Source of the DNA: a virus
IMG/VR virus record: IMGVR_UViG_3300010885_024778
Span: 1 to 29,498 of that record
Length of the DNA stretch: 29,498 nt
Direction: 5' to 3' (one strand)
A program made the translations under genes and the position numbers. Below, one piece after another: positions 1 to 29,498 of this stretch (position 1 is its first letter; each line of letters starts with the position of its first letter). The notes beneath the pieces were generated by a model. That model was not told the origin of the DNA and ran no database searches. It saw nothing but the letters and a program-made list of their open reading frames with translations.

Positions 1-117
1 GCTTTTCCAACATTAAAAGATTACGATGCAATAAAAAAAGCTTCAATTAATAAAGCCTTTAAGCGAGAGTACGAAGATATTAAGCGAGAGTACGAAGATA
101 TTAAGCGAGAGTACGAA
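1..117. repeat. Terminal overlap copy 1 (circular join)
   Basis: Bases 1-117 are identical to bases 29382-29498. The methyltransferase gene is intact only when the two ends are joined through this overlap, so the sequence is read as a circular or circularly permuted genome rather than as one with true 117-bp terminal repeats. The overlap ends inside the 21-bp tandem repeat. Confidence 0.9.
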
Positions 118-483
118 GATATTAAGCGAGAGTACTACGCAACACGAGCGTATTTTAATAATACGCATGATAACTTTAATAACGTTTGGCACTTTGATAG
201 ACACTTAAAAAATGGTGATGAAGGTGGACACGCTACCCCAAAACCAATTGCATTGTGCGAAAGGGTTATAATGTCTAGTTGTCCCGATAATGGAATAGTT
301 CTTGATTTCTTTTTAGGTTCAGGAAGTACTATGGTGGCAGCGCACCAATTAAAGCGTAAATGTTACGGAATTGAGTTAGACCCTGTATATTGCCAAGTGA
401 TTATTAATAGGATGATTAAACTAGACCCTAGCTTAGTAATAACTAAAAACGGACTGCCTTATGAAGCCACGCAAAATAATTGA
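1..483 (+). CDS. DNA methyltransferase, C-terminal part (continues from 28362-29498)
   Basis: This is the 3' part of a gene that starts at 28362 and crosses the circular join; the reading frame is open from base 1. Joined together the protein is about 500 residues. This part holds the in-frame heptad repeat KREYEDI (three copies plus KREY, residues about 361-385), then a HATPKP segment and the AdoMet-binding motif I, VLDFFLGSGST (residues about 440-450). DPPY lies upstream in the other part. DPPY before FxGxGS is the order of beta-class amino-methyltransferases (N6-adenine or N4-cytosine). The role is probably phage DNA modification against host restriction. The stop at 481-483 overlaps the start of the small terminase gene at 461. 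An ATG at 253 is only an internal methionine. Confidence 0.9.
   Translation, partial: AFPTLKDYDAIKKASINKAFKREYEDIKREYEDIKREYEDIKREYYATRAYFNNTHDNFNNVWHFDRHLKNGDEGGHATPKPIALCERVIMSSCPDNGIVLDFFLGSGSTMVAAHQLKRKCYGIELDPVYCQVIINRMIKLDPSLVITKNGLPYEATQNN
61..135 (+). repeat. 21-bp in-frame tandem repeat
   Basis: Three perfect copies of a 21-base unit starting AAGCGAGAGTACGAAG (61-81, 82-102, 103-123) are followed by a 12-base partial copy. Each copy encodes the heptad KREYEDI, which would add two helical turns of a charged coiled coil to the methyltransferase between its two catalytic blocks. Because the unit is 21 bp, copy-number change keeps the frame. Confidence 0.95.
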
Positions 484-799
484 TTGGGAGAAAGTAGATA
501 GGCTTATTGAAGCTGGATGCAGTGGGCACGAGATAGCACCTGCAATCGGTGTTGATAGCGATACTCTCTATTCAAGATGTGTGCATGATAAAGGTATGAC
601 CTACTCGGATTATTCGGCTAAATTACGTTCAAAAGGTGATGGACTTCTAAAAGCTAAACAATTTCAGCTTGCAATGAGCGGAAACCCTGCAATGTTAGTT
701 TGGTTAGGTAAAAATAGACTAGGGCAAACAGACAAAGCACACGTAGAAAACACAGACACACAGCCGCAAACAATTAGAATAGAGTTTGTCGGTGATTAA
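461..799 (+). CDS. Probable terminase small subunit
   Basis: This 112-residue protein lies between the methyltransferase and the large terminase, where small terminases usually sit. The N-terminal half (residues about 5-45) reads as a helix-turn-helix, with DWEKVDRLIEAGCSGHEIA followed by IGVDSDTLYSR. The C-terminal half contains AMSGNPAMLVWLGKNRLGQ, a segment recurring in small terminase/HTH proteins of phages. Its expected role is recognition of phage DNA and loading of the large subunit for packaging. The start at 461 overlaps the methyltransferase stop by 23 bp, so translation is probably coupled. The family call rests on motif resemblance and position. Confidence 0.7.
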   Translation: MKPRKIIDWEKVDRLIEAGCSGHEIAPAIGVDSDTLYSRCVHDKGMTYSDYSAKLRSKGDGLLKAKQFQLAMSGNPAMLVWLGKNRLGQTDKAHVENTDTQPQTIRIEFVGD

Positions 800-811
800 C
801 TAAAACTAAAC

Positions 812-922
812 ATGGAAGCAAAAGACAAAGCAGCACGACCAAGTACCAAAAGCATGAAAGCAGCAAAGAACTTGCTATACTTGATGCGCAAAGGATTAAT
901 AGCGTTATCACCTAAAGAGTAA
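812..922 (+). CDS. Small basic protein, unknown function (36 aa)
   Basis: An ATG at 812 opens a 36-codon frame ending TAA at 920-922. It is preceded by TAAAACTAAAC, close to the A-rich leaders before other genes here. The peptide is lysine- and alanine-rich (MEAKDKAARPST then MKAAKNLLYLMRKG). It lies between the terminase subunits and upstream of a terminator. No family is recognised. It could be a small DNA-binding accessory protein or a chance frame. Confidence 0.45.
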   Translation: MEAKDKAARPSTKSMKAAKNLLYLMRKGLIALSPKE

Positions 923-959
923 AGGATTGAATGAATTAGTTTGATTAAAGTGGCAAAAT

Positions 960-987
960 GCCTATTCTTTTAGGGTAGGCTTTTTTT
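960..987 (+). terminator. Intrinsic terminator just before terL
   Basis: The stem GCCTATTC (960-967) pairs with GGGTAGGC (973-980), with two G-U pairs, around the loop TTTTA, and is followed by seven T (981-987). It ends only four bases before the large terminase start codon at 992. Confidence 0.75.
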
Positions 988-991
988 AATT

Positions 992-2293
992 ATGCAGATA
1001 AACCGAGCGTATAAAAGATTACTCCAGAGCCAAGCTAGGTACTTAATTGTATTCGGAAGTGGTGGATCGGGCAAGTCGTTTGCCATTGCTCAAAAGATTG
1101 CAATCAGGATAGTAAGCGAAACAGGGCATAAAATACTAGTAGTCCGAAAGATTGAGCGCACTATCAAGGATTCAGTATTTGCAGAATTGCTGAGGGTGCT
1201 AAGACTACTTGAAGTCAAGTTTGCCCATACAGTTAGCCCAAAGAAGATAACCTTGCCAAACGGTAATGAGATAATCTTTTATGGCTTAGACGACCCTGAA
1301 AAGATTAAGTCCATTAGCGGCATTACCTCTGTTTGGGTGGAAGAAGCTACTGAGTTAAACTATCAAGACTTTGCACAGCTTAACTTAAGAGTGCGAGGTG
1401 AAACAGTTAATTACAAGCAATTCATTCTTTCGTTCAATCCGATTGATGAACTCCATTGGCTGAAGACTGAAATAATAGATAAGAACTTGGAAGATATGGA
1501 GGTAGTACACACTACTTACAAGGACAACCACTTCTTAGATGCTGAGTACATCAATATGCTTGAAACGATAAACAAGCAAAACGAAATGATGTATAGGGTT
1601 TACACATTAGGTGAGTGGGGAAAAGTCGCCACAGGTGCAGAGTACTTCAAACTATTCAAGCAATCAAGGAACACAGGAGTAACCCAATACAATCCCGATA
1701 AGCCATTACTAATTTCCTTTGACTTTAACGTGAACCCTTATGTAAGTTGCAGTATTTGGCAAGTGAGCGGTACAACTGCTTGCATGATTGAAGAGGTAAC
1801 GCTTAGAAGCCCACGCAATACAACCCGTGCAGCTTGTAGGCATTTGCTTGATATGTACCCTAATCATGAGCAAGGAGTATTTGTCTTTGGCGACCCAGCA
1901 GGTAAAGCGAGGGACACACGAACCGAGCAAGGAGGCAATGACTACTCTATAATTGCCAAAGAGTTGGCGCAATGGAGGCCACAATTCAAGATTCAAAGCA
2001 AAGCACCTAGCTTGAATATGAGCGGCCAATTTATTAATGAGTGTTTTGCTAACGATGCACCAGTCAAAATAGTGATTGGCAGCCATTGCAAATTGATGAT
2101 TCAAGACTTACTATACCTCAAAGAGGATGTTGATGGTGGCACGCTCAAAGAAAAGGTAAAAGATACGCAAACAGGAGTGAGCTATGAGAAGTACGGCCAT
2201 TTAAGCGATGGATTACGTTACTTTATTACGGCAGCGTATCAAGACCAGTACAAGTTATTTTTATCAAGCGGAAAGAAACTAAAACGAGTATAA
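992..2293 (+). CDS. terL: Terminase large subunit
   Basis: This 433-residue packaging ATPase/nuclease pumps DNA into the prohead at the portal. The Walker A motif GSGGSGKS is at residues 22-29, and the Walker B region VWVEEATEL is at about 114-122. The C-terminal nuclease domain shows acidic positions in LLISFDFNVNP (about 239-249), FVFGDPAGKA (about 296-305) and LSDGLRYF (about 404-411). This arrangement and the N-terminal pattern AYKRLLQSQARYLIVFGSGG fit the PBSX/Terminase_3 type with a 6C nuclease. Length is usual for that family. The start at 992 gives the expected N-terminus even though a terminator lies directly upstream. Confidence 0.95.
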   Translation: MQINRAYKRLLQSQARYLIVFGSGGSGKSFAIAQKIAIRIVSETGHKILVVRKIERTIKDSVFAELLRVLRLLEVKFAHTVSPKKITLPNGNEIIFYGLDDPEKIKSISGITSVWVEEATELNYQDFAQLNLRVRGETVNYKQFILSFNPIDELHWLKTEIIDKNLEDMEVVHTTYKDNHFLDAEYINMLETINKQNEMMYRVYTLGEWGKVATGAEYFKLFKQSRNTGVTQYNPDKPLLISFDFNVNPYVSCSIWQVSGTTACMIEEVTLRSPRNTTRAACRHLLDMYPNHEQGVFVFGDPAGKARDTRTEQGGNDYSIIAKELAQWRPQFKIQSKAPSLNMSGQFINECFANDAPVKIVIGSHCKLMIQDLLYLKEDVDGGTLKEKVKDTQTGVSYEKYGHLSDGLRYFITAAYQDQYKLFLSSGKKLKRV

Positions 2294-2297
2294 TTAG

Positions 2298-2330
2298 TAT
2301 ATTTACATAACCAATCAAACTAAAACAATG
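2298..2330 (+). promoter_or_regulatory. Possible weak promoter and conserved leader before 2328
   Basis: TATATTTA (2298-2305) differs by one base from the TAnnTTTG -7 element, with no clear -33 box. It is followed by CCAATCAAACTAAAACA directly before the ATG. That leader is nearly the same as the transcribed leader after the early promoters at 24877 and 27210. This suggests the gene was copied from, or is expressed like, an early gene. Confidence 0.35.
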
Positions 2331-2744
2331 AGCAAAATAAAAGCCAACAAAGCAATAGATTACAGTAAATTAACATTTGAAGAATTAAAAGTAATTAGGG
2401 ATAAAGAAAGGGAAAAGTTTCTAAAATGGGAAAACGATTTCTTTAATGCTATTTGGGATTCTTTTCTTAATAAAGCGTTTAATGAAAACGAAAATTATCA
2501 AGCAAAACTAGTTAAATTAAATTGGCAAGAAAAACATACAGGTAGGCATGATTCTACTAATACAAGATGTAACCCAATAACAAAAACATGGGTGCAATAC
2601 TCAATATTTGATTATAGTTATAAAGACAAAGGATTTAGGGCAAGGTATTATCCTGAACGTGCTGTATTTGTATTTTTAGGTAATTTTAACACGTTAAATG
2701 AGGCTAAAATAGCATGTGAAGAACACGCAAATAGTTTAGTATGA
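2328..2744 (+). CDS. Small moron-like protein, paralogue of the protein at 25962
   Basis: 138 residues. The first half is a charged helix (KLTFEELKVIRDKEREKF). The second half has a KLNW segment, then a W-x-x-Y-x-I strand, and ends with FNTLNEAKIACEEH. The protein at 25962 shows the same order (KELEW, WTLYRI, FKSLAEAKSACQEH), so the two are paralogues. Small phage proteins of this shape are common and have no known function. The gene sits between terminase and tail genes but carries a leader like those of the early genes. It looks more AT-rich than its neighbours, which suggests later insertion. It overlaps the next gene by 4 bp. Confidence 0.75.
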   Translation: MSKIKANKAIDYSKLTFEELKVIRDKEREKFLKWENDFFNAIWDSFLNKAFNENENYQAKLVKLNWQEKHTGRHDSTNTRCNPITKTWVQYSIFDYSYKDKGFRARYYPERAVFVFLGNFNTLNEAKIACEEHANSLV

Positions 2745-3385
2745 TAACTATTCAAACCACAGAAGGCGTTGCTTACGTTCCCGAGTTTTGGAGTGAGGTT
2801 ACTCTATCAGGATTTTACCACGCTTGGAGTGAAAGCGATGCAACCTTACTCATTGAAGGTGAAAGTATTGCAGCTATTGAAATTGCCAAACCTTACACAG
2901 TGTTAAACTTTGATGCAGTAAACTATACGCCTGATTGTGTAAATGTGGATAAGATTGTGCAAAACTTTGGAGGGGTAGAATGGCATAAGTTTTTAGAGTT
3001 AGAGCAAGGCATACAGGCCAAAGATGCAGGAAGGATTCTGCAAACTTTTGAACCTACTTTTACTGCTGAAGAATATAATGCCATGCCATGCACTTACGGA
3101 GTCAATGCGGTGATTCAGTTACTCACTGCTTACCATGATTTCTTACAGCCCTATAAAATGAGCGTGGAATACACGGAGGCACAGCTTAATGCAGGGGTTG
3201 AACGATTGGCAAAGCTAGGAGTTTGGGGAGCAATAAGCGGCATTGCTGAAACTTACGGACTAGACCCTGAGCAAGTACTAGCGTGGAACGTGCGAAAGGT
3301 TTACACAGAGTTATTTTACAGGCATGAAAAAGCTATGTACTTGCAAAGACTTAATGAACAAGCACAATCAAATAATAATTACTAA
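2741..3385 (+). CDS. Unknown neck/tail-region protein
   Basis: 214 residues with no family recognised. The first third looks beta-rich; the last third is helical (residues about 155-205, including AKLGVWGAISGIAETYG and NVRKVYTELFYRHEKAMYLQ). The helical end resembles tail assembly chaperones in general character, but there is no overlapping second frame or slippery site that would support that. It begins with ATGA coupling to the upstream gene and ends 9 bp before the next. Position after terL and before tail genes suggests a virion or assembly role. Confidence 0.7.
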   Translation: MITIQTTEGVAYVPEFWSEVTLSGFYHAWSESDATLLIEGESIAAIEIAKPYTVLNFDAVNYTPDCVNVDKIVQNFGGVEWHKFLELEQGIQAKDAGRILQTFEPTFTAEEYNAMPCTYGVNAVIQLLTAYHDFLQPYKMSVEYTEAQLNAGVERLAKLGVWGAISGIAETYGLDPEQVLAWNVRKVYTELFYRHEKAMYLQRLNEQAQSNNNY

Positions 3386-3394
3386 CTTTGATAC

Positions 3395-3832
3395 ATGAAC
3401 TACAAGGCATTATGCACAGCTATCAAGGATTTAGTGGAAACGCTGATTCCAGATGCGCAGTTTGTTTCGGGATTGCGCCAAAGGCTTGATGAAACTTTAA
3501 CAGCCGACCTTGCAACAAATAAAGTTGTTTGGCTAGTGGATAATAGCAGTACAATAATTCTGCCTAATGGATTCTCAAATAACTTAATCAAGATTGGGTT
3601 TGGCACTCGTTACAACAAGCAAGATAATAGCACAGACGAGGCTACTAAGCTAGGTGAAAGCCAAACGGATGCAGAGTTATTCGTTCGTGATTGCTATCGT
3701 GATTTTGGCATTATTGGAGAGATTAACAATGCTCAAATTGCCGTAGCTTATGAAGGCATAATGTTTACTGAATTTGTTGGTGTCATTGTGACACTATCAG
3801 CCATTAACAAGATAGCCTGCTGGGATTACTAA
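3395..3832 (+). CDS. Probable tail-completion/neck protein
   Basis: 145 residues, a mix of helices and strands, ending in a hydrophobic strand pair (AYEGIMFTEFVGVIVTLSAI). Small proteins of this size directly before an HK97-gp10-like protein are often tail-completion or tail-terminator proteins. That is positional inference, since no signature residues are recognised. The stop at 3832 shares its last base with the next start codon. A TAACTTTG at 3383-3390 lies too close to the ATG to be a convincing promoter. Confidence 0.65.
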   Translation: MNYKALCTAIKDLVETLIPDAQFVSGLRQRLDETLTADLATNKVVWLVDNSSTIILPNGFSNNLIKIGFGTRYNKQDNSTDEATKLGESQTDAELFVRDCYRDFGIIGEINNAQIAVAYEGIMFTEFVGVIVTLSAINKIACWDY

Positions 3833-4299
3833 TGGATTTTGACAAAGCACTAATTGAAGCAATAACACTGCAAGCGGTTGAGGAACTAAAGGCAGATGTA
3901 CGCACTAAACAGGTTACACCGTTTGGTCCTTTCTTTGCTTCAGGAAGGCTTGAAAGTTCAATCTATTCCACTGTATCAGATAGCGAGATTGCTATCTATG
4001 CGGAGGATTATTACAAAGCAGGTGAGCAAGGCAATCCAAAGGGAACGAGAGTAAGCCCTACTGTTATTCGTGAATGGCTCAGGCATAAAAACATAGCTTA
4101 CAAGAAAGGCATGGAGTACGCAATCAGTAGGAGTATTTACAACAAAGGAACGGTTATCTTTCGGCAAGGTGGCAACACAGGCTTATTCAGTGATGTGATA
4201 GGCAAAGATTCTTTCTTTGTCAAGCGTGTGGAAAGTGAGTTGCAGAATTTGGGTGCTGATTGGATTTACAAAAACATAGCTTTAGAACTTATTAAATAA
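3832..4299 (+). CDS. HK97 gp10-like neck/head-tail protein (probable)
   Basis: 155 residues. The segment FASGRLESSIYSTVSDSEIA, followed by IYAEDYYKAGEQG, matches the pattern of gp10-like proteins, in which a conserved Gly-Arg-Leu turn introduces a beta domain that ends near a hydrophobic 'Y-x-x-x-x-E-x-G' segment. Such proteins sit at the head-tail joint. Start and stop each overlap the neighbours by one base, so the gene is part of a tightly coupled tail operon. The match is by pattern only. Confidence 0.55.
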   Translation: MDFDKALIEAITLQAVEELKADVRTKQVTPFGPFFASGRLESSIYSTVSDSEIAIYAEDYYKAGEQGNPKGTRVSPTVIREWLRHKNIAYKKGMEYAISRSIYNKGTVIFRQGGNTGLFSDVIGKDSFFVKRVESELQNLGADWIYKNIALELIK

Positions 4300-5816
4300 T
4301 GGATTCAGGATATTTTTACCCACATAATCAGCCGTTAAACTTTACAGGCAATTTGCCGCCTGAAAGTAAACTATGGCCGTACGCAATAACATTAGGCGGT
4401 GCAAGTGTTAATACTTTTACATTAACCACTCAAGTTGCCAAAACGCTAAACATAGATGCAAGTACTACCGTGCTTTGGTTTTATGCTTATGCAGGAAGTT
4501 GGGGGCGTGTATTTTCACCTTGCACAGTAACAGCAGTAACAGGAGGTTATACAGTTGTGTTAAGTTCAATCGCATTGCCTTACGACTACCCTACTATTTA
4601 CTTATGCTATGTAATTGACGAAACGCATCCCGATGATTACAAGCGATTCTTAAAGCTGCAAATTAAGGACACTGCCTCTGACTATGCAGACTTTTTAGTG
4701 TTTGACAAAGTAATTGAAGTAGCCGTAAATGCTAACTATGACTATGTATTTAATGCTAACAGCTATGCTCTGCAATTCCTTGAAAGTCCTAAGTTAGTTT
4801 TTCGTGAAGATTATGAAAATAGCGATAACGGTATATTTGATTTTGCGTTGAGTTTTGGCGAAAGTTTTACGTTAAAGAAAAAAGCGTTAGTAATTAATGT
4901 TTTTGATTTCACTGCCATTATTCCTCAATACTGTTTTGTAGGTTATCAAGCGCAGGGATGGGAAAACGGAAATACAGACACTAGTTGGACTTGTTTAGGC
5001 TTAAAAAATATAGATGTTTACACTTGGATAGGGGATAATCAGTATTATTTGTGGCTTGAGAAAAACGTTACTAACACTATTCAGTACTATGACTTAGTAG
5101 GCAATGCGTTTGAAGCTGTATTACCCGTGTTTTATGTTAGCAAGTTTCAATTTATTGTTGTTGGTGATTCAGGGTATTGGCAATTAACCGATGGAGGGGG
5201 AGCGATACAGCCTTCATTTAATGCAGATTTAATTATTAACGGAGTTACCTGCATTGCACCTAATAACGGCAATCCTGCAGGTGATGGCACTGATACGCCT
5301 GCAAGCTATGTAGCACCTTTAATGTACAACCTTAATACTAATGTGCGACCTAGCAATGCCTTTGCATTGGTAAGTACTAGGTTAAATATCAAGTACCCAG
5401 TTTTGGTTTGGATTAACCTAATGGGAGGCTTGGAGTATCAGCAAGTGAACGCTAATGAAGATGGCGAGGGATGGTACTGCAAGTTCGGAGTAAGGCAGAA
5501 CGAAAGCGTGTACTACCTTGATAACGATAATCGCCGCAATGAGATAATGAATCGAGGTGTGGTTGATACTATCCAATTCAATATCGTAATGAAGCGAGAA
5601 GCTACTCAAGAAAGCGATAGGCTTGCAGGATTGATGGTGAGTAAAAGCGTGTTTATCATGTACGGATTTCAGCAAGCAAATGTTGAAGCACCTTTAGTAC
5701 CTGCTATGCGTCAATTAATCATTAGCCGCAAAGGATTCCAAAGGTTTGAAAGTGACACGATTACTAGAGTGGTTTGCGATGCTGAATTCTCACAGGTAAC
5801 CGACATAAAACGATGA
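4299..5816 (+). CDS. Virion protein, probably tail (505 aa)
   Basis: 505 residues, rich in Asn, Tyr, Thr and Val and predicted mostly beta, typical of tail or fibre proteins. No transmembrane segments or catalytic motifs are seen. The C-terminal part (about 320-505) contains NVRPSNAFALVSTRLNIKYP and a charged helix-strand end (SDTITRVVCDAEFSQVTDIK). It overlaps the next gene by 4 bp (ATGA) and lies between neck genes and the large tail/baseplate protein. I do not recognise a named family. Confidence 0.75.
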   Translation: MDSGYFYPHNQPLNFTGNLPPESKLWPYAITLGGASVNTFTLTTQVAKTLNIDASTTVLWFYAYAGSWGRVFSPCTVTAVTGGYTVVLSSIALPYDYPTIYLCYVIDETHPDDYKRFLKLQIKDTASDYADFLVFDKVIEVAVNANYDYVFNANSYALQFLESPKLVFREDYENSDNGIFDFALSFGESFTLKKKALVINVFDFTAIIPQYCFVGYQAQGWENGNTDTSWTCLGLKNIDVYTWIGDNQYYLWLEKNVTNTIQYYDLVGNAFEAVLPVFYVSKFQFIVVGDSGYWQLTDGGGAIQPSFNADLIINGVTCIAPNNGNPAGDGTDTPASYVAPLMYNLNTNVRPSNAFALVSTRLNIKYPVLVWINLMGGLEYQQVNANEDGEGWYCKFGVRQNESVYYLDNDNRRNEIMNRGVVDTIQFNIVMKREATQESDRLAGLMVSKSVFIMYGFQQANVEAPLVPAMRQLIISRKGFQRFESDTITRVVCDAEFSQVTDIKR

Positions 5817-8215
5817 TAGAGTTATACATTGGAGGTCAAAAAGCAAGCGGTGATTTTACAGAGTTGATAGGGATAACCGTTAACAATGTAAACTATCAGG
5901 ATATTAGTACCCGTTCAATCAGCTTTACTAATCAGCTAACCTTAAAAGCTACTCCAGAGAATTACAACATATTCTTTAGGTTAACTAGTTTGCTTGAAGT
6001 TGGAGTAACAGAGGCAGAAATGAACCCAAGCTTTAGGATTTTGGAGAATGGGCAAGTATTGCTTGAAGGTTACATTGTGCCGATTGAACTTACTGCTGAG
6101 GGTGATTACAAGATACAGCTAGTAAGCAAGCAGGTAGATTTCCTTACAGCAATTCAAGATGTTGAGTTGAACACGATTGTAACGGCTAAAGTTAAAACAT
6201 TGCAGCCGAGCATTACAGGGCAATCTTGGACTAGCAATTTTATAGCCACGCAGTTACCACAGCTGGCAGTAGGACTTTATACAAGCTATGAATTAGCAAA
6301 TTACACAGATGCCATTTCGCCATTGTACGATTTAGGATTAAGCTGCATTACGCTTGATAATGGTTATCTAGGAGTAAATGGAGGTAGGAACATTGCAGGC
6401 TTAGATATGCGTTTTGCGATGCCTATCAAGCGATTGTTTGAGTTAATATGTGATAGTTTAGGCTACACGCTTTCATGGCCTAATAATGGCAATGAGTTAG
6501 CAGGCATTAGCTTTAGAGAATATGCGCATTTGTTAGAACCTACTCAGCTATCTTACTCGGATGCTTGGAAGGCTCAAATGAGTATTGGTGTAAAAGGTCA
6601 AGATATTGGTACTTACACTAGTTTGTCGTATAATGTTCCTGCATTGCTAAATTATTATGGCAGAAATATGGCATACTTAACCGATGCTGTATTACCTACT
6701 TATAGTTCATCAGGAATACGCAATACAGCTATAACAGTTGCAGGTAATACAATCAGAGTTCCAAATGTAGGTTTTAAGAATAAGTTTGTAGCCAAAGCAT
6801 GGTTAAGGATTCAATACACTGTTTTATCCTTAGTAACAAGTGACCAAATAACGGCCATTTCTGCTCAAATTATACAAAGTATTGCTGGAGCTGAAACAGG
6901 CATGGCGACTGTAGATTTAAGTGTTGATTTGCGCAATCAAGATTTATACATTGAGTTTCCAGAGTTTGAAGAGGCTACAAGCATAGAAAGGAATGCGACT
7001 TATTATTTACGTGTTTATGTAGAAGGCAACTTCACAACAAGTGGTGCAGCAGGTACTCCAAGCATTAGGTGGGAAACTAAGCCAATAGTAAACAACCTAT
7101 TGCAAAATCCCAACGCTTTAGCAGGTACTTATGGATTTATTCTTGAAAACGTATCACAAGACGTGGCAGAGGGATTTCCTATTGAAGCAGCTCAGTGTGT
7201 ACCAAAGATTAAGGCAGCCGACCTATTGAAGTATATTAGTAACTATGCTTGCATTTATCCAAAGATTCAAGGCAATCAAATTTCATTGGTAGGCTTGGAG
7301 GTAGGCAATAATAACTTGATTAATTGGAGTGGAAAGATAGATTTTAGTCAAGGAGTAAAAAATGACTTTAGGAATGACAACTATGCAAAATCAAACATTT
7401 GGAAGTACAAAGATGAAACTAATTTAACCAATGATAAAGGTGTAATAGCTATGCAAGGCAAAACGCTTGGCAAAGAGGCAACACTGTATGAAGCACCTTT
7501 CGCAATAGCTGATACTACCTTTGCTCTTTTGGGTATTACGTTTGCTCAGCCAAAAATCTTAGAAGTAAAAGGCCTCAATCAGTATTTTATCTGGAATCAG
7601 ACAAACAGAGGTATCAATATACGATACATTATAGGCGACATAGTTTACGATGAAGCCAACTATTACCGAGTTCTTGATAATGGTGATGGTGGAGCATTAG
7701 TAGGCACTAAGCCAAGTACAGCAGTAGGCACTGACTATGAGTTAGTACAATGGTACGATGCGTTTACTAGTGTAGTAACTACTCCAATAGTCTTATATTG
7801 GACTAGCAAAGTATTTATTCCAGAAGAAGACCAACAAGTAAGCGTGGTTACTGATACAGCGGCAACCTATGGAGGTGCTAATACTTTTACAGATGTTTAC
7901 GGTATTTCATGGGCTAACCTAAAAGGTGCAACGATTAGTGCTTCAATGCTGGAGTTTCAGCCAATGCTTGCCTATCAGCCGACTTTTAGTCAATCCCTAG
8001 TAACAGCATGGCAAAGCATACCTAAAGCAATGCAGCTATCTAGGAAGGTGTATTTGATGGTGTACCTCAAAGCTAATGAGGTTGCTGATTTACTTGAAAA
8101 CCTAAACAAGCCAATTTACATTAAAGAACTTTCTAAGTCCTTTTATCTAATGCAGCTCAATCAGTATTATATTGGTGCTGAACAATTAACGCAGGTAATC
8201 TTATTGCCTATTTAA
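5813..8215 (+). CDS. Large tail/baseplate protein with a carbohydrate-binding-like segment
   Basis: 800 residues. The N-terminal 60 residues (MIELYIGGQKASGDF then ISTRSISFTNQLTLKATPEN) follow a pattern seen in Bacteroidota phage tail proteins, where an ISxRS...TLxxTxxN block opens a distal-tail or baseplate protein. Residues about 604-646 (YIIGDIVYDEANYYRVL ... GTKPSTAV ... VQW) resemble the Y-x-x-GD-x-V-x-Y ... Y-x-x-x ... P ... W layout of type 5/12 carbohydrate-binding modules. It lies directly before the tape measure gene, the usual neighbourhood of tail-tip proteins. It is probably involved in host surface contact. Confidence 0.65.
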   Translation: MIELYIGGQKASGDFTELIGITVNNVNYQDISTRSISFTNQLTLKATPENYNIFFRLTSLLEVGVTEAEMNPSFRILENGQVLLEGYIVPIELTAEGDYKIQLVSKQVDFLTAIQDVELNTIVTAKVKTLQPSITGQSWTSNFIATQLPQLAVGLYTSYELANYTDAISPLYDLGLSCITLDNGYLGVNGGRNIAGLDMRFAMPIKRLFELICDSLGYTLSWPNNGNELAGISFREYAHLLEPTQLSYSDAWKAQMSIGVKGQDIGTYTSLSYNVPALLNYYGRNMAYLTDAVLPTYSSSGIRNTAITVAGNTIRVPNVGFKNKFVAKAWLRIQYTVLSLVTSDQITAISAQIIQSIAGAETGMATVDLSVDLRNQDLYIEFPEFEEATSIERNATYYLRVYVEGNFTTSGAAGTPSIRWETKPIVNNLLQNPNALAGTYGFILENVSQDVAEGFPIEAAQCVPKIKAADLLKYISNYACIYPKIQGNQISLVGLEVGNNNLINWSGKIDFSQGVKNDFRNDNYAKSNIWKYKDETNLTNDKGVIAMQGKTLGKEATLYEAPFAIADTTFALLGITFAQPKILEVKGLNQYFIWNQTNRGINIRYIIGDIVYDEANYYRVLDNGDGGALVGTKPSTAVGTDYELVQWYDAFTSVVTTPIVLYWTSKVFIPEEDQQVSVVTDTAATYGGANTFTDVYGISWANLKGATISASMLEFQPMLAYQPTFSQSLVTAWQSIPKAMQLSRKVYLMVYLKANEVADLLENLNKPIYIKELSKSFYLMQLNQYYIGAEQLTQVILLPI

Positions 8216-8218
8216 GCT

Positions 8219-10888
8219 ATGGAAGAAAAGATAATAAGCATAACGTATAATACGGATAAACTTGCAAGTCAAGCGGCTGAACTCTCTAAAAAGATTGAAG
8301 AAACTAAGAACCAGCTAAAGGAATTGGACAAAAGCAGTCCTGATTTTGCTAAGGCTACTGCTCAATTAAAGGTTTATCAGTCCGAGCAATCCAACATAAA
8401 CAAGCAATTACAAGCTAACATTACGCTGAACAAGCAGGATGGTAAAAGCGTGTATGAACTCCAACAAGCTAACAAGGCTTTAACGGCTCAATACGATAAC
8501 CTGACACAGGCCGAAAGGGAAAACGAGGCAATTGGTGGTGAACTTCAAAAGAGTATTCAAGCTACTACTAATCAGCTTAAAGGATTAGAAGGTGCAACAG
8601 GTAGGAGCGGCCGCAACGTGGGTAACTATCGTGAAAGCCTAGAAGGCGTTACTGTAACGATTAACGATTTACGTGATTCTCTAAAGCGATTAGAAACGGA
8701 AGCGGAAGGGCTTGATATTGGAAGTGAGGAATTTAAGGCTAATCGCAAAGCCATAGATGATACAAGCCTTTCGTTAATGAAAGCGACTGGCAAGGTGGAT
8801 GAGTTTGGAGAAAAGATGGCCAAAAACCCAGCCAAAGAAGAACTCAACACTTTGGGTGATGTGGCCATAGGTGTTACTGCTTCTTTGGAGTTAATGAACC
8901 TTGAAGGCGATAAAAACAGTGCAACGGCTGAACTACAAGCAAAGGCAACAAAGGCATTAGCAGCCGCAGCATTATTGCGCAATATCCAAATAGGGTTTGG
9001 CTCTGTAATGGATGCCAAAGACATTGTAGTCAAGAAAGCAGCCACAGCCGCAGAGTATGCTAGAACAATTGCTGTTAATGGTGCAGCCGCAGCGCAAAGA
9101 GTGCTGAACCTTGTAATGAGTTTGAACCCGATTGGCCTAATCGTTACAGCCATAGGTTTGGCAGTGGTAGCGTTCACAGAGCTAACAGGTAAGAGCAAGA
9201 TATTTAGCATTGCCTTTAATGCCTTGACTTTGCAGTTTCAAATTGCGTGGAAGTTGCTTAAGCCTCTATTGCAATCTATGGGCATTATTGACACAGAGGC
9301 ACAGGCAGCGGCAAAGAAACGTGAAGCAGAATACTCCAAACAAGCGGAAAACCTTGATAAAGTAGGCAAGAAGTACAAAGACCAAGCAGACTTGCTTAAG
9401 GCTCTCGGTGGTGATGAAGCTAAAGTACGTGCATTGCAGCGGAAACAGCTAGAAGAACAGTTAGCAGTATTGCAGCGTGTTGCAAACTATACTGAGGATA
9501 AAACGCAAGAACAGATTGAAGCGGATAAAGAAAAGTATGCAGACCAAATTCAAGCGTTAAAGCTATTTGATGCGGAAAGTATCAAGATAAAAAATGATGC
9601 TTTGGCGGCCGAGCAAAAGAAGCGTGAAGACGAAACAGCCAAACAGGTTGCCGAAAATAAAAAGCGTGTTGAGGCTGAAAAGAAACACCAGCAGGAATTA
9701 AAAGCGGCTAGGGATGCAGCTAATTTGAAAGCCAAACAAGATAGGCTAAATGTGCAGATAGCTACTATTGACCAAGTGTTGGCATTAGAGAAGCAAGGCA
9801 CTGAAAAGTACTATCAGTTGCAAGAAGATAGATTAGCCAAAGAAAAGCAATTAGCAATTCTAGGTGCTAAAGGTGATAAAGCAGCATTACTCCTTATTGA
9901 TGTGCAATTCAATACTAAGCTATTGGAGATGCACAAAGCTAGAATTATCGCTGAGAACCAAATCAGTGAAGAAACGCAAATGGCTACTATTAACAGCATG
10001 ATTACTAATGCTCAAAAAGGTAGTGAGAAAGAATTGAACTTGCAAAAAGCTAAGATTGATTTAGAAGTAGGATTACAAACGGATAAGATTCAGCAAGAAA
10101 TATCTAACGAAGAATTAAAACAAGCTAAAATTGCAGAAATTAACGCAAAGGCTAATGCTGATAAAGAGGCATTGGATGCAACGTATGCAGAAAGCCAAAA
10201 GGCCAAAGGCAAAACCGAGATTGATAATAAAAAGCAGGTTGAAGATGCTAAACTTCAAGCTATTTCAGATGCTACTGATAAAGCGGCACAGGTTGCATCG
10301 CAGGTAAATAACCTATTAGCTACTATTGATGAAGTCAATAAGGCTAAGGAGTTAAAGGATGCAGGAAATAACGCTAAGAAAAAAGAAGAGATTGAAAAGA
10401 AATACTTTGAGAAAGCAAAGCAAAGGCAGATAACTCAGATAGCTATTGACACGATTGCAGGTAGCATCAAGGCTTACATGGGTGCATTAGCGTTTGACCC
10501 TACTACAACAACAAGTACTATTTTAGCTGCATTAGTAGCAGCACAAGGAGCGGCAAGCATTGCGTTAGTAGCCTCTCAAAAGTTTGCCTATGGTGGTATT
10601 GTGCAAGGTAGTGGGCATGGTGATACTGTTCCTGCTATGCTAACCCCAGGCGAAATGGTGATGCGCAAAGATGCAGTTGCCAAATACGGTGGAACACTAA
10701 GCGCAATTAATGAGAGTGTAGGAGGTAAAGGGATTGGTAACTTTGCGGCAGCTTCAATTACTCCGAGCGGTAATAATTCGGATATTGTAAGCGCAATAAA
10801 GCAGATTAGGCAGCCTGTTACTACCGTTCGTGATATTAGGTTCGGTTTGCAGGATAATGCCGTTACAACCAAAAGAACGACCCTATAA
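8219..10888 (+). CDS. Tape measure protein
   Basis: 889 residues. Residues 1-250 and 360-740 are long charged helices with coiled-coil character (for example KKIEETKNQLKELDKSS). A hydrophobic segment (LVMSLNPIGLIVTAIGLAVV, about 299-318) could enter the host membrane. The C-terminus has the block FAYGGIVQGSGHGDTVPAML followed by PGEMVMRKDA, which is common at the end of tape measure proteins. By the known rule of about 0.15 nm per residue, the tail would be roughly 130 nm, indicating a siphovirus. It starts 3 bp after the upstream stop and its stop shares a base with the next start. Confidence 0.92.
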   Translation: MEEKIISITYNTDKLASQAAELSKKIEETKNQLKELDKSSPDFAKATAQLKVYQSEQSNINKQLQANITLNKQDGKSVYELQQANKALTAQYDNLTQAERENEAIGGELQKSIQATTNQLKGLEGATGRSGRNVGNYRESLEGVTVTINDLRDSLKRLETEAEGLDIGSEEFKANRKAIDDTSLSLMKATGKVDEFGEKMAKNPAKEELNTLGDVAIGVTASLELMNLEGDKNSATAELQAKATKALAAAALLRNIQIGFGSVMDAKDIVVKKAATAAEYARTIAVNGAAAAQRVLNLVMSLNPIGLIVTAIGLAVVAFTELTGKSKIFSIAFNALTLQFQIAWKLLKPLLQSMGIIDTEAQAAAKKREAEYSKQAENLDKVGKKYKDQADLLKALGGDEAKVRALQRKQLEEQLAVLQRVANYTEDKTQEQIEADKEKYADQIQALKLFDAESIKIKNDALAAEQKKREDETAKQVAENKKRVEAEKKHQQELKAARDAANLKAKQDRLNVQIATIDQVLALEKQGTEKYYQLQEDRLAKEKQLAILGAKGDKAALLLIDVQFNTKLLEMHKARIIAENQISEETQMATINSMITNAQKGSEKELNLQKAKIDLEVGLQTDKIQQEISNEELKQAKIAEINAKANADKEALDATYAESQKAKGKTEIDNKKQVEDAKLQAISDATDKAAQVASQVNNLLATIDEVNKAKELKDAGNNAKKKEEIEKKYFEKAKQRQITQIAIDTIAGSIKAYMGALAFDPTTTTSTILAALVAAQGAASIALVASQKFAYGGIVQGSGHGDTVPAMLTPGEMVMRKDAVAKYGGTLSAINESVGGKGIGNFAAASITPSGNNSDIVSAIKQIRQPVTTVRDIRFGLQDNAVTTKRTTL

Positions 10889-11637
10889 TGAAGAAGTTTG
10901 TTTATTTAGTGCAGTGCAGGGATTGGCAAGAATACTTACCTGACTTAGTGAGTGATAGTGTTGATTGCGTGGCTCTGTTTTGGGATAAAAATAAAACCTA
11001 CAAGCATGAGAAAGTAAAGTGTTTGCACTTAGGCAATTCTAGTTGGAACGAGGGTAGGAACGCACTTTACCAATACGCTAAAGATAAGGATTACACTTAC
11101 TTTATCTTTATGGATGATGATTTAGTAGTGAAGCAAATTGACGGCTTAAATCCTTATCGGTACTTTGAACTAATGCTTAACCTAGTCAATCCAGCGTGTG
11201 CGGTTGGTAATTACGATAGCCACTTATGGGATGCCAATGATTACAACCCAAATGCAAGTGTTCAAACAATAATGGCAGCCGATGCAATACTTTACGCAAT
11301 GCACAAAGATGCAGCTAGTTTGCTGTTACCCTACCCTCAGCAATGGGATAAGATTAATTGGTGGAGAAGTCAAAACGCTATCAATCAATTAGCAATGAGT
11401 TACTATAAAGGGGATGTAGTTCAATTTAATCGGCTAAAGGTTACTAACAAGTACCACAATGATTACCCTACTAATGGCAAAAATAACTTTGCAGAAATTG
11501 AGGCGTTAATTTATCCACAGTTGCCCGAGCACTGCAAAGATAATTGGCGACCGTTTGAAGAAACAGTGTACAAATCACACGGTGAAGTAATATGTAACGG
11601 GGATTACAAGCGAGAAAAAACGATATTTTTAGATTAA
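10888..11637 (+). CDS. Glycosyltransferase-like protein (GT-A type, probable)
   Basis: 249 residues. SSWNEGRNALYQYAK (about 50-64) is followed by DYTYFIFMDDDLVV (about 69-82). A helix with Asn-x-Gly-Arg-Asn before a hydrophobic strand ending in DDD is typical of GT-A glycosyltransferases, where the acidic cluster binds the metal and nucleotide sugar. Later aromatic-rich segments (DKINWWRSQNAIN) could be the acceptor side. It directly follows the tape measure gene and is followed by a strong terminator, so it closes the tail operon. It could decorate tail proteins or alter the host envelope. The substrate is not evident. Confidence 0.6.
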   Translation: MKKFVYLVQCRDWQEYLPDLVSDSVDCVALFWDKNKTYKHEKVKCLHLGNSSWNEGRNALYQYAKDKDYTYFIFMDDDLVVKQIDGLNPYRYFELMLNLVNPACAVGNYDSHLWDANDYNPNASVQTIMAADAILYAMHKDAASLLLPYPQQWDKINWWRSQNAINQLAMSYYKGDVVQFNRLKVTNKYHNDYPTNGKNNFAEIEALIYPQLPEHCKDNWRPFEETVYKSHGEVICNGDYKREKTIFLD

Positions 11638-11670
11638 AAAAAGAGAGGCCATAAAACAGCCTCTTTTTTT
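11638..11670. terminator. Strong bidirectional terminator
   Basis: AAAAAGAGAGGC (11638-11649) pairs with GCCTCTTTTTTT (11659-11670) with one G-U pair and a 9-base loop. There are A/T tracts on both sides, so it can end transcription of the tail operon on the plus strand and of the converging ribbon-helix-helix gene on the minus strand. Confidence 0.88.
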
Positions 11671-11704
11671 GTACCTAAAACGAAATCTAACATTACTATG
11701 AACA

Positions 11705-11848
11705 CTATTTTTTAAGGCTTTCACGGATGAAAGCGCATAACGTCTGACCTTTGTCTTGGGCTTTCTTTGCAGCCTCTTTTTTTTCTTCAGGCGTAACACG
11801 AACCTGAATTGCTAAATGCCTTGTTTGGCTCTTAGGTATATTTTTCAT
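11705..11848 (-). CDS. Ribbon-helix-helix DNA-binding protein (47 aa)
   Basis: The minus-strand frame from ATG at 11848 to TAG at 11705 encodes 47 residues. The sequence RHLAIQVRVTPEEKKEAAKK, then AQDKGQTLCAFIRESLKK, matches ribbon-helix-helix (Arc/CopG/relaxosome-type) proteins. A basic beta strand (AIQVRV) is followed by TPEEK helix 1, a Gly-x-x-x turn and helix 2 with Phe-Ile-Arg-Glu-Ser-Leu. Such proteins are dimeric repressors binding short palindromes through the strand. A TATCTTTG box lies 20 bp upstream, and a GCAAA-N5-TTTGC palindrome covers its expected transcript start, which suits autoregulation. It is the only gene I accept on this strand and lies between the tail and head operons. 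Confidence 0.8.
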   Translation of the reverse strand: MKNIPKSQTRHLAIQVRVTPEEKKEAAKKAQDKGQTLCAFIRESLKK

Positions 11849-11853
11849 GTATT

Positions 11854-11868
11854 GCAAAATCTATTTGC
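11854..11868. promoter_or_regulatory. Candidate operator, GCAAA-N5-TTTGC
   Basis: A perfect 5-bp inverted repeat (11854-11858 and 11864-11868) lies between the minus-strand -7 box and the start codon of the ribbon-helix-helix gene, across the expected transcript start. It is a plausible binding site for that protein. Confidence 0.4.
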
Positions 11869-11876
11869 CAAAGATA
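11869..11876 (-). promoter_or_regulatory. Promoter -7 element for the ribbon-helix-helix gene
   Basis: TATCTTTG on the minus strand is identical to the -7 boxes at 19106, 21705, 24877 and 27210. No TTTG is found at the -33 position, so the promoter may be weaker or need an activator. On the plus strand, TAATCTTG at 11883-11890 is a one-mismatch -7 box that might serve the head operon at 11895, also without a good -33. Confidence 0.55.
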
Positions 11877-11894
11877 AGTAATTAATCTTGTATT

Positions 11895-13019
11895 ATGGAG
11901 GTTAGAATAATTCGTATTCTTTCAAGGATTGGGCAAGATGCAGGCTGTTACTCAGCTGCACAATTAGCCGCAGAGATGCAAGGCTTGCAACCTAACGATA
12001 AGCTGATAGTAATAATCGCCTCTGATGGTGGTGAAGTCTATGAAGGTGAAAAGATGTTTAATCTTTTGCGTGGTGCTGTTTGCCCTGTAGAGATGCGAGC
12101 AATCGGCTTAGTAGCAAGTATCGCAACACTAATCTATCTATCTAGTCCTAACCGTACTGCTTTAAGCAATGCAAGGTTTATGATTCATAGCCCTTATGTG
12201 CAAGCAGGTGGGATAAACTTCAAACAAGCCAAGCAAATAACGGCAGAAATGGAAGCTGAGCATAATCGCTTAGTTGGCTATTACGCACTTGCAGGCATTG
12301 ACACGAAAAACGAGCAATTTAATTCTTTGATGGATAACGCTACATTCTTTACAGCGATTGAAGCAAAGAAGATTGGATTCGTAAAGAATATCATTTACAA
12401 ACAAAACAAAGTATTAGCAATGAGCATATTAAACGATGCCAAAGCGTTATTGGGTACTCTATCCAATTTCGTAAAAGGTGCAAAAGCTGAAATGATTTCA
12501 GCAACAACAAGCGATGGAACTGCATTGCTTATGAGTTCGGAAAGTGGCTTGCCTGAAATTGGCAGTGCTGTAACTTATGACGATGGTACTCCATGCGAGG
12601 CAGGTGCCTACATGCTTGCAGATGGTAGCATGATTGAGGTTGATGATAAGGGCATATTGCTTACTTACACACCTGATGAAGTAGAACTTACTCCAGATGC
12701 TAACATGGATGGCTCTGATGAAGTGAGTGCGTTAAAAGCTGAACTAGCTGCACTAAAAGCAGAGAAAGAAGTAAGCGTAAAAGAGATGGAAGAAACCAAA
12801 GCGGTACTTGCTGAACTTTCTAAGAAAGTAAGCACACTTGCCAAAGTTGCACCAGTTGCAGCTTTCAAAACTCCTAGTGCTGCTGTACACGCTGAGGCTC
12901 AAAAAGCTAAAGCAAATGCACCTGTGAACTTAGAGGCAGAGGCTTGGAACAGAATTGTTGCAGCTAAAAAACAGCATGGTTACATAAGTGAGCAAAACTT
13001 ACCTGTGAACATTCGCTAA
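11895..13019 (+). CDS. ClpP-like prohead protease fused to scaffold
   Basis: 374 residues. Residues 1-175 are a ClpP/S14-type serine protease: SDGGEVYEG (43-51) supplies the oxyanion-hole glycines, S75 in IGLVASIATL is the nucleophile, and H98 in RFMIHSPY is the general base. The acid is probably in the segment around MDNATFFTAIEAKKIGF. Residues 176-374 form a scaffold region with a coiled coil (ALKAELAALKAEKEVSVKEM) and a helical end (LEAEAWNRIVAAKK). Such fusions cleave scaffold and capsid during head maturation. It is the first gene of the head operon, directly before the capsid gene. Confidence 0.88.
   Translation: MEVRIIRILSRIGQDAGCYSAAQLAAEMQGLQPNDKLIVIIASDGGEVYEGEKMFNLLRGAVCPVEMRAIGLVASIATLIYLSSPNRTALSNARFMIHSPYVQAGGINFKQAKQITAEMEAEHNRLVGYYALAGIDTKNEQFNSLMDNATFFTAIEAKKIGFVKNIIYKQNKVLAMSILNDAKALLGTLSNFVKGAKAEMISATTSDGTALLMSSESGLPEIGSAVTYDDGTPCEAGAYMLADGSMIEVDDKGILLTYTPDEVELTPDANMDGSDEVSALKAELAALKAEKEVSVKEMEETKAVLAELSKKVSTLAKVAPVAAFKTPSAAVHAEAQKAKANAPVNLEAEAWNRIVAAKKQHGYISEQNLPVNIR
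12420..13019 (+). CDS. Possible nested scaffold protein (internal start)
   Basis: An in-frame ATG at 12420 (residue 176 of the fusion) lies just after the protease domain and behind an A-rich stretch (AAACAAAACAAAGTATTAGCA) of the kind that precedes Bacteroidota start codons. Initiation here would give a free 199-residue scaffold protein starting MSILNDAKALLGTLSNF, as lambda does with C/Nu3. The start is inferred from domain boundary and leader only. Confidence 0.45.
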   Translation: MSILNDAKALLGTLSNFVKGAKAEMISATTSDGTALLMSSESGLPEIGSAVTYDDGTPCEAGAYMLADGSMIEVDDKGILLTYTPDEVELTPDANMDGSDEVSALKAELAALKAEKEVSVKEMEETKAVLAELSKKVSTLAKVAPVAAFKTPSAAVHAEAQKAKANAPVNLEAEAWNRIVAAKKQHGYISEQNLPVNIR

Positions 13020-13059
13020 TCACTAAGAAAAATCTACTTAACTCTAAAAAAATAAAACA

Positions 13060-14157
13060 ATGTCACAAGCATTCGGCAGTTTAGCCACCTTGCAGACCAC
13101 GGGGATGACCCCCGACCTGTTAGCACAGTTATCATTCCTTTCACAGCCATTCGCACAACCTGCCTTTGCAAGCATGGGTATGCGTGTGATTAATGGAGTA
13201 CATGACCGTGCGCCAATTCAAGCTACTAACAGGATGAAATATCTTTTTTCTAAGGATATTACTCGTGATGGTACGTTTGGGGCTTTACCTCAAAACTACT
13301 ACCAAAAGTTTGTTGAAGTATCTAAATTGATATTCTTCAAAGGTCAAAACCCTATTGACTTTTACAATACGTTAAACGCTATCGTAGTTCCTCCTGCAGG
13401 TCAATTACGTGGTGATTTAACAGGTGATGCAACTCGTATTTTGTTTCAACAAACAATTACAGATGCACTTACTGATGATATTATCCGTATTGCTTTCTTA
13501 GGTGATACAGCTAGTGGCAATGCTAACTACACGCAATTAAACGGATTTATTCGTTTGATTCGTCAAGCAATTTATGACTACACGCAAAACAGCGCTTTAG
13601 ACCCTACTAAAATCAGCACTTACGATACAAGTGCAATTTCAAGTACTGCTGCTGCTGCTACTGCTGCTTTAGAAACAGCGTTCTTTCAAGCTAGTCCTGC
13701 ATTGAAATCAGTGCCTGTAAACCAAAAGAAATTCTTGGTTTCTCAGTCAGTTTACGACTTGTATGTACAAGGGCTTGGAACAGTCTACAATACAATGGGC
13801 TGGCAGTTCATTCAGAACGCAACTAACGGACAAACGTTAAGCAATGCAGTGTATTACAAAGGTATTGAAGTAGTGCCTATTAGTGCATACGATAGGTATG
13901 TAGCGGCTGACTTCACAAATTCAGGTGCAAGTACATTACCTGCAAACATGATTATCTTCACAATGCTAGATAATTTAGTAGTAGGTACTGACCGTACAAG
14001 TGGTGCAAGTGACTTAGGAGCGGCAATCCCATTCCAAGTCTATTATGATATGCACGATTTGCAAACTAAATTCCTTAGTGAGTGTGCTATCGGAGTAAAT
14101 TTCGGTAATGGTGAGTTGATTTCAACAGTAGGTTTTACAGCTAAAAACTACGCTTAA
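13060..14157 (+). CDS. Major capsid protein
   Basis: 365 residues directly downstream of the protease-scaffold gene, the standard position. The protein is soluble and of HK97-fold size, with an N-terminal helical arm (SLATLQTTGMTPDLLAQLSF), a central helix-rich region (FLGDTASGNANYTQLNGFIR) and a C-terminal beta region ending SECAIGVNFGNGELIST. A 40-base leader that is almost all A and T, with AAAATAAAACA before the ATG, fits very strong translation in Bacteroidota. The identification rests on order, length and composition, since capsid sequences diverge strongly. Confidence 0.82.
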   Translation: MSQAFGSLATLQTTGMTPDLLAQLSFLSQPFAQPAFASMGMRVINGVHDRAPIQATNRMKYLFSKDITRDGTFGALPQNYYQKFVEVSKLIFFKGQNPIDFYNTLNAIVVPPAGQLRGDLTGDATRILFQQTITDALTDDIIRIAFLGDTASGNANYTQLNGFIRLIRQAIYDYTQNSALDPTKISTYDTSAISSTAAAATAALETAFFQASPALKSVPVNQKKFLVSQSVYDLYVQGLGTVYNTMGWQFIQNATNGQTLSNAVYYKGIEVVPISAYDRYVAADFTNSGASTLPANMIIFTMLDNLVVGTDRTSGASDLGAAIPFQVYYDMHDLQTKFLSECAIGVNFGNGELISTVGFTAKNYA

Positions 14158-14161
14158 GAAC

Positions 14162-14731
14162 ATGGCACTTTGTGATTTAATTACCACCGACCTAATATCC
14201 CCTTGCATCGCTTTACAAGCGGCAGGGGGTGTGCAAGATTTCTGCTATGTGCTTGAAAATGTTGAGGACTTAGTTCCAACATACACAGCTAACGTACTTA
14301 CAGGCTTTACACTTGCTGGCTCGCCTGGCACTGTGTTATTAACTAAGCTAACAGGTAAGAGATTGCAAAATAGCGGTAATGGCACTTTAGTAGTGAGTGA
14401 TGATAGACGTAAGTTCTTCCCTCACGAAGTAAAGTTTGGCGTTTACGCTAATGCAGGTGCTGACTTGTTAGTACTTGAAAAACTTGCAAAAGTTCAAAAG
14501 TGTGTTATATTCTTGCCATTAAACGATAAGACTATTCGTGTGTATGGTTTAGATTACGGTATGCAAGCAACTGCTTTAGAAACTCCAACAGGTGTTAAGA
14601 TAGAAGATAATATCGCTAAGATGATTACCTTCACTGATGTTCAAGATTCGCTGCCTAAGCAATTCTTAATTTCTGGCGGTTATGCTACAAGCATTGCAGA
14701 GTTAGAGGCAAACACTTGGAGTAACTTCTAA
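14162..14731 (+). CDS. Virion structural protein (unknown type)
   Basis: 189 residues, starting 4 bp after the capsid stop and ended by a terminator, so it is co-expressed with the capsid gene and probably abundant. It is beta-rich (YTANVLTGFTLAGSPGTVLL, then KFGVYANAGADLLVLEKLAK) without membrane segments. Candidates are the major tail tube protein, which I do not otherwise find, or a head decoration protein. The ending DVQDSLPKQFLISGGYATS gives no decisive motif. Confidence 0.7.
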   Translation: MALCDLITTDLISPCIALQAAGGVQDFCYVLENVEDLVPTYTANVLTGFTLAGSPGTVLLTKLTGKRLQNSGNGTLVVSDDRRKFFPHEVKFGVYANAGADLLVLEKLAKVQKCVIFLPLNDKTIRVYGLDYGMQATALETPTGVKIEDNIAKMITFTDVQDSLPKQFLISGGYATSIAELEANTWSNF

Positions 14732-14750
14732 TAACTAACTAACCATAAAT

Positions 14751-14777
14751 AAGGGGATTAATTTCCCCTTTTTTTTT
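14751..14777 (+). terminator. Intrinsic terminator after the capsid gene pair
   Basis: AAGGGGA (14751-14757) pairs with TCCCCTT (14764-14770) around a 6-base loop and is followed by a run of T to 14777. The next start codon is at 14784, only 6 bp away. It probably reduces expression of downstream portal and connector genes relative to capsid. Confidence 0.85.
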
Positions 14778-14783
14778 AATCTT

Positions 14784-15065
14784 ATGATACTATCAATAAC
14801 AAACGGCAGTACTAATGCCCAAATAATTAGTTACGATGAAGTGGTGATGGGTTCAGACCGTACTCAGGTGCTAGTAAATAGCGTAGGTGGTGCGTATGTA
14901 ACAATGCAATTTGATTCTACTGCTAATGCTATGAATGCAATGCAACTTATCATAGATGATGCTATTGGTGGCAAGAACGGCAGTGCATTTGTTGTTGGTG
15001 ATAATGGCTTTACGTCTTACCGTTATACTTCAAGGATATGGAACAACGTGAACAGGGGTATTTAA
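14784..15065 (+). CDS. Small virion-region protein (93 aa)
   Basis: 93 residues with no recognised family. It is mainly beta with a central helix (STANAMNAMQLIIDDAIGGK) and an aromatic end (FTSYRYTSRIWNNV). It starts immediately after the terminator, and its last 28 bp overlap the next gene in another frame. It lies between capsid and portal genes, so a head-related role is likely but unproven. Confidence 0.65.
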   Translation: MILSITNGSTNAQIISYDEVVMGSDRTQVLVNSVGGAYVTMQFDSTANAMNAMQLIIDDAIGGKNGSAFVVGDNGFTSYRYTSRIWNNVNRGI

Positions 15066-15499
15066 TTGAGGTTAAAGCCTATTTAGATACTAATCCAAAG
15101 GCGACTACTTGGAAGAAAGCTGCTGAATTTTACAAACAGCTTACAGGCATTACCGATAATTGCCAAAAGTGTAACTTCTACACATACATTAACGCTTTAA
15201 CAGCATTATTTAACACACCAAACAGCATGGAAGTAAAATCTAAATTAGTTAATTACACGCTTAGGCCGCACTTAAAAGATGAAGGACACTTGGTGTACTT
15301 TGGAGGCGAGAAAGTGGCAATAGCAGACCTTACAGATGCCTTTGCGGCTATGTGTTGCAAAGCAGGATTGCCGTGGTTTGATAAAGTTTCTAACTTACAA
15401 TCAGCGATTGAAGATGCTGAGGTGATACAAGAACCAACAACGGAAGCTGTAAAGGTTGAAATAGAAGAAAATACTGAAGGTTTAGTTGAATTGAACTAA
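15038..15499 (+). CDS. Unknown head-region protein (153 aa)
   Basis: 153 residues, helical, with the segment CQKCNFYTYINALTALFN and a strongly acidic C-terminus (VKVEIEENTEGLVELN). The 28-bp overlap with the upstream gene and the shared base with the portal start suggest coupled translation. The Cys-x-x-Cys pair (CQKC), together with AMCCKAG, could hold a metal or disulfide, but no complete zinc motif is visible. No family is recognised. Confidence 0.65.
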   Translation: MEQREQGYLIEVKAYLDTNPKATTWKKAAEFYKQLTGITDNCQKCNFYTYINALTALFNTPNSMEVKSKLVNYTLRPHLKDEGHLVYFGGEKVAIADLTDAFAAMCCKAGLPWFDKVSNLQSAIEDAEVIQEPTTEAVKVEIEENTEGLVELN

Positions 15500-16803
15500 T
15501 GAGCAATAAAGATAAAAGTTATGTATTCCAGAGTGCTTATAGGTTAGCAGGTGCGAACGCTAAAGGCAACGATTTAGATGTAGGCTTTAGCAGGTCACGT
15601 GCGGTATTCCCGTATGAGGCTGGCAAACTCTATCATTTTGGGATGAATAACGATTATCCAAATGTGCTTAAGAAGGTTCTTTCCTACTCTAGTGCTTCGT
15701 TAAGCTGCATTGATACACTAGCTAACTTTACGGTGGCTAGTGGATTCATTGACAAAGCTGCAGGTAACTTCAGGGTAAACGAAAGGCAAACAGCCGACCA
15801 AATACTCCAAAGGATTGCTATTGACGTAGCCACATGGGAAGCAAGCAGTATGCTCGTTTGGATTGACGGCAACAACGATGTAATTAAGTTAGAAGTAATC
15901 CCGTTTGAGTTAGTGCGCAAAGGACTGAAAGGCGAGTACTACTATAACGAAACGTACAATCTTAATACTCCCCGTATTCCTGATACGATTGCCATTCGTG
16001 GTTACCAAAGATTAACGGATGAAGAAAGACTAAATTTAGTAATTGCAGACATAGAAGAATATGGAGAAGTACAGCCAGAGTTATTCTATTTGCAGTTGCC
16101 AAATACTCTTTTTGATGGGATTTACAACTACCCTAACTGGGCAAGTGACTTGGATGCAATCATTAGCGATTTCCAAAATTCAAAGTATCGTTTAAGCCTA
16201 ATTAACGATGGCTTTATGCCTAGCGTTATTATCACAATCATTGATGATGGACTAGGCAAAGGGCAAAACTTTGATGGAACTACCAATGGTGCGCCTAGCA
16301 AATCGGCTGTTGATGAAGTAAGCGAGAAAATTAACGAGGTCAAAGGTGCTGATTCAGGTGCTAGGGCTTTCGTTATGGCTGCTCCTGACAAAGATAGCTT
16401 GCCTAGTATAATGCCATTTGACCAAAAAGCAATTATTGACGGCCAAATTCCTTTGAGTGATGCGCTTGATAGGCGTGTTTGCCGTGCCTTTGGCATTGAC
16501 CCTGCAATAAAGGGTATTAGTGATGGTGGGCAATTAGGTAACAATCAACAAATGCTTGCATTAATAGACATTTTGAATAACGGCAAAATTCGTGGTTACA
16601 AAATGGCTATTCAAAACCTATTTAGGGAGTTATTTCCTAAACTAGAATTTGCTTGGAAGATAAGCACTTACAATCCTATTCAAACGCTTGACCCTCAAAA
16701 AATAGCAGTAATGACTACTAATGAGATTCGCAAAGAATACGGATTAGACCCAATTGAAGGACTAGACACAATTAACGCTACTACTACACAGGCAATCAAA
16801 TGA
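15499..16803 (+). CDS. Portal protein
   Basis: 434 residues. The segment LDRRVCRAFGIDPAIKGIS followed by GQLGNNQQMLALIDILN (about 325-365) is the pattern of phage portal proteins, where a long helix after the 'FGIPPA' turn forms the stem and wing. The N-terminal third has the usual wing features (FGMNNDYPNVLKKVLSYSSA). The dodecamer forms the DNA entry vertex and binds the terminase. It lies after the capsid gene rather than beside terL, which is an unusual order. It ends in an ATGA overlap with the connector gene. Confidence 0.85.
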   Translation: MSNKDKSYVFQSAYRLAGANAKGNDLDVGFSRSRAVFPYEAGKLYHFGMNNDYPNVLKKVLSYSSASLSCIDTLANFTVASGFIDKAAGNFRVNERQTADQILQRIAIDVATWEASSMLVWIDGNNDVIKLEVIPFELVRKGLKGEYYYNETYNLNTPRIPDTIAIRGYQRLTDEERLNLVIADIEEYGEVQPELFYLQLPNTLFDGIYNYPNWASDLDAIISDFQNSKYRLSLINDGFMPSVIITIIDDGLGKGQNFDGTTNGAPSKSAVDEVSEKINEVKGADSGARAFVMAAPDKDSLPSIMPFDQKAIIDGQIPLSDALDRRVCRAFGIDPAIKGISDGGQLGNNQQMLALIDILNNGKIRGYKMAIQNLFRELFPKLEFAWKISTYNPIQTLDPQKIAVMTTNEIRKEYGLDPIEGLDTINATTTQAIK

Positions 16804-17399
16804 TAAGTTTTGAAGATTTCTTAAGTCTTAGCCGATTCCCTAAATATTACAATCAAGGTTGGTTTACTGATTCCTTAATGGAAGTATCTGATTTTGACTT
16901 ACAGCAAATAACTGGGTACAATCTTTGGGTTGCCTTAGGTGGTGCAAGCGGCTTAGTAGTTGATGCGTGGGATTCAGACACTAATTACTCTACAGGCGAC
17001 ACAGTTAAGTACCAAAACTTATTTTATCGTTCATTAGTCACAGGTAATACAGGCAATGTGCCTAGTGTAAGCGGTGCGGATTGGGTTGTAGCTGAACTTT
17101 ATACCGTTTACTATAACTATGTAAGGCCGTTTGTTGCAAAGGCCGTAGCGGCAAAGCTAGTGGCCATTCAAGGCATTACAGTTACAGAGTTTGCACTAAG
17201 TATTGCCGATGCTACAAGTGGCGGTGCTGCTACTGCTGCTGAACGTAGCAAAGTAATCCTTGACTATGCTAATAGCAGAGATAGGTATGGGAGGGCAATT
17301 AGTGCTACATTGCAAAACAAACAGTGGACATTGGATGGAGTTTACTATCCACATGACCGACTATCTGCACCAAATCGTACCATGTTTTTCAGCGTATAA
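16800..17399 (+). CDS. Head-tail connector-like protein with inserted carbohydrate-binding-like module
   Basis: 199 residues. Helices at both ends (FEDFLSLSRFPKYYNQ; YVRPFVAKAVAAKLVAIQGI) suit a small head-completion/adaptor protein placed after the portal. Between them, residues about 57-95 (AWDSDTNYSTGDTVKYQNLF ... GNVPSVSGADWVV) match the W ... Y-x-x-GD-x-V-x-Y ... Y-x-S ... P ... W layout of type 5/12 carbohydrate-binding modules. A similar segment is in the tail protein at 5813. The combination suggests a surface-exposed loop on the neck. The connector assignment is positional. Confidence 0.6.
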   Translation: MISFEDFLSLSRFPKYYNQGWFTDSLMEVSDFDLQQITGYNLWVALGGASGLVVDAWDSDTNYSTGDTVKYQNLFYRSLVTGNTGNVPSVSGADWVVAELYTVYYNYVRPFVAKAVAAKLVAIQGITVTEFALSIADATSGGAATAAERSKVILDYANSRDRYGRAISATLQNKQWTLDGVYYPHDRLSAPNRTMFFSV

Positions 17400-17402
17400 A
17401 TT

Positions 17403-17963
17403 ATGAAAAGAATTTTTATTGAAGCAGGCCATAATAACAGTGACTCTGGAGCAATAGGCAACGGCTTCAAAGAGGCCGATTTAACTAAAGAAGCTAGAAA
17501 TATCCTAGTTCAAAACTTAAAGTTGATGGGCTACACAGGTGAGATAATCACCGATGCGGATGCACATAGCTTAGGCGACACGATTAAGTACTTTAATAGC
17601 TTAGTGCCAAAGGCTGATGATATTCTTATTAGCTTACATTTTAACGCTGCAAGTAACACAGAGGCCAAAGGTGCTGAAGTGCTACACAGGTATAACGCTA
17701 GCGATGCAGTAAAGACGTTCTGCCGTGACATGGCCGCAATAGTGGTAAAAGATACACCATTCAAATTGCGTGGCACTGTGGGCATTGTAAACGAGAATAT
17801 GACACCACACAAAAAGCTAGGCATATTGCAATTAGTGCCAACCTCTGGCCTAATTGAATTCTGCTTTATCAGCAATAGGGATGAGATTTTGAACTATGCA
17901 GCGTTAAAGCACGTAATCTTAAATAATTTAGCTGTATTTCTTTTCAAACATGGCAGAGCATAA
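17403..17963 (+). CDS. N-acetylmuramoyl-L-alanine amidase (endolysin)
   Basis: 186 residues forming a single Amidase_3 domain that cleaves the bond between muramic acid and L-alanine in peptidoglycan. Zinc ligands are H10 in FIEAGHNNSDSGA, E24 in GFKEADLT and H79 in ISLHFNA. The catalytic glutamate is E152 in SGLIEFCFISN. There is no signal peptide and no separate cell-wall binding domain, so it needs a holin for release, as is usual in Gram-negative phages. It overlaps the next gene by 14 bp and opens the lysis cassette. Confidence 0.93.
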   Translation: MKRIFIEAGHNNSDSGAIGNGFKEADLTKEARNILVQNLKLMGYTGEIITDADAHSLGDTIKYFNSLVPKADDILISLHFNAASNTEAKGAEVLHRYNASDAVKTFCRDMAAIVVKDTPFKLRGTVGIVNENMTPHKKLGILQLVPTSGLIEFCFISNRDEILNYAALKHVILNNLAVFLFKHGRA

Positions 17964-18246
17964 CGAAACACACCTTGAAGTAAACAGTACTAGCAGCCGA
18001 TTGCCTAACACTTTGATAGGATGGCTAGGTGCAAGTTTAATTGGCGTAATTGGTTACTTCATTATGAACCTCAACCACAATGTTGAGCAATTACTCATCA
18101 AAGTAAACACCGTAGAAATACGTTTGGAGAATTACGATAGGCTTGCAAAACGAGTAGAACTAATGGAGTTAAGGGCTACTACCAGCAACGCTTCAAAGGC
18201 ATTTCTTTACGACCAAGAATTAAATGATAAAAAGCCTACTAAGTAG
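17950..18246 (+). CDS. Membrane protein of the lysis cassette (98 aa)
   Basis: 98 residues with one clear transmembrane segment (TLIGWLGASLIGVIGYFIMN, about 21-40) followed by a coiled coil (VEQLLIKVNTVEIRLENYDR, about 45-64). One membrane span plus a long soluble helix resembles hemolysin XhlA-like or class III holin-like proteins. Location between amidase and the next membrane protein supports a lysis role, as holin partner or antiholin. Overlaps of 14 bp and 23 bp with its neighbours suggest coupled translation. Confidence 0.65.
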   Translation: MAEHNETHLEVNSTSSRLPNTLIGWLGASLIGVIGYFIMNLNHNVEQLLIKVNTVEIRLENYDRLAKRVELMELRATTSNASKAFLYDQELNDKKPTK

Positions 18247-18538
18247 TTTTACTAATGACAAGGCAGGGCTATCAGCTAGAAAACTGACTGCTTTCGTGCT
18301 TGTTTGCTGTTATGTTTCCCTTTTTGGGATATTTTGCCATGCTGTTTATTTTTGTCAATTATGGGCAGTAGCTATATTTGTGGAAGTTCTAGGGTTAACA
18401 TTATGCGGAATTGCATTTTTTCTAGGATTAATATCAATAACACAATTAATTAGCCTTAGAAATGGCAAAGAAACTACTTCTACTAGCAGCATTATCGGTA
18501 CTAATACTCAACAGTTGCAGGACAACAAAGAGCAGTAA
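18224..18538 (+). CDS. Holin-like protein
   Basis: 104 residues. A basic N-terminus with GLSARKLTAF leads into two long hydrophobic segments (FVLVCCYVSLFGIFCHAVYF, about 25-44, and AVAIFVEVLGLTLCGIAFFL, about 48-67, running on to ISIT). A hydrophilic Ser/Thr/Gln tail follows. Size, two or three membrane spans and place after the amidase fit a holin that permeabilises the inner membrane. Its 3' end overlaps the spanin-like gene by 77 bp in another frame, a common lysis-gene arrangement. Confidence 0.7.
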   Translation: MIKSLLSSFTNDKAGLSARKLTAFVLVCCYVSLFGIFCHAVYFCQLWAVAIFVEVLGLTLCGIAFFLGLISITQLISLRNGKETTSTSSIIGTNTQQLQDNKEQ

Positions 18539-18974
18539 GTCAGTTATTAAGCAATCCTTAACAACTGATTCCATACTCAGCATCAAGAAAGACACGCAAA
18601 GTGTTACAACGACTAAGACTATTGACTCAACTTTTGACCTACCAGAGCAAATCGATCGGTTTGCTTTTCGTGGACTACCTGAGAACCGAGATACTACTTT
18701 ACTTGATAATTCAACGCAAAAGGTAGTAGCTAAGAAAGTGAAGGGCAAGGTTTATATTACTGCTACTGTTAAGCCTAGAAAAGGCCATAAACAGGTTACC
18801 ACAGAAAGCAAAACCACCAAAAGCACATTGGACTATCAGAGTGCTAAAAGTGCCTTAAAATCAAATTATGAAGCTATTGCAGAGATTAAGAAAACCATTG
18901 CTGTTTTTCAGTGGTGGTGGATTCTTGTTTTGATTGTACTGTGCTACCTGATTTGGCGGCTGATAAAACTATAA
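18462..18974 (+). CDS. Lipoprotein with C-terminal membrane anchor, probable one-piece spanin
   Basis: 170 residues. The N-terminus is a lipoprotein signal (KKLLLLAALSVLILNSC) with the lipid-attachment cysteine C19. The C-terminus is a transmembrane segment (FQWWWILVLIVLCYLIWRLI, about 149-168). The region between is a hydrophilic, Thr/Ser/Lys-rich periplasmic stretch ending in a helix (SALKSNYEAIAEIKKTIAV). An outer-membrane lipid at one end and an inner-membrane anchor at the other is the defining layout of unimolecular spanins such as phage T1 gp11, which fuse the two membranes in the last step of lysis. It starts inside the holin-like gene and closes the cassette before a terminator. Confidence 0.75.
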   Translation: MAKKLLLLAALSVLILNSCRTTKSSKSVIKQSLTTDSILSIKKDTQSVTTTKTIDSTFDLPEQIDRFAFRGLPENRDTTLLDNSTQKVVAKKVKGKVYITATVKPRKGHKQVTTESKTTKSTLDYQSAKSALKSNYEAIAEIKKTIAVFQWWWILVLIVLCYLIWRLIKL

Positions 18975-19006
18975 TTGGTTATTTTGGTGTATTGATTGAA
19001 GAAAAT

Positions 19007-19031
19007 AGGCTGCTTTTGGTGGCCTTTTTTT
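19007..19031 (+). terminator. Terminator closing the late/lysis operon
   Basis: AGGCTGC (19007-19013) pairs with GTGGCCT (19019-19025), with two G-U pairs, around TTTTG, and is followed by seven T. It separates late genes from the early promoter at 19083. The rest of 18975-19153 holds no gene. Confidence 0.75.
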
Positions 19032-19064
19032 ATGCCCTAAAGTTACAACCAATAAAAAAAAATT

Positions 19065-19085
19065 AAATTATTTTCAAAATAATTT
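19065..19085. promoter_or_regulatory. Perfect 10-bp-arm inverted repeat at the early promoter
   Basis: AAATTATTTT (19065-19074), one base, then AAAATAATTT (19076-19085) is a perfect palindrome overlapping the -33 TTTG box at 19083-19086. It may be an operator or an UP-like AT-rich element. A degenerate copy precedes the promoter at 24853. Confidence 0.55.
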
Positions 19086-19113
19086 GATTATGCAATAAAT
19101 TGCCGTATCTTTG
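19083..19113 (+). promoter_or_regulatory. Early promoter (Bacteroidota type)
   Basis: TTTG (19083-19086), a 19-bp spacer and TATCTTTG (19106-19113) match the -33/-7 consensus of Bacteroidota primary sigma. It drives the ERF/SSB operon starting at 19154. Flanking sequence on both sides resembles that of the promoter at 24853-24884. Confidence 0.88.
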
Positions 19114-19153
19114 TAAGGTAATAATTCAATCACCCACCCAAAACCAATCTAAT

Positions 19154-19375
19154 ATGAGTACCACACAAACACTTATTTGGAAAACAGATACACTTTTCCA
19201 AAACATGATTTTTGCCAATGGTTCTGCTTACTCTTATGCAATAGGCGTTCTTGATAACCTGCATATTTATTGCAGTGGCGGCACTGATTCCGCTAATCCT
19301 ATCAATCAAAATTTTGACACATTTCAAGAAGCTATTGATGCTTGCAATGCTCACAATAACCAATACACATCGTAA
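19154..19375 (+). CDS. Small early protein (73 aa)
   Basis: The start at 19154 is chosen because the longer frame from 19100 would begin inside the promoter. The 73-residue protein MSTTQTLIWKTDT... has a beta-rich body and ends with FDTFQEAIDACNAH, the same small C-terminal helix motif as the proteins at 2328 and 25962. It is the first gene of the early operon. Its stop overlaps the next start codon (TAATG). Function unknown. Confidence 0.7.
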   Translation: MSTTQTLIWKTDTLFQNMIFANGSAYSYAIGVLDNLHIYCSGGTDSANPINQNFDTFQEAIDACNAHNNQYTS

Positions 19376-19530
19376 TGGAAATAAAGTTCACAGTAATCAG
19401 TGGGGAGGCTATTATAACCTCTCCACAAACTTTAGAAGGTGAAAGCAATAAGCTACTAGCCTTGTTCAATCAAGTCATCAACCTAGCCATTACTTTACCT
19501 GATGGTATTTACACACACCAATATGCCTAA
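19375..19530 (+). CDS. Small early protein (51 aa)
   Basis: The ATG at 19375 shares a base with the previous stop, and the frame ends TAA at 19530. The 51-residue product begins MEIKFTVISGEAII and contains the amphipathic helix NKLLALFNQVINLAITL. The overlaps on both sides (1 bp and 8 bp) support a real coupled gene. No family is recognised. Confidence 0.6.
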   Translation: MEIKFTVISGEAIITSPQTLEGESNKLLALFNQVINLAITLPDGIYTHQYA

Positions 19531-19798
19531 GCAAAGCGGCTTACCTATGCCACCACAAATTATACTTCAGTCCAAGCATTACCAAAAGCATTTTAGCTTT
19601 GAGCCTTACGGATTTGCTAAATGGACTTTCAAGACAAACGATAATCAATATTTTGAAATTCTTTCCGATTGGAAGAAAGCACATTGCGAGGCAAAAAAGC
19701 ACTTTGCAAACTACACTTACATTTACGTGCATTCAGTAGAGTTCCCTGAAAAATCACAATCACGTTACCACATTGATAAAACCACAATAACAGCATGA
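19523..19798 (+). CDS. Small early protein (91 aa)
   Basis: The start at 19523 is preferred over an in-frame ATG at 19502 because it gives the usual short overlap with the upstream gene. The 91-residue product is aromatic- and lysine-rich (FEPYGFAKWTFKTNDNQYFE) with a helix WKKAHCEAKKHFANY that distantly recalls the EAKxxCxxH motif of other small proteins here. It overlaps the annealing-protein gene by 4 bp. Function unknown. Confidence 0.65.
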   Translation: MPKQSGLPMPPQIILQSKHYQKHFSFEPYGFAKWTFKTNDNQYFEILSDWKKAHCEAKKHFANYTYIYVHSVEFPEKSQSRYHIDKTTITA

Positions 19799-20400
19799 GC
19801 CTTATAAACGAAAATCTAGCTAACATACTAAAAGAGATACCAGCCATTGCCAAGAAGGAAAAGGGCAGCTTAAACTACAACTTTCGTGGCGTGGATAGCG
19901 TGTTCAATGCTTTGCACGGTTTGTTCTCTGCACATAGCGTATTCATACGCAGTGAGATACTAAATGTATCACATGACAGGTTTGAAGCTGTTAGCAGTAG
20001 CGGCAAATTGCAGATTACTCACGTTTGCCGTATTATGGTAAGGTATCACCTAAGCACCACAGATGATAGCACTACCTTTACGGATGGATTTGCAGAGGCA
20101 TTTGACTTTAGCGATAAAGCTGCATTCAAGGCGCAAAGCATGGCATTAAAGTACGCATTAATTTCTATGTTCTTAATCCCTACACAGGAAGTAAAAGACG
20201 TGGAAGTAGCGGACATACAGCGTGCCACAATAGGTGAAGATAACACAGGGCTAATTGCATCAGTAAACCTGCTTTTGATGGATAGCAAAATTCCTGCTGA
20301 AACTAGACAAATCACAGCTAATTGGCTGAACACTAAAAACCCTAATGCGGCGGCATTGCTCAAAACTAAAACTAAACTAGAATCAATAATCAATGCGTAA
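19795..20400 (+). CDS. erf: ERF-family single-strand annealing protein
   Basis: 201 residues. The N-terminal half carries the ERF signature: LNYNFRGVDSVFNALHGLF (about 26-44), then GFAEAFDFSDKAAFKAQSMA (about 96-115) and KYALISMFLIPT. ERF proteins form rings that anneal complementary strands during phage recombination and genome circularisation. The C-terminal part is a short helical region. It is followed by SSB with an 8-bp overlap. An exonuclease partner is encoded at 27236. Confidence 0.85.
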   Translation: MSLINENLANILKEIPAIAKKEKGSLNYNFRGVDSVFNALHGLFSAHSVFIRSEILNVSHDRFEAVSSSGKLQITHVCRIMVRYHLSTTDDSTTFTDGFAEAFDFSDKAAFKAQSMALKYALISMFLIPTQEVKDVEVADIQRATIGEDNTGLIASVNLLLMDSKIPAETRQITANWLNTKNPNAAALLKTKTKLESIINA

Positions 20401-20755
20401 TTTATCAATCATTGGCCGTATCGGGAAAGATGCGGCCATTAAAACAAACGCCAGCAACGGCAACCAATTCATATCCGTTTCCCTAGCCGTTTCAGAGGGC
20501 AAAGGAGAGAGGCAAGAGACATTTTGGTATGATTGCTTAAGTAACAATGTTAAACTGGCTGAGTGGCTTTTACAGGGCAAAGTAATCCATGTAATAGGCA
20601 CACCTAGCGAGCGGATTCACGAAGGCAAGATTTACCGTACAATCAACAATGCGCAAATAACCTTTGTGCCTTCTAGCAAACAAGAAACCACAACCACACA
20701 AACACAATCATCAAGCGCACCAACAAACGATGCAAATGATGATTTACCATTCTAG
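20393..20755 (+). CDS. ssb: Single-stranded DNA-binding protein
   Basis: 120 residues with a bacterial-type OB fold: LSIIGRIGKDAAIKT, FISVSLAVSEG, ETFWYDCLS and GKVIHVIGTPSERIHEGKIY are in the expected order. A Gln/Thr/Ser-rich linker leads to the acidic tip NDDLPF, which binds partner replication and repair proteins. Length is short but complete. The start inside the last codons of the ERF gene shows coupling. Confidence 0.93.
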   Translation: MRNLSIIGRIGKDAAIKTNASNGNQFISVSLAVSEGKGERQETFWYDCLSNNVKLAEWLLQGKVIHVIGTPSERIHEGKIYRTINNAQITFVPSSKQETTTTQTQSSSAPTNDANDDLPF

Positions 20756-20757
20756 TC

Positions 20758-21024
20758 ATGCAACTACACTACTTAAATCTAGGCTTATCGTTATTCTTTG
20801 ATGATAAGCTAAACGCATCAGAGTTTGCAGCCTTGCAGATGATTATTCTTCGCATGCAAACAAGCCCTACCCCTAACACTTTGAGCATATCAACAAGCAA
20901 TGCTAAAAAGCTGATGAACCTTTCTAGGCATAGCTTTTTACAGGGTATTAGTAAACTATCAGCATTGGGACTTATCCAAGCGGATTTGACGCACAATCTT
21001 GTAACGATAAGGTTATGCAGCTAA
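20758..21024 (+). CDS. Small winged-helix protein, replication-related (probable)
   Basis: 88 residues. NASEFAALQMIILRMQTS, followed by TSNAKKLMNLSRHSFLQGI and a SKLSALGLI wing-like end, follows the winged-helix pattern of phage replisome organisers, in which a recognition helix is followed by 'KLxxLGLI'. It could be a DNA-binding accessory protein. The 3' end overlaps the next gene by 10 bp. Confidence 0.6.
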   Translation: MQLHYLNLGLSLFFDDKLNASEFAALQMIILRMQTSPTPNTLSISTSNAKKLMNLSRHSFLQGISKLSALGLIQADLTHNLVTIRLCS

Positions 21025-21452
21025 AAGTAACTTCAGACGTAACCAAAGGCAAGCTAACTAGGGATGCAGCCAAAACGATTGCATCCCACCTTGCCAAATG
21101 CTCGGATAAAGTTGTAACCGTAACAATTCAGGTACTTAGTCCTTTGCGTAGTAACAGCCAAAACCGATTTTATTGGGGAGTGGTTGTGCCAATGCTAAGG
21201 GATGGTATTTCGGAGTGTTTTGGTGAAGTTGTAAGCCTAGAGAAAGCACACGAACTTGTTAAGACTGAGTACTTGTATCATGAAGTAGTTAATCAAGACA
21301 CAGGGGTAATTCTTAGGCTATCCAAAAGCACTACCGAACTAACCACGAAAGAATGGGAAGTGTACATTGACCAAATACGCCTTTGGGCAAGTGAAATGTT
21401 AGGCATTACTATTCCTTTGCCAAATGAGCAATTAACAATTTTAACCAACTAA
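21015..21452 (+). CDS. NinB-like recombination protein
   Basis: 145 residues. PLRSNSQNRFYWGVVVPML (about 44-62) is the central motif of NinB/Orf-type proteins, and STTELTTKEWEVYIDQIRLW with a final GITIPLP segment follows as expected. In lambda, Orf (NinB) binds ssDNA and helps mediator exchange during recombination, which fits its place beside ERF and SSB. The match is by motif order. Starts overlap the upstream gene by 10 bp. Confidence 0.7.
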   Translation: MQLKVTSDVTKGKLTRDAAKTIASHLAKCSDKVVTVTIQVLSPLRSNSQNRFYWGVVVPMLRDGISECFGEVVSLEKAHELVKTEYLYHEVVNQDTGVILRLSKSTTELTTKEWEVYIDQIRLWASEMLGITIPLPNEQLTILTN

Positions 21453-21457
21453 ATAGA

Positions 21458-21679
21458 ATGAAATCTTTAATACTCCTAATGGTATTAGCACTTGTTTGTA
21501 GTTGTTCAACTAAGCATTGCGGCACAATTAAATCTAAAGAAATGGTGCGTAGTAAATATTCAAATTACTGTTACATTATGTTTGAAGATGGTTATATTAT
21601 AGACTCTGATTTAAGAACTTACATGGGTTCAGAAAAGGGACAAATAATGTGCGTAGAGGGTTACGAAGTTTACAATTAA
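21458..21679 (+). CDS. Small lipoprotein (73 aa)
   Basis: 73 residues with an N-terminal lipoprotein signal (MKSLILLMVLALVCSC, lipid-attachment cysteine probably C16). The mature part contains a beta-rich domain (NYCYIMFEDGYIIDSDLRTY). An exported lipoprotein in an early operon could act at the host envelope, for example in superinfection exclusion, but nothing in the sequence proves that. It starts 5 bp after the NinB-like gene and ends just before the promoter at 21682. Confidence 0.7.
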   Translation: MKSLILLMVLALVCSCSTKHCGTIKSKEMVRSKYSNYCYIMFEDGYIIDSDLRTYMGSEKGQIMCVEGYEVYN

Positions 21680-21681
21680 CC

Positions 21682-21712
21682 TTTGCACTTGCAAATTAAT
21701 TTACTATCTTTG
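21682..21712 (+). promoter_or_regulatory. Promoter of the structured leader
   Basis: TTTG (21682-21685), a 19-bp spacer and TATCTTTG (21705-21712) are a full match to the Bacteroidota consensus. The -33 box is part of the inverted repeat TTTGC-ACTT-GCAAA (21682-21695), like the palindrome at the ribbon-helix-helix gene. The transcript should start near 21717-21721. Confidence 0.85.
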
Positions 21713-21720
21713 TATTGTTA

Positions 21721-21810
21721 ATCGTCGCCAGCGGCTAACAACTAAAGACATTGGGAAACCTTAATCCCATAGCCCTGCATAATCTGGCGATATGTGGGGC
21801 TTTTTCTTTT
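21721..21810 (+). ncRNA. Structured leader RNA: candidate attenuator/riboswitch or small RNA
   Basis: No good coding frame is seen. Three nested stems can form: P1 GTCGCCAG (21724-21731) with CTGGCGAT (21784-21791, one G-U); P2 GGCTA (21733-21737) with TAGCC (21770-21774); and P3 TGGGA (21752-21756) with TCCCA (21765-21769). The 3' strand of P2 is also the 5' strand of a terminator stem, and the 3' strand of P1 lies in that terminator's loop, so the nested fold and the terminator exclude each other, apart from a possible P1-loop pseudoknot. I could not match it to a known riboswitch, ribozyme or leader class. It may instead be a free small RNA ending at about 21806. Confidence 0.6.
21771..21810 (+). 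terminator. 11-bp terminator hairpin competing with the leader fold
   Basis: AGCCCTGCATA (21771-21781) pairs fully with TATGTGGGGCT (21791-21801), with nine Watson-Crick and two G-U pairs, around the loop ATCTGGCGA. It is followed by TTTTTCTTTT. It precedes the initiator gene, and its 3' arm contains the ATG at 21792. Confidence 0.82.
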
Positions 21811-21839
21811 ATGGCATAATGCACATAATTACACTAACT

Positions 21840-22592
21840 ATGAACGGCATTGATAAAGCTATTGAGCTGTCTAATGAGGGCAAGCTAACTATTACCCAAG
21901 CACACATTTATACTATTCTGCTTAGGCGATTAGATGAGGTTAAAGGTGGTGTTATACTTGCCTCTGTTAGGTGGTTTGAACGTCAATATAGGATTACTCC
22001 TAAAACGTATCTTAATGCTTTAGAAGCTTTGCAATTTGAGGGGCTTTTGACTTATGTAGTGGATGCCAAAAACGGAATAAGGATAACGATTAAAGATAGT
22101 GAGTGCGTGGTATTGGGTGTGGGAAAATCAACTACACTAACTCCCACACTTGATACCACACTAAGTACTACACTAACTCCCACACTTGATACCACAACAG
22201 AAATACCTAATACCTTAATACCTATAATACCTAATACCTATATTAAGGAGGCTGATAAATCAGCAGAAAAAGAGCAACCAAAATCTATAGATGATAATAG
22301 CAAAAAACAAAAAGCAAAACCGATTGCATTTGTTCCACCAACTATTGAAGAATGCAGGCAGTATTTTATTCAGCACGCTTCAGATTATCACATGACTATT
22401 ATCATTGCCAAAAGTCAAGCTGAAATTTTCTTTAATTATTACGAGTCCGACAATTGGAAACGAGGTAAGGACAAAAAGCAGATTGACAAATGGCGAGGAT
22501 GTGCAGCTGTTTGGGGATTAAAATACAAAGCTCAAAACTCACCACCAAGTAACAATTCTTCACCACAATCAAGACCCATACAACCAAACTAA
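21840..22592 (+). CDS. Winged-helix replication initiator-like protein
   Basis: About 250 residues from the ATG at 21840. An in-frame ATG at 21792 lies inside the terminator stem and would add a hydrophobic 16-residue leader, so it is less likely. The N-terminal domain is a winged helix (KLTITQAHIYTILLRRLDEV, then YRITPKTYLNALEALQFEGL). The middle is a Thr/Pro-rich repeated linker (TTLTPTLDTTLS twice). The C-terminal domain has VPPTIEECRQYF, then AEIFFNYYESDNWKRGKDKK and KWRGCAAVWG, a module found at the end of phage replisome-organiser proteins. It lies directly before the helicase, so it probably opens the origin and loads the helicase. Confidence 0.75.
   Translation: MNGIDKAIELSNEGKLTITQAHIYTILLRRLDEVKGGVILASVRWFERQYRITPKTYLNALEALQFEGLLTYVVDAKNGIRITIKDSECVVLGVGKSTTLTPTLDTTLSTTLTPTLDTTTEIPNTLIPIIPNTYIKEADKSAEKEQPKSIDDNSKKQKAKPIAFVPPTIEECRQYFIQHASDYHMTIIIAKSQAEIFFNYYESDNWKRGKDKKQIDKWRGCAAVWGLKYKAQNSPPSNNSSPQSRPIQPN
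22131..22196 (+). repeat. 36-bp tandem duplication inside the initiator gene
   Basis: Two tandem copies with period 36 bp start at 22131 and 22167; the first 30 bases of each are identical (ACTACACTAACTCCCACACT followed by ten more). They encode a 12-residue repeat in the linker of the initiator protein. Confidence 0.9.
22202..22239 (+). repeat. Five AATACCT heptamers, candidate origin iterons
   Basis: AATACCT occurs five times, at 22202, 22209, 22217, 22226 and 22233, with spacing of 7, 8, 9 and 7 bp, followed by the AT-rich TATATTAA. Repeats within an initiator gene recall lambda ori inside gene O. They also encode the low-complexity peptide IPNTLIPIIPNTYI, so a protein-level cause is possible. 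Confidence 0.6.
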
Positions 22593-22600
22593 TTAACCCT

Positions 22601-24031
22601 ATGGCAGAACTAATAGAATTTATCCAACCGCCTAATAATCCTGAATTGGAACAAGCTGTTTTAGCCGCAATACTTTTGGAAGGAGATTGCCTAAAGCAAG
22701 TAGTTTCAATCATTGGAACGGATGTAGAAGCATTTTACAACTACAAGCATCAGTTAATTTATAAAGCAATCCTGAATTGCCACATTGAAGGTATTGCAGT
22801 GGATATGCTTACCGTTTCGGTGATGCTTAGGAAAATGAAGGAACTGCAAACAATCGGAGGCAATAAATACCTCGCTGATTTAACACTTAAAGTTAATTCT
22901 AGCGGTAATGTAGCATCGCACTGCTTGTACTTACTAGAAGAATACATGAGAAGGTTTACAATTACTTTTAGCAATGAAATTCATGGACTTGCAAGTAATT
23001 ATTCAGCCGATGTTTTTGAAACTACCGAAAGAATTAAAGCCTTGCAAGATAAGTTTGAAGATTTAACTAATCGCATGAAGCGCACCAAGACGCTTAGCGA
23101 GGTGCTGCAAAGTGTGCTAGTTCAATCTGACAAAGCTAGAGAGGCCAAAGGCATGATAGGAGTGGACACAGGATTAACGGCATTAAATAGCTATACAAGC
23201 GGCTGGCAACCTGCTACGTTAGTAATTATTGGCGCACGCCCTGCAATGGGAAAAACTGCATTAGTTTTGCGCTTTATTCAAGCCGCATTGAACATTGGTA
23301 AAAAAGTACTCATGTTTAGCGTAGAAATGAGCAACGAAGCTATTGCTATGAGATTGTTAAGCAGTGAGTTGAAAGTCCCTACAAAGCCAATTAAAAGCGG
23401 AAAAATGGAACGTTATGAGATAGAGGCAGGTGTATCTAAGCTAGAAAGCAAAAACTCTCCGAATTTATACCTTGATGATACGGCAAACGTTTCTATTGCT
23501 CAGGTTCAAAACTTGACTAACAAGATTAAACCCGATCTGATTATCATTGACTATTTACAGCTTATGAAGGTGAGTAAGCAAAACAGGCAAGAAGGGATTG
23601 AAGATAATAGCAGAGCATTAAAAGCGATTGCCAAAGAACATAATATCCCAGTAATTGCGCTTAGTCAAGTCAATAGGGAAGTTGAAAAGCGAACCGATAA
23701 GATGCCAAAACTTGCAGACCTTAGAGAGGCTGGAGGTATCGAGCAAGATGCCGATATGGTTTTATTCCTGAATCGTCCAGAGTATTGGACTAGCACAATG
23801 GATGGCGAGCAATACAGGTACCTGAATCAGTTTGAAATTAGCATTGCCAAAAATAGAGAGGGAGGAGTAGGCACTATTTACTTAGAAGCTGATATGGCAA
23901 TTAACGAGGTTAAGGACTTATCCCTTGAACATTACTCACTAGTGGGCTATGAATTGCCGCAAATGCAGTCCAATTCCATGCAGATGCCAAACATTGACCA
24001 CTTCACTAATTTGCAAACATTACCTTTTTAA
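22601..24031 (+). CDS. dnaB: Replicative DNA helicase, DnaB type
   Basis: 476 residues. The N-terminal DnaB domain (PPNNPELEQAVLAAILLEGD, about 10-29) is followed by the RecA-like ATPase: Walker A GARPAMGKT at 211-219, FSVEMSNEAIAMR (motif H1a region), Walker B LIIIDYLQLM at 313-322, then ALSQVNREVEKR and the arginine-finger region around DLREAGGIEQDADMVLFLNR. It forms the hexamer that unwinds phage DNA at the fork. Length is usual for the family. It lies 8 bp after the initiator gene. Confidence 0.96.
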   Translation: MAELIEFIQPPNNPELEQAVLAAILLEGDCLKQVVSIIGTDVEAFYNYKHQLIYKAILNCHIEGIAVDMLTVSVMLRKMKELQTIGGNKYLADLTLKVNSSGNVASHCLYLLEEYMRRFTITFSNEIHGLASNYSADVFETTERIKALQDKFEDLTNRMKRTKTLSEVLQSVLVQSDKAREAKGMIGVDTGLTALNSYTSGWQPATLVIIGARPAMGKTALVLRFIQAALNIGKKVLMFSVEMSNEAIAMRLLSSELKVPTKPIKSGKMERYEIEAGVSKLESKNSPNLYLDDTANVSIAQVQNLTNKIKPDLIIIDYLQLMKVSKQNRQEGIEDNSRALKAIAKEHNIPVIALSQVNREVEKRTDKMPKLADLREAGGIEQDADMVLFLNRPEYWTSTMDGEQYRYLNQFEISIAKNREGGVGTIYLEADMAINEVKDLSLEHYSLVGYELPQMQSNSMQMPNIDHFTNLQTLPF

Positions 24032-24036
24032 CTTTG
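24010..24036 (+). promoter_or_regulatory. Candidate promoter before 24088
   Basis: TAACTTTG (24029-24036) fits TAnnTTTG, but the TTTG at 24010 is only 15 bp upstream, shorter than at other promoters. That TTTG is part of the palindrome TTTGCAAA. TTTGTAC (24033-24039) and GTACAAA (24056-24062) form a further 7-bp inverted repeat. The box overlaps the helicase stop codon. Confidence 0.45.
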
Positions 24037-24087
24037 TACCCTTTTAGCCAAAAACGTACAAACTAACAATTCAATCAAAATAACCTT

Positions 24088-24456
24088 ATGAAAGTTCACC
24101 CATTAAGAAAGGCTGTAATGATAGCCAAAAGCCAGCGAGAGTTTACCGCTGATGATTTCCAAGCCGTAATGATGTGGCTTGCCTTGACGCATCAACAAGA
24201 TGTTTGGAGCAATCAAATGATGGCCGCAGACTTGCCAGCCGTCAAACAAGCGATTAATCGATTAAAGAACGCTAGCAAAGATTTTAATATCCTTTGGGAA
24301 AAGCACCTGCATAGCAAGGATGGATTTGATTACACGACCTTTTGGGACTTGACTTCCAATCTTTCGGACACGGTGAAAGCATTTAGCCGTGACCCTAAGC
24401 GGATGCACAGCATGGCCGTTAAAGTACTTAAAGAAACTCCTAAAGAATTAGACTAA
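24088..24456 (+). CDS. Unknown early protein (122 aa)
   Basis: 122 residues, almost entirely helical and basic (HPLRKAVMIAKSQREFTADD; AVKQAINRLKNASKDFNILW). It has no recognised motif. It is preceded by a leader (TCAATCAAAATAACCTT) like those of other early genes and shares a base between its stop and the start of the nuclease gene, so the two are co-translated. Position between helicase and nuclease suggests a DNA-metabolism role. Confidence 0.65.
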   Translation: MKVHPLRKAVMIAKSQREFTADDFQAVMMWLALTHQQDVWSNQMMAADLPAVKQAINRLKNASKDFNILWEKHLHSKDGFDYTTFWDLTSNLSDTVKAFSRDPKRMHSMAVKVLKETPKELD

Positions 24457-24830
24457 TGGCAAATCAATCCAACTCACAGCCTGAGTTTCAACTCCAATGC
24501 TCGTTTATTGAGTGGTTAGAATACCAGCACCCTAATGTACTCTTTTGCGCTACTGTAGGAGGTGTGCGGCAAACGCTATTGCAGGGGTTAAGACTAAAAA
24601 AGCAAGGTTACCGTAAAGGCATTCCCGACCTAATGATTTATGAACAGAACCTTACAAGCATAGGATTAGCCCTAGAGTTCAAAGCAGGCAAGAACAAGCC
24701 TACTGAATATCAAACAAGGTGGCATAATGACTTAAGGGCAAGGCAATGGCAAGTCCACACGGTGTACACGCTTGAAGATGCTATCAAGGTGACTAATGAC
24801 TACCTAAAACTAAAGAACGACCTACATTAA
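24456..24830 (+). CDS. VRR-NUC domain nuclease
   Basis: 124 residues, the usual length of a free-standing VRR-NUC protein. GYRKGIPDLMIYEQ carries catalytic D58, LALEFKAGKNKPTEYQ carries E74, K76 and Q86, and the final strand-helix WQVHTVYTLEDAIK completes the PD-(D/E)XK fold. Family members cleave branched DNA such as Holliday junctions or flaps. Here it may resolve recombination intermediates before packaging. Confidence 0.88.
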   Translation: MANQSNSQPEFQLQCSFIEWLEYQHPNVLFCATVGGVRQTLLQGLRLKKQGYRKGIPDLMIYEQNLTSIGLALEFKAGKNKPTEYQTRWHNDLRARQWQVHTVYTLEDAIKVTNDYLKLKNDLH

Positions 24831-24852
24831 AATAAAATTATTTTGCAAAACA

Positions 24853-24884
24853 TTTGATTATTAAATAACAAACTGCTATCTTTG
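24853..24884 (+). promoter_or_regulatory. Second early promoter
   Basis: TTTG (24853-24856), a 20-bp spacer and TATCTTTG (24877-24884). The palindrome TTTTGCAAAA (24841-24850) lies directly upstream. The transcribed leader GCAATCAGTAATCAAACTAAAACA resembles that of the promoter at 27210. The stretch 24831-24921 holds no gene. Confidence 0.87.
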
Positions 24885-24921
24885 TAAGGCAATCAGTAAT
24901 CAAACTAAAACAAGTAACGCC

Positions 24922-25230
24922 ATGACAGGTACAATAATTGAAATTCAAGCAGATGAAATGGACTGCATTTTGATTGAAGTAACAATCACAGAGTATTCTA
25001 AAACATACGGTAAAGCAGGTGGCGACCCTTGCACGTGGGGTGGTGGTGACTTAGAATATGAAGTAGCTACCTTAACCTTTGACGAAGTAGCCGAAAAATT
25101 AAGAGTATGGGGCGCAGATGAGCCATTAACGCAAGAGGATTACCAAACATACCTTGACCAAGTAAAAAGAATAGAACTTGGATATTGTGAGGATGAAATT
25201 TGGCAAGCACTTGAAAAATTGCAGGACTAA
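24922..25230 (+). CDS. Unknown acidic early protein (102 aa)
   Basis: 102 residues, strongly acidic. A beta-rich start (MTGTIIEIQADEMDCILIEV) leads to GDPCTWGGGDLEYE and an acidic helical C-terminus (TQEDYQTYLDQVKRIELGYC, then DEIWQALEKLQD). First gene after the promoter at 24853. Acidic early proteins of phages often act as inhibitors or DNA mimics, but there is no direct evidence here. Its stop overlaps the next start. Confidence 0.65.
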   Translation: MTGTIIEIQADEMDCILIEVTITEYSKTYGKAGGDPCTWGGGDLEYEVATLTFDEVAEKLRVWGADEPLTQEDYQTYLDQVKRIELGYCEDEIWQALEKLQD

Positions 25231-25310
25231 TGGAAATCTTCATCAAAATTTTAATCATGGTTCTCGTAGGCTACTGCTTACGAGATACCTATAAACAATC
25301 TAAACACTAA
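25230..25310 (+). CDS. Tiny membrane peptide (26 aa)
   Basis: ATG at 25230 shares a base with the previous stop (TAATG) and the frame ends at 25310. The peptide is one hydrophobic helix (IFIKILIMVLVGYCL) with a charged tail (RDTYKQSKH). The overlap supports translation. No family is recognised. Confidence 0.45.
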   Translation: MEIFIKILIMVLVGYCLRDTYKQSKH

Positions 25311-25317
25311 AATAGCA

Positions 25318-25518
25318 ATGATAACTTGGGTTAAAAAAAATAATGACCTTACAACATGGATAGGTAATGTAGAGAACAAACCTACTTACATGGTAAAAGA
25401 GTGCATACTCGGACACATAGTTGCAGAGGTAATTGGCAAACGTATTCATAGCAATTCACTTAAAACAGCCGATGCCGCTAAAAGATGGTGCGATAGGCAT
25501 TACACTAAAACAATCTAA
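25318..25518 (+). CDS. Small early protein (66 aa)
   Basis: 66 residues, beginning MITWVKKNNDLTTWIGNVEN. The middle looks beta-rich and the end is the helix LKTADAAKRWCDRHY, related in pattern (small-residue helix, Ala-Lys, Cys, His) to the ends of the proteins at 2328, 19154 and 25962. It is preceded by an A-rich leader. Function unknown. Confidence 0.65.
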   Translation: MITWVKKNNDLTTWIGNVENKPTYMVKECILGHIVAEVIGKRIHSNSLKTADAAKRWCDRHYTKTI

Positions 25519-25533
25519 ACACTAAATTAACCA

Positions 25534-25959
25534 ATGCAGCCAACATTAAAATACAAATCCCCATACCCACTACAATACGCACGTGAAGGCGATTCAGGGA
25601 TGGATGTAAAGGCAAACATGCTTAAGCCAATTATCTTGCTTTCAGGGCAAACTAGAAGCATTCCCACAGGGGTATATTTAGAAATCCTTGCTGGCTTTGA
25701 AGTTCAAGTACGACCAAAGAGCAGTTTATCAGCAAAAGGCATACTTGCACACTTTGGCACTGTAGATTGCGGCTATCGTGGTGAAGTACTTGTAACGCTT
25801 AGCAACCTAAATACAAACGGATTCATGCACACTATCAAGCAAGGCGATAAGATTGCCCAACTAGTTCTAGTGCCAATTATCCAAGCTGAATTGGTGCAAG
25901 TGGATAGCATTAGTATTGACACAGAAAGAGGTACAGGCGGACACGGAAGCACTAACTAA
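25534..25959 (+). CDS. dut: dUTPase (deoxyuridine triphosphatase)
   Basis: 141 residues, the normal length of trimeric dUTPases, with all five motifs in order: EGDSGMDVKA, VRPKSSLSAKG, GTVDCGYRGEVLVTLSN (catalytic Asp in motif 3), KQGDKIAQLVLVPI and the glycine-rich ERGTGGHGST that closes over the nucleotide. It hydrolyses dUTP to dUMP and pyrophosphate, keeping uracil out of phage DNA. It sits in the early operon driven from 24853. Confidence 0.95.
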   Translation: MQPTLKYKSPYPLQYAREGDSGMDVKANMLKPIILLSGQTRSIPTGVYLEILAGFEVQVRPKSSLSAKGILAHFGTVDCGYRGEVLVTLSNLNTNGFMHTIKQGDKIAQLVLVPIIQAELVQVDSISIDTERGTGGHGSTN

Positions 25960-25961
25960 TT

Positions 25962-26312
25962 ATGACACAGGAACAGAGAGCAAAAGACTTGCAACAAACT
26001 GTATTTAATAGTAATACGTTTGAATTAACGCTAAAGGATATTTGTGAATGCCTTGCAAAAGATTACGACTTCACTCCAAAAGTTAAGGAATTGGAGTGGG
26101 AAGACTGCCAATCTGGAGATTATGAAACTATTCAAAATAATATAATAATTTGGACTTTGTATCGCATATCCAACAAAGAAGGTTTATTTTATTCCAAATT
26201 TTTAATGTCAAAAAAAAATGCGGACTTAGGTATATTCAAATCGCTTGCCGAAGCTAAGTCCGCTTGCCAAGAACATTACCGTACCACAGTACTAAGCCTG
26301 CTTGAATTATGA
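25962..26312 (+). CDS. Small protein, paralogue of 2328 (116 aa)
   Basis: 116 residues. A helical first part (TQEQRAKDLQQTVFNS, then LTLKDICECLAKDYD) leads to KVKELEWEDCQSGDYE, a WTLYRI strand and the end FKSLAEAKSACQEHYRT. The same landmarks occur in the same order in the protein at 2328. A paralogous pair in late and early regions suggests duplication or repeated acquisition. The gene starts 2 bp after the dUTPase stop and overlaps the next by 4 bp. Confidence 0.7.
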   Translation: MTQEQRAKDLQQTVFNSNTFELTLKDICECLAKDYDFTPKVKELEWEDCQSGDYETIQNNIIIWTLYRISNKEGLFYSKFLMSKKNADLGIFKSLAEAKSACQEHYRTTVLSLLEL

Positions 26313-26740
26313 AAGACTTATCAGGAACAGGCGGAATACCCATGCCGATTAAAGGGTATAAGTTGGTGATTACAACACCAATTGACTATGAAGGTGAATA
26401 TCATTCAAGTGCATTATTAACTTGGTGGGAACATCAGCAACAAGGATTTTTACTAGATTCTAATCCAAAGAATGATTGGCCTGAAAATCTTAAATGGCAA
26501 CTCTTCCCAATCCTAGATTCAGGTGTTTGGATTAGCGGTGAAATGCCATTGCCTGAACCGAATGAAGGGACTTTGTTAATGTTGCAATATCCAAACAATG
26601 AGATAATAATTGCTAAAGCAGGTATTAACGGATGGGTAATCCCTTTTTACAGGGAGTTTGATAGCTTTTACGCATTAATTACTAACCAAATGAGGTATAA
26701 AAATTTAACTCAATGGCAGTGGATTTCTGCACCAAAATAA
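26309..26740 (+). CDS. Unknown early protein (143 aa)
   Basis: 143 residues, rich in Trp and beta strands. The second half (MPLPEPNEGTLLMLQYPNNE, then INGWVIPFYREF and a final TQWQWISAP) follows the 'lPxegxxVlv ... Wxxp' plan of DUF551-like phage proteins, but the match is loose. The N-terminus MKDLSGTGGIPMP resembles that of the next gene (MNDLSTPMP). Function unknown. Confidence 0.6.
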   Translation: MKDLSGTGGIPMPIKGYKLVITTPIDYEGEYHSSALLTWWEHQQQGFLLDSNPKNDWPENLKWQLFPILDSGVWISGEMPLPEPNEGTLLMLQYPNNEIIIAKAGINGWVIPFYREFDSFYALITNQMRYKNLTQWQWISAPK

Positions 26741-26741
26741 C

Positions 26742-26999
26742 ATGAACGACTTATCAACCCCAATGCCCATAGTTTACGCTGAAATCAATGCAGCCACGTT
26801 TGATAGCCCTTTCGGCTGTTTCTGCATCAAGCATGGAAACAATTTCTTTGACTTTGTAAACGGCACACATTACCCAACGCAGCAAGTAAAAGCCTTTACA
26901 GTGGTGGAAGATGCTGTATGGCATAAAACAGCAGGCAGCACAACTGCCAGCGATGCAATTCTTTCTTACCGTACTCACAATGCTCACCTATGCAAGTAA
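26742..26999 (+). CDS. Unknown early protein (85 aa)
   Basis: 85 residues starting MNDLSTPMPIVYAEINA, an opening shared in part with the upstream protein. The body contains FDSPFGCFCIKHGNNFFDFV and the helical end ASDAILSYRTHNAHLC. No membrane segment or catalytic motif is evident. It overlaps the next gene by 10 bp, which supports expression. Confidence 0.6.
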   Translation: MNDLSTPMPIVYAEINAATFDSPFGCFCIKHGNNFFDFVNGTHYPTQQVKAFTVVEDAVWHKTAGSTTASDAILSYRTHNAHLCK

Positions 27000-27205
27000 A
27001 CCCAACAGAGTGGAAGACACACAATAAGCCTGTACCCTATGCCGTTACGGATGGGGTACTTCTTATCAAGTACGGTGAAGTAGTAAACTGCTTTCAAGAA
27101 ATTGGCAACAAGTGGGGTATTATTGAAAATAACCAATGGTATGAACTTAAGCAGCATTTACTAATTCAGCCATACACATGGTTATTTTTAGAACCTGAAC
27201 AATAA
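26990..27205 (+). CDS. Small Trp-rich early protein (71 aa)
   Basis: 71 residues, a compact beta-rich protein (YAVTDGVLLIKYGEVVNCFQ; NKWGIIENNQWYELKQHL) ending YTWLFLEPEQ. The plan of a strand, 'xWyxl' and a final 'W-x-x-L-x-P' recalls DUF551-like proteins, as in the gene at 26309. It ends just before the promoter at 27187. Function unknown. Confidence 0.6.
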   Translation: MQVNPTEWKTHNKPVPYAVTDGVLLIKYGEVVNCFQEIGNKWGIIENNQWYELKQHLLIQPYTWLFLEPEQ

Positions 27206-27217
27206 TTTGTATCTTTG
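27187..27217 (+). promoter_or_regulatory. Promoter of the exonuclease-methyltransferase operon
   Basis: TATCTTTG (27210-27217) with TTTA, one mismatch from TTTG, 19 bp upstream (27187-27190). The leader GTAAAGCAATCAAACTAACATG matches that of the promoter at 24877. It overlaps the end of the upstream gene. Confidence 0.75.
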
Positions 27218-27235
27218 TAAAGCAATCAAACTAAC

Positions 27236-28015
27236 ATGAAATCAATAACCGATTACCACGCTGATACTAGCCACATAAGTAAATCAGGCCTAGACTTGAT
27301 TAACCGTTCACCGATGCACTATTGGCACAGGTACTTTAGCGGCAATTATCAAGCACCTGAACAAACAGCAGCTTTCCGTATTGGCAGTGCTTTTCATACG
27401 TTTACTTTAGAGCCTGAGGAGTTTTACTCTCGTTACGCTGTAAGCAATCAAAAGTTTGATAAACGCACTAAAGAGGGTAAGACAGCATTTGAAGCATTTA
27501 GCCTAGAGTGTTCAGGCAAAGAGATACTAAGCCTTGAAGAATTTGAACAAGTTAAGGCAATGGGCTTAGCTGTTGAGAATTGCGCTGTAAGCCATTTACT
27601 TGATGGTGGCATAGCAGAACAAGTATTAATATGGAAAGATACCTACACAGGCAATCTATGCAAGTGCAGACCTGATTGGATAAGCACCGATACTTGGATA
27701 GTTGATTTGAAAAGTACGGATGATGCCAGCCCAATAAATTTTGGTTACTCAGCTAAGAAATACAGATACGATGTTCAAGCAGCTTTTTACCTTGATGGAC
27801 TAATCACTAATGGAGTTAAGCCCAAAGGATTTATCTTTATCGCAGTGGAAAAGCAAGCACCTTACAATGTAGGTATTTATCAAGTTGATGCAGCTACTAT
27901 TGAACTTGGAAGGGATAAGTACATTGACAACCTTAGAACTCTAAGCGAGTGCAGAGTAACAGATGATTGGAGTGGTGAGTATAACCGATTAATGCCTTTA
28001 CAGTTTCCACGATGA
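27236..28015 (+). CDS. PD-(D/E)XK exonuclease, RecE C-terminal/DUF3799 type
   Basis: 259 residues. The N-terminus has the typical SKSGLDLINRSPMHYWHRYF and FRIGSAFHTFTLEPEEF. The catalytic core is RPDW (D147), then IVDLKSTDDAS (D157 and K159), and the later QAAFY motif (Q181, Y185) that contacts DNA. These are hallmarks of RecB/RecE-like 5'-3' exonucleases. It is the likely partner of the ERF annealing protein at 19795, although the two genes are about 7 kb apart. It is the first gene after its own promoter and overlaps the next gene by 4 bp. Confidence 0.85.
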   Translation: MKSITDYHADTSHISKSGLDLINRSPMHYWHRYFSGNYQAPEQTAAFRIGSAFHTFTLEPEEFYSRYAVSNQKFDKRTKEGKTAFEAFSLECSGKEILSLEEFEQVKAMGLAVENCAVSHLLDGGIAEQVLIWKDTYTGNLCKCRPDWISTDTWIVDLKSTDDASPINFGYSAKKYRYDVQAAFYLDGLITNGVKPKGFIFIAVEKQAPYNVGIYQVDAATIELGRDKYIDNLRTLSECRVTDDWSGEYNRLMPLQFPR

Positions 28016-28137
28016 TAAAGAATTTAGAAAAGTTGTGTGAAGTATTAGGGTATATTGCAATAGCTTTAATACCTTTAACAGGTAGTGTTTTGTTGGTGAT
28101 GCTATTAATTACATTGTGCCAAATGATGTTAAAATAA
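28012..28137 (+). CDS. Small membrane protein 1 (41 aa)
   Basis: ATG at 28012 overlaps the exonuclease stop (ATGA), and the frame ends TAA at 28137. The 41-residue product has a short charged start (MIKNLEKLCEVLG) and a long hydrophobic stretch (IAIALIPLTGSVLLVMLLIT). It is first of three overlapping micro-genes that each encode a single membrane helix. Function unknown. Confidence 0.6.
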   Translation: MIKNLEKLCEVLGYIAIALIPLTGSVLLVMLLITLCQMMLK

Positions 28138-28247
28138 TGGACAAACAAACTAAAACAGATAACGTGGTGCTAGCTACTATCTTTGTGCTATCCATGCTTT
28201 ACGCTGGATTAGCTTTAGGCTTTGTCTTAATACTCATGGTACGATGA
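28137..28247 (+). CDS. Small membrane protein 2 (36 aa)
   Basis: The start codon shares a base with the previous stop, and the frame ends TGA at 28247. The product has a polar start (MDKQTKTDN) and a membrane helix (VVLATIFVLSMLYAGLALGF) ending Met-Val-Arg. A TATCTTTG at 28178-28185 lies inside the gene but lacks a -33 box. Confidence 0.6.
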   Translation: MDKQTKTDNVVLATIFVLSMLYAGLALGFVLILMVR

Positions 28248-28360
28248 TACGAAAGATAGCAAACCTCCTGACTATTGCAGCCATTAGCCTAATCGCTACT
28301 TTGGCAGCTTGTTTTCTAATGGTAACTTGTACCTTGTTTTGGCAATATTTACTGAAGTAA
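28244..28360 (+). CDS. Small membrane protein 3 (38 aa)
   Basis: The start overlaps the previous stop (ATGA), and the frame ends TAA at 28360, two bases before the methyltransferase ATG. The product is MIRKIANLL followed by the hydrophobic TIAAISLIATLAACFLMVT and ends WQYLLK. The cysteine in LAAC could be a lipobox, which would make it a tiny lipoprotein instead of a membrane helix. Confidence 0.6.
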   Translation: MIRKIANLLTIAAISLIATLAACFLMVTCTLFWQYLLK

Positions 28361-28361
28361 T

Positions 28362-29498
28362 ATGAAGATAACTGAAATAAAAAGCAACCCAAACAATCCT
28401 CGTGTAATCAAGGATGACAAGTTTAAAAAGCTTTGCAAGTCTATTCAAGACTTCCCAAAAATGATGGAGCTTCGGCCTATCATTGTAGATGCTGACAACA
28501 TAGTGCTAGGTGGCAATATGAGGCTTAAGGCTTTGCTGGAGTTAGGCTATAAAGAGATTCCCGATGCTTGGGTTAAACAAGCGGACAAACTCACTGAGGA
28601 GGAAAAGAAACAGTTTATTGTAAAAGATAACGTAGGCTTTGGTGAATGGAATTATGAAGACCTTGCAAATAATTGGAACGCTGATGATTTAGTAGACTGG
28701 GGATTGGACTTGCCAATAGTGGAAGAGACACCAGAGGCAACTGAAGATAATTTTACCGTAGATGCAGAGCGCACTAAAACGGATATTATAATTGGCGATT
28801 TGTTTACTATTGGTGAGCATCGTTTGTTGTGTGGTGATAGTACGGATTCTGATGCGGTTGCAAAATTGATGGATGGGAAATTAGGTGATTTAGCACACAA
28901 CGACCCTCCTTATGGAATGAAAAAAGAAAGCGAAGGAGTGATAAATGATAACTTAAATTATACAGATTTACTAGAGTTTAACCGTCAATGGATTGCTTTA
29001 CAGTTTTCGTATCTTAAAGAGAATGGCAGCTTTTATTGTTGGGGTATTGATGAGCCGTTAATGGATATTTATAGCGAAATAATAAAGCCATACATTAATT
29101 TGCAAAAAGCCACATTTAGAAATTTAATAACATGGGATAAGGGAAACGGGCAAGGTCAAAATTCGGATAATACTAGAAGTTACGCCATAGCTGATGAAAA
29201 ATGCTTATTTGTTATGTGTGGAGTTCAAGGCTTTAATAATAATGCAGACAATTACTTTGAAGGATGGGAATCAATAAGAAGTTATTTAATTCAAGAAAAA
29301 GAAAAAAGCGGATTAACGAATGAAGAAATAAAAAAAATAACATCAACTTCTCATACCCACTATTGGAGTAAAAGTCAATGGGCTTTTCCAACATTAAAAG
29401 ATTACGATGCAATAAAAAAAGCTTCAATTAATAAAGCCTTTAAGCGAGAGTACGAAGATATTAAGCGAGAGTACGAAGATATTAAGCGAGAGTACGAA
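28362..29498 (+). CDS. ParB-like/DNA methyltransferase fusion, N-terminal part (continues at 1-483)
   Basis: 379 codons up to the end of the window; the full gene continues in frame through the join to 483. Residues 1-100 are ParB/Srx-like (NPNNPRVIKDDKFKKLCKSI; VLGGNMRLKALLELGYKEIP), with the G-G-N-x-R-x-x-A nucleotide-binding box. The methyltransferase domain begins about residue 140 (IIIGDLFTIGEHRLLCGDST) and carries the catalytic DPPY at 181-184. Fusions of ParB-like and methyltransferase domains are common in phages. The gene is last in the operon driven from 27187 and directly precedes the packaging genes. Confidence 0.92.
   Translation, partial: MKITEIKSNPNNPRVIKDDKFKKLCKSIQDFPKMMELRPIIVDADNIVLGGNMRLKALLELGYKEIPDAWVKQADKLTEEEKKQFIVKDNVGFGEWNYEDLANNWNADDLVDWGLDLPIVEETPEATEDNFTVDAERTKTDIIIGDLFTIGEHRLLCGDSTDSDAVAKLMDGKLGDLAHNDPPYGMKKESEGVINDNLNYTDLLEFNRQWIALQFSYLKENGSFYCWGIDEPLMDIYSEIIKPYINLQKATFRNLITWDKGNGQGQNSDNTRSYAIADEKCLFVMCGVQGFNNNADNYFEGWESIRSYLIQEKEKSGLTNEEIKKITSTSHTHYWSKSQWAFPTLKDYDAIKKASINKAFKREYEDIKREYEDIKREYE
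29382..29498. repeat. Terminal overlap copy 2 (circular join)
   Basis: Identical to bases 1-117. It ends part-way through the third copy of the 21-bp repeat. Removing one copy gives a circle of 29,381 bp. Confidence 0.9.

Follow-up and report, generated by a model that had tools for sequence, protein, structure and literature searches.

Matched hairpin loops in leaders before replication genes point to an undescribed switch or brake in Bacteroidota phages

The leader and its surroundings

The window, that is, the whole stretch of 29,498 nucleotides that was analysed (IMG/VR record IMGVR_UViG_3300010885_024778), is a 29.5-kb fragment of a tailed phage; structural genes occupy its left side, and genes for recombination and replication its right. 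The right-hand gene families are ERF, SSB, NinB/Orf, initiator, DnaB, VRR-NUC and exonuclease. A reading frame at 28362-29498 is cut by the contig end; its product presumably resembles a ParB-nuclease/DNA-methyltransferase protein, and it ends in tandem 21-bp repeats (attaagcgagagtacgaagat), which are perhaps the reason why the assembly stopped. The features around the leader are given below, where G001 (IMGVR_UViG_3300027741_000235) and G002 (IMGVR_UViG_3300032303_001163) are close relatives found by a terminase search in IMG/VR.

21682-21712, plus strand: early promoter of Bacteroidota consensus, with -33 box TTTG (21682-21685), 19 nt, and -7 box TATCTTTG (21705-21712); near-identical in G001 and G002
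21717-21739, plus strand: P0, 5'-terminal hairpin, GTTAATCG (21717-21724) with CGGCTAAC (21732-21739), one mismatch
21725-21731, plus strand: P1 5' strand, TCGCCAG, pairing with 21784-21790
21736-21757, plus strand: 22-nt invariant core TAACAACTAAAGACATTGGGAA, comprising part of the P0 3' strand, a single-stranded linker and the P3 5' strand
21752-21769, plus strand: P3 hairpin, TGGGA/TCCCA (TGGG/CCCA in the relatives)
21771-21810, plus strand: intrinsic terminator, AGCCCTGCATA/TATGTGGGGCT followed by TTTTTCTTTT; stem kept by compensatory changes in G001 and G002
21784-21790, plus strand: P1 3' strand, CTGGCGA, in the terminator loop, 0 nt from the terminator 3' strand and 2 nt from the 5' strand
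21811-21819, plus strand: two-codon reading frame ATG GCA TAA; same ATG position in G001 and G002
21819-22592, plus strand: replication initiator, O/DnaD-like winged helix (phrog_270, 6e-4; phrog_186 and phrog_270 for the G001 and G002 homologues)
22131-22196, plus strand: about five tandem 12-bp repeats of the ACTACACTAACT/CCCACACTTGAT type, inside the initiator gene
22601-24031, plus strand: DnaB-like replicative helicase (PF03796, 1.7e-77)

An earlier note on this DNA, made from the letters alone, had claimed a consensus promoter here, and the match to both Bacteroidota boxes at 21682-21712 is complete. For the primary sigma factor of Bacteroidota (sigma-A), the -33/-7 consensus is TTTG/TAnnTTTG, and the -7 box lies at -12 to -5 (PMC6847099, PMC9723704); RNA is therefore predicted to start at 21717. 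The TATCTTTG box (TATCTTTGTAA-type) also occurs 5' of other early genes of the window, at 19106, 24877 and 27210. A leader scan (described below) detected no structured kissing-loop leader at these three early promoters, and the promoter at 21705 gave the only true leader match within the window.

P0, which the earlier note overlooked, carries the 5' strand of P1 as its loop (21725-21731). The stems that the note had named P1, P3 and the terminator can all be found in the sequence, and the P1 3' strand does coincide with the terminator loop (21784-21790). In the window, P1 consists of seven Watson-Crick pairs plus one G-U pair, and the terminator stem (21771-21781/21791-21801) of 11 pairs that include U-G and G-U. 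The energy of the leader fold is only moderately unusual (z -2.1, with 6 of 200 shuffles as good); it is comparison between phages, not fold energy, that provides the decisive evidence for the predicted leader.

The ATG behind the terminator had likewise escaped the earlier note. In the window, G001 and G002 alike it lies exactly 11 nt past the last terminator C, and in the two relatives it opens the next gene; in the window, the stop codon of the short frame overlaps the probable initiator start at 21819 (TAATG). That start was set by homology with G002, and 21840 is also possible. Similar 12-bp repeats are found at the same place in G001 and G002, and these tandem repeats are probably origin iterons. 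An extra 13-bp copy of the repeat lies at 21827-21839, just 3' of the terminator.

Covariation in close relatives and in a second family

The terminases of G001 and G002 are 85-86% identical to that of the window, and their leaders are 77% and 83% identical to the window leader, respectively. The three genes 5' of the window leader have no counterpart in these relatives, and their initiator and helicase are only 28-37% identical to those of the window. The terminase query succeeded where queries with the initiator or helicase found no close relatives in IMG/VR, GTDB genomes or phages. Letter patterns for P1/P2 and P2/terminator returned chance matches only from IMG/VR, patterns for the core and for the terminator returned, as leaders, G001 and G002 only, and nucleotide similarity in phage and plasmid collections yielded matches mainly to promoters. 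The core TAACAACTAAAGACATTGGGAA is identical in the three phages, and within IMG/VR it was found as part of such a leader only in them.

G001 and G002 are 91-93% identical to each other up to the terminator; past it their sequences share no similarity before the iteron-like repeats of the initiator gene. Because homology ends right behind the terminator, the leader was kept while the adjoining gene was exchanged. The exchanged segment reaches from the terminator end to the iterons (around L159:2689/L160:3081), with about 92% identity on both sides, and G002 has an extra 114-aa gene and a different initiator N-terminal part compared with G001. G002 also has an in-frame P-loop insertion in its terminase large subunit (L164:798-3014; GGAG|CFAKGTLVQT...NYLVHN|SGKS), which we take to be intein-like; a 197-aa reading frame in another frame inside the insertion (L164:1093-1686) presumably encodes a relative of HNH homing endonucleases.

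The stems behave differently in this comparison, which the earlier note had proposed as a check for compensatory changes. P1 reads TC-GCCAG/CTGGC-GA in the window, TCAGCCAG/CTGGCTGA in G002 and TCTAGCAG/CTGCTAGA in G001; all pairs are kept, and three pairs are changed on both sides. Between G001 and G002, three neighboring P1 pairs are different even though the flanks are about 92% identical. The terminator also shows compensatory changes in the relatives (GCATA/TATGT and GCCAA/TTGGT). P0 is closed by GUUA/UAAC in each of the three phages and is paired in 22 of 24 cells with zero double changes, so that it is weak on its own there; an equivalent hairpin covaries in the second family described below. 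The P3 pairs are invariant and therefore speak neither for nor against this hairpin. P2 (GGCTA/TAGCC), which the note had taken for a real helix, forms five of five pairs in the window and five of five with a G-U in G001, and drops to three of five in G002 (AATTA against TAGCC), with zero compensatory changes in the set.

The mechanism put forward in the note was a classical switch, in which a nested P1-P2-P3 antiterminator excludes the terminator and senses a ligand, a protein or the ribosome. The window's nascent RNA, once it extends as far as P1, is indeed predicted to adopt P1-P2-P3 (-19.6 kcal/mol), in which the 5' strand of the terminator is paired. In nascent folds of the relatives, however, half of this strand is unpaired in G001 and most of it in G002, P2 is broken in G002 without compensation, and the leaders of the second family have no counterpart of P3. 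Like the note, the analysis recognized no named RNA class: none of the Rfam 15 covariance models reached its gathering threshold, the best being NsiR1 (17.2 bits against a cut-off of 39). Ligand or translation sensing finds no backing in a riboswitch match in Rfam or a conserved leader peptide, and a switch of the classical kind is very improbable. Because the P1 3' strand uses only the terminator loop, P1 does not exclude the terminator stem. The covariation instead upholds what the note had listed as an alternative, a pseudoknot of P1 with the terminator loop: P1 is a predicted kissing-loop contact that is compatible with the terminator.

A second family of leaders was recognized through a weak match to a covariance model of the three leaders, when more distant terminase relatives (about 42%) were searched. 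The match (G024:6857-6979) is without clear sequence similarity to the window leader. It has a 5' hairpin TGTTTC[GGTCTCAC ATTATA]GAAACA and a terminator hairpin GCAAGG-AA[GTGAGACC]CCTTGC inside GGCCCTTA/TAAGGGCT; the two loops are perfectly complementary, and the fold is unusual (z -3.5, 0 of 200 shuffles as good). Copies in six further contigs allow a near gap-free alignment of seven leaders (A7), in which all 217 cells of 31 pairs are standard and 15 of the 31 pairs are changed on both sides, including four of the eight pairs of P1 alone. Not one of 500 shuffles equalled the alignment in pairing, double-change counts or covariation score. Since four of the seven leaders are near-copies, the alignment effectively contains about four independent sequences. 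RNAalifold predicts both hairpins unprompted. The geometry of the terminator loop, 2-3 nt, then 7-8 paired nt, then 0 nt, is the same in all seven members of this family, the window, G001 and G002.

Occurrence of the design and the genes behind it

The architecture was sought with a rule that calls for TAnnTTTG followed by a terminator whose loop can form 7 or more contiguous Watson-Crick pairs with the first 45 nt. Among the promoter regions of the relatives' contigs, 25 of 1341 match; shuffling only the first 45 nt gives 1.8 matches on average and never more than 4, and random anchors in the same contigs give 4-7. The contigs were picked by terminase relatedness and the rules were set after the first examples, so these counts describe this phage group, not all phages. 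Two of the 25 matches were judged false, namely window 28178 (long loop, no P0) and L361:1795. The remaining 23 leaders have about 16 different P1 sequences. A looser geometry scan that made no demand for a terminator was less specific (23 matches against 3-10 in shuffled sequences). In unrelated viral loci, scanning gave 4 matches against 3.1 expected.

Examples show how freely the letters vary. L401 has TAGTTG[TGTGGAAGA]CAACTA with ACCTCGATAGACT[TCTTCCACA]AGTTTATTGAGGT, the two loops being exactly 9 and 9 nt, and L374 has the 5' hairpin AAGAAT[GATGCAG]ATTCTT. G013 has GCTTAGTCCGA/TCGGACTAAGC with 11 pairs; P0 is not clear there, nor in G041 and a few others. The architecture as defined here is a 5' hairpin loop or 5' strand with at least 7 pairs to the loop of a promoter-proximal terminator. 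G022 and G040 each have a pair of leaders whose loops differ. Among cultured phages, Flavobacterium phages mumin6-4 and snusmum9-1 have a leader (GTGGAACG/CGTTCCAC) before an operon of gp036, helicase and VapE primase, which lies near 12.2 kb of MN812223; Flavobacterium sp. LMO6 and LMO9 serve as hosts for these phages. Tenacibaculum phage Gundel_1 has GTTAC[GCTCTCAC AATAAA]GTAAC and AGTAG-TG[GTGAGAGC]CTACT with a weak T tract. The scan found no leader in Winoviridae (pippi8-1, FPSV-S1), Leeuwenhoekiella Arctus_1, Bacteroides BT2 or Cellulophaga phi38:2, and none was seen in the stretch examined of some related phages with the same primase type (Nonlabens P12024S/L and others); the element is therefore not universal.

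The P1 strand starts 9-12 nt past TAnnTTTG in 16 of the 23 leaders, i.e. near the RNA 5' end, and a start codon lies 9-19 nt past the terminator stem in nearly all scan matches. This fixed promoter spacing, the U tract and the start codon are features of transcription, and they argue against reading the element at the DNA level, as an origin or protein-binding site whose inverted repeats are merely hairpin-like. The iteron-like repeats close by in the initiator gene would fit such a site, but complementarity between loops has no obvious use in duplex DNA, and this explanation is hardly tenable.

Most leaders precede replication genes, and these belong to unrelated families (O/DnaD-like, Lin1244, BT4734/VapE and DUF5906). 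An O/DnaD-like initiator and DnaB follow the leader in the window and G001, and the initiator is the second gene in G002; G013 has a Lin1244_N initiator (1.2e-10). BT4734-like_N primases, most of them also with VapE or PriCT domains, were found in the examined genomes G005, G021, G026, G041 and G046, with close copies of this primase type in G020 and G023. A DUF5906 primase follows the second leader of G040 and, as a close copy, that of G022. G039 has a DnaD-like loader in third place, and in G042 the second of the listed genes encodes a DnaB helicase. In the second family a small gene or reading frame or a nuclease comes first, followed by primase-like and DUF5906 genes. The exceptions are L363, with an unknown gene, and Gundel_1, with an antirepressor gene. 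The earlier note had proposed a structured leader regulating the initiator; the terminator-ended leader in this position has proved general, and what falls away is the nested-stem mechanism.

How the leader might act

Judged by sequence match, the locus has the layout of an attenuator: a promoter, a structured leader, an intrinsic terminator and a gene to be regulated, with no promoter between them. A conserved, mutually exclusive antiterminator is missing from this layout, since P2 lacks conservation and P1 can coexist with the terminator. We lean towards reading the element as a transcription attenuator that acts in cis on the phage replication operon and is built on an intramolecular kissing loop. 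The start codon behind the U tract, the lack of a promoter between, and the repeated association with replication genes all argue for control in cis.

According to this attenuator model, RNA polymerase would start at about 21717, and the first 23 nt would fold into P0 and expose its 7-nt loop. Once the terminator hairpin has formed, its loop could pair with the P0 loop to give P1, which can stack on the terminator stem, with 0 nt separating the two helices on the 3' strand and about 2 nt on the 5' strand. For the majority of transcripts, synthesis would be expected to stop at the U tract and give a compact RNA about 92 nt long, and the fraction that reads through would carry the initiator and helicase, whose start codon comes right after the U tract. 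Kissing might occur before the terminator 3' strand emerges, slowing stem closure and favoring read-through, or it might clamp the finished terminator and strengthen release; the timing and direction of loop pairing would then set the amount of replication proteins. We infer from the letters that the leader terminates in vivo and that kissing tunes termination, in one direction or the other. Translation in flavobacteria initiates without Shine-Dalgarno pairing, and RNA structure close to the start codon tunes it (PMC6847099); the terminator hairpin may therefore affect translation, too.

Alternatively, the leader could be a free small RNA, about 92 nt long, with targets in trans. Kissing would stabilise the RNA and hide its 5' end, the single-stranded invariant core would be the part that binds a target or protein, and the position before replication genes would reflect shared early expression only. 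Its own promoter and strong terminator, the 22 invariant nt in three phages and the retention of the leader while downstream genes are swapped would all suit such an RNA. The ATG directly past the U tract in nearly all cases and the recurrent replication genes fit cis control better, however; moreover, the invariant core is not common to the second family, and its antisense matches in phage genomes are no better than those of shuffled cores. A free small RNA is on the unlikely side.

Several known systems resemble the proposed attenuator in part. In ColE1, RNAI and RNAII form a kissing complex through fully complementary loops of about 7 nt, an intermolecular antisense contact on the replication primer; the phage leader has complementary loops of similar size, but its contact would be intramolecular and sense. 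Purine and preQ1 riboswitches that terminate transcription are 5' leaders with tertiary loop contacts (pseudoknots or kissing loops) and the terminator as output, features that the phage leaders share. Unlike those riboswitches, the leaders have no conserved aptamer core across families, only complementarity, and no match in Rfam. In plasmids pIP501 (repR) and pT181 (repC), a leader with an intrinsic terminator stands before the replication initiator, as in the phage, and loop contacts decide termination. Their partner is a separate antisense RNA, whereas the partner loop of the phage leader is in the same RNA. Attenuation in pIP501 is cited in PMC7430163. A scan for an antisense promoter of the Bacteroidota type found no minus-strand TAnnTTTG between 20368 and 23138.

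HK022 put consists of two stem-loops at or near the start of a phage early transcript, acts on termination and binds RNA polymerase, as far as it is described in PMC9378689. By analogy, the folded 5' part of the phage leader might be a nascent-RNA antiterminator that binds RNA polymerase and helps it to pass this and later terminators. The two 5' stem-loops on a phage early RNA, with hairpins at its very 5' end and a terminator directly after, are in keeping with this, and lambdoid early genes are likewise preceded by terminators, with the put stem-loops behind the early promoter (PMC9378689). In that account, however, put has no terminator of its own and no pairing between put and a terminator loop is mentioned, and the phage leader has both. 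In addition, the leader loops drift with only their complementarity kept, which a polymerase-binding surface would not need. A put-like role is improbable.

Since only complementarity is conserved and loops differ even within one genome, there is room for intermolecular contacts. The terminated leader RNA might serve as a sense-RNA sensor of replication copy number: as phage genomes multiply, released leaders would use both loops to pair with the leaders being transcribed from other copies and so alter how these terminate. In that case the letters of the loops would be a specificity code akin to incompatibility, which would explain the fast but matched change of P1 between G001 and G002 and the different loops within G022 and G040. 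This reading is speculative and, in our estimate, rather unlikely.

To our knowledge, RNA-based control of early phage genes is almost unexplored in the Bacteroidota, a phylum without Shine-Dalgarno control. The recurring two-hairpin design with free but matched loop letters points to a switch or brake on virus replication that has so far not been described, and would constitute an undescribed class of structured RNA in Bacteroidota phages. Being defined by geometry, not sequence, such a class is invisible to sequence searches and to single-family covariance searches. It occurs in front of at least four unrelated types of replication gene and may therefore be a common solution for limiting or timing phage replication. 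The cultured carriers mumin and snusmum (Flavobacterium) and Gundel_1 (Tenacibaculum) make the leader directly testable.

Short promoter-terminator units of about 60 nt (GCCCTTGCAGAAATGTGAGGGCTTT) were also seen in G021, G024, G023 and G017 (L306-L309), at junctions with convergent genes. They were rejected as leaders, having only promoter and terminator letters in common and lacking the loop pairing, and are possibly free small RNAs.
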